A stretch of DNA of 51,034 bases. Origin: Spirochaetales bacterium. Its GTDB lineage: Bacteria; Spirochaetota; JAAYUW01. The DNA is taken from positions 1 through 51,034 of the forward strand of contig JAAZOT010000029.1 in assembly GCA_012797605.1 (NCBI GenBank), read 5' to 3'. Shown piece after piece: positions 1-51,034 of the stretch (positions within the stretch are counted from its first letter, which is position 1; the number at the start of each line of letters is the position of its first letter). The position numbers were made by a program, and so were the translations under genes. Below the pieces are notes generated by a model, which was not told the origin of the DNA, ran no database searches, and worked only from the letters and a program-made list of their open reading frames with translations.

Positions 1-1
1 T

Positions 2-514
2 TATATTTTAGATAATAGTTACGACAAGATTTATTATTCAACTTATTTTCCTGCTAAATTTGAAGACTATTCTGGTTGGCATAAATTTTTATCAAGTTTC
101 AAAGATAGTAAAAAATATAGGTTTAACGAGATAGATGCTGTATTCACTGAATATTATATAACAGATCTTTTTTGTAAAAAATATCCTTCATTTATAATGG
201 AAGATGATAGCGAAAATCTTTTTACAATAAATGAAATTTTAATAATTGACATTATGTATTATCTTCTGAATAAGTATATAGAGTATTGTAAAACAAATGG
301 AATATCTCAGATCTTTTATTCCCAAAACGCAGATTTAACTATTGGAGTTGGCTTAAATATATTAAATAAAGATAATCCGAATAATATAAATGGAGAACAG
401 TTAATTAAAAACTTTACAGATTTTTTTGAAAAATGGGTGTATCCAAATAGAATTAAAATGCTTTATGATATCTATAGAGCAAATAAATATTTTGGTTTTT
501 TATTACAAGATTAA
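2..514 (+). CDS. 3' end of an unrecognised protein (5' truncated by window edge)
   Basis: The reading frame is open from base 2 to the TAA at 512-514, so this is the last ~170 residues of a longer protein. The ATG at 197 is internal, because the frame upstream of it is open and protein-like (rich in aromatic residues, no stops). There are no membrane segments, cysteine clusters or motifs I recognise. The text is Tyr/Phe/Asn/Lys-rich like the 410-aa protein at 4273-5505. Both carry a short phrase of the form QIF-x(6-7)-(D)LT-G-G-NIL near the C-terminus, so distant paralogy is possible but weak. The gene sits alone before the M42 cluster. Function unknown. Confidence 0.7.
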   Translation, partial: YILDNSYDKIYYSTYFPAKFEDYSGWHKFLSSFKDSKKYRFNEIDAVFTEYYITDLFCKKYPSFIMEDDSENLFTINEILIIDIMYYLLNKYIEYCKTNGISQIFYSQNADLTIGVGLNILNKDNPNNINGEQLIKNFTDFFEKWVYPNRIKMLYDIYRANKYFGFLLQD

Positions 515-737
515 GGTCAATCAAGTTTCATTTTTTTATCTGCCTTTTTTACTAGCTTCATTATCATTTATTAGTTCTTTTTATTTTTTTTATTTTATCT
601 TTTTTTTATTTTTTTCTGGTTTTATTTTCATTTTATCTTTTCATCTATCTAATCAAATATTTTTATTTGTTTTATAATATTTCAGTTTATTTTTTATTTT
701 CTTTTATCCTCTTTTAAATTTTTATTAGACTTTTTAA

Positions 738-776
738 CCTCCTTTGTTATTATTAATCAAGTAAATAAAAAGGAGG
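738..776 (+). promoter_or_regulatory. Inverted repeat that could mask the ribosome binding site of the first M42 gene
   Basis: CCTCCTTT at 738-745 is the exact reverse complement of AAAGGAGG at 769-776, with 23 nt between. The second arm contains the AGGAGG Shine-Dalgarno that sits 6 nt before the GTG start at 783. A folded leader would hide the ribosome binding site. Seen directly: the repeat and the SD. Inferred: that it folds in RNA and controls translation. Any gene with a full anti-SD match upstream would look like this, so chance is possible. Confidence 0.35.
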
Positions 777-782
777 AATCTT

Positions 783-1838
783 GTGGAGCAATATGATGCT
801 TTTATAAGCGAGCTTTTAAAGATTCCAGCAATAACTGGTTTTGAAGAGAAAGCCGCAAAATTCATAGAGAAATCTATGAAACCTTTATGTGATAAAGTAG
901 AAATCGATGTTATGGGCAATGTTATAGCCTATAAAAAAGGTAATGGAAAGGAAAAAGCAAAGATTCTTTTTGAGACTCATTATGACCAGATAGGCATAAT
1001 GATAACAAAGATTGAGGAAAATGGAATCTTGCGATTTGCAAATGTTGGTGGTATCAATAAAAAAGCACTACCAGGGAAAAGAGTAAAGATATTTGGAAAA
1101 GAAGAAGTTTTTGGAATCATTGGAACTAAGCCACCACATCTTATGTCAGATGATGAAATAAAGAAGATTGATCCATTAAACAAACTCTTTATAGATTGTG
1201 GCTATAATAAAGAAGAGATAGAAAAGATTGTAAGTGTTGGAGATATTGGTATTGTCGATTTTGAACCTCAAAAGTTAGTTGGTTCATCTTATATGTCCGC
1301 TGGATTTGATGATAAGGCTGGAGCAATGGTTTTATATATGGCAGCAAATCTACTTTCAAAGATGCCACCATATCATGATATTTACTTTTGCTTTTCAGTT
1401 CAAGAAGAAGTTGGTCTTCGTGGAGCAAAAACAGCTGCCTATGCAATAGATCCAGATTATGCAATAAGTTGTGATGTTACATTTGGAGATCCAGTTGGAA
1501 ATCCTTTTAAGTTATCTGTAGGTAAAGGACCTGCAATTTCTTTTGGACCTGGTCATACTCCATCTTTTGTTAAAAAAATAAAAAAGATAGCTGAGCAGGA
1601 GGATATTCCATATCAATTTGAAATCGAACCAAGACCAGGTGGAACAGATGCCGCTATCATTCAAATCTCTCGAAAGGGTGTTAGAACAGCATTACTTGGT
1701 ATACCTCTTAGATACATGCATTCACAGATTGAAATAATAAGTACAAAAGATCTTTATAGAGCTGCAAAATTATATGCAAATATTGCAGTTAGTGAAGAGC
1801 TTTTAGCAAAAGATCAGGAGAAGAACGATGATAAATAG
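783..1838 (+). CDS. M42 family metallo-aminopeptidase, copy 1
   Basis: A 351-aa cytoplasmic di-metal aminopeptidase of the M42 (FrvX/YsdC/TET) family, which trims N-terminal residues from peptides. Metal ligands and catalytic residues can be read off: H66 and D68 in THYD, D176/D177 in FDD, E208/E209 in QEEVG, D231 in CDVT and H313 in YMHS. The GGTDA loop near 287-291 is also present. The first ligand motif is THYD instead of the usual AHMD, but the ligating His and Asp are kept. The start is GTG at 783, chosen because AGGAGG lies 6 nt upstream. It overlaps the next M42 gene by 11 nt, so the two are translationally coupled. Length is normal for the family. Substrate preference cannot be told from sequence. 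Confidence 0.93.
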   Translation: MEQYDAFISELLKIPAITGFEEKAAKFIEKSMKPLCDKVEIDVMGNVIAYKKGNGKEKAKILFETHYDQIGIMITKIEENGILRFANVGGINKKALPGKRVKIFGKEEVFGIIGTKPPHLMSDDEIKKIDPLNKLFIDCGYNKEEIEKIVSVGDIGIVDFEPQKLVGSSYMSAGFDDKAGAMVLYMAANLLSKMPPYHDIYFCFSVQEEVGLRGAKTAAYAIDPDYAISCDVTFGDPVGNPFKLSVGKGPAISFGPGHTPSFVKKIKKIAEQEDIPYQFEIEPRPGGTDAAIIQISRKGVRTALLGIPLRYMHSQIEIISTKDLYRAAKLYANIAVSEELLAKDQEKNDDK

Positions 1839-2850
1839 GCTTGAGATATATTCGAATATAAATGCTGGAAGCGGAAATGAGGATAAGATTGTCGAACAAA
1901 TAAAAAAAGACATTAAAGATAAGGTTAAAGATATTGAAATAAATCCAATAGGCAATCTTATTGCAAGGCTTCCTGGAAAGACTAAAAATAATGTTTTACT
2001 TACTGCCCATATGGATGAAGTATCTTTAATGGTTAGAGATATTGAGGAAAATGGACTTATTAAGTTTTCAGCTGTTGGAGGGTTTATCCCAAAAATTTTA
2101 CCAGCCACTCAAGTAATTATTGGAAATAAGAAAATTCCTGGTGCAATAGCAATAAAAACCCTTCATTTTTCTTCGGCAGCAGAACTATCTAGCGCAGATG
2201 AGATTCGAGATATGTATATAGATATAGGAGCTTCTTCAAAAGCAGAGGCAAATGGTGTTCAGATCGGAGACTATATCTATTTTACTTCGAAGTTTTTTAA
2301 GCAGGGTTCTTACCTTTTTGGGAAGGCTTTTGATGATAGGGCAGGTTGTTGTGCCATAACTGAAGCTATTTTAAGTGGTCCATATGAAACTTCTATTTAT
2401 GCAAGTTACAATGTTTCGGAAGAAGTTGGCTTAAGAGGAGGATATGTATGTGCATTTGATGTTGAAAACCTACTTTTTAACCTAAATCTTGAAGGCACTA
2501 CATGTTCAGATAGAGAAATTGAAAAAACTTACTCCCCTTCAACAGAACTTGGGAAAGGCCCAGCCTTCACAATAATGGATAATTCATCTATTGCAAATAG
2601 AAAACTTCTTGATTTTGCAATAGAAGTTGCAAAGAAAAACAAGATACCTTATCAATTCAAAAGAACAGTAACTGGTGGAACAGATAGTGGAGCAATAGCT
2701 TTGACTCAAAGTGGAGTTGCTTCCATAACATTATCAGTACCAGTTAGATATATCCATTCCCCTTGGTCTATTATTCATGAAGAAGATTATAAAAATTATA
2801 TAAAACTTGCAATCGCTATAGTTAAAGAGGCTCATAATTTTAAGTCATAA
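1828..2850 (+). CDS. M42 family metallo-aminopeptidase, copy 2
   Basis: A 340-aa paralogue of the preceding gene, starting at an ATG inside its last codons. The AGGAG at 1817-1821 lies within the upstream gene. Visible M42 residues are H61 and D63 (AHMD), D169/D170 (FDD), E198/E199 (SEEVGLRGG), E222 (LNLEGTT) and H310 (YIHS). The fourth ligand is Glu instead of the Asp of copies 1 and 3, a variation known within M42. It suggests this copy belongs to a different subgroup and is not a recent duplicate. M42 enzymes often assemble into dodecameric tetrahedral particles, so mixed assembly with the neighbours is possible but is inference. Confidence 0.93.
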   Translation: MINRLEIYSNINAGSGNEDKIVEQIKKDIKDKVKDIEINPIGNLIARLPGKTKNNVLLTAHMDEVSLMVRDIEENGLIKFSAVGGFIPKILPATQVIIGNKKIPGAIAIKTLHFSSAAELSSADEIRDMYIDIGASSKAEANGVQIGDYIYFTSKFFKQGSYLFGKAFDDRAGCCAITEAILSGPYETSIYASYNVSEEVGLRGGYVCAFDVENLLFNLNLEGTTCSDREIEKTYSPSTELGKGPAFTIMDNSSIANRKLLDFAIEVAKKNKIPYQFKRTVTGGTDSGAIALTQSGVASITLSVPVRYIHSPWSIIHEEDYKNYIKLAIAIVKEAHNFKS

Positions 2851-2878
2851 AAACCGTTGAGGATTATAAAAAGCATGT

Positions 2879-2942
2879 TAGAATTATTAGAAACTGGGTA
2901 GAATTATAAATAGAATTATAAAAAAGAAGTTAGAATTATAAA
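2879..2942 (+). repeat. Four direct copies of TAGAATTAT(AAA) in an intergenic gap
   Basis: The 279-nt gap between M42 copies 2 and 3 contains TAGAATTAT at 2879, 2899, 2911 and 2931; the last three extend to TAGAATTATAAA. AAACTGG follows the first and last copies (2891-2897 and 2942-2948), so the outer pair forms a longer imperfect repeat. The rest of the gap is A-rich with no ORF and no GC hairpin. It could be slippage-generated simple sequence or protein-binding sites; nothing favours either. Confidence 0.55.
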
Positions 2943-3129
2943 AACTGGTAAAGACCAATGAAATTTACTGAATTTAGTATAATAATTTAATAACAAAATT
3001 AAATTTATGAGATCTGAAAATGATAAAGTTTAGGATATTAAAATAAAAAAGTACTGGATAGTAAAATGAAAAAGTAAATGAATTTAATTATATGAAAGAG
3101 AAAAAATAATTTAAGATTAGGAGAAAGAT

Positions 3130-4131
3130 ATGTTAAAAAAATATGGTTTTGTTTTTACTGAGTTTGGGACCTCTGGAAGAGAAGATAAGATCAGAGAATC
3201 AATAGCAAAATATCTGAAAGGTAAGGTCGATAAAATCGATGTCGATGTTAATGGAAGTTTAATCTGTCTTAAAAAAGGGAATGGCAAAAACAAGAAGAAA
3301 CTAATGTTTGCTGCTCATATGGATGCTATCGGTTTTATCATTACTCATATAGATAAGAATGGATTTTTAAGATTTTCTGCGGTTGGATATCAGCCTTCGT
3401 ATAGAATAGTATCAAAACAGGTAATCTTTGAAAATCAAGTTAGAGGGGTCATTGGAATTGAAAAAGATGAAGATTTCAAATCTATTACCGAGAAAAAGCT
3501 ATTTATAGATATTGGAGCAAATAGTAAAGATGAAGCCGAGAAAATGGTTGAAATTGGCATGACTGCCATTATGGTCAATAATCCTTTTGAACAAAACAAT
3601 AAACTTTTTTCTTCCTACCTTGATGATAGGATAGGATGTGCAATCTTACTCGAACTTATAGATAATATAAAAGAGCCATATCATGATGTTTACTATGTTT
3701 TTACCTCTCAGGAAGAGGTTGGTGTTAGAGGGGCTAAGACAAGTTCATACTCTGTAGAACCAGATCTCGGTATTGCTTTAGATGTTACAGTTGCTTCTGA
3801 CACTCCTGAAGTGGAGTTTGCATCATCAACTTCATTTGGTAAAGGGGCAGCTATAAAGGTAATGGATAGAGGTATAATTGTTGCAAAAAAACTTGTCGAT
3901 TTTCTAGTTCAACTATGCGAAAAAAATAAGATTCCTTACCAAAAAGAGATTTTAACTATGGGTGCAACTGATGCTATGGCTATACAGCAAACAAAAGGTG
4001 GAATAATCGCTGGAACTATCTCTATCCCTACAAGATATGTTCATAGTGCAAATGAAGTCTGTGATTTAGGCGATGTTGAATCTTCTGTAAAACTTTGTGG
4101 GAAGATAGCTGAGACAGAATTTCCATTTTAG
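3130..4131 (+). CDS. M42 family metallo-aminopeptidase, copy 3
   Basis: A 333-aa third M42 paralogue. Ligand and catalytic residues are H63 and D65 (AHMD), D165/D166 (LDD), E195/E196 (QEEVGVRGA), D218 (LDVT) and H305 (YVHS). The GATDA loop replaces the GGTD seen in the other two copies. AGGAG at 3119-3123 lies 6 nt before the ATG. A 279-nt gap with short repeats separates it from copy 2, so it may have its own promoter. It resembles copy 1 (QEEVG, Asp ligand) more than copy 2. Expected role is cytoplasmic peptide breakdown; the window has no oligopeptide permease operon, only a distant orphan binding protein at 37.6 kb. Confidence 0.93.
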   Translation: MLKKYGFVFTEFGTSGREDKIRESIAKYLKGKVDKIDVDVNGSLICLKKGNGKNKKKLMFAAHMDAIGFIITHIDKNGFLRFSAVGYQPSYRIVSKQVIFENQVRGVIGIEKDEDFKSITEKKLFIDIGANSKDEAEKMVEIGMTAIMVNNPFEQNNKLFSSYLDDRIGCAILLELIDNIKEPYHDVYYVFTSQEEVGVRGAKTSSYSVEPDLGIALDVTVASDTPEVEFASSTSFGKGAAIKVMDRGIIVAKKLVDFLVQLCEKNKIPYQKEILTMGATDAMAIQQTKGGIIAGTISIPTRYVHSANEVCDLGDVESSVKLCGKIAETEFPF

Positions 4132-4272
4132 TTATCTTCAAATGTGGTTTACTATTGTTTTTGCTATTTTTATAATATTATTTTGAATATATTTTATTTA
4201 TTAAATATATTTTGTATAAACGATAAATGTATCTGTTTACCAAAATGATTTTAATTTAAGTTAAAAATAGAT

Positions 4273-5505
4273 ATGAGTGAAGAAAAGTTGAAAAAGGTAA
4301 ATAAAGGGAAAAATTGCATATTTTGGTCATTTTCAGGTCAAAAGCAGTTTTTCCCTTACTCTTATAATTCTGTTTTTGGTTTTTATGAAACAAGAAGCAG
4401 CAATTTGTTAAAAGATTATCTTGCAAAAGGGTTGACTTTATTTAATTCAGATTTTTATCAAGATGAAAAAATAATAAAAAATTATCAGTCAAAAACTTCC
4501 CCCGAAAGGGTTTTTAATGCCATCTATTGTGGTAAATTAATTAGGCCTTTTACTACATATAAAGATAATCTTGATGAATATGAAAATCCAGATTTCTTAA
4601 GATTTTATTTCGATAATTTTGGCTATCTCTATGTGAATAATTTTACAAACATCTATGAGAATATTAATTTTTTCTGTTCATCAGAAAAAAGAAGTCTACT
4701 GAATCCAATAAAAATTTATAAAAAGGAAAAATTAAAAAATGATCTAAGTGAAGTTGAATATTTAATAGATCTTACTAAAAAAGAAAACAAAGAAGAAAAT
4801 AAAAAAGGAAATAAAAGAGATATTGATATTTTCTACTTTGAAACCTTTCCATACTGGTTCAAAAAAGAAGATATTATAAGACTTGAGAAATATTATGAAG
4901 ATAATAAAGATAATATTGAAAATTTTTCTCTTCCTCTGAAATTTCTTTATAAATATTATCTTGATAAATTTTATTTAAAAATTGGATATGATTCTAATAA
5001 AATAGTTGAAAGATATATAAATATTCAAAAAGCATGGATTTATCTAATCTTTTGCATTAAAAATAAAGAGAATTTTATTATTTTAGATGGTAGTTATTCG
5101 GATTTTAAGTTTTTCCCTTTTTTATCAGGGTATTTGCCACAGAAAAGTCGGGTAGACCAGATATTCGATCTTTACTTATTTGGTGATAACCTTACTTTTG
5201 GAATGGGGAAAAATATCCTTATAGTCAATAACCAAGAAAGGTTAAATACAGAAAATAGCTTTTCTAATCAACCTTATTTTAATCCATTTGGTTTTGAACT
5301 TTTGTATTCAAATATAAGAAGATGTATATGGCAACCTCATTATTCGGTTTTGTTAAGATATTTGTATATTATAGAAAGCAGAAAGAATGTTGAGGTAATT
5401 GGACCGTACATTTATCTTGAAGAAGGCAAACCTTTTACAATTCCCTTAAAAATTCCAGAAGAGATATTTTATTTTATATTAAGACAATTACCAAATAAAA
5501 AATAA
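4273..5505 (+). CDS. Unrecognised 410-aa protein
   Basis: A long single frame with ATG at 4273; no clear Shine-Dalgarno is visible. There is no signal peptide or membrane segment. It is rich in Tyr, Phe, Lys, Asn and Glu. A Lys/Glu-rich, probably disordered stretch lies around residues 155-183, followed by mixed alpha/beta-like sequence. The C-terminal third has a GDNLTFGMGKN phrase and an RRCIWQPHYS segment, neither of which I can assign to a family. It follows the M42 genes on the same strand after 141 nt and precedes two other unrecognised genes. The truncated gene at the window start may be a distant relative. I cannot propose a function. Confidence 0.75.
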   Translation: MSEEKLKKVNKGKNCIFWSFSGQKQFFPYSYNSVFGFYETRSSNLLKDYLAKGLTLFNSDFYQDEKIIKNYQSKTSPERVFNAIYCGKLIRPFTTYKDNLDEYENPDFLRFYFDNFGYLYVNNFTNIYENINFFCSSEKRSLLNPIKIYKKEKLKNDLSEVEYLIDLTKKENKEENKKGNKRDIDIFYFETFPYWFKKEDIIRLEKYYEDNKDNIENFSLPLKFLYKYYLDKFYLKIGYDSNKIVERYINIQKAWIYLIFCIKNKENFIILDGSYSDFKFFPFLSGYLPQKSRVDQIFDLYLFGDNLTFGMGKNILIVNNQERLNTENSFSNQPYFNPFGFELLYSNIRRCIWQPHYSVLLRYLYIIESRKNVEVIGPYIYLEEGKPFTIPLKIPEEIFYFILRQLPNKK

Positions 5506-5587
5506 TATATTATAATAAAAAAGAAGAAAAAAATAACTTTATTTACTCTCATATAACCGAATTAATAAAAAAGAATTGGAAAAAGAT

Positions 5588-5875
5588 ATGACTTTATTTG
5601 TCATTTCAGATATGTTTTTTGGGGTTATTCTTGCTTTTGCAGCTATAATGTTCTGGGAAAGGAACAATAAAAATCAAAGCATGTTTATGTTAGTCTTAGC
5701 TGCACTTTTCAATTACCTATATTCTTTTTTTAGAGTATTAGAGCAGGTAAAGGTTATACCATCAGATTGGTTTTTTTCTATTGGTAATTTCCCTTTGATA
5801 AAATATTTAATAATACTTTTTTCTATGATTTTTTTTATTCTTGGCCTTTCTAAAATTAAAGATGAAAAAATTTAA
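5588..5875 (+). CDS. Small membrane protein, about three TM segments
   Basis: 95 residues from ATG 5588. A TTG four codons earlier at 5576 is possible, but the GGAAAAAG before the ATG fits it better. Three hydrophobic stretches are visible: the N-terminal VISDMFFGVILAFAAIMF region, a central LVLAALFNYLYSFF region and a C-terminal LIILFSMIFFILGL region. The tail is Lys-rich. The family is not recognised. The last 14 nt overlap the start of the next gene, so the two are probably co-translated and may work together at the cytoplasmic membrane. Confidence 0.65.
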   Translation: MTLFVISDMFFGVILAFAAIMFWERNNKNQSMFMLVLAALFNYLYSFFRVLEQVKVIPSDWFFSIGNFPLIKYLIILFSMIFFILGLSKIKDEKI

Positions 5876-6497
5876 TTTTAATAAAATTGTATTTATTTCT
5901 TTCTTGATCTTTTCCCTTATTACTTTTATATTCAACTTTGATAACAAGTTAAAAGCAGATCCAATAATTTATGCTGAACAGTATTATCTTTTATATGCAA
6001 AATCAAATAACTTTCAATCTGTAAATATTGAACAAAATATTTTTTATCTTCAAAGAGCACTTATGGCTCCTTTTGCTCCAGTAGTTCAGGCACTTTGTAA
6101 AATAACTACTCAGGAACAATACATTAGATATAAGTATTTATTTAAAATGCACTGCAATTTCCTTATAATGCGAAGCTATATACAACTTGCTTCTAGGTTT
6201 GATAAAGAAGAAGTTTATTTTTATAATTATTTATATAAGGAAATGATTATAGAAAGTTTGAAAGTGGCAAAATATTACTATGAGCTTGCACTTCCTTATT
6301 GGCAAGAAGCCATAAAAGAGGCAAATAATGCAACAACTTTTCAAAAATACAAGATTGATATTCCACAATGGGAAGATGAACAGGCAAAGATTCTTTCTGG
6401 TGTCTATAAGTATGATGAAATAATCTATAGCAGACTTGAAAATCTACTGAAAAATTTAGCTTTCTTGGAAAATTGGTCGGATTCTTTCAATCAATAA
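5862..6497 (+). CDS. Exported helical protein of unknown function
   Basis: 211 residues from ATG 5862. A TTG in the same frame at 5841 would prefix seven residues and is less likely, because the ATG opens a typical signal peptide: MKK, a hydrophobic core to about residue 24, and a KLKADP cleavage region. The mature part is helical, Tyr/Leu-rich and TPR-like, with a YIRYKYLFKMH segment and a late PQWEDEQ segment. From memory these phrases resemble a conserved exported protein of spirochaetes, but I cannot name it. It overlaps the preceding small membrane gene by 14 nt and the opposing STAS gene by 11 nt at its 3' end. Confidence 0.72.
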   Translation: MKKFNFNKIVFISFLIFSLITFIFNFDNKLKADPIIYAEQYYLLYAKSNNFQSVNIEQNIFYLQRALMAPFAPVVQALCKITTQEQYIRYKYLFKMHCNFLIMRSYIQLASRFDKEEVYFYNYLYKEMIIESLKVAKYYYELALPYWQEAIKEANNATTFQKYKIDIPQWEDEQAKILSGVYKYDEIIYSRLENLLKNLAFLENWSDSFNQ

Positions 6498-6801
6498 TAA
6501 AAAAATCATTGAATCCAAGGGATAAAAGTATTCTTTTGATATTAGAAGAAAGATTAAAAAATCTGAATTTTATTCCAAATTTTTTATACCTTTTTTGAAA
6601 ATAAAGAAATTTGGCAAGAATTGATGAGTTAATCGAGACAAGGTAAGAACAATCGATTGAGATTGAATTAATCTTCTTGTTTATACATTCCGAAATTTGA
6701 TCAAAAAAATCTTGCACCTTATTTTTACTATCACTATTTTCTTCTTTTAGTAACTGATCAAAATCTATTTTTGGAAAGATAATTATAATTTCTTTTTCCA
6801 T
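6487..6801 (-). CDS. STAS-domain protein (anti-sigma-factor-antagonist type)
   Basis: 104 residues with the STAS pattern: a beta strand (SISIDCSYL), the loop INSS at 57-60 where SpoIIAA/RsbV-type proteins carry their phosphorylatable serine, a helix, then the FRFFNLSSNIKRILLSLGF stretch typical of the C-terminal strand-helix. S59 or S60 would be the phospho-acceptor. Residues 20-40 form a charged insert. No switch kinase or sigma factor gene lies nearby, so its partners are elsewhere. The gene is convergent with, and overlaps by 11 nt, the exported-protein gene at 5862. It lies 180 nt downstream of the beta-propeller lipoprotein on the same strand; that gap is AT-rich with no visible terminator. 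Confidence 0.72.
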   Translation of the reverse strand: MEKEIIIIFPKIDFDQLLKEENSDSKNKVQDFFDQISECINKKINSISIDCSYLVSINSSILAKFLYFQKRYKKFGIKFRFFNLSSNIKRILLSLGFNDFFIID

Positions 6802-6981
6802 CTATTTAGAATTTTTTATACTTTTATTAATTTTTTCTTTTTTACTTTAACCAAAAGTCAGAAACATTTCTTTTAAGACATGATTGATTTAAAAAGCAAG
6901 ATTAAGTTTTATAATTTAATATTTTACAAGAAATTAGCATAATTTATTTAAATTTAAATATTTTACATTTTTCTTTTAGTT

Positions 6982-8445
6982 TTAATTGTTTCCATTAAAA
7001 ATAGAAATAAATATATCACAATCTGGTGGCTCTTGAGTAGTTTTATTCTTTGCTTCAGAGAAGTTTATAGAATAATCAGCATAGTTTATTGATAAATCGT
7101 TCAAATAACCATTTATGGTAGTAATTGAACCATTTTTGTTAGTAAAGCTTAAATTTGGGTCAGATGACTTAGCATCCGAAATTTTATACCATTTACCATA
7201 AAAATTATTATAATTATAATTTCCGCCATAGACCTGTCCAAATATTACCATTTTATTATCACTTGTTATTCCTATTCCTTTTATTCTATGTTCACATATA
7301 TTATTTGAATCTTTTCCAGTATAATATAGTATTGATTGCACACATTCCCCATTGGTTTTATTTAATTTTAATAGTATTGCATCTCCAGAATCTTTGTCAA
7401 AAGGTTCTATCCCTATTCTTCCACCAATATAAATATAATTTCCAATCACTTTAACGATATGTGTATTATTTCTATCATTATAAATATAATTGAAAAGTTT
7501 GCACCAGAGCAGGTTACCTTCTTTACTTGTTTTGAAAACAAAAAGCCCAGTTTGAACTCCAGTTACATAAAGTGAAAAATAAACACCAGAATCATCAATA
7601 TCAATAGAGCTTATCCTTGAACCATAGAACGAATTTAAATATTTAATAAATACAACTTCAGAACTTGAATTAAAATTTTTTATTTTTGCGATAAAAGGAT
7701 TCGATCCTTCTACTCCTCCTAAAAAAATATCTCCATTCGAATCTGCTTTTATAGCATAGGCTCTTTTTGATGTTCCAGATGTTATTTCAAGTTCATTTTG
7801 AGAAATTAAATTTAAATTTTTATCAAAACATAAGATTGGTATCTTATTTTCTCCTGTACTTCCAGAAACATAAATTTTATTATCTTGATAGTTAATTGTA
7901 TAACCCATAGTTTCAGCTGATGCTATTTCATTTGAATATTTTCTCCATTTTTTTGATGCCATTAAACTTCCATCAACTGAATTTAATTTTATTAAAACCA
8001 AACTGTAAAATTGTCCACTTCCTCCATCTCCTTTAGTAACAATGTAAAGATTACCATCTTCATCTATATTCATACTTAAAGATGCTCCACCTGTTAAATC
8101 ATTTTCTGTAATATCAGGTTGTAATATATTCATACTATTTAAACTTAACAATTTAACCCAGGATAATGTGTAATTTGAACCAATTTTGGCAACGATAATA
8201 CTGCTTTTTGAATTCATATCTACTATATTCATAGAAGTATAAATATTATTAGCACTATCTATAACCATTGCTCCAGCTTTTTCATCATCATTATTTCCAG
8301 AATTTCCCAAGACTAAATCTTTGATTAAAGAAATGTCTGCCAAAGTAAAGTTATCATCAGAATTATCAAATAGATCACAAGATATATATAGAGAAAAAAA
8401 TATAACTAAAATTATAAATGCGATTATGAGGTAACGATTTTTCAT
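6982..8445 (-). CDS. Secreted lipoprotein with beta-propeller-like repeats
   Basis: 487 residues. The signal peptide ends in a lipobox, LYIS-C with Cys23, so this is a lipid-anchored envelope protein. The mature part has repeating blocks of the pattern 'I-D-x-x-G-N-I-Y ... hydrophobic strand ... L-x-K-x-N' (for example around DEDGNLYIVTK, DSNGDIFLGGV and DDSGVYFSL). That pattern is typical of SBBP/NHL-like propeller blades; I count about six to seven. No catalytic motif is seen. GGGAGG sits 7-8 nt before the ATG. It is the last long gene of a minus-strand group that begins with the TPM genes. Function is unknown; such proteins usually bind ligands or structure the surface. Confidence 0.8.
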   Translation of the reverse strand: MKNRYLIIAFIILVIFFSLYISCDLFDNSDDNFTLADISLIKDLVLGNSGNNDDEKAGAMVIDSANNIYTSMNIVDMNSKSSIIVAKIGSNYTLSWVKLLSLNSMNILQPDITENDLTGGASLSMNIDEDGNLYIVTKGDGGSGQFYSLVLIKLNSVDGSLMASKKWRKYSNEIASAETMGYTINYQDNKIYVSGSTGENKIPILCFDKNLNLISQNELEITSGTSKRAYAIKADSNGDIFLGGVEGSNPFIAKIKNFNSSSEVVFIKYLNSFYGSRISSIDIDDSGVYFSLYVTGVQTGLFVFKTSKEGNLLWCKLFNYIYNDRNNTHIVKVIGNYIYIGGRIGIEPFDKDSGDAILLKLNKTNGECVQSILYYTGKDSNNICEHRIKGIGITSDNKMVIFGQVYGGNYNYNNFYGKWYKISDAKSSDPNLSFTNKNGSITTINGYLNDLSINYADYSINFSEAKNKTTQEPPDCDIFISIFNGNN

Positions 8446-8482
8446 AATTTACCTCCCTGGATTTTTTTTCTTTGTAGTTTTA

Positions 8483-9385
8483 TTACCAACTTCCCGAAGC
8501 TCCTCCACCACCAGAAGAACCACCACCGCCGCCATCTCCTCCACTTCCACCATCTCCACCTGAAGAACCATCACCACCACCTTGATCTAAAAAAAAGCCA
8601 CTTATAAATAAGCAAATACCTGCACCAATAATAGTATAATTTAAAAAAACCTTAAAGGTTATTGATGCAAATTTAAAAACCGAAAATAAAATAAATCCGG
8701 CTAAGATATGAAATATAAAATAGAATAATGAAAATTTCCACGATAAAAGTTCATAAATAAACCATAAGAAAAATAAAGTAACCATAAAAAATCCAGAAAA
8801 ACCAATAATAATTTTTGTAATTTTAACTGTTTTGCTTGAAAATTCTTTAACAATTTTATTATCTTGATTAAATCTTTCTGTCTCTTTTTCAATAAAGTAG
8901 ATAGTTTCTTTTACTCCTTCAAAATATTTACCTTCTTTAAACTTTGGAACTATAACTTTTTCTATAATCAATTTAGCTTCTGAATCTGTTAAATATGGTT
9001 CAAGACCATAACCTACCTCTATCCTCATCTTTCTATCATCCATGGCAAATATTAAAATGATGCCATTGTCTTTTCCTTTATATCCTATTTTCCACTTTTA
9101 TTCTAAGGCAACCGCATATTCTTCTATTGTAAGTGGTTTTGTAGTCTTAATAAAGCAAATTGCAAGCTGATTTTTTGTTTTTTCATTATAATTTTCTACC
9201 AAAGATTCAAGGTAAGTTTCTTCACTTTGACTTAAACTACCTGTAATATCAACGACCCACCCATCTAATTTGTGGAAATATTGTCCTATAATCATTTGAG
9301 AATTTAATGTTAAGATTAGAATAGTTATAATTAAAAATGAAACAATTTTTTTATTTTTAATTTTGATAAAATTCGTGACTACCAT
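8483..9385 (-). pseudogene. TPM-domain membrane protein (YgcG-like) interrupted by one in-frame TAA
   Basis: Reading on the minus strand from ATG 9385 gives a signal/TM segment and the first half of a TPM domain, then TAA at 9100-9098. The same frame continues without another lesion to a stop at 8483 and encodes the second half of the domain, several TM segments and a Gly-rich tail ending GASGSW. Alignment to the intact neighbour (9379-10353) shows AVALE-stop-KWKIGYKGKDNG against SINLAERWKIGYKGKDNG, so the stop sits where Glu is expected (GAA to TAA is one change). Either this is a fresh nonsense mutation, a sequencing error, or two polypeptides (9098-9385 and, from an internal ATG at 9043, 8483-9043). 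The start overlaps the upstream gene by 7 nt. Confidence 0.8.
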
Positions 9386-10353
9386 TTTCCACTTGCACCT
9401 CCACCTCCAAAACTTCCACCACCTCCTGAGAAACTGCTACTAGAATCATTTGAACTACTAGAATAACTGGTTGAACTTGAAGAACTAAATGAGTCTCTTT
9501 CCGATGAAGAATAACTAGTAGAAGATTTACTTTTGTCGGTTATAGCCCAAAATATACTTGTAATGATTAAACCAGAACAAAACCCAGAAAAAAACAGTAA
9601 AAAAATCGTAACGGAATTAAGTCCTTTTATTTTATAAAATTTTGTTAATACAATATAAATTAATATAATGGCGACAATATAAATAAAATAATATTTAATT
9701 TTCTTATTCTTCTCAATCAATATAGCAAATACAATGAATATACCCATACCTAAAATAAATAAAATAATCATTATTATATTAATATACTTTTTTTCTAATT
9801 CATGACCTATAAACTTGGTCTTTAAATATTCTATTCCTGATGTTTCTTTTTCAATATAATATATAGCATCTTTTACACCTTCAAAATATTTCTCTTTCTT
9901 AAAGTTTGGAACCAATACTTTTTCAATTATTAATTTAGCTTCGGAATCAGTTAAATAAGGTTCAAGACCATATCCAACATCTATTCTCATCGATCTATCT
10001 TTCATTGCAAATAGAAGAATTATTCCGTTATCTTTTCCCTTATAGCCTATCTTCCATCTTTCTGCTAAATTTATTGAATATTGTTCTATTTGTAATGGAT
10101 AAGTAGTTTTTATAAAACATACTACCATTTGATTTCCCGTATTTTCTTCATACTTTGCTAATAAATTTTCCAAAATTTCCCTTTGTGAATCTTTTAATAC
10201 ATTCAAAGTATCTACAACTCTTCCAGTCAATTTTGGATATTCTTCTGCATAACAATTTTGGGAATAAAAAATTAAAAAGTTAAAGACGAAAAAAGCAAAA
10301 AGAATGAAAATAAAAAGATAATAATTTATTTTAAATAATCTTATATTTAACAT
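9379..10353 (-). CDS. TPM-domain membrane protein, YgcG-like
   Basis: 324 residues: an N-terminal hydrophobic export segment (about 10-35), a TPM domain (about 38-150) with the family text GNQMVVCFIKT, KGKDNGIILLFAMKDR and DVGYGLEPYLTDSEA, then three TM segments. It ends in a Ser-rich region and a Gly-rich tail closing with GGGGASGKW. This layout is that of the YgcG family, thought to act at the membrane; the 'phosphatase' label of the Pfam domain is weakly supported. AAGGAGAG lies 8 nt before the ATG. It is the intact sister of the stop-split copy immediately downstream. The LemA partner often found next to YgcG is absent here. Confidence 0.87.
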   Translation of the reverse strand: MLNIRLFKINYYLFIFILFAFFVFNFLIFYSQNCYAEEYPKLTGRVVDTLNVLKDSQREILENLLAKYEENTGNQMVVCFIKTTYPLQIEQYSINLAERWKIGYKGKDNGIILLFAMKDRSMRIDVGYGLEPYLTDSEAKLIIEKVLVPNFKKEKYFEGVKDAIYYIEKETSGIEYLKTKFIGHELEKKYINIIMIILFILGMGIFIVFAILIEKNKKIKYYFIYIVAIILIYIVLTKFYKIKGLNSVTIFLLFFSGFCSGLIITSIFWAITDKSKSSTSYSSSERDSFSSSSSTSYSSSSNDSSSSFSGGGGSFGGGGASGKW

Positions 10354-10491
10354 AAATCTACTCTCCTTTTATATTTAAAAATGGATCTACCTTCCTTTAA
10401 TAGATTAACTTTTTAGTATAAATTTGTCTTGTATACAAAATTTTAATTTTCTCATAAATTTACTATTTATAATTATTTTTACTTTCGGTTT

Positions 10492-11154
10492 TTATGAAAA
10501 TGTCACCTTGTCTGACAATTCATTTTTATCGCCTTGTTTTATTGGAAAGTAATTTTTTAATATATCTCCTGTCTCTGAAAGACAATATATTATTGCTTCT
10601 TTATATTGTTTTTTGCTAAAAAGTTCAGTTATTCTATCTTTTAATTTTGACCAAAATTTTTCACCCACTTTATCATTTATATTTATATCACCATATATAG
10701 CAAATTTTCTTGAATTTGGAGCTATAAAGAGTAAAACCCCATTTCTATCAACTGTTTTATCCATTTTTAACTTACCAAACCATTCTTTTGCGACTTCGAG
10801 TGGATCATCTATATCATATTGACTTGATATGTGAACTCTAATCTCTGCTGAACTTTCTTTTTCTATTTCTGCGATTAATTTAGATATTTCCTCTATATTG
10901 TTTTTACTTAAAAAATTTAATGATCTTTTAATGTAATATTTTCTTAATAGATTCAAAATAGATAAACTCAAAATGAAAAAAAATAGAGAAAAAGTAAACA
11001 GATAAATAGGCATAATTTTTAAGTGAAAATCATCAAATGGGCTACCCCAGCTATATGGATGAAAAATAGGATTGAATTGGCTTACTATTAATCCGATAAT
11101 AAGGCCAATAAGAGTCATAAAAACTATTACAGTTGATTTGTTTGCTTTTTTCAT
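10492..11154 (-). CDS. TPM-domain membrane protein (short form)
   Basis: 220 residues from ATG 11154, with GGAGAGGTGG just upstream. A TTG six codons earlier falls inside that ribosome site and is rejected. Two TM segments (about 9-30 and 48-70) precede a cytosolic or periplasmic TPM domain (about 90-190) carrying ESSAEIRVHI, RNGVLLFIAPNSRKFAIYGD and GEKFW. In Bacteroidetes and others a short TPM protein of this kind commonly follows lemA and ygcG. Here it is the first gene of the minus-strand group, 138 nt before the longer TPM pair, so all three probably act together. Confidence 0.83.
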   Translation of the reverse strand: MKKANKSTVIVFMTLIGLIIGLIVSQFNPIFHPYSWGSPFDDFHLKIMPIYLFTFSLFFFILSLSILNLLRKYYIKRSLNFLSKNNIEEISKLIAEIEKESSAEIRVHISSQYDIDDPLEVAKEWFGKLKMDKTVDRNGVLLFIAPNSRKFAIYGDININDKVGEKFWSKLKDRITELFSKKQYKEAIIYCLSETGDILKNYFPIKQGDKNELSDKVTFS

Positions 11155-11374
11155 AAAAAACCACCTCTCCAAAATAAATTGATTCTATCAAAGTAATTTT
11201 TCGTAATCTTGCTTTAAGTAAATATGATAAAAATATTTTCAAATTTCTTGTAATCTATTTTAATATCTTTGATCAAGATTTTCAATAATATTTCTATTCA
11301 TTTTATTGTTATTTTAGTTTGAAAATGAAGACTTTTTTGTCGATAATTTTTCTATATATGATAATTTAAAAACA

Positions 11375-13369
11375 ATGCTAATAAATAAAAAAATATATAT
11401 TTTAATAGTAATTATCTTTTTTTTAATTACTGTTTTTTCCTTATCTTTATCTGCTCAAACAAAAGATAATTTAATATCAATTTCGGATGGCTGGGATTTT
11501 AGTTATTATGAGAGTTTAAATAAAGATTTTACAGACTTAAAACTCATAAAATCGGGGGTTACTGATTTACCTGTCAATTTTAAGGATCTATTGGAAGATA
11601 TTAAAAATAAAGTAAACAGAGGCGTTGTTGAACTTGTAAAAGTCGTCGATATTAATTATCCAGAATTAGAAGATTCCAAATTTATCGGTATATATCTAGG
11701 AAAACTCATAGATTGTAGTGAAATCTATATAGATGGAAATCTTGTTTCAAGAAACGGAATTTTCAATAATAAATACTTTACATCATGGAATAGAAATATA
11801 TTAGTTAAAATACCAAATTTACTAAAGAAAGGGATAGAAAAAGTTGAAATAAAGATCAAAGTTTATTATTATCCTGAGGGATCTATACAGGATAACTTTT
11901 TACTTGGGGATTATTATAGATTAAAAAAAATAGAAAGAATAAATAACATTATAGATATTGATCTTAAAACAATTCTTCTAATAGTTTCCCTTTTATTTTC
12001 GATTATCTTTTTTTATATTGGTAGTAAACTACAAATCAAATATTATATTGTATTTTCTCTACTTATTATTCAACTTTGCATTTTTACTTTTATTTATATA
12101 TTGACATCTTTACCATTGGATCACGATATATTTAACTATCTATTTGAATACAAATCAATTTACCTTTCAAATATTTTATTGATATTATTCATTACAGAAT
12201 ACTTAAATAAAAAACCGGATAAAATATTAAAAACTGGTATCTTAATATCAATTGTTGGATTTCTTTTTGATACAATAATCTTTAGTAGAACTATTAGGTT
12301 AAGTATTTATCAGCTATTTAACATAATACTTTATCTATCTTTAATATATCTTGTAGGATTTGTCATCTTTGATTATTTGAAAAATAGATCAAACACAGCC
12401 AAAGATATCTTACTGCCTATTTTGATATTGTTTGTAAGTTTGACAAATGATTTTATCTCTTTTAAGTATCCTAATCTCATTAAAAATTTCTATCCGAAAT
12501 ATGTTTCGTTAAAGTATTTAAATATTTATGGATTTCAATTTTTTGTTTTTTTGATTGCAATTAAACTTATCAAGGATCTTGTTAGTTCTTTTTTTAAGTT
12601 AAGAATTTTAACAAATGATCTTGATAAAATTTCCTCTGAACTTGAAAAAAGAAAAGAGATTTTAGCTGAAAACATGCAAAAGGTTTTAGATGAGACAAAA
12701 GAGAGTTTTTTAACTTCACAAAAATTATCTTCTAGTGGAAATGATTTTTCAAAATTAATATATAATTTAGTTAATCAAATAGACAATATGAAACAATCCT
12801 TGATTTTATCTAGTGAAAATGAAGAGACAATTACAAAAAAAACTCAGCAACTTTCAGCGATGCTTGAAAATGTTGAAGATGGTTTTAAAAAAACAAGCAA
12901 GATTCTTGAATTAGTTATAGAGAAGATCAATTTAATTATTGAAAATACAAATCAAATAGATACAATTGTTGAACAAACATCTCTTCTATCTCTTAATTCT
13001 TCAGTGGTGGCTGGTAAAGCAAAGGAAAAAGGTAAAGGTTTTTCTATAATCTCAGATGAAATAAGGAAACTAGCTTTGAAATCTGCTAATTTTTCTTCAA
13101 ATGCGCATGAAGGAATAAATAATATTCTTAAATCTGTTGAAGAAGCCAGATCGCGAAGTAGTGAATTCTTAAATACATTTAATAAATACTTAAGTCAATT
13201 TAACCAACTAAAAGAATTTTTGGCGACAAATAAGCAAAATCATTCAACTTTTAATGCCAAAATAATAGAACTAATTAAAATAGTTGATAAAATTTCTCTT
13301 CTTGCAAATGAGATAGACGAGAAATCTAGAAAGCTTTTGGTAATATCAAATGAAAATATGAATATATAA
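11375..13369 (+). CDS. Seven-TM methyl-accepting chemotaxis-like receptor with extracytoplasmic beta domain, copy 1
   Basis: 664 residues. A signal peptide ends near SLSAQT (~28). An extracytoplasmic jelly-roll-like domain (about 35-190) carries DGWDF and LIDCSEIYIDGNLV, typical of the DISM/sugar-binding modules of 7TMR-DISM receptors. Seven hydrophobic segments follow (about 200-400), then a coiled coil and an MCP signalling region (about 430-650). The hairpin tip is degenerate: around 532-560 it reads EQTSLLSLNSSVVAGKAKEKGKGF where classical MCPs have a conserved NAAIEAARAGE-type core, losing the tip Glu and Arg. Binding of CheA/CheW is therefore uncertain. The start ATG has no evident SD. 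It is followed after 23 nt by a paralogue. Confidence 0.82.
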   Translation: MLINKKIYILIVIIFFLITVFSLSLSAQTKDNLISISDGWDFSYYESLNKDFTDLKLIKSGVTDLPVNFKDLLEDIKNKVNRGVVELVKVVDINYPELEDSKFIGIYLGKLIDCSEIYIDGNLVSRNGIFNNKYFTSWNRNILVKIPNLLKKGIEKVEIKIKVYYYPEGSIQDNFLLGDYYRLKKIERINNIIDIDLKTILLIVSLLFSIIFFYIGSKLQIKYYIVFSLLIIQLCIFTFIYILTSLPLDHDIFNYLFEYKSIYLSNILLILFITEYLNKKPDKILKTGILISIVGFLFDTIIFSRTIRLSIYQLFNIILYLSLIYLVGFVIFDYLKNRSNTAKDILLPILILFVSLTNDFISFKYPNLIKNFYPKYVSLKYLNIYGFQFFVFLIAIKLIKDLVSSFFKLRILTNDLDKISSELEKRKEILAENMQKVLDETKESFLTSQKLSSSGNDFSKLIYNLVNQIDNMKQSLILSSENEETITKKTQQLSAMLENVEDGFKKTSKILELVIEKINLIIENTNQIDTIVEQTSLLSLNSSVVAGKAKEKGKGFSIISDEIRKLALKSANFSSNAHEGINNILKSVEEARSRSSEFLNTFNKYLSQFNQLKEFLATNKQNHSTFNAKIIELIKIVDKISLLANEIDEKSRKLLVISNENMNI

Positions 13370-13391
13370 ACAAAAATATGAATATATAAAC
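13353..13391 (+). repeat. 19-nt tandem duplication spanning a stop codon
   Basis: AAAATATGAATATATAAAC occurs at 13353-13371 and again at 13373-13391 (period 20). The first copy contains the last codons and TAA of the upstream receptor. The second repeats that tail, including an ATG-AAT-ATA-TAA mini-frame, and ends 1 nt before the ATG of the next receptor. It forms the entire intergenic spacer. This looks like replication slippage that duplicated a gene end. Confidence 0.8.
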
Positions 13392-13392
13392 T

Positions 13393-15324
13393 ATGGATAA
13401 ATTTTTTGAAAATATAATTTCTTACCTCAAAATTGTTACATTAGCTTTAACGATTATTCTTCTATTTACTTTTGTTTTTGCATATTCAGGGGTTCTTCTT
13501 GAAAAAAAGGTAAAAACAGAAATACTAAATGATGATTGGCAATTTACATTTATAAAAAATGATCAAATCATTGAAAATTTAAGTATTTCTTTACCATTTG
13601 ACATCTCAAATTATATAAATTTTCAAAGTGGGAAGGTTATTTTAACAAAGAAGATAAATTTAACCAATTTTAACAATCCAGCCATTAGATTGGGTAAATT
13701 AAGTGATGGAGTAGAAATCTATCTTGATGATCTATTGATATATGAATATGGAAAAAAGGATAATATAGTTTTTTCAGCTTATAATTTTGACAAGACCATA
13801 CCACTTTTTAAGTTTGATAAAAATACAAATGAATATGAACTAAAAATAGTACTGTATATTTTAACAAATGTAAGTATAAATAAGCCTTTTATTCTTGGAG
13901 AATATGAACAACTTGAATTTCGAAGCACATGGGTAAATTTTTTTGATGTTATTATTAAAAGGTTTTTATTTTTAATAATTTTGGTAATTTCCATAATATT
14001 TTTTTATATTTCTTTAAAGGAGAAAAGAAAGGATCTACTGTATTTTTCTCTATCTAGTATTTTTGTACTTATATTTTCATCAAATCAGCTCTTTGAATAT
14101 TTACCTATAAATTATATCAAATTCAACTATTTTTTTGTTTACAAATCTATGTATTTAATGGCTATCTTCTTCTTTTTATCTTTTTTTTATCTATCAAAGG
14201 AAAAATTAAATATTTTAGCTAAAATTATTATTATTCTATTCTCTATATTTTTTATAATTGATTTGCTCTTTATTAATAATTATTCTTTCAGGAGAAAAGT
14301 TTATACTTATGAATTATTCTTGGGTATTTTATCCTTTATATACCTAGTTTTTTATGTCTATTATTCTTATTTTCATTTAAAGAAAAAGGAATTAAAAAAA
14401 TATATCTTACCTTTTACTATTCTTTTTTTTACTATAACAAATGATTTACTAGTATTTATTTTCCCAAGTTCTTATCCCCAATTTTATACTATGATTTATG
14501 GATTTGAGTTCTATATTTTAATAGTATCACGAATCATTTTGAATCAATTGATTCAAACTTATATTGAAACAGATAAAAAAAATAGGGAGATCAATAATTC
14601 TAACGAAGAACTAAAGAATTATTTAGATGGGATATCGAAATCAATAAATCTTTTGCAAAAAAATAGCAAGTTATTTGAAGAAACTTCACATGAATTGATC
14701 CAAAAAAGTTTTAATACAAAGGATGAAATAGATATTTTAAAGGAAAAAGTTAGAGATTTGACTTTGTTAAATAATGAAATTCATAAGGTAGATACAAAAA
14801 TATTGGAACTTTCTGAATCACAGATTACTACTGGAAATGAACTTAGAAATTTGATAGAGCAAAATAGCTCAAATTTTAATTATATGAGAGAAAACCTAAA
14901 TATTGCAAAGGAATTTTCGAATCAAATAGAAGATATATCTAAACAAACGGTCTTATTAGGCTTAAATGCATCAATAGAATCAACTAAAAGTGCAGAATTT
15001 TATAAAAGTTTTGCAGTGGTAGCACAAGAGGTTAAAAATTTGGCCTCAAAGTCAAATGACCTTGTTTACAAAATAAAGTTAATTGCTGATGATATTATTG
15101 TTTCTACAAATTCTGGTATCGATAGTTCAAAATTACTTTCAGATTATTTTGAAGAATTTTATAAGAATTTTCAAGAATTTATGGTTATTTTAAATCAAAA
15201 TCAGATTATTCATAAAGGAATTGAGGATAATTTTAATGATATCTCTTTTTCGATATCTAGATTATCAAATATAATAGATGATCTAGATAACTATGCTGAA
15301 GTATTGAGAAATCAAATAATTTAA
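13393..15324 (+). CDS. Seven-TM methyl-accepting chemotaxis-like receptor, copy 2
   Basis: 643 residues, the same architecture as the gene before it: an N-terminal anchor or signal (about 15-37), an extracytoplasmic beta domain (45-185) with DDWQFTF and LSDGVEIYLDDLLIYEYG, seven TM segments (about 195-395), then a coiled coil and MCP region (415-640). The tip (about 517-545) reads KQTVLLGLNASIESTKSAEFYKSFAVVAQEVKNLA. It keeps the IE of the consensus, but the Arg is Lys and the GRG turn is replaced by YKS. No Shine-Dalgarno precedes the ATG; the spacer is the duplicated tail of gene 1, so reinitiation after termination is likely. The two receptors may form a heterodimer (inference). Confidence 0.82.
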   Translation: MDKFFENIISYLKIVTLALTIILLFTFVFAYSGVLLEKKVKTEILNDDWQFTFIKNDQIIENLSISLPFDISNYINFQSGKVILTKKINLTNFNNPAIRLGKLSDGVEIYLDDLLIYEYGKKDNIVFSAYNFDKTIPLFKFDKNTNEYELKIVLYILTNVSINKPFILGEYEQLEFRSTWVNFFDVIIKRFLFLIILVISIIFFYISLKEKRKDLLYFSLSSIFVLIFSSNQLFEYLPINYIKFNYFFVYKSMYLMAIFFFLSFFYLSKEKLNILAKIIIILFSIFFIIDLLFINNYSFRRKVYTYELFLGILSFIYLVFYVYYSYFHLKKKELKKYILPFTILFFTITNDLLVFIFPSSYPQFYTMIYGFEFYILIVSRIILNQLIQTYIETDKKNREINNSNEELKNYLDGISKSINLLQKNSKLFEETSHELIQKSFNTKDEIDILKEKVRDLTLLNNEIHKVDTKILELSESQITTGNELRNLIEQNSSNFNYMRENLNIAKEFSNQIEDISKQTVLLGLNASIESTKSAEFYKSFAVVAQEVKNLASKSNDLVYKIKLIADDIIVSTNSGIDSSKLLSDYFEEFYKNFQEFMVILNQNQIIHKGIEDNFNDISFSISRLSNIIDDLDNYAEVLRNQII

Positions 15325-15396
15325 ATACCTTGACAAATTTAAAATCTCTATTAGTTTCTTCTTGTTATTTTGCATTTATATTAAGGAGCTAAATAG

Positions 15397-15702
15397 ATGG
15401 TTAAACTTCGCTTAAAAAGAGTAGGAAGAAGAAATCAAATTTATTTTAGATTGGTAGCTGTTGATGAAAGATTTCCTAGAGATGGTAGATTTATAGAAGA
15501 ACTTGGTTCTTATGATCCTAGTGAATCTAGTTGGGAGAAAAAATTTCAATTTAAAGGCGAACCAAATTCTGAGGAAGTCGAAATAGCTAAAAATAAAATT
15601 ATAGATTGGTATAAAAAGGGAGCTGAACCTACCGCAACTGTTTATAAACTTTTGGCAAAAAAAGGGCTTGTATTAAAACCAGAGCTTAGAAAACAGAAGT
15701 AG
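15397..15702 (+). CDS. rpsP: 30S ribosomal protein S16
   Basis: 101 residues matching bS16 from the first residue: VKLRLKRVGRRNQIYFRLVAVD, the conserved PRDGR turn, and E-x-LG-x-YDP. It belongs to the small subunit body and helps 30S assembly. AAGGAG lies 8 nt before the ATG. It is the first gene of the rpsP-khpA-rimM-trmD-rplS order that is conserved across many bacteria. The next gene starts 7 nt after its stop. Confidence 0.97.
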   Translation: MVKLRLKRVGRRNQIYFRLVAVDERFPRDGRFIEELGSYDPSESSWEKKFQFKGEPNSEEVEIAKNKIIDWYKKGAEPTATVYKLLAKKGLVLKPELRKQK

Positions 15703-15709
15703 CGTCAAG

Positions 15710-15946
15710 ATGAAAGAGAAAGAATTTATCGAATATATTGCAAAATCTATAGTAGATTATCCTGAAGATGTGAGGATAAATGTAGTTGAGGGGGAGAAGA
15801 CTACATTATTAGAATTAAAAGTTAATCCTAAAGACATTGGTAAGATTATCGGGAAAAGTGGTTCCATTATAAAAGCCTTACGAACATTATTATCTAGTCT
15901 TGATTCGAAAAATGGAAGACATATTGCTCTAGAAATCAAAGAATAG
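15710..15946 (+). CDS. khpA: KH-domain RNA-binding protein KhpA
   Basis: 78 residues forming a single type II KH domain with the GxxG loop IIGKSGSII in the middle (about 44-52). KhpA (YlqC) works with KhpB on RNA and cell growth in Gram-positive bacteria, and is placed between rpsP and rimM in many phyla, as here. The gap to rpsP is 7 nt and to rimM 9 nt, consistent with one transcript. No other domain is present. Confidence 0.92.
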   Translation: MKEKEFIEYIAKSIVDYPEDVRINVVEGEKTTLLELKVNPKDIGKIIGKSGSIIKALRTLLSSLDSKNGRHIALEIKE

Positions 15947-15955
15947 GAGAACTTT

Positions 15956-16465
15956 TTGGTAGAACCAAAAGGAACCTGTGTAGCAAAAATCACAAAATTT
16001 TTTGGTTTGAATGGAGCAGTTTGTTTAGAACCTCTCACAGATATCAAAGAAAGAATTTATAAAGCAAATCATTTTTTTTTGGATGAACAGTGCTCAGAAA
16101 GTTTAAATGTTGAAAAGATAGAAGGTGATTGGTATCACCTTCATGCTATTTTTAAAGGTTTTGATACTCAAGAAAAAAGCAAAAACCTTATAGGAAAATA
16201 TCTTTACCTTGAGAGAATAGATTCCAAAATTTTACAAGATAATGAGATTTTTCACTATGAAATTTTAGAATATCATATAGAATATTTACCAGATAAATTT
16301 TGTTTTGCAAAAGAGTTGTATATTTCAAATAATCTTATATATATTTCTATTTTAGTTGATGAAAAAGAATATTTAATACCATTTGTAAAAGATTTCATTG
16401 AAAAGATAGATAAGGAAAATCATATTATTAAAATTAAAAGATTTGATCAAATTGTAGGCAATTAA
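15956..16465 (+). CDS. rimM: 16S rRNA processing protein RimM
   Basis: 169 residues. The N-terminal barrel reads GTCVAKITKFFGLNGAVCLEPLTD, the RimM signature (hydrophobic-G-x-I-x-K-x-x-G-x-x-G). The C-terminal half is the PRC-like barrel. RimM helps mature the 30S head together with S19. The start is TTG at 15956: AGGAGA ends 5 nt before it and no ATG lies nearby in frame. The sequence is divergent but the synteny (between khpA and trmD) makes the call safe. Its stop codon lies in a 20-nt period duplication. Confidence 0.85.
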   Translation: MVEPKGTCVAKITKFFGLNGAVCLEPLTDIKERIYKANHFFLDEQCSESLNVEKIEGDWYHLHAIFKGFDTQEKSKNLIGKYLYLERIDSKILQDNEIFHYEILEYHIEYLPDKFCFAKELYISNNLIYISILVDEKEYLIPFVKDFIEKIDKENHIIKIKRFDQIVGN

Positions 16466-16489
16466 AAAAAATTGAAAGCAATTAAAAAA
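16458..16489 (+). repeat. Short duplication across the rimM stop codon
   Basis: GCAATTAAAAAA is found at 16458-16469, where it includes the last codons and TAA of rimM, and again at 16478-16489, period 20. The two copies occupy most of the spacer to trmD. It is the same kind of end-of-gene duplication as at 13353-13391. Confidence 0.6.
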
Positions 16490-16500
16490 GCTGTATTAAT

Positions 16501-17169
16501 ATGAAATTTAATATCATTACTTTAATACCAGAACTTTATGAGACATATTTTAATTTTTCTGTCTTCTATAATGCTTTAAAAAATAGGTTATTTTCTTATG
16601 AAATAAAGAATCTACGAGATTTTGGTCTAGGTATTCATAAAAAAGTAGATGACTATCCCTATGGTGGTGGGATAGGAATGATCTTAAGAATTGAACCTCT
16701 GGTTAATTGCTTGAATTCCTTCTTAGAAAAAGGAAAGGTCATATTTCTTAGTCCAAGAGGTAAGACTTTAAATCAAAATCTCGCTAAAGATTTATCTCAA
16801 GAACCTATATTAACCATTGTCAATGGAAGGTACGAGGGGGTGGATGAAAGATTTATAGAAAAATATGTTGATACTTGTATAAGTATAGGTGATTTTATTC
16901 TTACTGGAGGAGATCCTGCTGCTTTAGCTTTAATAGATTCCGTTTTAAGGCATATTCCTGGCTTTTTAGAAGAAGATGCCTTGAAAGAAGAGTCATTTGA
17001 AGATCAATTGCTGGAATATCCACATTATACAAGGCCATATGAATATGAAGGGATGAAGGTTCCAGATATTTTGATTTCTGGAAATCATAAAGAAATTGAA
17101 AAATGGCGAAAACAAAAAAGAATAGATATGACTAAAAAATATAGACCAGATCTATTAAAAGATAAGTAA
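16501..17169 (+). CDS. trmD: tRNA (guanine-37-N1)-methyltransferase
   Basis: 222 residues, a SPOUT methyltransferase that uses S-adenosylmethionine to methylate G37 of tRNAs and so prevents +1 frameshifting. Knot motifs are present: SPRGKTL (84-90), NGRYEGVDER (108-117) and IGDFILTGGDPA (129-140, with Asp where most have Glu). The DYPYGGGIGM loop (51-60) and the C-terminal PHYTRP segment are also there. Slightly shorter than E. coli TrmD, as is common. No strong ribosome site is seen before the ATG. Confidence 0.97.
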   Translation: MKFNIITLIPELYETYFNFSVFYNALKNRLFSYEIKNLRDFGLGIHKKVDDYPYGGGIGMILRIEPLVNCLNSFLEKGKVIFLSPRGKTLNQNLAKDLSQEPILTIVNGRYEGVDERFIEKYVDTCISIGDFILTGGDPAALALIDSVLRHIPGFLEEDALKEESFEDQLLEYPHYTRPYEYEGMKVPDILISGNHKEIEKWRKQKRIDMTKKYRPDLLKDK

Positions 17170-17175
17170 GTTAGA

Positions 17176-17234
17176 TTTGCATTTGCAAAAATAGTTGTTG
17201 CAAATAAACAAGAAGATGCTAAATTCATTTAGCA
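17176..17234 (+). promoter_or_regulatory. Possible structured leader upstream of rplS
   Basis: The 112-nt trmD-rplS gap holds a 7-bp hairpin TGCTAAA-TTCA-TTTAGCA at 17217-17234 and, before it, TTTGCA-TT-TGCAAA at 17176-17189 with a further TTGCAAA at 17198-17204 that could pair with the first arm. Alternative pairing upstream of a ribosomal protein gene is what an autoregulatory leader looks like (L19 leaders are known in other phyla), but this one is AT-rich and I cannot match it to a described family. Confidence 0.3.
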
Positions 17235-17281
17235 CATTTAATTAAATTGAAATATTAATTTTAATATAATTGGAGGATATA

Positions 17282-17620
17282 ATGAATATTATTGACAAAA
17301 TAACTAGTGAATATACCAATAAACCAATTCCAGCTTTTAGAATAGGTGATACTATTAAAGTTCATTATAAAGTTGTAGAAGGTGGAAAAGAAAGAATTCA
17401 ACCTTACGAAGGGATTGTTATTTCTAAAAAAGGCAATGGTATCTCTAAAAATGTGACAGTTAGAAAAATTTCATATGGTGTTGGTGTTGAAAGAGTTTTC
17501 CCCGTTTATTCTCCTAGAATTGATAAGATTGAGATAATTAAAAGAGGAAAAGTTAGAAGAGCTAAACTATATTATTTAAGAGAAAGAGTTGGTAAATCCG
17601 CAAAGGTAAAAGAAAAATAA
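17282..17620 (+). CDS. rplS: 50S ribosomal protein L19
   Basis: 112 residues from ATG 17282. GGAGG at 17272-17276 sits 5 nt upstream and rules out the TTG at 17270, which overlaps it. Core bL19 text is present: [25 protein letters not shown], a [17 protein letters not shown] segment, and [15 protein letters not shown] near the end. It lies at the 30S/50S interface. Last gene of the conserved ribosomal/RNA-modification block; the following 143 nt are AT-rich without a GC terminator. Confidence 0.97.
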
Positions 17621-17763
17621 TAATTAACTAAAAATATTGTTATTTATAAAAATTATAATTCTACTTTTTAATATTTTTTCAAAGGATTTTGTGCATTTTC
17701 AGTAATTTTATATTATCAATTGGATATTATTAAAGGGAAAAGAATAAATTATAAAGGAAGAGG

Positions 17764-18480
17764 ATGAAGTTAAACTCTTCTTTTGAAGCATCTTTTCTTA
17801 AAGAGAATATTTCAAAAAACAACAAATCTTTCCCACTTGAACTAGGCAAGATATACAAAGCAAATATTCTTTTTTCAAAAGGAAATAATCTTTATTTTTC
17901 GATAAATGATCTTGTTTTTAAAACCTCTTTTATAAATACTTCCTCAAAGTCTATATATTTAAAAGTGATCGCAAACTCTGAAAGATATAAATTTGAACTT
18001 ATCAAAGAAAATGTCTTATATGAAAAGACTGAAAATAATCAAAATAATTTATTAAATATGCTTAAAGAGAAATTTTCTCAAGAGGTCTTTGATAACATTT
18101 TAAAAAACTCATTTTATGACTTAGCTAAAGAAAATGTAGACAATTTAATTTTGATTCTTCAAAATTCTACTTTTACTTATAATAATTCTAAATATGATTT
18201 GCTTTTAAAAATTCAAGATGATAACTGGTTATACATAGAGTTTACAGAATTTGAACCATCTTCTTACAGCTTTTCACTTAACTTTGAATTAGATGGGAAA
18301 AAATTTATATCTGTGAAAGGTTATTATAAAAAAAAGGAAAATAAGGTTATTTGCAATTTTATAACTAATTCTTTAGACTTTTATAGGCAATCATTTAAGG
18401 CAGATGAAGAGTTGACTTCAATAAATAAAAATTATAGATGGCTTTGTAAGCAAAGATTTGAAGAAAATATATCTTTGTAG
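17764..18480 (+). CDS. Unrecognised 238-aa protein next to an FlhB-C-like gene
   Basis: ATG at 17764 follows AAGGAAGAGG, a good ribosome site. No membrane segment or signal peptide. The N-terminal ~85 residues look beta-rich (ANILFSKGNNLYFSINDLVF), a helical middle covers about 90-130, and the C-terminal half (about 140-215) is again beta-rich with FEPSSYSFSLNFELDGK. That layout resembles the C-terminal domain of hook-length control (FliK-like) proteins. In Bacillus subtilis the FlhB-C protein YlqH is preceded by an unknown protein, YlqG, in the same part of the rplS neighbourhood. I suggest this is the equivalent by position, not by proven homology. Confidence 0.7.
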   Translation: MKLNSSFEASFLKENISKNNKSFPLELGKIYKANILFSKGNNLYFSINDLVFKTSFINTSSKSIYLKVIANSERYKFELIKENVLYEKTENNQNNLLNMLKEKFSQEVFDNILKNSFYDLAKENVDNLILILQNSTFTYNNSKYDLLLKIQDDNWLYIEFTEFEPSSYSFSLNFELDGKKFISVKGYYKKKENKVICNFITNSLDFYRQSFKADEELTSINKNYRWLCKQRFEENISL

Positions 18481-18577
18481 TCCTAATAATTTGATTTTTA
18501 TGAAAAAAAGATTATTTTTAATTTGAAATAAAGAATTAATTAAAAAATAGAAAAAAAAGATAATAAATAAATAATTG

Positions 18578-18868
18578 ATGAATAAAAAATACCCAAAAAA
18601 ATATAATAAAAAATCTGTAGCATTAAAATATGAAAAAAAGGATATTGCACCTAAAATCGTCTCAAAAGGTGAAGGGAAAGAATCGGAAAAGATTTTAAAA
18701 ATGGCTGATGACTATAATATTCCTATTATTACAGATTCAAACCTTACCGATAATTTATATCAGTTAAACATAAATGATACTATTCCAAAAGAACTTTTTG
18801 AGATAGTGGCTACTATTTACTCATTTGTTATGAGGAAAAAGGAAAATAAAAATGAAAAAGAAGATTAA
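18578..18868 (+). CDS. Stand-alone FlhB C-terminal (export switch) domain protein
   Basis: 96 residues from ATG 18578 (TTG 18575 directly before it is unlikely). It matches only the cytoplasmic C-terminal domain of FlhB/YscU: SVALKYEKKDIAPKIVSKG, then AEKI-like KILKMADDYNIPIITD, then LYQLNINDTIPKELFEIVA. The NPTH autocleavage site of true FlhB is replaced by NKKS, so self-cleavage is not expected. Similar short proteins (YlqH type) occur in many flagellated bacteria; their role is unclear, possibly binding export substrates. The last 17 nt overlap the HD-GYP gene, so the two are coupled. Confidence 0.82.
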   Translation: MNKKYPKKYNKKSVALKYEKKDIAPKIVSKGEGKESEKILKMADDYNIPIITDSNLTDNLYQLNINDTIPKELFEIVATIYSFVMRKKENKNEKED

Positions 18869-20120
18869 AATTGAAGATATTAAAATAGGGATGCAATTTA
18901 ATAGTCCAGTATACTTCGGATCTCAACTTGTCATACCAGCTTTCACTCCTGTTAAATTATCGGATATCGAAAGATTAAAAAGATGGAGAGTTTCAGAAGT
19001 AGAAGTCGATGATGATGAAGTTGTAAAGGATATTCCTTCTGCAAGACCAGTTCAAGGAGAAGAAAACCCAGCAAAAGGTGAGGATGTAAAAAATGAAAAA
19101 CCAGATAAGAGGAAAGAACTTGCAGAAAGGTTGAAAAAATATGCTGCAGATGTTAAAAAAGTCGATACTCAAATATCAAATCTGCCTAAAACGACAGATA
19201 CTGCTTCAATTGCTATTATTACTCAATACACAAAGATCCTTTCAATGATAAAAAATGTTTTGCAGGATATAAAAATAGGCCAAATAGCATCAAAAAATGA
19301 TATATATGATATAATTGGACAATTGATAGATCTGTCTATTAATAAAAAAACTGAAATACTCTCAATTCTAAGCCATTTTGAAGATCCAGCATATGATTAT
19401 TTAGTTGTTCATTCTGCAAATGTTTGTATTTATTCTATCTTAATTGGTTACTTTATGAATTTAAATCAATATAAATTGAATCAATTAGCAATTGCATCTT
19501 TATTACATGACATTGGTATGATGAGAGTCCCAGATAGTATAATAAATAAAAATGGAAAACTTTCTCCTTCAGAATTTATTGAGATTCAAAAACATACTAT
19601 TGAAGGATATAAAATACTAAGTCAAAAGCAGAATTTTACCGATGAAATTTGTCAGGTAGCTTTACAACATCATGAAAGATTTAACGGTTCTGGATATCCA
19701 GCAAAAAGGCATGGAGAACAAATCACACAATTTAGTAAGATTGTTGCTGTCGCAGACTCTTATGATGCAATGACAGAGCCACATACATATAGAGAAAAAT
19801 TTCATGGACATAAAGCTATCAAAGATGTTCTTCAAGCATCGAAAAATCTATATGATCCAGAAGTTTCTAAAACTTTTTTATCAATAATGAGTATTTATCC
19901 AATAGGTTCGCTTGTCCAATGCAATGATGGCTCAATCGGAATAGTTTCTCAAGCCAATCCTAATCTTCCTTTAAGACCAACATTAAAAATCATTGTAGAT
20001 GAATTTGGCGATAGAGTTACGGATAAAAGGGTTGTTGACCTAGAAAAAACTCCAAATGTATTCATTACTTCAATAATCGATCCAAAAGAACTTAATTTTC
20101 AGATAGAAGAATTTTTTTAA
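18852..20120 (+). CDS. HD-GYP domain protein, probable cyclic-di-GMP phosphodiesterase
   Basis: 422 residues. An N-terminal DUF3391-like strand region (1-55, IEDIKIGMQFNSPVYF) is followed by a charged linker (60-100) and the HD-GYP domain (about 175-350). Metal residues are visible: HSANV, H219-D220 (LLHDIGM), QKH, H273-H274-E275 and VADSYDAMT. The GYP motif is complete (G281-Y282-P283), but the usual HHExxDGxGYP has Asn278 in place of Asp. A C-terminal ~70-residue tail (SLVQCNDGSIGIVSQANP) is typical of this subgroup. Expected reaction: hydrolysis of c-di-GMP to GMP/pGpG. Overlap with the FlhB-C-like gene suggests a motility or export link. Confidence 0.88.
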   Translation: MKKKIKIEDIKIGMQFNSPVYFGSQLVIPAFTPVKLSDIERLKRWRVSEVEVDDDEVVKDIPSARPVQGEENPAKGEDVKNEKPDKRKELAERLKKYAADVKKVDTQISNLPKTTDTASIAIITQYTKILSMIKNVLQDIKIGQIASKNDIYDIIGQLIDLSINKKTEILSILSHFEDPAYDYLVVHSANVCIYSILIGYFMNLNQYKLNQLAIASLLHDIGMMRVPDSIINKNGKLSPSEFIEIQKHTIEGYKILSQKQNFTDEICQVALQHHERFNGSGYPAKRHGEQITQFSKIVAVADSYDAMTEPHTYREKFHGHKAIKDVLQASKNLYDPEVSKTFLSIMSIYPIGSLVQCNDGSIGIVSQANPNLPLRPTLKIIVDEFGDRVTDKRVVDLEKTPNVFITSIIDPKELNFQIEEFF

Positions 20121-20217
20121 TTTGTAACTTTTAAATTCTTTGTTATTTTTCTCTTTAGAAAAATTTAAACATTTTTCTTTAATTTCGATAAAAAGAAAAT
20201 CATAAATCTTTAATTTA

Positions 20218-20247
20218 TTGATATATTTTATAAAATGATTTGATAAT
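20218..20247 (+). promoter_or_regulatory. Candidate sigma-70 promoter of mfd
   Basis: TTGATA at 20218-20223 and GATAAT at 20242-20247 each match the consensus at 5 of 6 positions and are separated by 18 nt. Transcription would start near 20254, 24 nt before the GTG of mfd, leaving room for the AAAGG ribosome site at 20266-20270. AT-rich DNA makes such matches common, so this is only a candidate. Confidence 0.4.
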
Positions 20248-20277
20248 CATGAATCATAAAAAATCAAAGGAAAAATT

Positions 20278-23200
20278 GTGCATAAGATATATGAAATTTT
20301 TTCTAAAATATATGATGAAAAAAATGAAATAATAAAATTTGTTACCAACAAAGAGCGAAACATTATATTTTCTAAAGTCTCGGCTTCAGCTTTTTATAGT
20401 TTATTAATTTATATTGCTAAAAGAACGGACGAATCATTATTGATAATTCTTCCAGAAGAAAATTTGGTAGATAGAATCTACTCATTTTTGAAAGAAGAAT
20501 TTAAAGAATTAAATAAAAAAATATCGATATTTCCGCCTTACAATTTGTTTTTTTATGAATGTAATCCTTCAGAAAAAAAAGATTCTTATTTTAGAATTGA
20601 TGCTGTAAATACCCTAAGATTTAAAAAAGGAATTGTGCTAACCTCTCCACTTGCTTTAATGTATCCAACAATAAGCGTTGATGATCTTGTTAATAGAAAA
20701 ATAATATTAAATTTAAATGAAAAAATTGATCCAGAAAAAGTAGTTGAATCTCTTATTGATTCTGGTTTTGAAAGAGTGGAACAACTATTTAATTTTGGAA
20801 CATTTACTTGGAAAGGGCAAGTAATAGATTGCTATTTTTCACCTTCTGATGTCCCAGTAAGAATAATATTCAATGATTATAATGAAATAGAAAAAATCTG
20901 CTACATTGAACCAGACTCATTTAGGATATTGAATAGTATAAAACAGATAGAAATACTGCCAATTAATGAATTTTTTATAGATAATACAACAAAAGATAAA
21001 TTTATCGAAAAGTTTTTTGAACAAAATGGACTTGATATTGATGCTGGAGCATATGTACATGATCTTCAAAATGGCGCGCTTTACTCTATTTTATGGGCTT
21101 TTAGCAATCTTCAGTCTTCGAAATACTACTTATTTACTCATCTTAATAAAGATAGTATCATTGGTGTATTTGATAATGAGAAGATTGAAAATGAAATTGA
21201 GACTGAATATAAAAAAAGTGAAAATGCCTATAAAAATATTGAGCTTAAAGGTTTAAGTTCTCCTAATCAGATTTTCATAAATAAAAACGAATACCATAGA
21301 TATTTAAGGTACTTTAAGCATTTTATTTGTTATACTAAAAACATTGAAAGAAAAGAAAAAAACATATCAGTTGATACTACTCAAATAAATCTGAATATAT
21401 CAAAAGTAGAACCTTATCAGAATAAATTTGAAGAATTTAGAATAATATTTAATTATAGAATTTTAGAAGGAGCGAAACTATTTTTTGTCGTAAATTCAGA
21501 GGAGAAAAAAAGACTATCTATATTATTCAAAGAATTAAAGGTAAATTATATTGAAGATGAATTAATAGAAGGATTTTATATTGAAGATAAAAATGAATAT
21601 TACTACAATAGTGAAGAGTTAATTGAGTATAAAATTAGAAGTAAGGCTGCCAAATCCTTTCAGGTCGAATTTGTAGAATCCACTTTAGATATAAAACCTG
21701 GTGATTATTTGGTACATATAAATCATGGTATTGGAGTATATGAAGGGATAAAGAGGATAACGATATTAAACCAAGAAAAAGATTATCTTGAAATAAGATA
21801 TAAAAATAATGAAAAAATCTATGTCCCTATTGAAAATATTGGTCTTGTTCAAAAATATATATCATTTGGTAAAGCAAAACCAGAACTTGACAATATCTCA
21901 TCAAAAACATGGAAAAAAACATTATCTAAGACCAAAAGCGAGATAATGGAATATGCTAACCAACTTCTAATTTTATATCAAAAAAGAAAGGAACAAAAAG
22001 GTATAAACTTCCAACCTTTTTTAGAGTTAGAAAATGCTCTTGCAGATAGTTTTGAATATAAAGAGACATACGATCAAATGAGAGCAATAGATGATGTACT
22101 TTACGATATGCAACAAAGTTATCCTATGGACAGGTTAATATGTGGTGATGTAGGTTTTGGTAAGACAGAAGTTGCTGTAAGAGCTGCTTATAGAGCTGTA
22201 TTAAATGGTTATCAAGTCGCCCTTATCTGTCCCACAACAATTCTTGCTGATCAGCATTTTGATACATTTTCTAAAAGGTTACAACCTTTTGGCTTAAAAA
22301 TTGGTTTACTTTCCAGATTGGTAGATAGTAAAACACAGAAAGATTATTGTAAGAGAGCGGAAGATGGGAAGATTGACATATTAATTGGGACTCACAGACT
22401 TTTATCTAGTGATGTAAAATTTAAAAAGTTAGGTCTTTTGATAATAGATGAGGAGCATAAATTTGGTGTCGAACATAAGGATAAATTTATAAAATTAAAA
22501 TCAGATATAGATGTACTGTCTCTTTCAGCAACTCCTATTCCTAGAACACTTCATATGGCTTTATCTAGAATAAGACCTTTATCTATAATAAATACTGCTC
22601 CAGAACAAAGAGTCCCAGTAGAAGTGTTTGTTGAACCTTTTAACGATTTTGTTGTAAAAAGGGCTATAGAAAAGGAGATAGAAAGAGGAGGGCAGGTTTT
22701 TTATGTTCATAATAGGGTTAAAACCATAATAAATGTAGTTGTTTACCTTAATAAAATCTTCAAGGGGGCAATTCCAATAGTATATGCTCACGGTCAGATG
22801 TCTGAGCATGAACTTGAATCAAATATAAACAAATTTATCAAAAAAGATGCTAAAATCTTGGTTTCGACATCAATTATAGAATCAGGGATAGATATCCCAG
22901 ATGTCAATACAATTATAATTGATAATGCTCATCTTTTTGGTTTATCTAACTTATATCAACTTAAAGGTAGAGTAGGTAGAAGAAGTAGAAAGGCCTACGC
23001 ATATCTTCTCTATCCAGAAGAAAATTTTCTTACTGAAATTGCCTTGAAAAGACTTCAAGTAATTGCTGATTATGCTGAACTAGGAAGTGGTTATAAGGTT
23101 GCTCTTAAAGATTTAGAACTTAGAGGCGCAGGAAATATTTTAGGGAAAGAGCAGTCTGGCTTCATAATGTCTGTTGGTTACTATCTATATGAAAAACTTC

Positions 23201-23694
23201 TTGATGAAGCAATTTCAAAGTTAGAAAAAAAAGATAATAAAAAGAAGATTAAAGCTGAGATAGAACTTCAATTAAAAACATCAATACCAGATTTTTTAGG
23301 TCTTTCAAAGCAGGAAAAGATAAATTTTTATGAACAACTTTTAAGTTGTGATACAGAAGAAGAGATAATACAATTTAAAAATAGATATAAAAATGTCATT
23401 GAAAATGCTCCAATCGAGCTTTTAAATCTTTTATTAATAACAGATATTAGAATACTAGCACAAAAAAAGGGAATAGTCAGAATCTTAGAATTTAAGGATA
23501 GTATTTCTATATTTTTTTCTGAAGCAAAAATAAATATTGATGTTTTTTTAAAATTTGTACAAAAGAATGAAGCATCTTTTAATCAACAGATAAATGATAG
23601 GATAGATATAATTAAAGAATTCCAAGAAACTGAAAATAAGCATAAATATTTAATAGAATTTATAAATAAAGTATTTCAAGATTCAAGTACTTGA
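20278..23694 (+). CDS. mfd: Transcription-repair coupling factor Mfd
   Basis: 1138 residues, the normal length for Mfd. It removes RNA polymerase stalled at DNA damage and recruits UvrA. Seen in order: UvrB-like N-terminal modules (1-350), the RNA-polymerase-interacting CarD-like domain (GDYLVHINHGIGVYEG from 475), Walker A GDVGFGKTE (623-631), DEEH box (724-727), LSATPIPRTLHMAL, GRVGRR (897-902), the RecG-like translocation motif, and the C-terminal TRCF domain. The start is GTG at 20278 with AAAGG 7 nt upstream. Its last 19 nt overlap the opposing response-regulator gene, so the two transcripts converge inside coding sequence. Confidence 0.97.
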   Translation: MHKIYEIFSKIYDEKNEIIKFVTNKERNIIFSKVSASAFYSLLIYIAKRTDESLLIILPEENLVDRIYSFLKEEFKELNKKISIFPPYNLFFYECNPSEKKDSYFRIDAVNTLRFKKGIVLTSPLALMYPTISVDDLVNRKIILNLNEKIDPEKVVESLIDSGFERVEQLFNFGTFTWKGQVIDCYFSPSDVPVRIIFNDYNEIEKICYIEPDSFRILNSIKQIEILPINEFFIDNTTKDKFIEKFFEQNGLDIDAGAYVHDLQNGALYSILWAFSNLQSSKYYLFTHLNKDSIIGVFDNEKIENEIETEYKKSENAYKNIELKGLSSPNQIFINKNEYHRYLRYFKHFICYTKNIERKEKNISVDTTQINLNISKVEPYQNKFEEFRIIFNYRILEGAKLFFVVNSEEKKRLSILFKELKVNYIEDELIEGFYIEDKNEYYYNSEELIEYKIRSKAAKSFQVEFVESTLDIKPGDYLVHINHGIGVYEGIKRITILNQEKDYLEIRYKNNEKIYVPIENIGLVQKYISFGKAKPELDNISSKTWKKTLSKTKSEIMEYANQLLILYQKRKEQKGINFQPFLELENALADSFEYKETYDQMRAIDDVLYDMQQSYPMDRLICGDVGFGKTEVAVRAAYRAVLNGYQVALICPTTILADQHFDTFSKRLQPFGLKIGLLSRLVDSKTQKDYCKRAEDGKIDILIGTHRLLSSDVKFKKLGLLIIDEEHKFGVEHKDKFIKLKSDIDVLSLSATPIPRTLHMALSRIRPLSIINTAPEQRVPVEVFVEPFNDFVVKRAIEKEIERGGQVFYVHNRVKTIINVVVYLNKIFKGAIPIVYAHGQMSEHELESNINKFIKKDAKILVSTSIIESGIDIPDVNTIIIDNAHLFGLSNLYQLKGRVGRRSRKAYAYLLYPEENFLTEIALKRLQVIADYAELGSGYKVALKDLELRGAGNILGKEQSGFIMSVGYYLYEKLLDEAISKLEKKDNKKKIKAEIELQLKTSIPDFLGLSKQEKINFYEQLLSCDTEEEIIQFKNRYKNVIENAPIELLNLLLITDIRILAQKKGIVRILEFKDSISIFFSEAKINIDVFLKFVQKNEASFNQQINDRIDIIKEFQETENKHKYLIEFINKVFQDSST

Positions 23695-24074
23695 AATGTT
23701 TTCGTAGTAGAACCACCTTCAAGATAATTATCAACAAACTCTCTAAGTTTTTGAATCTGAAATGGCTTTTTAATAAAACCATTGGCACCCATCTCTTTAC
23801 ATCTTTCAATTACAGTATCTTCGACAAGAGCAGAAATAATGAAAATAGGCTTATTTTTAGTGTACTGGTCTGTTCTTAAAAGTTTTAAGACATCAAATCC
23901 ATTTAAACCTTGCATCATTATATCTAAAAGAATGATGTCTGGATTATTGTTTAATAATGAATATAAACCCTTTCTCCCGCTAGGGCAGGTAAATACTTTG
24001 TATTTTGCTTCAAAGGCATATTTTAATAAATTTAATAGGTCTTCACTATCATCAATAATAAGAATACTTTTCAT
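23676..24074 (-). CDS. Single-domain response regulator (CheY-like)
   Basis: 132 residues, one receiver domain and no output domain. Acidic pair D8-D9 (IIDDSED), phospho-acceptor Asp in ILLDIMM (about 56), the Ser of IISAL (in the Thr/Ser switch position) and the Lys of FIKKPF (about 108) are all present, so it should be phosphorylatable. The C-terminal 15 residues extend beyond the domain. GGAGGG stands 4 nt before the ATG. There is no kinase next to it; a stand-alone regulator of this kind could serve one of the MCP pathways in the window (inference). It converges on mfd with a 19-nt overlap. Confidence 0.9.
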   Translation of the reverse strand: MKSILIIDDSEDLLNLLKYAFEAKYKVFTCPSGRKGLYSLLNNNPDIILLDIMMQGLNGFDVLKLLRTDQYTKNKPIFIISALVEDTVIERCKEMGANGFIKKPFQIQKLREFVDNYLEGGSTTKTFQVLES

Positions 24075-24210
24075 CTACCCTCCATATTTTAAATTGCTTT
24101 ATATTCTGATATTTAACTATCAATAAAAATTTTATTTTTCTTATTTCTCTTAAGATAAAATAAAAATCAAAAATTTCAAATGAAAAAATAAGAAACAAAA
24201 AAAATTAAAT

Positions 24211-24239
24211 TTGATATTTTCATAAAATAAAATTAAAAT
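24211..24239 (+). promoter_or_regulatory. Candidate sigma-70 promoter of the glycogen-synthase-like gene
   Basis: TTGATA (24211-24216) and TAAAAT (24234-24239) each match 5 of 6 consensus bases with the ideal 17-nt spacing. Transcription would begin near 24246, just ahead of GGAGG at 24253-24257 and the ATG at 24263. It is the best promoter match I see in the window, though still only sequence likeness. Confidence 0.5.
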
Positions 24240-24262
24240 GAAATTAAGATGCTGGAGGATTT

Positions 24263-26035
24263 ATGAGAATAGCTATTCATATTACTCATGAAGCTGTTCA
24301 AAAAATCGGTGGTATTGGATCAGTCATAAATGGAGTTTGCACAGCTGATAATTATAAACAATTCTTTAGCAAGACTCTTTTATATGGACCTGCGTTCTCT
24401 TCAACAGCTGATGTATTTTCCAAACTTGGAAGAGGTGGACAGGTATTATATTCAAATCAAGATTCCTTCGATAAAGCTCAATATCACACTAAATTTAAAC
24501 CTATATTAGAAAAATATTCAATAGATATAATTTATGGAACCAGGACACTTGCCAGCGAATATAATATAAATAAGATAAATGAGGTTGAAGTTTTACTTGT
24601 GAATATTCAAAATATGAAACAAGCTCAAATAGATGTTTTCAAATATATTTTATGGGAAAAATACGGAATTCAATCAGATAGGTATACAGATTGGGATTAT
24701 GAGCAATATTTAAGAATTGCTATATGCTATTTTGATCTAATAAATGCATTATATGGTCAATCGTATGATTTTTACCATTTTTCACATGAGTACATGGGAA
24801 TATCTTGCGGACTAAAGGTTATTTCTGAAGCTCAAGATTCTGGCTTAAAAAATCACAAGACAATTTTCTGGGCACATGAAGTTTCACCAGCAAGAAGTAT
24901 AGTGGAAAATTATAAAGGGCATGATGTATCATTTTATAATGTATTAAGAGAATCAGAAAAGAATTATCTATCAATGGAATCTATATACCCTGAAATTCTT
25001 GAAAGCTATAGAACTCAATTAGTTAAAAGAACTGTTATTTTTGACTATATTTTCGCAGTTTCAAATTTAGTTGCCAAAGAGTATCAATTCTTAAATCCAC
25101 AGGTTCAAAAAGAAAAAGTTAAGATTGTCTATAATGGGATATCTTTTCAAAGTATAGATTGGCAAAAAAAACAGGAAAGTAGAGAAAAATTGAAGAATTA
25201 CATTGAATCAATTTTTAATTTTAAGTTTAATATTTTATTTACTCATGTTACAAGATTGGTTCTATCGAAAGGTATATGGAGAGACTTTACTCTCTTAGAA
25301 AAAATGGATGAAATTTTCTCTTCAAATGGGCTAAAAGGTGCATATATATTACTTTCTACACTTATTGGAACTGGAAGAAACTCTGGTGATATTCATAGGA
25401 TGGAAAAAGAATATGGGTGGCCTGCACTTCATAGAAAGGGTTGGCCAGATTGTGTTGGATATGAAGAAGAAATTTATGATTTAGTTCAGATTTTTAATGC
25501 AAAATCAAAATCAATTAAAGCATTATTTATTAATCAATTTGGATTCGATACTAGAACCTGTGGAGATAGGATTCCAATTGGAACAAATCTTGTAGATTTA
25601 AGAATAGCTTCAGATGCTGAACTTGGATATTCTATCTATGAGCCCTTTGGTATTTCTCAAATCGAAACTATACCTTATGGCGGATTTTCTTTGCTATCTA
25701 GAGCTTGTGGTTCTTCATATCTATTTGATGATATTTTTAAAGATGAGAAATTTAATATTTATCATATAATAGATTTTTCTTCTATAGAGAATTTACAAAC
25801 GGATGAGGTTAGGCATATTTTAGGTTCTAATGATAAAATTAATAGTTTAAAAAATATCACTGGCGAAAAACGAAAAATTATTGAAGATAAACTCTTTACT
25901 TTATATTGCGATGAAATATTCAATTTATTACCTAAGACAGATGATAAGAGAAAAGAAGTTCTTGAAAATCTTTCATCAAAGTCTACTTATTTTAGCTGGG
26001 AAGCAAGATTAAAAGAGATCTTTGAATTCTTATAG
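24263..26035 (+). CDS. Glycogen/starch synthase-like GT-B glycosyltransferase
   Basis: 590 residues. The N-terminus has the glycogen-synthase start: HITHEAVQKIGGIGSVINGV, where the K-x-GG loop binds the ADP- or UDP-glucose phosphates. The C-terminal half has SIYEPFGISQIETIPYGG, with the E-x7-E pair at E460 and E468 of retaining GT-B enzymes. The FWAHEVSPARSI and FAVSNLVAKEY segments fit the N-domain core. It is longer than bacterial GlgA (about 480), with an insert around 360-440 that includes GWPALHRKGWPDCVGYEEE, more like the long synthases of some spirochaetes and Bacteroidetes. No other glycogen gene is adjacent. The alternative is a related GT4/GT5 transferase with another acceptor. Confidence 0.75.
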   Translation: MRIAIHITHEAVQKIGGIGSVINGVCTADNYKQFFSKTLLYGPAFSSTADVFSKLGRGGQVLYSNQDSFDKAQYHTKFKPILEKYSIDIIYGTRTLASEYNINKINEVEVLLVNIQNMKQAQIDVFKYILWEKYGIQSDRYTDWDYEQYLRIAICYFDLINALYGQSYDFYHFSHEYMGISCGLKVISEAQDSGLKNHKTIFWAHEVSPARSIVENYKGHDVSFYNVLRESEKNYLSMESIYPEILESYRTQLVKRTVIFDYIFAVSNLVAKEYQFLNPQVQKEKVKIVYNGISFQSIDWQKKQESREKLKNYIESIFNFKFNILFTHVTRLVLSKGIWRDFTLLEKMDEIFSSNGLKGAYILLSTLIGTGRNSGDIHRMEKEYGWPALHRKGWPDCVGYEEEIYDLVQIFNAKSKSIKALFINQFGFDTRTCGDRIPIGTNLVDLRIASDAELGYSIYEPFGISQIETIPYGGFSLLSRACGSSYLFDDIFKDEKFNIYHIIDFSSIENLQTDEVRHILGSNDKINSLKNITGEKRKIIEDKLFTLYCDEIFNLLPKTDDKRKEVLENLSSKSTYFSWEARLKEIFEFL

Positions 26036-26044
26036 GAGTTCTTG

Positions 26045-26662
26045 ATGGAAATTAAAAGATTCATAGTTGGACCACTTAATACTAATTGTTACCATGTTTT
26101 TATAGATAACCAATCTATTTTAATAGATCCTGGATTTGAAGATGAAGAGCTTTTAAGTTTTTTAAATGGTAAAAAGATAGATTACATAATATTTACTCAT
26201 TATCATATAGATCATATACTTGGATATCACAATATAAAAAAAGTAATTCTGGAAGGTGCTAAAACTATTATTCATAAGAATGATTATGATTTTTTAAATG
26301 ACCCCATGATTAATGGAGCTGGTTTTATAGGTTTTGATTTTGAAAAAATTGAAGATGTAACCTTTTTTGATGGGGAAGAATACGAGTTATTTTCTGGTTG
26401 TAAGCTGATTCATACGCCGGGACATACACCAGGTTCTATAGTTGTCTATTTTGAAAAAGAACAAATTATGTTTTCTGGAGATACAATTTTTGCAAATGGA
26501 ATAGGAAGAACCGATCTACCTGGAGCAGATGCAAAAAAAATGATTTCTTCAATACGAAAGTTACTTCAATATCCTTCTGAAACTAAAATATATCCCGGCC
26601 ATGAAGAGTCTACAACTTTGGGGAAAGAGAGATATTCTCTATATCATTATTGTGAAATTTGA
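26045..26662 (+). CDS. Metallo-beta-lactamase-fold hydrolase (glyoxalase II-like)
   Basis: 205 residues from ATG 26045. AGGAG 6 nt upstream overlaps the stop of the preceding gene; the TTG at 26042 is too close to it. All zinc-site motifs of the glyoxalase II/YcbL group are present: H52-x-H54-x-D56-H57, HTPGHTPGS, SGDTIF and YPGHE. The length is that of YcbL-type single-domain hydrolases, which lack the C-terminal substrate domain of true glyoxalase II. The likely reaction is hydrolysis of a thioester such as S-lactoylglutathione or similar; the substrate is unsure. Probably co-transcribed with the glycosyltransferase before it (9 nt apart). Confidence 0.88.
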   Translation: MEIKRFIVGPLNTNCYHVFIDNQSILIDPGFEDEELLSFLNGKKIDYIIFTHYHIDHILGYHNIKKVILEGAKTIIHKNDYDFLNDPMINGAGFIGFDFEKIEDVTFFDGEEYELFSGCKLIHTPGHTPGSIVVYFEKEQIMFSGDTIFANGIGRTDLPGADAKKMISSIRKLLQYPSETKIYPGHEESTTLGKERYSLYHYCEI

Positions 26663-26668
26663 TGTTTT

Positions 26669-27181
26669 CTATCCTTCCTGTTCTATCTCTTCTTCTAATG
26701 CACCAAACAAAGTCGCTATGTCGCTATTTGCTGATTTTAACCTTTCGGTAAGTTTTTTCGCTACCGCTTTTAAGATAAGGTAGCCTATTCGAAAATTATT
26801 GTTTGCAAGATTTTCAAAACTAGAAGATTCAAGAACAAGAGTTACAACATCTGAAACTGCTCTAATTGTTGCAGTTCTTGCATCTTTATCTATAAGAGCC
26901 ATCTCTCCAAAGAAAGCATTTCCTTCAGCATCTATTTGAGCAACTGCATATTGTTCTTTTGCAAAAGTTTCCTTTAATACCTTAACTGTACCTTTATGAA
27001 GAATGTAAAGGCAATCACCAATTTCTCCTTCTTTAATTATTATTTCATCTTTTGAAAATTCTAAGGCATAAGTTGCTTCCGCAATTAATTCAAGTTCTTC
27101 AAGGTTTAAATTTTGAAAAAGAATTACCTTTGAAAGTTTTTCTTTCTTTTCTTCTATCGATATTTCAATTTTTTTCATCAT
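26669..27181 (-). CDS. Stand-alone cyclic-nucleotide-binding domain protein
   Basis: 171 residues from ATG 27181 (ATG 27178 or GTG 27187 also possible; GGGGTGGG is just upstream). One CNBD (about 15-125): the phosphate-binding cassette FGEMALI (91-97) with R102-T103-A104 closing it, so the residues that hold the cyclic phosphate are intact. The remainder is a helix (AVAKKLTERLKSANSDIATL) and an acidic tail. There is no helix-turn-helix, so this is not a CRP-type regulator. It begins 12 nt after the K+ channel gene, which suggests that it is the cyclic-nucleotide-sensing partner of that channel. Confidence 0.85.
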   Translation of the reverse strand: MMKKIEISIEEKKEKLSKVILFQNLNLEELELIAEATYALEFSKDEIIIKEGEIGDCLYILHKGTVKVLKETFAKEQYAVAQIDAEGNAFFGEMALIDKDARTATIRAVSDVVTLVLESSSFENLANNNFRIGYLILKAVAKKLTERLKSANSDIATLFGALEEEIEQEG

Positions 27182-27193
27182 TCCCACCCCAAA

Positions 27194-28393
27194 TTATACT
27201 ACTTCTTTCAAGTTATCTTTAATAGTATTTTTTGTTATATATAATATTGCTGAATCTTCTTTTATTATATAGTCAAATGGAGGGTTAAAATATGGGTCAT
27301 TTGCCCTTAAGCTTTTTATCCTTTTCAAATTTTTGACAAGTTTTTCCATATTTGGGGTCTTTTGAGCTTCTTTCAACGCTTTTTTCTTCCTCAAAAAGAC
27401 ATTGCCAGCATTTTCTATAATACCTATAGGCAGTAAATTCTTCCTTATGTAATCATCAAATAAATCCTTATAAGTTTTACCTATAAATTTATCACTTATA
27501 GCTTCAGATTTGAGCTGACTTCCTTTTGAAGGATTTATTAACTCATCAAATACCTGAGAAAATCCTTTTTTTAATGATGCTTGGGAAATTAGTAGATGTG
27601 TTGTATATTTTGAAAGTATTATTTCATCACAATATGCCTTTCTTAATGATGTTTCGAATTTTGTATCATATATTTCAACACATGTATAGATTTCTTTATT
27701 CAATGATTTTGCTATCAAAACAGTCATGACATTTTTCGAATCAATTTCACTTTGAGAATACCTTCCAGTATCATCTGCAAGAACTAAAAGTTCTGAAGCT
27801 GTCTCAATCGATGCCTTTTTTAGTATATTTTCATCGAAATAGTCACCATGAATATAATTTATTCCTCTAAATTCTGTTTCTGAAAGTATTCCTTGAATTG
27901 TCTCTGGATTTTCATTGTTTATCATTACTATATCTGAAGGTTCAAGTTCTGAATTAATAGTCAAAATTTGTTTAAGTAAACTAATAAAATCAGTTTTCCA
28001 TCCACAGATAATAAAATGATTCTTTATATTTTTCACACCTGCTACTCCTCTTTGTTTTCTTAACTGTATATCTACAAGTATAGATGCAAATGTACCTGTA
28101 AATAGCGATATTGTTAATAATCCAGAAAAAATCCCTATCATTATGACTATTTTTCCAGCTATCGTTTTAGCTGTTATATCTCCATAGCCAGTCGATGTTA
28201 TTGATATTACTATATAATAAATCGAATCAAAAAAATTTTTGATTCCTTCATTCATCCTTGCTTCAATTATGAAAATTACTATGGAAAAGAAGATAATAAA
28301 AGATATCAGTAAAAGAGCAATCTGTATAAACTGTTTTCCAAAAAATCTTTTTATTTTATTTAATAGATTAAAAAAACCTTTTTTCTTTCTCAT
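27194..28393 (-). CDS. Two-TM potassium channel with RCK (TrkA-N/C) domains
   Basis: 399 residues from ATG 28393. TM1 spans about 21-45, the pore helix and selectivity filter follow with T68-G69-Y70-G71-D72 (TSTGYGD), and TM2 lies at about 78-106. Next come a TrkA-N-like Rossmann domain (about 125-260, HFIICGW in place of a full GxGxxG) and a TrkA-C-like region (about 275-390). This is the MthK/KtrAB-like ligand-gated K+ channel layout. The frame stays open upstream to 28588 and ATG 28495 is an alternative, but that overlaps the divergent gene and adds a basic segment that no family member needs. The next gene downstream is a separate cyclic-nucleotide-binding protein. Confidence 0.87.
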   Translation of the reverse strand: MRKKKGFFNLLNKIKRFFGKQFIQIALLLISFIIFFSIVIFIIEARMNEGIKNFFDSIYYIVISITSTGYGDITAKTIAGKIVIMIGIFSGLLTISLFTGTFASILVDIQLRKQRGVAGVKNIKNHFIICGWKTDFISLLKQILTINSELEPSDIVMINNENPETIQGILSETEFRGINYIHGDYFDENILKKASIETASELLVLADDTGRYSQSEIDSKNVMTVLIAKSLNKEIYTCVEIYDTKFETSLRKAYCDEIILSKYTTHLLISQASLKKGFSQVFDELINPSKGSQLKSEAISDKFIGKTYKDLFDDYIRKNLLPIGIIENAGNVFLRKKKALKEAQKTPNMEKLVKNLKRIKSLRANDPYFNPPFDYIIKEDSAILYITKNTIKDNLKEVV

Positions 28394-28493
28394 ATATATA
28401 AAAATCGGAAAAAAATACTTAAAAGATAAAGTTTTTGAAAATTTTGACCACTGAGTTAAAATGATCTTATAAGATGGAATATAGAGGGAAATC

Positions 28494-29018
28494 ATGAAAA
28501 ATAAAAAAGATAGAATCTTTTTTAAAAATTTTTTTTTGATTTTGTTACTTTTTTTAAGTATTGCAACCATATTAAAAATCGAGCTCAAAGCTCAATCTTT
28601 TTCTTTGTTCATAGATTTAAAACCAATTTTTCTTTCTTTAGATTCTGGTGGACCAGGAATAGGGTTAGGTTGGGAATATTATTTTAACAAAAAGTTTTCG
28701 ACTTTTGGAAAATTTGTCTATATGAATTTTTTAGATGTAGGTATATGGCTTATATATTATCTTCAAGGTTTTAGATTTTATTTTTGTAATTCTAACTTTG
28801 ATAAGTTTTTTTTTGGTTTATATGGAATAGTTTTATATGGCTCAGTTGAACAATCAGTTTCTTTAGTTTATGGATTTCAAATTGATATTGGATACAAATG
28901 GAGGATTGAAGGTTTTGAAAGATACTTTATAGAACCTCAAATAATATATATATATATAGTAGGTGAGCCACTGCTGTTTGGATTATCAATGGGTTTAAAT
29001 ATAGGTATAATCTTTTAA
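28494..29018 (+). CDS. Small exported protein, outer-membrane-beta-barrel-like
   Basis: 174 residues. Signal peptide: basic start, hydrophobic core to about 27, then LKAQS as the likely cleavage site (~33). The mature chain alternates hydrophobic and polar residues with many aromatic and glycine residues (GPGIGLGWEYYF, GKFVYMNFLDVGIWL) and ends in Ile-Ile-Phe, a C-terminal Phe typical of outer-membrane barrels. At ~140 mature residues it could form an 8-strand barrel. AGAGGG precedes the ATG. It is divergent from the K+ channel, with about 100 nt between the two starts if the channel starts at 28393. Family not recognised. Confidence 0.7.
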   Translation: MKNKKDRIFFKNFFLILLLFLSIATILKIELKAQSFSLFIDLKPIFLSLDSGGPGIGLGWEYYFNKKFSTFGKFVYMNFLDVGIWLIYYLQGFRFYFCNSNFDKFFFGLYGIVLYGSVEQSVSLVYGFQIDIGYKWRIEGFERYFIEPQIIYIYIVGEPLLFGLSMGLNIGIIF

Positions 29019-29139
29019 AATTTTAGTAAGAAAATGATAAAGATCAAATAGACTTTTTAGGCTAACGTATTTGATAAAGTATTTAATAAAGTAATTGAAT
29101 AAATATAGGCAGAATATATAAAAAGTAAAAGATTAAATA

Positions 29140-29562
29140 TTATTTTTTACTTGTACTTGAACTTTGTGAAGCGTTAGGTTGTTGCTGGGTAGAAGTAGCT
29201 GTATGCTGCTGTTTTTCATCCATGATACAACGGCCATTGAATTTACAACCAGATTCTATGATTATATCTGGAGTTGTAACATCACCATTTAATATAGCTT
29301 CTTTTGAAAGTTCTACTCTTTCCTTTGCAAATACAGGTCCATCTATCTTACCATAGCATGTTAATTTTCCTGTTTTTATTTCCGCCTTAACATGTGCATT
29401 TGGTCCAATGAAAAGATGTCCATCTGCATTTATTTTGCCATCGAATTTCCCTTTTATCATAAGAGACTTGGAAAACTTTAATTCACCAGTAAAATCAATA
29501 TCTTCCGCAAGAACTGTATCGATTTCACTTTCAATAATCTCTGTGATTGTTGTCTTTGACAT
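29140..29562 (-). CDS. Bactofilin
   Basis: 140 residues from ATG 29562; GGAGG lies 6 nt upstream and the TTG at 29574 falls on it. The central part is the bactofilin right-handed beta helix: AEDIDFTGELKFSKSLMIKGKFDGKI, then regular short strands spaced by Gly and Asp (GHLFIGPNAHVKAEIKTGKL, GDVTTPDIIIESGCKFNGR). The termini are polar, with a Gln/Ser/Thr-rich C-tail of about 25 residues. Bactofilins polymerise without nucleotide into membrane-associated filaments that set cell shape or polar assemblies. The usual M23 peptidase neighbour is not present. Confidence 0.92.
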   Translation of the reverse strand: MSKTTITEIIESEIDTVLAEDIDFTGELKFSKSLMIKGKFDGKINADGHLFIGPNAHVKAEIKTGKLTCYGKIDGPVFAKERVELSKEAILNGDVTTPDIIIESGCKFNGRCIMDEKQQHTATSTQQQPNASQSSSTSKK

Positions 29563-29710
29563 TTTTTCCTCCAAGTTTTTACATTATTTTATAAAATACA
29601 TTAAGAAATAATTTATGAAATTTTCATTCAATTTATAAATTTGCCATCTTGATTTTAATTATTTTTAGAATTAGTCAATTAAAAAATAGTTTTATTGAAA
29701 GAAGAATTTA

Positions 29711-30619
29711 TTAATATTGTGTCTCATAAAAACTTAAAATATCTTCAAATTTTAACTGTTCTTCACCATCAAATCTTACTTTTGCAAGATATAGACCTTC
29801 TGGAGGAAGCACAAATATTGAAGAAGTTTCATTAGTAATATTTTTATTTAAAAGAGGTTTGTGAATTTTTTCAAAATCAAGCATTTGAACAATTTCCTCT
29901 ATTTTTATTTTATTCAAACCACACATAAAGGCAGAGCCAATCATAAATCTTACCTGTTTATGTAAAAAGGAATCTCCCCTGATAAATACGAAAATAAATT
30001 CATTTTTATGAAAGAGATTTGTTTCAAAAATTGTTCTGACTGGATTTCTCTTTTCAGAAGATGTAGTAAAAAACTTAAAATTGTGTCTTCCTTCAAAAAT
30101 TTTAAGACATTGTTCAAACTTATTTATATTCAAATTTCCATTAAAGATAAAAGCTCTATTTAAGATAAATGGAGCAAGCTTTTTGCCAGTATAAATAACA
30201 TATAGATAAACTCTTTCAATTGCTGCAAATCTTGGATTAATTTTTTGATTAGTTCTTTTACAGTTATAAAATCTAATATCTTTTGGAAGATTATTATTAA
30301 AGATAGTTACCACTTTTTCAGTTTCAAATTCCTTTGATAATGTAAATGAAACAACATTTTCAATGGCATGAACTCCACTATCGGTCCTTCCTGCAAAATA
30401 AATTCTTGTCAACTCCTTTATTTTGCTTTTATCTTCTATTGGATGTAACGATTTTATACTTTTTTGATTTAAACTAAGTAGAATATTTTCAATTTGTTCT
30501 TGGATTGTCTTATCTTTTTTTTGGATTTGGAAACCAGAATATTCTGATCCATTATAAGATAGGGATGCAATATAATGATAAAATTTATAGTTACTTTGAG
30601 ACAAATCATTTTTATTCAT
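29711..30619 (-). CDS. truA: tRNA pseudouridine synthase A
   Basis: 302 residues. TruA isomerises U38-U40 in the anticodon stem-loop. The catalytic Asp is D80 in YFAGRTDSGVHA; the N-terminal YNGSEYSGFQ motif (22-31) and the later VRFMIGSAFMCGLNKI segment are also present. It is longer than the E. coli enzyme by about 30 residues, mostly in a linker at 52-72 between the first two motifs. It starts 14 nt after the DUF2225 gene, so the two are probably co-transcribed; no clear Shine-Dalgarno is visible. Confidence 0.95.
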   Translation of the reverse strand: MNKNDLSQSNYKFYHYIASLSYNGSEYSGFQIQKKDKTIQEQIENILLSLNQKSIKSLHPIEDKSKIKELTRIYFAGRTDSGVHAIENVVSFTLSKEFETEKVVTIFNNNLPKDIRFYNCKRTNQKINPRFAAIERVYLYVIYTGKKLAPFILNRAFIFNGNLNINKFEQCLKIFEGRHNFKFFTTSSEKRNPVRTIFETNLFHKNEFIFVFIRGDSFLHKQVRFMIGSAFMCGLNKIKIEEIVQMLDFEKIHKPLLNKNITNETSSIFVLPPEGLYLAKVRFDGEEQLKFEDILSFYETQY

Positions 30620-30633
30620 GGTTCAATTTTTTT

Positions 30634-31536
30634 CTATTTTTTTTCTAATGATGATATAAACTTTGAATATTTTTCATAAAGCTCTTTTGCCATATCGAGA
30701 AATTGAACATTTTTATCTCTACTAGATCTACCTGATCCGAAAATTCTACCTATAATAGCTTTAGCATCAGACGCCACTCTTATCTTTTCTGAATCATCCT
30801 GTATATCAGATAGACCATACTTATATAGAAGAACACCATATATAAATAAAAAACCATTAAATCCATAGTTTTTATCGAGATCTGGACCTAAGAAACCAGC
30901 TGCTTCAATATTTTCCTTTCCACTATTTAATAATGAATATGCTTTTGAATAATAGTTATAGGCTTTTTTATATAATATATTTTTTAGCTCCCCGAAGAAT
31001 TTTTCTTTTTTTTCTTCTTCTAGATCAGATGCAAGCCAAGCTGCCCTTAATGAAGATATTGCTATTTTAGTCGTTGGTGCGACTTTCTGAGGGAAAAACG
31101 CATATGTATATTGAGCCATAACTAAAGAAACAAGACCTTCTAGAATCTTTCTTTCTTTTTTAAAGTCTACTGGTCCAAAGCTATCATATACAAATTTTTT
31201 TCTCTTTACTATATCATTTCTTAATATTTCAATACTTGATGGTAAAATATTCTTAAAATCCTGTTCATATGTGCTATAAAAGCAATTTGGGCATGTGATA
31301 ACAACATAATATAAAGGATTAACAGAACCATATTTTGGGGTAGGTATATATAGTCTTCTTAATTCATCAGTTAACTTGCCAGCATTAAGTCTTCCTCTAC
31401 CAGACAGCATCTTTTCTATTCTAAATTTCTCCTCGCATACGGGACAAACTGTCTCATCTTTAGCGAAAAATGAAACCTTTGAAGAAGATTCAGACTCTTT
31501 TTCTTCATCACTTGTTAAATCATCGATATCGCTCAT
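30634..31536 (-). CDS. DUF2225 zinc-ribbon-like protein
   Basis: 300 residues. Two CxxC pairs, C31-C34 (CPVC) and C82-C85 (CPNC), probably bind one metal ion. Between them lies RLYIPTPKYGSVNPLYYVVI, a DUF2225 signature. The C-terminal two-thirds is all-helical with TPR-like repeats (YYSKAYSLLNSG, AKELYEKYSKF). The family is common in spirochaetes, Firmicutes and some cyanobacteria; its function is unknown. AGAGGT lies 5 nt before the ATG. Gene order acpS-DUF2225-truA on one strand with gaps of 19 and 14 nt suggests an operon. Confidence 0.85.
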   Translation of the reverse strand: MSDIDDLTSDEEKESESSSKVSFFAKDETVCPVCEEKFRIEKMLSGRGRLNAGKLTDELRRLYIPTPKYGSVNPLYYVVITCPNCFYSTYEQDFKNILPSSIEILRNDIVKRKKFVYDSFGPVDFKKERKILEGLVSLVMAQYTYAFFPQKVAPTTKIAISSLRAAWLASDLEEEKKEKFFGELKNILYKKAYNYYSKAYSLLNSGKENIEAAGFLGPDLDKNYGFNGFLFIYGVLLYKYGLSDIQDDSEKIRVASDAKAIIGRIFGSGRSSRDKNVQFLDMAKELYEKYSKFISSLEKK

Positions 31537-31555
31537 ATAACCTCTTAGTATTTAT

Positions 31556-31936
31556 TTATAATATTTTTCTTTCGATTATGACAAATCCTACAGCATATTT
31601 TCTTTCATGGGCTAAAGTCGCATGGATGTTGTATATGGAATTTGGATAGATAGCTGCAAGAAGGTTCTTTAAAGAAAATAAGGGTTTCCCAAGTTCATCA
31701 TATAGAATTTCGACATCTTTCAAAGAATGAATCCTTACACCTGTACCAATGGCCTTAAAGAATGCTTCTTTTAAGGCAAATCTTCCAGCGTAATACTCAT
31801 ATTTTCTTATTTTTGTATATTTTAATGCTTGGACTTTTTCTCTTTCTGTAAATAGCCTTTCAATAAAACCTTCTTGTTCCAAAGAATTTGAAAATCTTTC
31901 AATATCAACGATATCGACACCGATACCAACAATCAT
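31556..31936 (-). CDS. acpS: Holo-[acyl-carrier-protein] synthase
   Basis: 126 residues, the normal AcpS length. It transfers 4'-phosphopantetheine from coenzyme A to apo-ACP for fatty acid synthesis. The Mg2+ residues are D8 in GIGVDIVDIERF and E57 in GRFALKEAFFKAIGTG. The C-terminal ATLAHERKYAVGFVI fits the family (hydrophobic-x-H-x-x-x-x-A). AGGAAGA lies before the ATG. First gene of the acpS-DUF2225-truA group. Confidence 0.96.
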   Translation of the reverse strand: MIVGIGVDIVDIERFSNSLEQEGFIERLFTEREKVQALKYTKIRKYEYYAGRFALKEAFFKAIGTGVRIHSLKDVEILYDELGKPLFSLKNLLAAIYPNSIYNIHATLAHERKYAVGFVIIERKIL

Positions 31937-31984
31937 TAATATCTTCCTAATTTATTTCTTACTATTTTTAGTTTAATTAATTAA

Positions 31985-33220
31985 TTAAATTTTATCAACA
32001 CTTTTTTTGGGAGTTTTAATAAAAAAGATGGAGAAGAATAAGGTAGAAATAGCATACATTATTGCTGTTAAGGTAAAAGAATATGCGAATCCTTTGGATT
32101 CTATTGTGCTACCTGAGATTCTTGCGGAAATCATCCAAGAAGAGGTCCAAACAAACATCTTCAAGGCATTCATAAGCGATTGTTCTGCTTTTGGAACATT
32201 TTCAAGAGCAAAATTATCAGATAGAGGGGAAGCCATATTCATTAGTGTTCCTCTTATAAAGAAAGCAAGTACGACAAATATTGGATTTTTGATATATGTT
32301 AATATGAGAATAAAAGGGATACTTATAGCTTGGGTCACAACTATAGTTATAGGTTTTCCAAGGCTTCTAGCTAAAATAGGACCTAACATAATCCCCAAAA
32401 ATGTAAAAAACTGACTTATTCCATAGATTATACCTATTAAACTATCTGACATATTGAATACTATCTTAAAATAAAGATTAATGTAAGGAATAGTCAGTCC
32501 TGCCCCTATACCTATGAATAATGCTGGGAAAAGCAGTTTAAGATAAATTTTCCAGTTTGAAACGGAAAAAATAGCTTTATTTGAAGATCTTTCTATCTTT
32601 ACATACTTTATTCTTGAAAATACAAATGTTGAAAAAAGTATGATAAGGGCGCCAAAACCAATAGATAATTTATATGACAACAATTCATTTTTTACAAAAT
32701 AAAGAGTGATATCCCTAAAAAAACCACCAATAATATTACCGATAACCCCTGTTAACATGCCTATGGCACCATTTAAAGAAAAAAAATGCATCTGATACTC
32801 AACTTTAGTATTGTTCATTATAAATGGACCTGCTGCAACTGAAAAAAAGGTAGAAAACGCTCCTGTAAGTAAAGTTAAACTAACGAGAATTGAAAAATTA
32901 TTGTTTAGTGCTATCGCAATATAGAAAAATCCAGTGAAGATTGGTACAATTGTAAAAAGGTACCTTAAGTTAATCCTGGAAAGAAGAAATGCAGCAGGTA
33001 AAGTTACAAGAGCTGAACCAAAAGCTCTTGATGAAAGAAGTTTACCTATGGCACTTTCAGTAAAAGAAAGAGATTTACAGTATAAGTTAAAAAGAAGACC
33101 AATAAGGTTAACTCCAATGCCAAACAATAGGTTGCCAAAGATGAATAAACGAACATCTTTTGAAGATGAATGAAGAGCAATTTTATATTCGCCAAATGCC
33201 TTTTTTGTCAATTGTTTCAT
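31985..33220 (-). CDS. Major facilitator superfamily transporter
   Basis: 411 residues with about 12 hydrophobic segments divided by a central loop near residues 205-220, the MFS layout. Loop 2-3 contains GKLLSSRAFGSALVTLPAAFLLSRIN, a degenerate form of the MFS G-x3-D/S-R-x-G/R-R signature. Charged residues are rare in the TM segments, with R345-like positions late in the protein. Substrate cannot be told. An 18-bp palindrome, TTTAATTAATTAATTAAA (31972-31989), overlaps its stop codon. It lies 48 nt upstream of acpS and may be in the same transcript. Confidence 0.85.
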   Translation of the reverse strand: MKQLTKKAFGEYKIALHSSSKDVRLFIFGNLLFGIGVNLIGLLFNLYCKSLSFTESAIGKLLSSRAFGSALVTLPAAFLLSRINLRYLFTIVPIFTGFFYIAIALNNNFSILVSLTLLTGAFSTFFSVAAGPFIMNNTKVEYQMHFFSLNGAIGMLTGVIGNIIGGFFRDITLYFVKNELLSYKLSIGFGALIILFSTFVFSRIKYVKIERSSNKAIFSVSNWKIYLKLLFPALFIGIGAGLTIPYINLYFKIVFNMSDSLIGIIYGISQFFTFLGIMLGPILARSLGKPITIVVTQAISIPFILILTYIKNPIFVVLAFFIRGTLMNMASPLSDNFALENVPKAEQSLMNALKMFVWTSSWMISARISGSTIESKGFAYSFTLTAIMYAISTLFFSIFFIKTPKKSVDKI

Positions 33221-33269
33221 TGATTAACTTTATTCAAAAGGTTTTTATTGTCAAGAAATCAAAATTTAA

Positions 33270-33731
33270 TTAATTTATGCTTATATCTTCAATTACTGGT
33301 GAAAGAATAGATATAAGATCTTTTATTTTTAATATGGCTATAATACCTCTTGCCCCAGCATTTATAGCTATCTTTTCATGATTTAAAAGAGAATTATCAA
33401 GTAGGATCTTAATCTGTTTTTTGAAGCCAAAAGGGGAGATTCCTCCAACTTTATAACCAGAAATTCTTTCTGCCTCTTCGATTGGTGCAAGTATCAATTT
33501 CTTTTCTTTAAGAATGTTAGCAGCTTTTTTAAGTGAGATTTCCTTATCTCCACCGATAAGTGCAAGGTAATAATCTTTATCGCTTTTAATAACAATGCTT
33601 TTGATCATAGCATTAAGTGGCCAATTTAAAGAAGAGGCGGCATAAACCGCCCCTTTTTCATTGAATTGATATTCCTTTATTTCGTAAGCAATCTTCTTCT
33701 CGTCTAAAAATTGTATCCCTTTGGTTTTCAT
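33270..33731 (-). CDS. ybaK: YbaK/EbsC family aminoacyl-tRNA deacylase
   Basis: 153 residues from ATG 33731, 2 nt after the glnA stop. A TTG at 33740 would overlap glnA and is less likely. The family removes mischarged amino acids from tRNA (Cys from tRNA-Pro for YbaK). Characteristic parts are the KSIVIKSDKDYYLALIGGDKEI core with its conserved Lys, and the GGISPFGFKK loop in the second half. Length matches YbaK (about 155). Tail-to-head spacing suggests co-transcription with glnA. Confidence 0.9.
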   Translation of the reverse strand: MKTKGIQFLDEKKIAYEIKEYQFNEKGAVYAASSLNWPLNAMIKSIVIKSDKDYYLALIGGDKEISLKKAANILKEKKLILAPIEEAERISGYKVGGISPFGFKKQIKILLDNSLLNHEKIAINAGARGIIAILKIKDLISILSPVIEDISIN

Positions 33732-33733
33732 AG

Positions 33734-35155
33734 CTAACAATCAAAATATAACTTGTATTCAATAGGATCTATAGAAGATCTAAAATTTTCAAGTTCTTTT
33801 CTTTTTGTTCTAATCCATGAATCTATGAAATTTTCAGTGAAAACATTGTGTTCAAGCAAGAATTTATGGTCTTCTTCCAAAGCATTTAAGCTACCTTCTA
33901 GTGATGCTGGAACAGATTTAATTTTCTTTATCTCTTCTTCTGGAAGGTCATGAATATTAACATCATAAGGGCCAAAGCCATGTTTTCTTGGATCAATTTT
34001 GTTTTTAATTCCATCTATACCAGCCATAAGAATCGCTGGGAAGGCAAAATATGGGTTGCAAGTTGCATCTGGTGTTCTAAACTCAAATCTTGCATCTTCA
34101 GCACTAGTAGCATATTTTGGAATTCTAATAGCAGCACTTCTATTACCCAAAGAGAAGAAAAGATTTGTCGGAGCTTCAAATCCAGGTATGAGCCTTTTAT
34201 ATGAATTTACACTTGGATTTGTAAATGCGGCTAAAGCAGGTCCATGTGCCAAAATTCCACCAATAAAATAAAGAGCTTCAAGAGATAGAACGACATATTC
34301 ATTCCCATAAAAGATATTTTTACCATCTTTTTTTACTTGAATATGACAGTGAAGCCCAGACCCTGCATCTTGAGAAAGAGGCTTAGGCATGAAAGTCGCA
34401 AAAAGCCCGTGTCTTCTAGCTATATTTTTAACAATATATTTTATCCATACTGTGTTTTCTATCGCCTTAAATAATGAAGTTAATGGGACCTCAATCTCAT
34501 GTTGAGAAGGACCACCGACTTCATGATGGTGATATTTAAATTTAATACCCATTCTATCCATTACATCGATTATTTCCTGTCTAACTTCAAAATATCTATC
34601 CATTGGAAGAGCTCTATGATAACCTTTATGCTGAGGAATGGAAATATAAGAGTTTTCAGAAGTCCATTCATTGTTCCAGTAACCTTCTTCAGAATCTATA
34701 TGGTAAAATGAATAATGAGATTTTGTATCATATGAGATTTTTGAAAATAGATAAAATTCATATTCTGGTGCAAAATAAGCCTCATCGGCTATTTTAGACT
34801 CTTTTAAGAAATCGATGGCTTTTTTAGCTATATATCTTGGATCATCCTCAAATTGGTGTCTTGTATCTGCTTCTTTTATCATGCACATTACTGAATAAAC
34901 AGTTGATTCTGTAAAAGGATCCTTATGAAGTGTCTCAAGATCAGGTATCAAAACTAGATCTCCTGAAGATACTTTTCTAAAACCAGTCACTGAAGATCCA
35001 TCAAAACCTATTCCTTCATTTAATAAATCTTCTGTAACTTCATCTTTTGAGATTGTGACTTTTCTAATTTCTCCATTTAAATCAATAAACTTAAGATCAA
35101 GAGAAAGAACCCTTTCTTCTTCAAGTGTTTTTCTAAGCTCATTTATTGTCATCAT
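33734..35155 (-). CDS. glnA: Glutamine synthetase, type I
   Basis: 473 residues (ATG 35155 or the adjacent ATG 35152; AGGAG lies 3 or 6 nt upstream). It makes glutamine from glutamate, ammonia and ATP. Active-site text: GIGFDGSS (48-55), APEYEFYLF (metal Glu 131 and 133), GGPSQHEIE, GSGLHCHIQ (ammonium/glutamate site), NRSAAIRIP and FEFRTPDATCNPY. In the usual adenylylation loop the phrase is NIHDLPEEE, so His replaces the Tyr that GlnE modifies. Covalent control by adenylylation is therefore not expected. ybaK follows 2 nt downstream. A 199-nt gap separates it from the divergent MCP gene. Confidence 0.96.
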   Translation of the reverse strand: MMTINELRKTLEEERVLSLDLKFIDLNGEIRKVTISKDEVTEDLLNEGIGFDGSSVTGFRKVSSGDLVLIPDLETLHKDPFTESTVYSVMCMIKEADTRHQFEDDPRYIAKKAIDFLKESKIADEAYFAPEYEFYLFSKISYDTKSHYSFYHIDSEEGYWNNEWTSENSYISIPQHKGYHRALPMDRYFEVRQEIIDVMDRMGIKFKYHHHEVGGPSQHEIEVPLTSLFKAIENTVWIKYIVKNIARRHGLFATFMPKPLSQDAGSGLHCHIQVKKDGKNIFYGNEYVVLSLEALYFIGGILAHGPALAAFTNPSVNSYKRLIPGFEAPTNLFFSLGNRSAAIRIPKYATSAEDARFEFRTPDATCNPYFAFPAILMAGIDGIKNKIDPRKHGFGPYDVNIHDLPEEEIKKIKSVPASLEGSLNALEEDHKFLLEHNVFTENFIDSWIRTKRKELENFRSSIDPIEYKLYFDC

Positions 35156-35354
35156 TTTCTCCTGTTTAATTATTGAAATATTTATCTTTTGTGCGATAAT
35201 AGTATCAGATTATTTCATTAATGCAATAAAGTTTCAAAATTTATTTAAGTTTAAAGGTTAAATTGTTTAAAAGATTATTAATTTTAGAGGTTTTAATAAT
35301 CTTTATTCTCAATAATTTCATTAAAAATGACGAATAAAAAATATGGAGTAAATA

Positions 35355-36599
35355 ATGCGAGATATACATCAAATCAAACTTTTAATATTTATAATAGCAG
35401 CCATAATTTTTAGTTTATTGATTTCATCTATCTTATTTTTAAGTGGGATTGAAATAAATATTATAGTTGTTGCTTTAATTTTAGGGGTTTCCATCATATT
35501 TGTTACTACCTTATATTTAACTATCTATCTTGTTGATAAAAACTTCTTAAAAGAGATAAACGAGGCATTAGAAAAAGTAGGTAAAGGTGAGTTAACCTCT
35601 GGTAAAATCTCTTTTGAAGGTGCTTTTGCAATAAAGATAAGAAAAAATCTAGATAGTTTTATTGATTTTTTATCTGATACCTTAAAAAAAATTGAATTTT
35701 CGGTTCTTGATATAAATGGAAATGCTAGTACATTAAGCATGTTTTCTGAAAATATTAGCGAGAGAATTGCAAACGAAAGAGACACTATTAATGAAATAAC
35801 AAAATCTATGACAGAATTAAAAGCTATTGCCGATTCCATTAAAGAATACGCAACAATTGCCAAAGACCTTTCAGTAAAAAATAGGGAAAGGATTTTTAAT
35901 TCTACCGAATCAATCAAGAATCTTATTCAGTCTATGAATGAAATATCTGAATCTTCGAGTTCTATAAATGAAGTGGCGAAATTTATTGCTGAGGTTGCCG
36001 ATGAAACAAATCTTCTTGCATTAAATGCTTCAATAGAAGCTTCTCGTGCAGGAGCAGAAGGAGCTGGTTTTTCAATTGTCGCATCAGAAATAAGAAATTT
36101 GGCGGAAAACTCTTCATCTGCCATTAAAAAAATTACAGATACAGTAGATAGACTTATCAAAAGTGTGTCAAAAGGTGTGAATTTCTCGAATGAAGCGAAT
36201 GAAGCTTTAAATGATATTATAACAGGTATTAATGATACAGCAAAAACTATAGAAGAGATTGACTCAAAAATAACAACACAAACTCAGGTTACAGGACAAA
36301 TATATGATGAGATAGAGAATGTTAATAAACTAGTTATTCAAAATTCAGAATTATTGATAGAGATGCTTACTTCAATTCAAAATCTTTCAAAACAGAGTGA
36401 TATATTGAAAGAAATTGCCTCTTCCTTTAAGAAAGAACATCAAGATGATATGTCCAACCATATTTTTGGAGTCGAAAATTTTACTTCAACAGAGAATAAA
36501 GATTTTGAGTTTTCTAAAAATATTGGAACATCTAAAAATATTGATACTACAAAAGAGATTGATTCTTCAATTGAAATTAAAGATATCGTACCTAGATAA
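35355..36599 (+). CDS. Methyl-accepting chemotaxis protein with two TM segments and no sensor domain
   Basis: 414 residues. Two closely spaced TM segments (about 8-33 and 36-57) leave only a few residues outside the membrane, so there is no periplasmic sensor. A short HAMP-like stretch follows, then the signalling domain (about 110-380). The tip is canonical: DETNLLALNASIEASRAGAEGAGFSIVASEIRNLAENS (216-253). It should bind CheA/CheW, unlike the two seven-TM receptors at 11-15 kb. The C-terminus is a Lys/Thr/Ile-rich repeat (GTSKNIDTTKEIDSSIEIKD) with no CheR/CheB docking pentapeptide. GGAG is 6 nt before the ATG. It may sense membrane state or partner proteins (inference). Confidence 0.92.
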   Translation: MRDIHQIKLLIFIIAAIIFSLLISSILFLSGIEINIIVVALILGVSIIFVTTLYLTIYLVDKNFLKEINEALEKVGKGELTSGKISFEGAFAIKIRKNLDSFIDFLSDTLKKIEFSVLDINGNASTLSMFSENISERIANERDTINEITKSMTELKAIADSIKEYATIAKDLSVKNRERIFNSTESIKNLIQSMNEISESSSSINEVAKFIAEVADETNLLALNASIEASRAGAEGAGFSIVASEIRNLAENSSSAIKKITDTVDRLIKSVSKGVNFSNEANEALNDIITGINDTAKTIEEIDSKITTQTQVTGQIYDEIENVNKLVIQNSELLIEMLTSIQNLSKQSDILKEIASSFKKEHQDDMSNHIFGVENFTSTENKDFEFSKNIGTSKNIDTTKEIDSSIEIKDIVPR

Positions 36600-36607
36600 A
36601 AATTGAA

Positions 36608-37591
36608 ATGACTCAGAAAAGATATTTATCTGCTTCTGCATATTTTAGAGAAAAATTTGGCAAAAAATTTAGAAGATTACCTGTTGATGCTGGTTTTTTA
36701 TGTCCAGGAAGATGCATCTATTGTTCTTCATGGGGTTCTTTAGCATATAGCTCTTTTAAGATTGTAAAATCTAGTCTTGAAGAAGATAATAAATATATAA
36801 ATGAAAGATTATCAAAAAGATTAGATATTGAACAAAGATTTCTTCTTATTAAAAATCAAGTAGAAAATTTTTTAAAAAACAATAAAGAATTTTCAATTCA
36901 ATCATCTGAAACAAAAAATTTGCTCTATCTATACTTTCAAGCATTTTCAAATACATTTGATACTAAAGAAAACTTAAGAAAGATTTATGATTATGCCTTG
37001 AGTCTAGCAAAATTTGATGGTATTTTTATAGGAACTAGACCAGATTGTATAGATGAAGAAAAAGTAGAATTGTTAGCCAATTATTCAAAACATTATGATC
37101 TATGGCTTGAACTTGGTCTTCAATCTTCTCATGATAGAACTTTAAAATATATAAATAGAAAGCATAATGCGAAAGACTATGAAAAAGCAGTGAAGTTACT
37201 AAAATCTTATGGAATCAAAGTTATTTCTCATATTATTGTTGGATTGTACGATGAAAAGCAAGAAGATTTAATTAAAACAATTGAATTTTTGAATGAGCTT
37301 GAGATTGATGGTATTAAATTTCATCATCTTTATATTTTATCAAATACCGAAATATTAAAATATTATGAAAGAGGCATTCAGAAATTATTAAGTGAAAAAG
37401 AATACATTGTTCAAGTTTCAAGTGCTTTGCAATACCTTAAAAAGGAGATAGTAATATTTAGACTATTTTCAGATCCAGAAGAAGGTTTTATCGCTCCTAA
37501 ATGGCATTTAAAAAAAACGGAATTGTTAAATGAATTTGATAAATATTTAGAGGAAAATGATATTTGGCAGGGGAAATTGTGGAAAAACTAA
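36608..37591 (+). CDS. yhcC: Radical SAM protein of the TIGR01212/YhcC family
   Basis: 327 residues. The 4Fe-4S site is C32-x3-C36-x2-C39 (FLCPGRCIYCSSWGS), preceded by the RRLPVDAG motif of the YhcC/TIGR01212 family. YhcC proteins usually carry a longer loop before the third Cys (CPNRDGTKG...CxFC); here it is shortened to the plain radical-SAM spacing. Later family features: LWLELGLQSSHDRTLKYINRKH, GIKVISHIIVGLYDE and DGIKFHHLYIL. The substrate of this family is unknown. It starts 8 nt after the MCP stop and its end overlaps the next gene by 13 nt. Confidence 0.88.
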   Translation: MTQKRYLSASAYFREKFGKKFRRLPVDAGFLCPGRCIYCSSWGSLAYSSFKIVKSSLEEDNKYINERLSKRLDIEQRFLLIKNQVENFLKNNKEFSIQSSETKNLLYLYFQAFSNTFDTKENLRKIYDYALSLAKFDGIFIGTRPDCIDEEKVELLANYSKHYDLWLELGLQSSHDRTLKYINRKHNAKDYEKAVKLLKSYGIKVISHIIVGLYDEKQEDLIKTIEFLNELEIDGIKFHHLYILSNTEILKYYERGIQKLLSEKEYIVQVSSALQYLKKEIVIFRLFSDPEEGFIAPKWHLKKTELLNEFDKYLEENDIWQGKLWKN

Positions 37592-39177
37592 ATAAAAAAT
37601 TGAATAAAATTATTAAAGTTTTTTCAGTTTTAACAATTTTTTTAATTATATCAATTAGTTTAATTATATCAATTAGCTGTGGTTATAATAATGATAAAAG
37701 CAACTTTATCATCGGTATAGGTTCAATAAAGACATTGAATCCATTTTTGTCCAGCTTAAAAGATGAAAGAACAATAAATTACCTTATCTATGGTTCATTA
37801 TTTTATATGAAAAACCATATTTTTAAATTTGAACCTTTTATTGCTAAAAAATTTTCTTTTTATGAGAATAAGATAATAGTAGAAATAAATGATGATATCT
37901 ATGATTCAGATGAAAACTCGATTAATAGCCAGTTTTTATCAAAATATTTTAATTACCTTCAAAAAAAGTCATTAAATGATGATGACTCTTTTATACCAGA
38001 TATTAAAGGATTAATAATAGAAAATGATGAAAACAATCTTGTTGTTAAATTTAATGATAAGCTATCTCAGGTTGAAAGGATACAAAAAGTTGGACACCTT
38101 TTTACTTTACCTATTTTAAGTCCAAGTGTTTTCGAAAAGATTGAAGAAAAAGAAGAGAATTTTTATCATTATGGAAATTTAGAGGATCAAAAGATACCAA
38201 TTGTTTCAACTGGCAAGTGGAAAATAAAAGAGATGAACTCGGAATATATTGAGATTGAGAAATTTTATAAAGGGAAAAAAAATAAAATAAAAAAAGAAGA
38301 AAAAACAATTTTATTTAAGATAATAAAAGATAACAATCAAATTTTAGAGGATCTCATAGACAAAAAAATAGACTTGTGTTTTGGGGATCAAATAGATGCT
38401 CAGTTTTTACAAAATTTTTATACTATTAAAAAAATCGCAATCAATGATCCAGAATCTTTTTATGCTTTGTTTTTTAACTTCCAAAGTTCCAATATAGATA
38501 ATAAGAAAATCATTGAAGATCTGAATTTTAGAAAGTTTATCTATAACATTATTAATAAAGATATTAAAAACAGAAGAATTAATTCTGAGCTTTATATAAC
38601 TCCAGCCCATCTTATTAAGAGAGGAATTAGCTCTATAGATAAAAAATATTTAAATGAATTTATAAAAAATTATCAGAATAGTTTTTCATTATTCGCTATT
38701 TCTGATGATACTTTTGCCTTATCTTTAATGCAAAGTATAAATGATATTCTTACTTCAAAAGGATTAAATATAAATGCATATGGAGAAAATTTAAATAATA
38801 TGATTGCAAGAATATATGCTACTAAAAATTGGGACTTTTTTATAACGACTCTTTCGATAGATTATCCATTTTTAATTGATTTTGAACTATATGATCCCTT
38901 TAGTTTTCAGCATATATTTAATGTTAATCTTGATAAAAATATAGATCTTCTTTTGCCATTCGAAAGCGAAATTTATAATAACTTAGAGCAAAATGTAGAA
39001 CTAATAATTAAAAATCCAAAGAAAATATATAATGAAATTGAAAAACAAATCCATAAAAACTATTACTTTATTCCTTTGATAGAAGATAAAGTATACCTTT
39101 TTTTCAATAGAAAAATTAAAATAAAAAATGCTGAAATTTTAAATAAAGGCTATTTTATTCATTATATATTTGATTAA
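37579..39177 (+). CDS. Lipoprotein, extracytoplasmic solute-binding protein family 5
   Basis: 532 residues from GTG 37579, with AGGGGA just upstream; a TTG at 37564 is less suited because it lies before that ribosome site. The signal peptide is unusually repetitive, owing to a perfect 18-bp duplication (LIISIS twice), and ends in the lipobox IISIS-C with Cys34. The mature part begins with the DppA/OppA-like phrase GIGSIKTLNPFLSSLKDERTINYLIYGSLF and has the family's two-lobe layout with KFNDKLSQ and FRKFIYNIINKDIKN, although it is divergent. No permease or ATPase gene is nearby, so it either uses a transporter encoded elsewhere or is a dedicated sensor. Peptide substrate is inferred. Confidence 0.78.
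   Translation: MEKLNKKLNKIIKVFSVLTIFLIISISLIISISCGYNNDKSNFIIGIGSIKTLNPFLSSLKDERTINYLIYGSLFYMKNHIFKFEPFIAKKFSFYENKIIVEINDDIYDSDENSINSQFLSKYFNYLQKKSLNDDDSFIPDIKGLIIENDENNLVVKFNDKLSQVERIQKVGHLFTLPILSPSVFEKIEEKEENFYHYGNLEDQKIPIVSTGKWKIKEMNSEYIEIEKFYKGKKNKIKKEEKTILFKIIKDNNQILEDLIDKKIDLCFGDQIDAQFLQNFYTIKKIAINDPESFYALFFNFQSSNIDNKKIIEDLNFRKFIYNIINKDIKNRRINSELYITPAHLIKRGISSIDKKYLNEFIKNYQNSFSLFAISDDTFALSLMQSINDILTSKGLNINAYGENLNNMIARIYATKNWDFFITTLSIDYPFLIDFELYDPFSFQHIFNVNLDKNIDLLLPFESEIYNNLEQNVELIIKNPKKIYNEIEKQIHKNYYFIPLIEDKVYLFFNRKIKIKNAEILNKGYFIHYIFD
37641..37676 (+). repeat. Perfect 18-bp tandem duplication inside a signal peptide
   Basis: TTTAATTATATCAATTAG is present at 37641-37658 and at 37659-37676 with no mismatch. 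As 18 is a multiple of three the frame is kept, and the effect is to repeat six residues of the hydrophobic core just before the lipobox Cys. It probably arose by slippage and lengthens the signal peptide core. Confidence 0.85.
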
Positions 39178-39180
39178 ATA

Positions 39181-39208
39181 TTGACAAAATATAAAGCATG
39201 ATTAAATT
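39181..39208 (+). promoter_or_regulatory. Candidate promoter upstream of the PadR gene
   Basis: A perfect TTGACA at 39181-39186, 3 nt after the stop of the solute-binding protein gene, is followed after 16 nt by TAAATT (39203-39208, 4 of 6 consensus bases). Transcription would begin near 39215, about 35 nt before the PadR coding region. The -10 match is weak, so this is tentative. Confidence 0.35.
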
Positions 39209-39240
39209 CAAATTAGTTTATTAAAATAATAAAGTGAGTT

Positions 39241-39765
39241 TTGGAGGCGTTTATCAAAACAACAGAATTGGAATATGTTATTCTTGGTTTAGTATCTATG
39301 AATGATTTTTCTGGCTATGACATTAAAAAGATTTTTGACAAATCTTACATCATCCGTTGGTCAGCTTCCCCAGGTTCCATTTACCCAGCATTAAAAAGAC
39401 TAGAAAAAAGAGGTTTATTAAAAAGTAAAAGAATATTGGATGGCAAAATTCCAAAAGAAGTATATTCAATAACCGAAGAAGGTAAAATAAAGATTAAAGA
39501 GTGGTTAAAAGAACCTTTTAAGGGGAATGCTATCACCAGGTTTGGTCTTGAGTTAAAACTTCTATTTTTACATAATCTGACCAATCAAGAAAGAAAAGTG
39601 TTCCTCACTAGACAAATAGAGGAAATCAACAAATGCATAGACAATCTACCTAAATGGAAGATTGAGATGGATGTAAAAAATAGGTATAGAGACATGCTCT
39701 ATGAAGAAAAATTAAGAGAATTTAAGCAAAACATTAAATTCATTGAAAGTCTTTTGGAAATATAA
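39241..39765 (+). CDS. PadR-family transcriptional regulator
   Basis: About 174 residues. N-terminal winged helix: EYVILGLVSMNDFSGYDIKK, then SPGSIYPALKRLEKRGLLK (recognition helix and wing), with KIPKEVYSITEEGKIKI as the wing strand. The C-terminal helical dimer domain (about 100-170) is of the longer PadR/Vir type. The start is uncertain: TTG 39241 is the first start codon in the frame, but GGAGG at 39243-39247 points to a start about 5 nt later, where codon 39253 is ATC. Starting there would give KTTELEYVILG, which is the usual PadR N-terminal length. It lies upstream of a lipoprotein, transaldolase and ygfK on the same strand, which it may control. Confidence 0.88.
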   Translation: MEAFIKTTELEYVILGLVSMNDFSGYDIKKIFDKSYIIRWSASPGSIYPALKRLEKRGLLKSKRILDGKIPKEVYSITEEGKIKIKEWLKEPFKGNAITRFGLELKLLFLHNLTNQERKVFLTRQIEEINKCIDNLPKWKIEMDVKNRYRDMLYEEKLREFKQNIKFIESLLEI

Positions 39766-39770
39766 GATTT

Positions 39771-39780
39771 AGAGGCCTCT
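39771..39780 (+). other. 10-bp perfect palindrome over the ribosome site of the TPR lipoprotein gene
   Basis: AGAGGCCTCT lies 6 nt after the PadR stop and 1 nt before the next ATG; its AGAGG arm would serve as Shine-Dalgarno. It is unusually GC-rich for this region. It does not resemble the ATGT-N8-ACAT operator known for PadR proteins, so calling it an operator would be a guess. Confidence 0.35.
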
Positions 39781-39781
39781 A

Positions 39782-40174
39782 ATGAACAACAAGATACTTT
39801 TACTATTGGTTTTCTTAACTTTTACCTTGCTTTTTTCCTGTCAAACTTATAAGTATAATATCACTGATTCGACTGGAAATCTTTATTCACCTGAAAAACT
39901 TCTACTTGAAGGGCAACTTGCCTTTGATAATCAATCTTATGATGTGGCTATAAAATATTTTATGACTATCTTAGAAAAATACCCAGATAATAAAGAATTT
40001 ACCTCCTGGGCATGTTATGAGATAGGTTTTGTTTATTTTACAATGAAAAAGTATGATCTTGCAAAGCAATGGTTTACAAAAGTCTTAGAACAATATAATG
40101 GTTCAAATGCCGCTGTTAAACTTGCAACATATATGCTCCAAAAGATTGAAGAAATAATGAAAAAAAAGAAGTAA
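39782..40174 (+). CDS. TPR lipoprotein, BamD/YbgF-like
   Basis: 130 residues. The signal peptide ends at LLFS-C, so Cys20 carries lipid. Two tetratricopeptide units follow: LLEGQLAFDNQSYDVAIKYFMTILEKYP (about 42-69) and ACYEIGFVYFTMKKYDLAKQWFTKVLEQY (about 78-106), then a helix and a Lys-rich tail. Such small lipoproteins act as scaffolds in envelope complexes (outer-membrane assembly or Tol-Pal), but it is much shorter than BamD. It lies 3 nt before the transaldolase gene, so the two are co-transcribed. Confidence 0.78.
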   Translation: MNNKILLLLVFLTFTLLFSCQTYKYNITDSTGNLYSPEKLLLEGQLAFDNQSYDVAIKYFMTILEKYPDNKEFTSWACYEIGFVYFTMKKYDLAKQWFTKVLEQYNGSNAAVKLATYMLQKIEEIMKKKK

Positions 40175-40177
40175 ATT

Positions 40178-40825
40178 ATGAAGATATTCCTAGACACCGC
40201 GAATTTAGATGAAATAAAAAATGGCGTTGATCTTGGTTTAATAGATGGTGTTACAACAAATCCAACATTGATCTCAAAAGAAAATGTTGACTTCAAAACT
40301 AGAATTAAAGAGATTTGTGATTTAGTTAAAGGACCTACCTCAGCAGAAGTCATTGGAACAAATCACATGCAGATGATAGAAGAAGCAAGAATTTTGGCTT
40401 CTATCTCCCCTTATGTGGTTGTAAAAATTCCAATGACTGAAGAGGGGATTAAAGCCACTAAAATTTTATCATCAGAAGGAATAAAAACAAACCTCACCTT
40501 GATATTCACTCCTTTGCAAGCTTTGGTTGCCGCAAAAGCAGGAGCTACTTATGTCTCTCCTTTTGTGGGAAGACTCGACGATATTAGTAACGAAGGGATG
40601 AAACTTGTTGAAGATATAAAAAAAATTTTTATGAATTATTCCTTTCAAACTCAAATTATAGTAGCTTCAATAAGGCATCCAGAACATATTCTTAGAGCAG
40701 CAAAAATCGGTGCCGATATTGTAACTGTACCTTTGAATGTTCTTTTAAAAATTATGAAACATCCTTTAACAGATATTGGGCTTGAGACATTTTTAAAAGA
40801 TTGGGAAAAATATAAAAATAGATAG
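40178..40825 (+). CDS. fsa: Transaldolase (fructose-6-phosphate-aldolase/TalC type)
   Basis: 215 residues, the short transaldolase subfamily found in bacteria without the 320-aa form. The Schiff-base Lys is K83 in VVVKIPMT. Other conserved parts: [22 protein letters not shown], the [32 protein letters not shown] stretch and [12 protein letters not shown]. It moves a dihydroxyacetone unit between sugar phosphates in the non-oxidative pentose phosphate pathway; the pure aldolase reaction cannot be excluded. Only 44 nt separate it from ygfK. Confidence 0.94.
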
Positions 40826-40869
40826 CCATCTTTCAATTATATTTCTTATTTTTCTTTATGGAGAGTCCT

Positions 40870-43800
40870 ATGGATGATACTATGAATCCTCTGGGTCTTG
40901 AACAGCTAATCTTTTCAATTTTTTCAGAATATACAAGATCTGGTTCAATTTTCAATATAGCCAATAACTATTTTTATAGACCATCATCAAAAGGTAGAAT
41001 AAATTTTTGGGGCAAATACTTGGACTTACCAATCGGTGTAGCCGCAGGTCCTCATACTCAGCTTTCTCAAAATATAATTAGTAGTTTTTTAACTGGTGCT
41101 AGATTCATTGAACTTAAAACAGTTCAAGATAACGATAACATTCAAGTAGATAAACCTTGCATCTACGCGGCTGATGAAGGATATAATGTAGAGTGGTCAA
41201 CAGAATTAAAAATAGATCAAGCTTTAGAAGAATATATTAATTCTTTCCTCGTTATCTTAGTTCTTCAAGATATATTAGATTTAAAAGTTCAATTTAAAGA
41301 AAAAAGTGATATTTTGGGTGATGGGTTCATTTTTGTATCAAGCATAGGTTACAGTTTTGAAGGCATAAGATCAGAAAAGGTAAATAGATTTATAAATGAA
41401 CTATCTGGAAAGGGCAAAAAAGTAAAAGAAATTACTTCAAAGCTTATTGAAATACTAAATCAGCCGTTTTGCCAAAAATTTGCAAGAAGTTTAGGAAAAA
41501 GATTCCCATTTCCCATACTTGAAAAAATCGCTACTGATTCTTATCCAATTGCACAGATTACCACATTGTCAACTATGCATGGGACTAAACCAGAAGAGAT
41601 CGAAACAATAATTAGATATCTTTTAGTTGAAAAGAAGCTAAATACTATACTTAAAGTTAATCCCACTCTTTTGGGGTATCAAAAGGTAAAAAGTCTACTT
41701 CATGGCCATGGATTTGGTTATATTAAATTGAGTGAAGAAAGTTTTGCTAAAGATTTATATATAGAAAAAGCCTTTGAAATTGTTGAAAGAGGTTTAACTA
41801 AAGCGGATGAAAGGAAATTACATTTTGGTATTAAAGTAAGCAATACACTACCAACAATAAATCAAACGAATATGAAAGGTCAGATGGCTTATCTTTCTGG
41901 AAGGGCTCTTTTCCCAATATCATTGGAAGTTGCAGAACTTTTCAGAAAAAAATTTAAAAATTTGGTAATCTCATTTTCTGCTGGAGCTAACCAAAAAAAT
42001 ATAAAAGAAATATTGACTAATGGTATCTATCCAGTAACAATTGTTACAGATTTGCTCAAACCTGGTGGTTACCATAGACTTAACAATATTGCAAAAGTAT
42101 CTGATTTTACAATATCCTTAAAGCATAAAAAGTTTAATGCGTCTGAAATAGCAACTGGAGAGCAGTATCAAAAATTATTGGGTCATCCATTTTACCCTTT
42201 AGAAAAAAAGGTAATAAAAACAAAAATTCCCATGTTTGATTGCTTTTTAGCACCATGCATTCAATCATGTCCTATAAATCAAGATGTTCCTTTATATTTA
42301 AGATTTATTGAGAAAAAAGATTATAGAAATGCTATAAAAGTTATCTTTTCTAAAAATCCTTTACCATTTATTACTTCTAAAATTTGTACTCATTTTTGCA
42401 TGTATAATTGTACACGAAAATTTTATGATAATTCTATTGAAATTAGAAATCAAAAACTGCTTGCTACTAAAAAAGGTTATAATTACTTAAGAGAATTTAT
42501 CAATGAAGAAAAGAAAAATATAAAAAAGAATAATATTAAAGTTGCAATTGTAGGATCAGGTCCAGCCGGACTTTCTGCGGCTAATTTTTTAGCTAGAACT
42601 GGATTTGATGTTACGATTTTTGAGAAGGAAGAAGAATATGGTGGATTAGTAACCTATGCTATTCCAAAATTTAGAATAAAGAAAAGTGAAATAGAAAAAG
42701 ATATAGCTCTATTAAAACTATTAAATGTTACGTTTGAGAATAGATATGTAGATAAAATATCCAAACTTAAAGATGAAGGATTCGAGTATATTATAGTAGC
42801 TACAGGTGCAAATAAATCCAAAAAGCTTGAATTTGAATATAGTGAAGGTAATCTTTTTGATTCTATTGAATTTTTAAAAGATTTTAATAATAAAAAAAAG
42901 ATAAAATTAGGAAAAGAAATTATTGTTATTGGTGGTGGAAATTCTGCCATGGATGCAGCAAGGGCAGCTAAAAGAATATATGGAGTCAAAGATGTTACTG
43001 TGGTTTATCGAAGAACTGAAAATGAACTACCAGCAGATAGGGAAGAGTATGAAAATGCAATTGCTGATGGGATTTGCTTTAGAATGTTAAGGCAACCAGT
43101 CTCATATAAAAATAAAACTTTAACTTGTGAAATAATGCAACTGACAGAAAAGGATAAAGATGGAAGAAGGAAAGCCGTACCGACTGGCAAATATGAACTT
43201 TTAAAAGCAGATTCAATAATAGTTGCAATTGGCGAAGAAATTGATAGAGAGTGGTGGACCGAAAATAACTTAGATAAGATTAAAGATGACCAAGAAATTT
43301 TTATTATAGGTGATATATTACACGGACCTTCTTCAATTGTAGAGGCAATATCAGATGCAAGAAAAGCAGTAGATATAATATTAAGAGAAAACAATGTTTT
43401 CGAAGATATATTTTCAAATATTTCACCTATAGATAATGTTAAAGTAATAGATGAAAAATCATTCATAGATAGGGGTAAAGTAAAATACCCATTAAAAGAA
43501 GATTACAAAAGATGCCTTGAATGTAATCTATACTGTGGAAGATGTGTCGATGTCTGCCCAAATAGAGCAAATAGTGCCATCCCTTTTTCAAATGAGGCTT
43601 TGAAAGATTATTATCAGATTATTCATATAGATTATCTATGCAATGAATGTGGTAACTGTGAAACTTTTTGCCCTTATGAAGGAAAACCTTATAAGGAAAA
43701 GTTTACAATTTTTGATTCTATTGAAAGGTTCAATGAATCAAGAAATCCAGGAATTTTTGTCGCTCCTTTTTATGATAAGGAGCAGATAATTATTAATTTG

Positions 43801-43953
43801 AGAAAGGATGACCAACAAACAATTAAAATAAATGCGCAGAGAATAAATAACCTCTTTCGTTCAAATGAGAATTCAATAGAATTAAAGTTTGCACTTCATC
43901 TAATAAATAATTATCCAGAAATTTTTAAGGACAACTTTAATTTTAATGAATAA
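40870..43953 (+). CDS. ygfK: YgfK-type flavin/iron-sulfur oxidoreductase (putative selenate reductase subunit)
   Basis: 1027 residues from ATG 40870, with GGAGAG 4 nt upstream; the ATG at 40858 overlaps that site. The start matches E. coli YgfK by its early GPHTQL and FIELKTVQ text. Domains: a dihydroorotate-dehydrogenase-like N-terminal half (about 1-430), a GltD-like cluster-binding segment beginning near 456 (FDCFLAPCIQSCP), an FAD-binding GSGPAGLSAANFLA (from 562), a pyridine-nucleotide-binding GGGNSAMDAA (from 688), and a C-terminal ferredoxin domain with C882/885/889/892/896 and C924/927/930/934. Established: YgfK lies with SsnA and XdhA-type genes and with orphan selD/yqeB/yqeC in selenium-dependent hydroxylase loci. 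The partner hydroxylase genes begin at 47.1 kb here. Confidence 0.93.
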   Translation: MDDTMNPLGLEQLIFSIFSEYTRSGSIFNIANNYFYRPSSKGRINFWGKYLDLPIGVAAGPHTQLSQNIISSFLTGARFIELKTVQDNDNIQVDKPCIYAADEGYNVEWSTELKIDQALEEYINSFLVILVLQDILDLKVQFKEKSDILGDGFIFVSSIGYSFEGIRSEKVNRFINELSGKGKKVKEITSKLIEILNQPFCQKFARSLGKRFPFPILEKIATDSYPIAQITTLSTMHGTKPEEIETIIRYLLVEKKLNTILKVNPTLLGYQKVKSLLHGHGFGYIKLSEESFAKDLYIEKAFEIVERGLTKADERKLHFGIKVSNTLPTINQTNMKGQMAYLSGRALFPISLEVAELFRKKFKNLVISFSAGANQKNIKEILTNGIYPVTIVTDLLKPGGYHRLNNIAKVSDFTISLKHKKFNASEIATGEQYQKLLGHPFYPLEKKVIKTKIPMFDCFLAPCIQSCPINQDVPLYLRFIEKKDYRNAIKVIFSKNPLPFITSKICTHFCMYNCTRKFYDNSIEIRNQKLLATKKGYNYLREFINEEKKNIKKNNIKVAIVGSGPAGLSAANFLARTGFDVTIFEKEEEYGGLVTYAIPKFRIKKSEIEKDIALLKLLNVTFENRYVDKISKLKDEGFEYIIVATGANKSKKLEFEYSEGNLFDSIEFLKDFNNKKKIKLGKEIIVIGGGNSAMDAARAAKRIYGVKDVTVVYRRTENELPADREEYENAIADGICFRMLRQPVSYKNKTLTCEIMQLTEKDKDGRRKAVPTGKYELLKADSIIVAIGEEIDREWWTENNLDKIKDDQEIFIIGDILHGPSSIVEAISDARKAVDIILRENNVFEDIFSNISPIDNVKVIDEKSFIDRGKVKYPLKEDYKRCLECNLYCGRCVDVCPNRANSAIPFSNEALKDYYQIIHIDYLCNECGNCETFCPYEGKPYKEKFTIFDSIERFNESRNPGIFVAPFYDKEQIIINLRKDDQQTIKINAQRINNLFRSNENSIELKFALHLINNYPEIFKDNFNFNE

Positions 43954-43963
43954 AATAAAATTC

Positions 43964-44016
43964 ATCTAATGAAAAAAAGACGCCCTTATTTCAAGGGCGT
44001 CTTTTTTTCATTAGAT
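43964..44016. terminator. Bidirectional intrinsic terminator with 24-bp perfect stem
   Basis: Left arm 43964-43987 and right arm 43993-44016 are perfectly complementary across 24 bp, with a 5-nt ATTTC loop. The core GACGCCCTT/AAGGGCGTC is GC-rich and is flanked by an A7 tract on the left arm and T7 on the right, so it has the hairpin-plus-U-tract form on both strands. It sits between convergent ygfK (ends 43953, +) and the C11 peptidase gene (ends 44043, -), exactly where a shared terminator is needed. Confidence 0.93.
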
Positions 44017-44042
44017 TTTAAAAAAGATTTTAAAAAGTTTGA

Positions 44043-45638
44043 TTAAAAACCAGCAAATGTGAGGAATTCATTCCATTGAGTATCAGCACAAATATCTAAC
44101 AATCGATAAGTGGTGGTATCTGCTTTTAAAGTTATTGCGACTCCGTAAGCTTTGCTAGTCCATGTTGAACCATGCCATTCAAGGGGAACAAGCTGAGCAT
44201 TCGCTGGATTTACCAAATCCATAATGGCTTTTGCATAATTTTTTATGGTAGTTGTCATGCTTGAGCTATTGTAAATATTGCTCATATAAACATAAAGGTC
44301 CCAGGTATATCCACTAAAGTTGTTTGTTGGTTTTAAGTTTTTGAAAGTTGTACCAGAAATCCCACTATTAATAGCAGCTGTTGCAAAGTTATTAATCGCT
44401 GTTCCAAGATTTGATGCATAGGATACATTAACAACAGAGAATGTTACATCAGAGGTTGTACTATACTCGGCTTTATAATAATCGAATATAGCTTTAGCAG
44501 CATAATAAGCAGTGGTTGAAGGATTGTTTTTAATGTAAGATATAAATTCATAATCATAACCATTTCCAGGTATAGTTTGTTCTGATGAAGCTATATAACT
44601 TACCATTCCTCTGAACTGATAAAAAAGCTCTGCACATGCCATCAAGCAAGCATCATAAGCAAGAACATCCAATGTTTTTCCTGTCTTTGAATTTAAGTAA
44701 GAGATAATTGATTTTTGCTCTACTTCAGTTAAATGATCGGAACTATTTGTATCATCCCAACAAACTCCTTTTGGAGCAAAAGATCTATCAACTGCACCAC
44801 CATGATTCCAGAATACCCACATATAGTGGTCAGCAGGGAAGTTTGATGTCGCAAAGTCAATAAAATTTTTAGCTGTAGTTTCAGATCCCATATTTACTTC
44901 GCCAACATCCTGTAATAGTGTTGCACCAGTAGTTTGAACGTAATAATAACCATGAATGCTACCTGCATTATCCCATAAAACAACTATGTTGATATTAGAA
45001 TCTGAGCCAACAGTTTTCATTTCATTAATATCATAGTCTCCGTATGAAGAAAGGTTATTATCTGCATCAAGATAAACAAGTATTGTCCAGCTTTTCTTTG
45101 GTTGAGGAAGTGTAATTCCGCCACCGCCGCCACCACTTCCAGAAGTTAAAGAAATGGTATAACCTCTATTGGTTCCCTTTTTACCATTGTAGGAATATAC
45201 TCTTATGTAATAGGTTTTAGTAGATGGAGCGGTCCATGTTATCTTTGAACCATATGTACCATCACCTTTGTCATCATTTGAAGCAAGAGTGGTAGAACCG
45301 TCTAAAAGGTATAAAACAGTATCGGCTACACCATAGACAACTGTTTCAATAGTATAGGTAGTTCCGCTTGTTGCTGAAAATTTTAGGTAATCATTTGCAT
45401 CATCATAAAAGTTGTGTTCTTGAGCGGTTGAATTTACAGTAATAGTTTTAGCATAGGTTGTAGAGTCATCTTCCTCATATGCATCTTTTGATGTCATATT
45501 GAGTCTTGTGTTTTCAACATACTGAGGAGCCTTGTCAATACCATTACCAATATCATCAGTAAGGTTAATAGGTGATTGACATGCAAAAAGGGCAACAAAA
45601 AATAAAAGAACAAAGATAGCAAAAAGTGTCTTTTTCAT
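44043..45638 (-). CDS. Clostripain-family (C11) peptidase lipoprotein with a PPC domain
   Basis: 531 residues from ATG 45638, with GGGAG upstream; a TTG at 45650 falls outside that site. The signal peptide ends ALFA-C (Cys20), so it is lipid-anchored. A pre-peptidase C-terminal (PPC) domain spans about 51-164 (DAYEEDDSTTYA, DANDYLKFSATSGTTYTIE), then a Gly run and the C11 domain. The catalytic pair is H279 (FWNHGG) and C331 (YDACLM), as in clostripain-like Cys peptidases, which cut after Arg or Lys. Base composition looks less AT-rich than the flanking genes, consistent with transfer. It is a likely surface protease for peptide scavenging (inference). Confidence 0.93.
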   Translation of the reverse strand: MKKTLFAIFVLLFFVALFACQSPINLTDDIGNGIDKAPQYVENTRLNMTSKDAYEEDDSTTYAKTITVNSTAQEHNFYDDANDYLKFSATSGTTYTIETVVYGVADTVLYLLDGSTTLASNDDKGDGTYGSKITWTAPSTKTYYIRVYSYNGKKGTNRGYTISLTSGSGGGGGGITLPQPKKSWTILVYLDADNNLSSYGDYDINEMKTVGSDSNINIVVLWDNAGSIHGYYYVQTTGATLLQDVGEVNMGSETTAKNFIDFATSNFPADHYMWVFWNHGGAVDRSFAPKGVCWDDTNSSDHLTEVEQKSIISYLNSKTGKTLDVLAYDACLMACAELFYQFRGMVSYIASSEQTIPGNGYDYEFISYIKNNPSTTAYYAAKAIFDYYKAEYSTTSDVTFSVVNVSYASNLGTAINNFATAAINSGISGTTFKNLKPTNNFSGYTWDLYVYMSNIYNSSSMTTTIKNYAKAIMDLVNPANAQLVPLEWHGSTWTSKAYGVAITLKADTTTYRLLDICADTQWNEFLTFAGF

Positions 45639-45662
45639 ACTTTCTCCCAAAAGTTACTGACC

Positions 45663-45692
45663 TTAATATTTATATTTGTAAAATTATGTCAA
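45663..45692 (-). promoter_or_regulatory. Candidate sigma-70 promoter of the C11 peptidase gene
   Basis: On the minus strand a perfect TTGACA (plus-strand 45692-45687) is followed after 18 nt by TATTAA (45668-45663, 4 of 6). Transcription would begin near 45655, about 17 nt before the ATG at 45638, with GGGAG in between. Confidence 0.5.
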
Positions 45693-46040
45693 CAAAAATT
45701 TATTTTAATAAATAAACATAATTGCAAAATATAATTAATATTTTTATTACTTATCCTAAAATAATTAACTTTACCTAATAATATTAAAAAATATTAAAAA
45801 TAATTGGGAAAAAATTATTAAATCAAAAAAAAATGAAATAAAATAAAGATAAACTAAGCAAATGAAAAAAATTAAATAAATAGAAAAAAGATAAAAAAAC
45901 AATAAAAAAATAATGTTGAAATAAATAAAAATAAAAAAAGTTGGCATAACCAAATAAAAAAAATAATGAAATTAAAAAATAATAAAAATAATAAAAAAAA
46001 TAAAAAGAATAATTCTAATGATAAAAAATAATAATAGAAA
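45693..46040. other. Low-complexity A-rich spacer
   Basis: The 402-nt gap between the peptidase and YihY genes is mostly low-complexity: long runs of A broken by AAT or GAAAT, with almost no G or C. There is no convincing gene; the one 60-codon minus-strand frame in it is made only of Phe, Ile, Leu and Tyr codons, as any such A-tract gives. It could serve as an AT-rich upstream element for the peptidase promoter, or bend DNA; neither is shown. Confidence 0.6.
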
Positions 46041-46970
46041 TCAGTCCTTTGATTTTGGACTAAAATTTAATTTAGTTTTTATTTTATATTTATTTATTTT
46101 ATAAAATCTGTCTAAATGCTTTTTTGTTAACCAACGATAGGATTTATGGTACTTATAGGATTCCCACAATGTTGCAGCATTTTCAAAACCGATGAAGATA
46201 ATTATACCAGTATAATAAATGTATAGAAGAATTATCAAACTTGAACCAGCTTTTGAAAAAATAGAACCAGCTAATGTTGAAGGAATCAATTTGAAAAGCA
46301 ATATATTTGCGAGTTTCCCAAGATAGGAAGTCAAAAGTCCGCTACCAAATGCATATCTTATGGGTATCTTTTCGAAAATCATTTGGATGTATAGACTAAA
46401 AAAGAAACTAAATAGAAAAGGGGAGATGATGTAATTTATAAAAAAATTTTGAACATTTGAAATCTTAGAAATTAAAAAATATGAGGTTAATTTTTTTATA
46501 ATTGGACTTAAAAAAAGAGAACCAAAATAAAATGCCAGTACAATCAAAGTGAGCAAAATTGCAAATATTCTAGTTTTAAGCCATCCAAGGAAAAATGGCT
46601 GCCTTTCATTTAAATTTTTATAGTTAGAATAAGACACTTTTGTAAAAACAAATAGAGAAGAAGAGGTAATTATAAGTATCAATATACTTAAAGACGTATA
46701 AAATGAAATACTTTTATTAGAAGCAATGGCATCTAAAAGTTTAGTTAAAGATAGATATATATCCTTACCAAAGATATTGACAATAATTGGAGAAATATTT
46801 TCAAGTATAGATGAAGATGATAAAAATCTATTGCTTAATATGAAAATAAGCATTAAAACTGGTGGTATAGATAAAATAAAATAGTAAGCAAAAGCTGCGG
46901 CAAGATGATGTATCTTATGTTTAGAACAATTGTTGATCAGTTTTGATATGTGTAAAACTAATCTTAACAT
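46041..46970 (-). CDS. yihY: YihY/BrkB family membrane protein
   Basis: 309 residues with about six TM segments. N-terminal family signature: KIHHLAAAFAYYFILSIPPVLMLI (Y/A-rich first TM), followed by the IRYAFGSGLLTSYLGKLANILLFKLIPSTLAGSIFSKAGSSLIILLYIYYTGIIIFIGFENAATL region that marks this family (shown in parts: LAGSIFSKAG, LYIYYTGIIIFIG). The C-terminus is basic. Function is unknown; it is not a ribonuclease despite the old name. AAAGG precedes the ATG. It is divergent from the amidohydrolase gene, with about 160 nt between. Confidence 0.88.
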   Translation of the reverse strand: MLRLVLHISKLINNCSKHKIHHLAAAFAYYFILSIPPVLMLIFILSNRFLSSSSILENISPIIVNIFGKDIYLSLTKLLDAIASNKSISFYTSLSILILIITSSSLFVFTKVSYSNYKNLNERQPFFLGWLKTRIFAILLTLIVLAFYFGSLFLSPIIKKLTSYFLISKISNVQNFFINYIISPFLFSFFFSLYIQMIFEKIPIRYAFGSGLLTSYLGKLANILLFKLIPSTLAGSIFSKAGSSLIILLYIYYTGIIIFIGFENAATLWESYKYHKSYRWLTKKHLDRFYKINKYKIKTKLNFSPKSKD

Positions 46971-46979
46971 TAAAAACCT

Positions 46980-47006
46980 TTGATTTTTTTATTAGTATAG
47001 TATAAT
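46980..47006 (+). promoter_or_regulatory. Candidate promoter for the amidohydrolase/hydroxylase genes
   Basis: A perfect TATAAT at 47001-47006 is preceded by TTGATT (46980-46985, 4 of 6) with only 15 nt between. Transcription would begin near 47013 and leave a leader of about 117 nt. The short spacing weakens the call. The same strip also carries TATACT-like words on the other strand that could serve yihY. Confidence 0.35.
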
Positions 47007-47129
47007 TATCTTGCCTGCATAGTAGATAAAAAATTAAAAATAACAATAAAAAAGTTAAAAATATGTTAAAAAGTAAACTAATAGCAAAAAGTATTTAATT
47101 ATTGTTAAAATAGATAAAATGGAGTGGCT

Positions 47130-48515
47130 ATGATTTTATTACGAAATTGTTATGCAGTTGCAACATCTACCTTTGAAGAAATAAAATATGGAAAAGATAT
47201 ACTTATTGAGGAAAACAAGATAAAAGAGGTTGGGGACAATTTAATCGAAAAACTTACAGATGAAGAGAAAAAAAGACTTCAAATACTTGATTGTAGTGAT
47301 TCTATTGCTATTCCGGGACTTGTTAATACTCACCATCATTTTTATCAAACCCTTACAAGAAATCTTTTAGAAGTTCAAAACGCTAAGCTTTTTGATTGGC
47401 TTGTTTATCTGTATGAAATATGGAAATATATAGATGAAGAGGCAATATTCTGGTCGAGTGCAATCGCTATTGGTGAATTATTGAAAACTGGTTGTACATT
47501 AACGACTGATCATCACTATCTTTATCCAAAAAAGATAGTAGATAAGAATATAAGTATTATGAATATTCAATTTGGAGTTGCAGATAGGCTAGGCATGCGC
47601 TTTTCTCCCACACGAGGTTCTATGTCTAAAAGTAAAAAAGATGGAGGATTACCACCAGAGGATGTCGTTCAAGATGAAGATGAAATTTTATCTGAGACCG
47701 AAAAAATCATTAAAACATTTCATGATTCATCTGATGAATCTATGAGAAAGGTTATTGTAGCACCTTGTTCCCCTTTTTCTGTTAGTGAATCTTTGATGAA
47801 AAAAAGTGCTGAACTAGCAAGAAAATACAATGTAAAATTGCATACTCATCTGGCAGAGACAGAAGATGAAGTAGAGTATTGTCTCGAAAAATATGGAAAA
47901 AGACCACTTAGACTTATGCAGGATCTTGATTTTATTGGGCAGGATGTTTTTTATGCTCACGGTATATTTTTCAACGATGAAGAACTTGATATACTAGCAA
48001 AAACAGGTACAGGGATAGCACATTGCCCTTCTTCAAATATGAGACTTGGAAGTGGAATCTGTAGAGTAGTGGAGGGGTTAAAAAAAGGGGTGGACTTTGG
48101 TTTAGCAGTGGATGGTTCTGCATCAAATGACAGCTCAGATATGCTGGCTGAAGCAAGAATGGCATTACTTTTACAAAGAGTAAAATACGGTTCGAATGCG
48201 ATTGACGCAAGGCAGATTTTCGATATTGCTATAAATGGTGGTGCAAAAATGCTTGGATATAACAAAATAGGCAAGTTGACTAGTGGATATCTTGCAGATA
48301 TTGCAGTTTTTAAAATCATAGATAGGATTGATTTTGCAGGCTCTCTTTCAGATCCTTTTGCTGCTCTTTTATTTACTGGAAATAATCATCAAACAAAGTA
48401 TACTATTGTAAATGGTGTTGTCGTTGTCAAAGATGGTACACTGATAAATATGAATGAAGTTGAAATAGCAAAGAATGGAAATAGAATTGCAAAAGAGCTT
48501 CTTGAAAAGATTTAA
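47130..48515 (+). CDS. Amidohydrolase of the 8-oxoguanine/guanine deaminase (SsnA/AtzB-like) family
   Basis: 461 residues from ATG 47130; GGAG lies 5 nt upstream, and GTG 47124 overlaps that ribosome site. A TIM-barrel metal-dependent deaminase with all ligands: H68-x-H70 (NTHHHF), H238 and H240 (HTHLAETEDE), H277 and D328 (AVDGSASNDSSD). The SASNDSS phrase and HCPSSNMRLGSGI are typical of 8-oxoguanine deaminases and close relatives. The expected reaction is deamination of a purine such as guanine or 8-oxoguanine. It is followed by the three hydroxylase subunits, so a purine degradation route is likely. SsnA itself is the alternative; I cannot separate the two without alignment. Confidence 0.85.
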   Translation: MILLRNCYAVATSTFEEIKYGKDILIEENKIKEVGDNLIEKLTDEEKKRLQILDCSDSIAIPGLVNTHHHFYQTLTRNLLEVQNAKLFDWLVYLYEIWKYIDEEAIFWSSAIAIGELLKTGCTLTTDHHYLYPKKIVDKNISIMNIQFGVADRLGMRFSPTRGSMSKSKKDGGLPPEDVVQDEDEILSETEKIIKTFHDSSDESMRKVIVAPCSPFSVSESLMKKSAELARKYNVKLHTHLAETEDEVEYCLEKYGKRPLRLMQDLDFIGQDVFYAHGIFFNDEELDILAKTGTGIAHCPSSNMRLGSGICRVVEGLKKGVDFGLAVDGSASNDSSDMLAEARMALLLQRVKYGSNAIDARQIFDIAINGGAKMLGYNKIGKLTSGYLADIAVFKIIDRIDFAGSLSDPFAALLFTGNNHQTKYTIVNGVVVVKDGTLINMNEVEIAKNGNRIAKELLEKI

Positions 48516-48566
48516 TAATGAAATAAACGGATCAATAATAAAAATAGCACTGAGAGGTTATAATTT

Positions 48567-49400
48567 ATGATTAAGACAAACTTAAAATGGTATACCCCAG
48601 AAAATTTCGATGAGGCTTACAAGTTGCACTTAAACAATCCATCTATAATGCCATGTGGCGGAACAACTGGAATCTTAAGAACTAAAAATTTCAAGAATGA
48701 GGGTTTTATAAACTTAAAAAATTGTAACTTATCATACATTAAAGAAGATAAAAATTCTAGCCTTATTAAAATTGGTGCATTAACTACTTTTAATGAAGTT
48801 ATAGATTATATTAAAAATACAAGTTATAAAAAAAATAGTTTTTTGGGTATTCTTTTATCTTCTCTTTCTTCGTCTGCATCGCATCCTCTTAGAAATAGAA
48901 TTACTATAGGTGGCTCTCTTTTTGACCTTCCTATTTGGTCAGATTTAATTTCCCCTCTTTTTCTAGCTAATGTTGATGTAATATATAACGATGATAAAAA
49001 GATTAATCTTTCAAATTATGTAGAAGAAAGAAAAAGTTTTCCCCATATAATAAAAGAAATTGAAATACATTACGATGAAAAGCAAAGTTACTTTACTCAA
49101 AGATATTCTTTAACAAATTTCGATTATGCAGTCTTTAGATTTTCTTTTTCTTACTTACTTAGTAGTGATAAAAGGATTAAGAGTTTTATTTGTTCGATTT
49201 CTGGTACAAAGAATATCATATATTTTGATAGAGATTTTAATGATAGATTTAACGATTTGAGTATCAATGATGAAGAAGGTTTAAGAAAGATAATTTTTTC
49301 AAATGATTTTAATTTTTCAACAGACTTTCGATTTGATGCTGAATATAAAAGTCAGGTATTAAAATCTTTACTGTTTGATGCAGTTAAAAATATTATTTAA
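48567..49400 (+). CDS. xdhB: FAD-binding subunit of xanthine dehydrogenase-type hydroxylase
   Basis: 277 residues of the CO/xanthine dehydrogenase FAD subunit family (CoxM/XdhB). FAD-binding phrases are recognisable but altered: PCGGTTGI in place of AGGTDLL, and ASHPLRNRITIGGSLFD in place of the usual IRNxATIGGNL. The C-terminal flavoprotein domain is short and divergent. AGAGG lies 10 nt before the ATG. It carries electrons from the 2Fe-2S subunit to NAD+ or another acceptor. Gene order FAD, 2Fe-2S, Mo is that of many clostridial/spirochaete purine hydroxylases. Its stop codon lies in a 13-nt tandem repeat. Confidence 0.85.
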   Translation: MIKTNLKWYTPENFDEAYKLHLNNPSIMPCGGTTGILRTKNFKNEGFINLKNCNLSYIKEDKNSSLIKIGALTTFNEVIDYIKNTSYKKNSFLGILLSSLSSSASHPLRNRITIGGSLFDLPIWSDLISPLFLANVDVIYNDDKKINLSNYVEERKSFPHIIKEIEIHYDEKQSYFTQRYSLTNFDYAVFRFSFSYLLSSDKRIKSFICSISGTKNIIYFDRDFNDRFNDLSINDEEGLRKIIFSNDFNFSTDFRFDAEYKSQVLKSLLFDAVKNII

Positions 49401-49409
49401 AAATATTAT
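49384..49409 (+). repeat. Perfect 13-nt tandem duplication across the stop codon of the FAD subunit gene
   Basis: TTAAAAATATTAT occurs at 49384-49396 and 49397-49409 with no mismatch. The second copy supplies the TAA stop at 49398-49400. It is the third example in the window of a short tandem duplication at a gene end. Confidence 0.75.
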
Positions 49410-49450
49410 GATATAGTAAACAATCAAAAAAAAATTAAAGGGGAAATAAA

Positions 49451-49978
49451 ATGTCCACATTTGGTAAAAAGAAGAATTATAAAAAAAGACTTGAAGATAA
49501 ATTAAATATAAAAATATCTTTAAATATCAATGGAGAAGAGATACAGGCAAATACTAGTGCAACTGAGACTTTACTTAATTTTTTACGAAGAATAGGATAT
49601 AAGGATGTAAAGTGTGGATGTGAAGAGGGATCTTGCGGTTCATGTCTAGTTCTTCTTGATGGCAAAGCGACAAATTCTTGCCAGGTTTTTGCAGCAAGTT
49701 GTGAAAACTCAAAAGTCATAACATCAAATGGACTTGGTGATACAAATGATCCTCATCCAATACAAAAAGCATTTGTCGATGCAGGTGCTGTTCAATGTGG
49801 CTTTTGTACTCCAGGAATGGTTATTGCTACTTATGAACTACTTACTAAAAATATGCAACCAAACGAAGAGGAGATAAAAGAAGCACTAAGCGGGAATCTT
49901 TGTAGATGCACGGGTTATGTAAAGATTATAGAAGCAGTTAAACTTGCTGCTGATTATATGAGAAATACAAAAGGCTAA
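49451..49978 (+). CDS. xdhC: 2Fe-2S iron-sulfur subunit of xanthine dehydrogenase-type hydroxylase
   Basis: 175 residues. It carries two [2Fe-2S] clusters, which can be read directly: plant-ferredoxin type C55, C57 (or C57 with C62), C62, C65 and C77 (KCGCEEGSCGSC...SC), and the alpha-helical type C116 and C119 (CGFC) with C151 and C153 (CRC). A basic 19-residue extension precedes the ferredoxin fold; most homologues start near the INGEEI strand. AAAGGGG precedes the ATG. It passes electrons from the molybdenum centre to the FAD subunit. Confidence 0.95.
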   Translation: MSTFGKKKNYKKRLEDKLNIKISLNINGEEIQANTSATETLLNFLRRIGYKDVKCGCEEGSCGSCLVLLDGKATNSCQVFAASCENSKVITSNGLGDTNDPHPIQKAFVDAGAVQCGFCTPGMVIATYELLTKNMQPNEEEIKEALSGNLCRCTGYVKIIEAVKLAADYMRNTKG

Positions 49979-50154
49979 TCAAAAAGAATAAAAGGAATAA
50001 AGAGAAAAATAAATAAAAAACTAATAAAAAACAAATAAAAAAAGTTAGATAAAATGAATGACATAGAAGAGTTATTTGAAGAACGAAAAAATTAAATATA
50101 GTAAATAGAATAAAGTGGATAAAAAATAAGGATAAAAATAATTGAGAGGTTTTT

Positions 50155-51034
50155 ATGGGATTTAAATATATTGAAAAATCGATTGAAAAGATTGATGGGA
50201 AAGCACTTGCTTCTGGTGATGAAGTGTTTACTGATGATATAGATATTGATTGTTATCATGGGGTTTTTGTTAGAAGTCCTCATCCCTATGCTAAAATTTT
50301 AAGTATCGAAAATATTGAACAAATAAAAAACATGGAAGGTGTAAAGGAAATTTTTTGGCATAAAAATACTCCATCAACTTTATATACAAGTGCAGGACAA
50401 GGCTATCCCGAACCATCTCCATATGATTGTAGAATGTTTTCAGAGTATGTAAGGTTTGCTGGTGAACCTGTTGCATTGGTAATAGCAGAAACACTTGAAG
50501 CAGCCGAAATTGCTGCCTCAAAGTTGATAGTTAAATATGAAGAGAAAAAGCCTCTTTTTGATTTTGTCAATGCGGAAAATTCAGATATTATAGTTCATGA
50601 CAAGGATGGATCTTTTGCAAAAATTCCTGTTAGATACGAGCCAAATAAGAATCTTGCTGCTTTTGTTGAGGTCGAGGCTGGGAACTTTAAGGAAAATTAC
50701 CAAAAAAGCCAGATTAAAATTTCTAGAATCTATGGAAATCATATAGCCCACCACTGTGCAATAGAACCTCATGCTGCAATTGCATATTTTGATCAGAGAG
50801 GAAGACTTACAATTGTTTCTACGACACAGGTTCCATTTCACGCAAGAAGAATTACTTCTATGGTCACTGGTATTGAGGCAAATAAGATTAGGGTTATTAA
50901 ACCAAGGCTTGGCGGAGGATTTGGTTCCAAGCAGGAAGTGATACTTGAACCTTATGTTGCTTATGCAGCTTATGTTTTAAAATATCCAGTAAAAATAAGA
51001 CTTTCTAGGGCAGAAGTTTTTGTTGGAACAAGAA
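50155..51034 (+). CDS. xdhA: Molybdenum-binding subunit of xanthine dehydrogenase-type hydroxylase (3' end outside window)
   Basis: The frame opens at ATG 50155 (GAGAGG upstream) and remains open to the window end, giving the first 293 of an expected ~750 residues. The N-terminal domain (GDEVFTDDIDIDCYHGVFVRSPHPYAKI) and the HHCAIEPHAAIAYFD and RLGGGFGSKQEV segments are typical of the large subunit; the last is the cofactor-binding GGFGxK loop. Substrate residues and the Mo-liganding Glu lie beyond the end. A 176-nt A-rich gap precedes it. Whether the enzyme needs selenium cannot be read from this part. Substrate expected: a purine or other N-heterocycle. Confidence 0.95.
   Translation, partial: MGFKYIEKSIEKIDGKALASGDEVFTDDIDIDCYHGVFVRSPHPYAKILSIENIEQIKNMEGVKEIFWHKNTPSTLYTSAGQGYPEPSPYDCRMFSEYVRFAGEPVALVIAETLEAAEIAASKLIVKYEEKKPLFDFVNAENSDIIVHDKDGSFAKIPVRYEPNKNLAAFVEVEAGNFKENYQKSQIKISRIYGNHIAHHCAIEPHAAIAYFDQRGRLTIVSTTQVPFHARRITSMVTGIEANKIRVIKPRLGGGFGSKQEVILEPYVAYAAYVLKYPVKIRLSRAEVFVGTR

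Follow-up and report, generated by a model that had tools for sequence, protein, structure and literature searches.

A two-transmembrane RCK potassium channel and a stand-alone cyclic-nucleotide-binding protein encoded as a conserved gene pair in Spirochaetota

The window, a 51,034-nt stretch of DNA from a Spirochaetales bacterium (contig JAAZOT010000029.1), carries on its minus strand a gene for a K+ channel with two transmembrane (TM) segments and a regulator of K+ conductance (RCK) domain and, immediately downstream of it, a gene for a protein consisting of a cyclic-nucleotide-binding domain (CNBD) and a short C-terminal extension. The features of the locus are as follows.

27194..28393, minus strand: K+ channel gene, 399 aa, start ATG at 28393; two TM segments plus a single RCK domain of Slo/MthK type whose C-lobe carries an insert
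28178..28198, minus strand: selectivity filter TSTGYGD, at residues 66-72, with GYGD unchanged throughout 25 aligned relatives
27296..27400, minus strand: RCK C-lobe insert VFLRKKKALKEAQKTPNMEKLVKNLKRIKSLRAND (residues about 332-366), class I; present in every paired channel and proposed as the CNBD docking element
27182..27193, minus strand: intergenic spacer of 12 nt; the two genes share a reading frame and are separated by one TAA
26669..27181, minus strand: stand-alone CNBD gene, about 170 aa, PF00027 alone
26864..26908, minus strand: phosphate-binding cassette GEMALIDKDARTATI, Glu and Arg present
26672..26743, minus strand: C-terminal tail RLKSANSDIATLFGALEEEIEQEG, class I motif NxDxxTLFxALxxEI, conserved among partners

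The likely start of the CNBD gene is the ATG at 27181, a choice that yields the 12-nt spacer; a GTG at 27187 is also listed. Both neighbouring genes lie on the plus strand, one converging on the pair (26042-26662) and the other diverging from it (28494-29018), so that in this genome the channel and CNBD genes constitute an isolated two-gene unit. An earlier note made from the sequence alone had described a two-TM TGYGD channel followed 12 nt on by a CNBD-only protein with an intact cassette, and the open reading frames, the Pfam matches and the Gly-Glu and Arg of the cassette all agree with that description. The same note gave the channel RCK domains in the plural; an RCK domain is indeed present, in the form of one per subunit bearing a C-lobe insert rather than a tandem.

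The channel matches the Pfam families Ion_trans_2 (4.7e-14), Slo-like_RCK (2.3e-12) and TrkA_N (1.3e-11), the two RCK-type matches exceeding the cut-off, and in searches of the PDB its profile is closest to BK (4e-32) and MthK (1.2e-30). Like MthK and Slo/BK, it has a two-TM pore with a (T)xGYGD filter followed by RCK, and in both pore and N-lobe it has the hallmarks of an RCK-gated K+ channel. The Rossmann motif is FIICGWK, as in MthK, and does not conform to the GxGxxG of RCK domains of the NAD/ADP/ATP type. The Ca2+ ligands of MthK are D184, E210 and E212; in the alignment the first two positions are kept, as D207 and E240, and the E212 position is not, which leaves two of the three ligand positions and raises the possibility that the channel responds to a second signal as well. 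What sets it apart from MthK, GsuK and Slo/BK is the RCK C-lobe, where a hairpin carries a conserved insert of 35-45 residues relative to other RCK channels, and the pairing of its gene with that of a CNBD protein. GsuK, by comparison, senses ADP, NAD+ and Ca2+ in its own RCK domains (PMC3510474). Structure models built from a three-sequence input, for the channel alone and for a read-through fusion in which the TAA was read as Gly, reached a pLDDT of 38-40 and a pTM of 0.23-0.29 and were unusable.

In the CNBD protein, PF00027 (1e-19) is the only Pfam domain and is followed by about 35 residues; the window cassette, FFGEMALIDKDARTATIRA, retains both the Gly-Glu and the Arg. The profile of the partner family matches the CNBDs of SthK (3e-20) and MloK1 (2.5e-19) in the PDB, as well as the regulatory subunit of protein kinase A (PKA; 1e-38 to 1e-36).

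A search of 393 genomes of the phylum with the channel profile (A1) matched 136 at 1e-20, many of the weak matches being other RCK channels, and all open reading frames in the neighbourhoods of approximately 110 of the best channel matches were then searched with profiles of both proteins. Ninety-nine complete, non-redundant pairs were recovered from 97 genomes representing 50 genera and 28 families, and in every one of them (99/99) the CNBD gene follows the channel gene on the same strand. Most predicted gaps range from -32 to +42 nt, and many of the genes overlap. The flanking genes are not conserved, the 190 flanking open reading frames falling into 125 clusters of which the largest spans 6 loci. 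A fixed order and strand across 28 families, set against flanks that vary, shows that the adjacency is not due to chance. The earlier proposal that relatives should be searched for the same pair is thus answered by co-occurrence and adjacency across the phylum. It had also called for a search for fused versions, and no intact channel-CNBD fusion was detected among the 99 complete pairs or in the phylum neighbourhoods searched. Some channels lie within longer open frames, of 500-750 aa, that resembled fusions; these were rejected as N-terminal frame extensions, the CNBD being in another frame or gene.

In a reverse search, full-tailed CNBD proteins turned up either next to a channel or on contigs broken off at the channel (G052, G215 and G224), with the exception of G289. 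In that genome both genes are intact but unlinked, on different contigs and away from contig ends, and this is the only intact exception. At one locus (L142, G293:C3) the channel and the CNBD gene have decayed together into broken fragments. A contig titled Brachyspira murdochii (L039, DYJT01000005.1) encodes a channel 85% identical to that of the window, in a genome that belongs to the window's genus, and probably represents a mislabelled metagenome-assembled genome. Beyond the phylum sample, a single-protein scan of contigs returned two genus mates only, a plasmid search yielded only insert-less channels of <32% identity, and a search of viral contigs gave essentially pore-only matches, none of which covered >60% of the query.

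The RCK inserts and the ends of the CNBD proteins each fall into two classes. In the 75 class I pairs the insert conforms to RKKEALxEAQKTPDISKLVxNLxxVK and the partner protein has the terminal motif NxDxxTLFxALVxEI; the 24 class II pairs combine an insert of the form LSxDDxLSDDxSAIDxFIKRKF with a partner whose end reads LKLTTALSIALS. Insert class and tail class agree in 99/99 pairs, with zero mismatches, and one genome (G033) holds a class I pair and a class II pair, each correctly matched. The agreement coincides with one deep split in the tree and hence counts as about one evolutionary event rather than many. Consistent with this, when covariation was assessed as mutual information, insert against tail was the top block over all 99 pairs, a result mostly explained by the two-class split; inside class I the signal is unexceptional, 445 of 5400 blocks being as high, and likewise inside class II.

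A tree built from 117 channels places all 99 paired channels together with six unpaired ones, apart (support 91, weak) from 12 outgroup channels, which have neither the insert nor a CNBD neighbour. Five of the six unpaired channels are tandem copies from one family that have lost the insert and have no CNBD of their own, and these form a single clade (support 99); the sixth is that of G289, which keeps the insert and has its CNBD partner elsewhere in the genome. Retention of the insert in paired channels and its loss in partnerless copies is what would be expected if the insert were a docking site. The tandem loci, all in family f18 (L106, L107, L109, L110 and L111, in G328, G220, G375, G289 and G214, respectively), each have the insert-less copy directly upstream of an insert-bearing channel. 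The CNBD gene follows the insert-bearing channel in four of the five and is located elsewhere in the genome for L110 (G289). The insert-less copies may form heteromers that offer fewer CNBD docking sites. At two further loci in two genomes, L081 and L082, two complete channel-CNBD pairs lie in tandem and both copies keep their CNBD, the first channel of L082 being frame-broken.

The cassette Glu is present in 95/99 partners and the Arg in 96/99. In three pairs of genus g19 (L019, L021 and L060) the cassette has been destroyed (FGKAALLGEDFHGSSV) with loss of both residues, and the gene pair, the tail and the insert are all kept, which indicates that binding of a cyclic nucleoside monophosphate (cNMP) is not universal in the family and that the partner also serves a function for which an intact cassette is not needed. 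At one further locus (L018, G006) a stretch of N at approximately 2797-2898, inside the CNBD gene, hides the cassette. Class III cyclase domains were found in 26/26 genomes checked, including six in the window genome. With the cassette mostly intact and cyclases at hand, signalling by cAMP or cGMP is plausible for most lineages.

It is proposed that the CNBD protein acts in trans as a dedicated regulatory subunit, docking on the RCK insert and making the channel responsive to cyclic nucleotides, a reading to which a probability of about two in three is assigned. The channel would form a tetramer with an RCK gating ring whose C-lobe bears the lineage-specific insert, and the separately encoded CNBD protein would dock on this insert by way of its short C-terminal tail. 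Once the CNBD had bound cAMP or cGMP, its C-helix and tail would move, altering the tension that the gating ring exerts on the pore, with either opening or closing as the possible outcome. From the gene pairing, the matched classes, the loss of the insert in partnerless copies and the integrity of the cassette in most lineages, all read directly from the genomes, we infer the physical contact and its location, the binding of cNMP and the effect on gating. The layout suggested at the outset, an RCK channel with a CNBD acting in trans, is therefore supported in part: the two genes co-occur, remain unfused and have features that track one another, and the formation of a complex, the binding of cNMP and a cNMP-dependent conductance are its predicted elements.

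The CNBD protein might alternatively be an obligate structural or assembly subunit for which cyclic nucleotides are not the main signal, much as channels of the KCNH/hERG type carry a CNBD homology domain that does not bind cNMP. The g19 partners, still paired and still equipped with tail and insert after losing the cassette Glu and Arg, are what such a role would predict, but about 96% of partners, across 28 families, otherwise retain the cassette, and cyclases are present; as a general account this seems rather unlikely. Operon partners need not form complexes, so the two proteins could also share a pathway without contact, the CNBD protein regulating, for example, another target in K+ or osmotic balance; that the RCK insert tracks the presence of the partner, and insert class the class of the tail, speaks against this and makes it distinctly improbable. 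CNBD proteins encoded beside their target genes are often regulators of the Crp/Fnr type. Control of channel gene transcription by a Crp-like regulator is nonetheless very hard to reconcile with the data. The Crp/Fnr reading was rejected because the C-terminal helix-turn-helix is absent and PF00027 is the only domain, the approximately 35 residues that follow the CNBD being too few to form one; moreover, the CNBD gene is the downstream member of the operon that it shares with the channel gene, and the class of its product's tail goes with the sequence class of the channel protein.

Taking the CNBD protein as a docked regulatory subunit, several known systems offer partial parallels. To our knowledge, pore and sensor share one polypeptide chain in the cyclic-nucleotide-modulated channels described so far, and in RCK channels it is the channel's own ring that senses ions or nucleotides. 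SthK and MloK1 likewise combine a K+ pore with a CNBD whose phosphate cassette has Glu and Arg intact, but they are six-TM channels with the CNBD in the pore chain, whereas here the CNBD protein is separate and the channel is of the RCK ring type. The arrangement in a single chain has been documented for both (PMC6093708). Separate encoding of a cytoplasmic part that senses ligand, apart from the part that conducts K+, is found in KtrAB (PMC4714889). In the spirochaete pairs, by contrast with KtrAB, RCK is fused to the channel and the CNBD is what is added in trans. The separate part of KtrAB is the RCK ring itself, which senses ATP/ADP. The PKA regulatory subunit is a separate CNBD protein that controls its partner in trans; it differs in that the partner is a kinase, each subunit has two CNBDs and the docking parts are unrelated.

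The channel-CNBD pair is real, strongly conserved and functionally coherent, and represents what is, as far as can be told, an undescribed form of RCK-gated K+ channel rather than a new kind of protein; no description of a CNBD acting in trans on an RCK channel was found in the literature searched, which consisted mainly of open-access papers. It is reasonably likely that the pairs make up a spirochaete-wide class of K+ channels with a separate CNBD subunit on a purpose-built RCK insert, two matched docking types, possible insert-less heteromers and one ligand-blind lineage. If so, subunit assembly could bring together the two great families of cytoplasmic sensors of K+ channels, the arrangement would be a bacterial parallel to auxiliary channel subunits, and the soluble, separable sensor would allow cNMP coupling to be added to or removed from a reconstituted channel at will. 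Some of the many cyclases and CNBD proteins that spirochaetes encode would gain a concrete role as well.

The window genome has CNBDs at 10 places, and at none of them is the CNBD joined to a channel; six of these CNBD proteins were scanned for domains. Its second stand-alone CNBD protein (L002:1402-1851, G000:C99; 150 aa) is partner-like in sequence without the tail, and has relatives in genus mates. The same genome also encodes a 397-aa histidine kinase of CNBD type, with CNBD, HisKA and HATPase_c domains (L007:1405-2595, G000:C19), and a CNBD-TPR protein (L001:445-2124, G000:C34) with a Crp-like protein directly after it.
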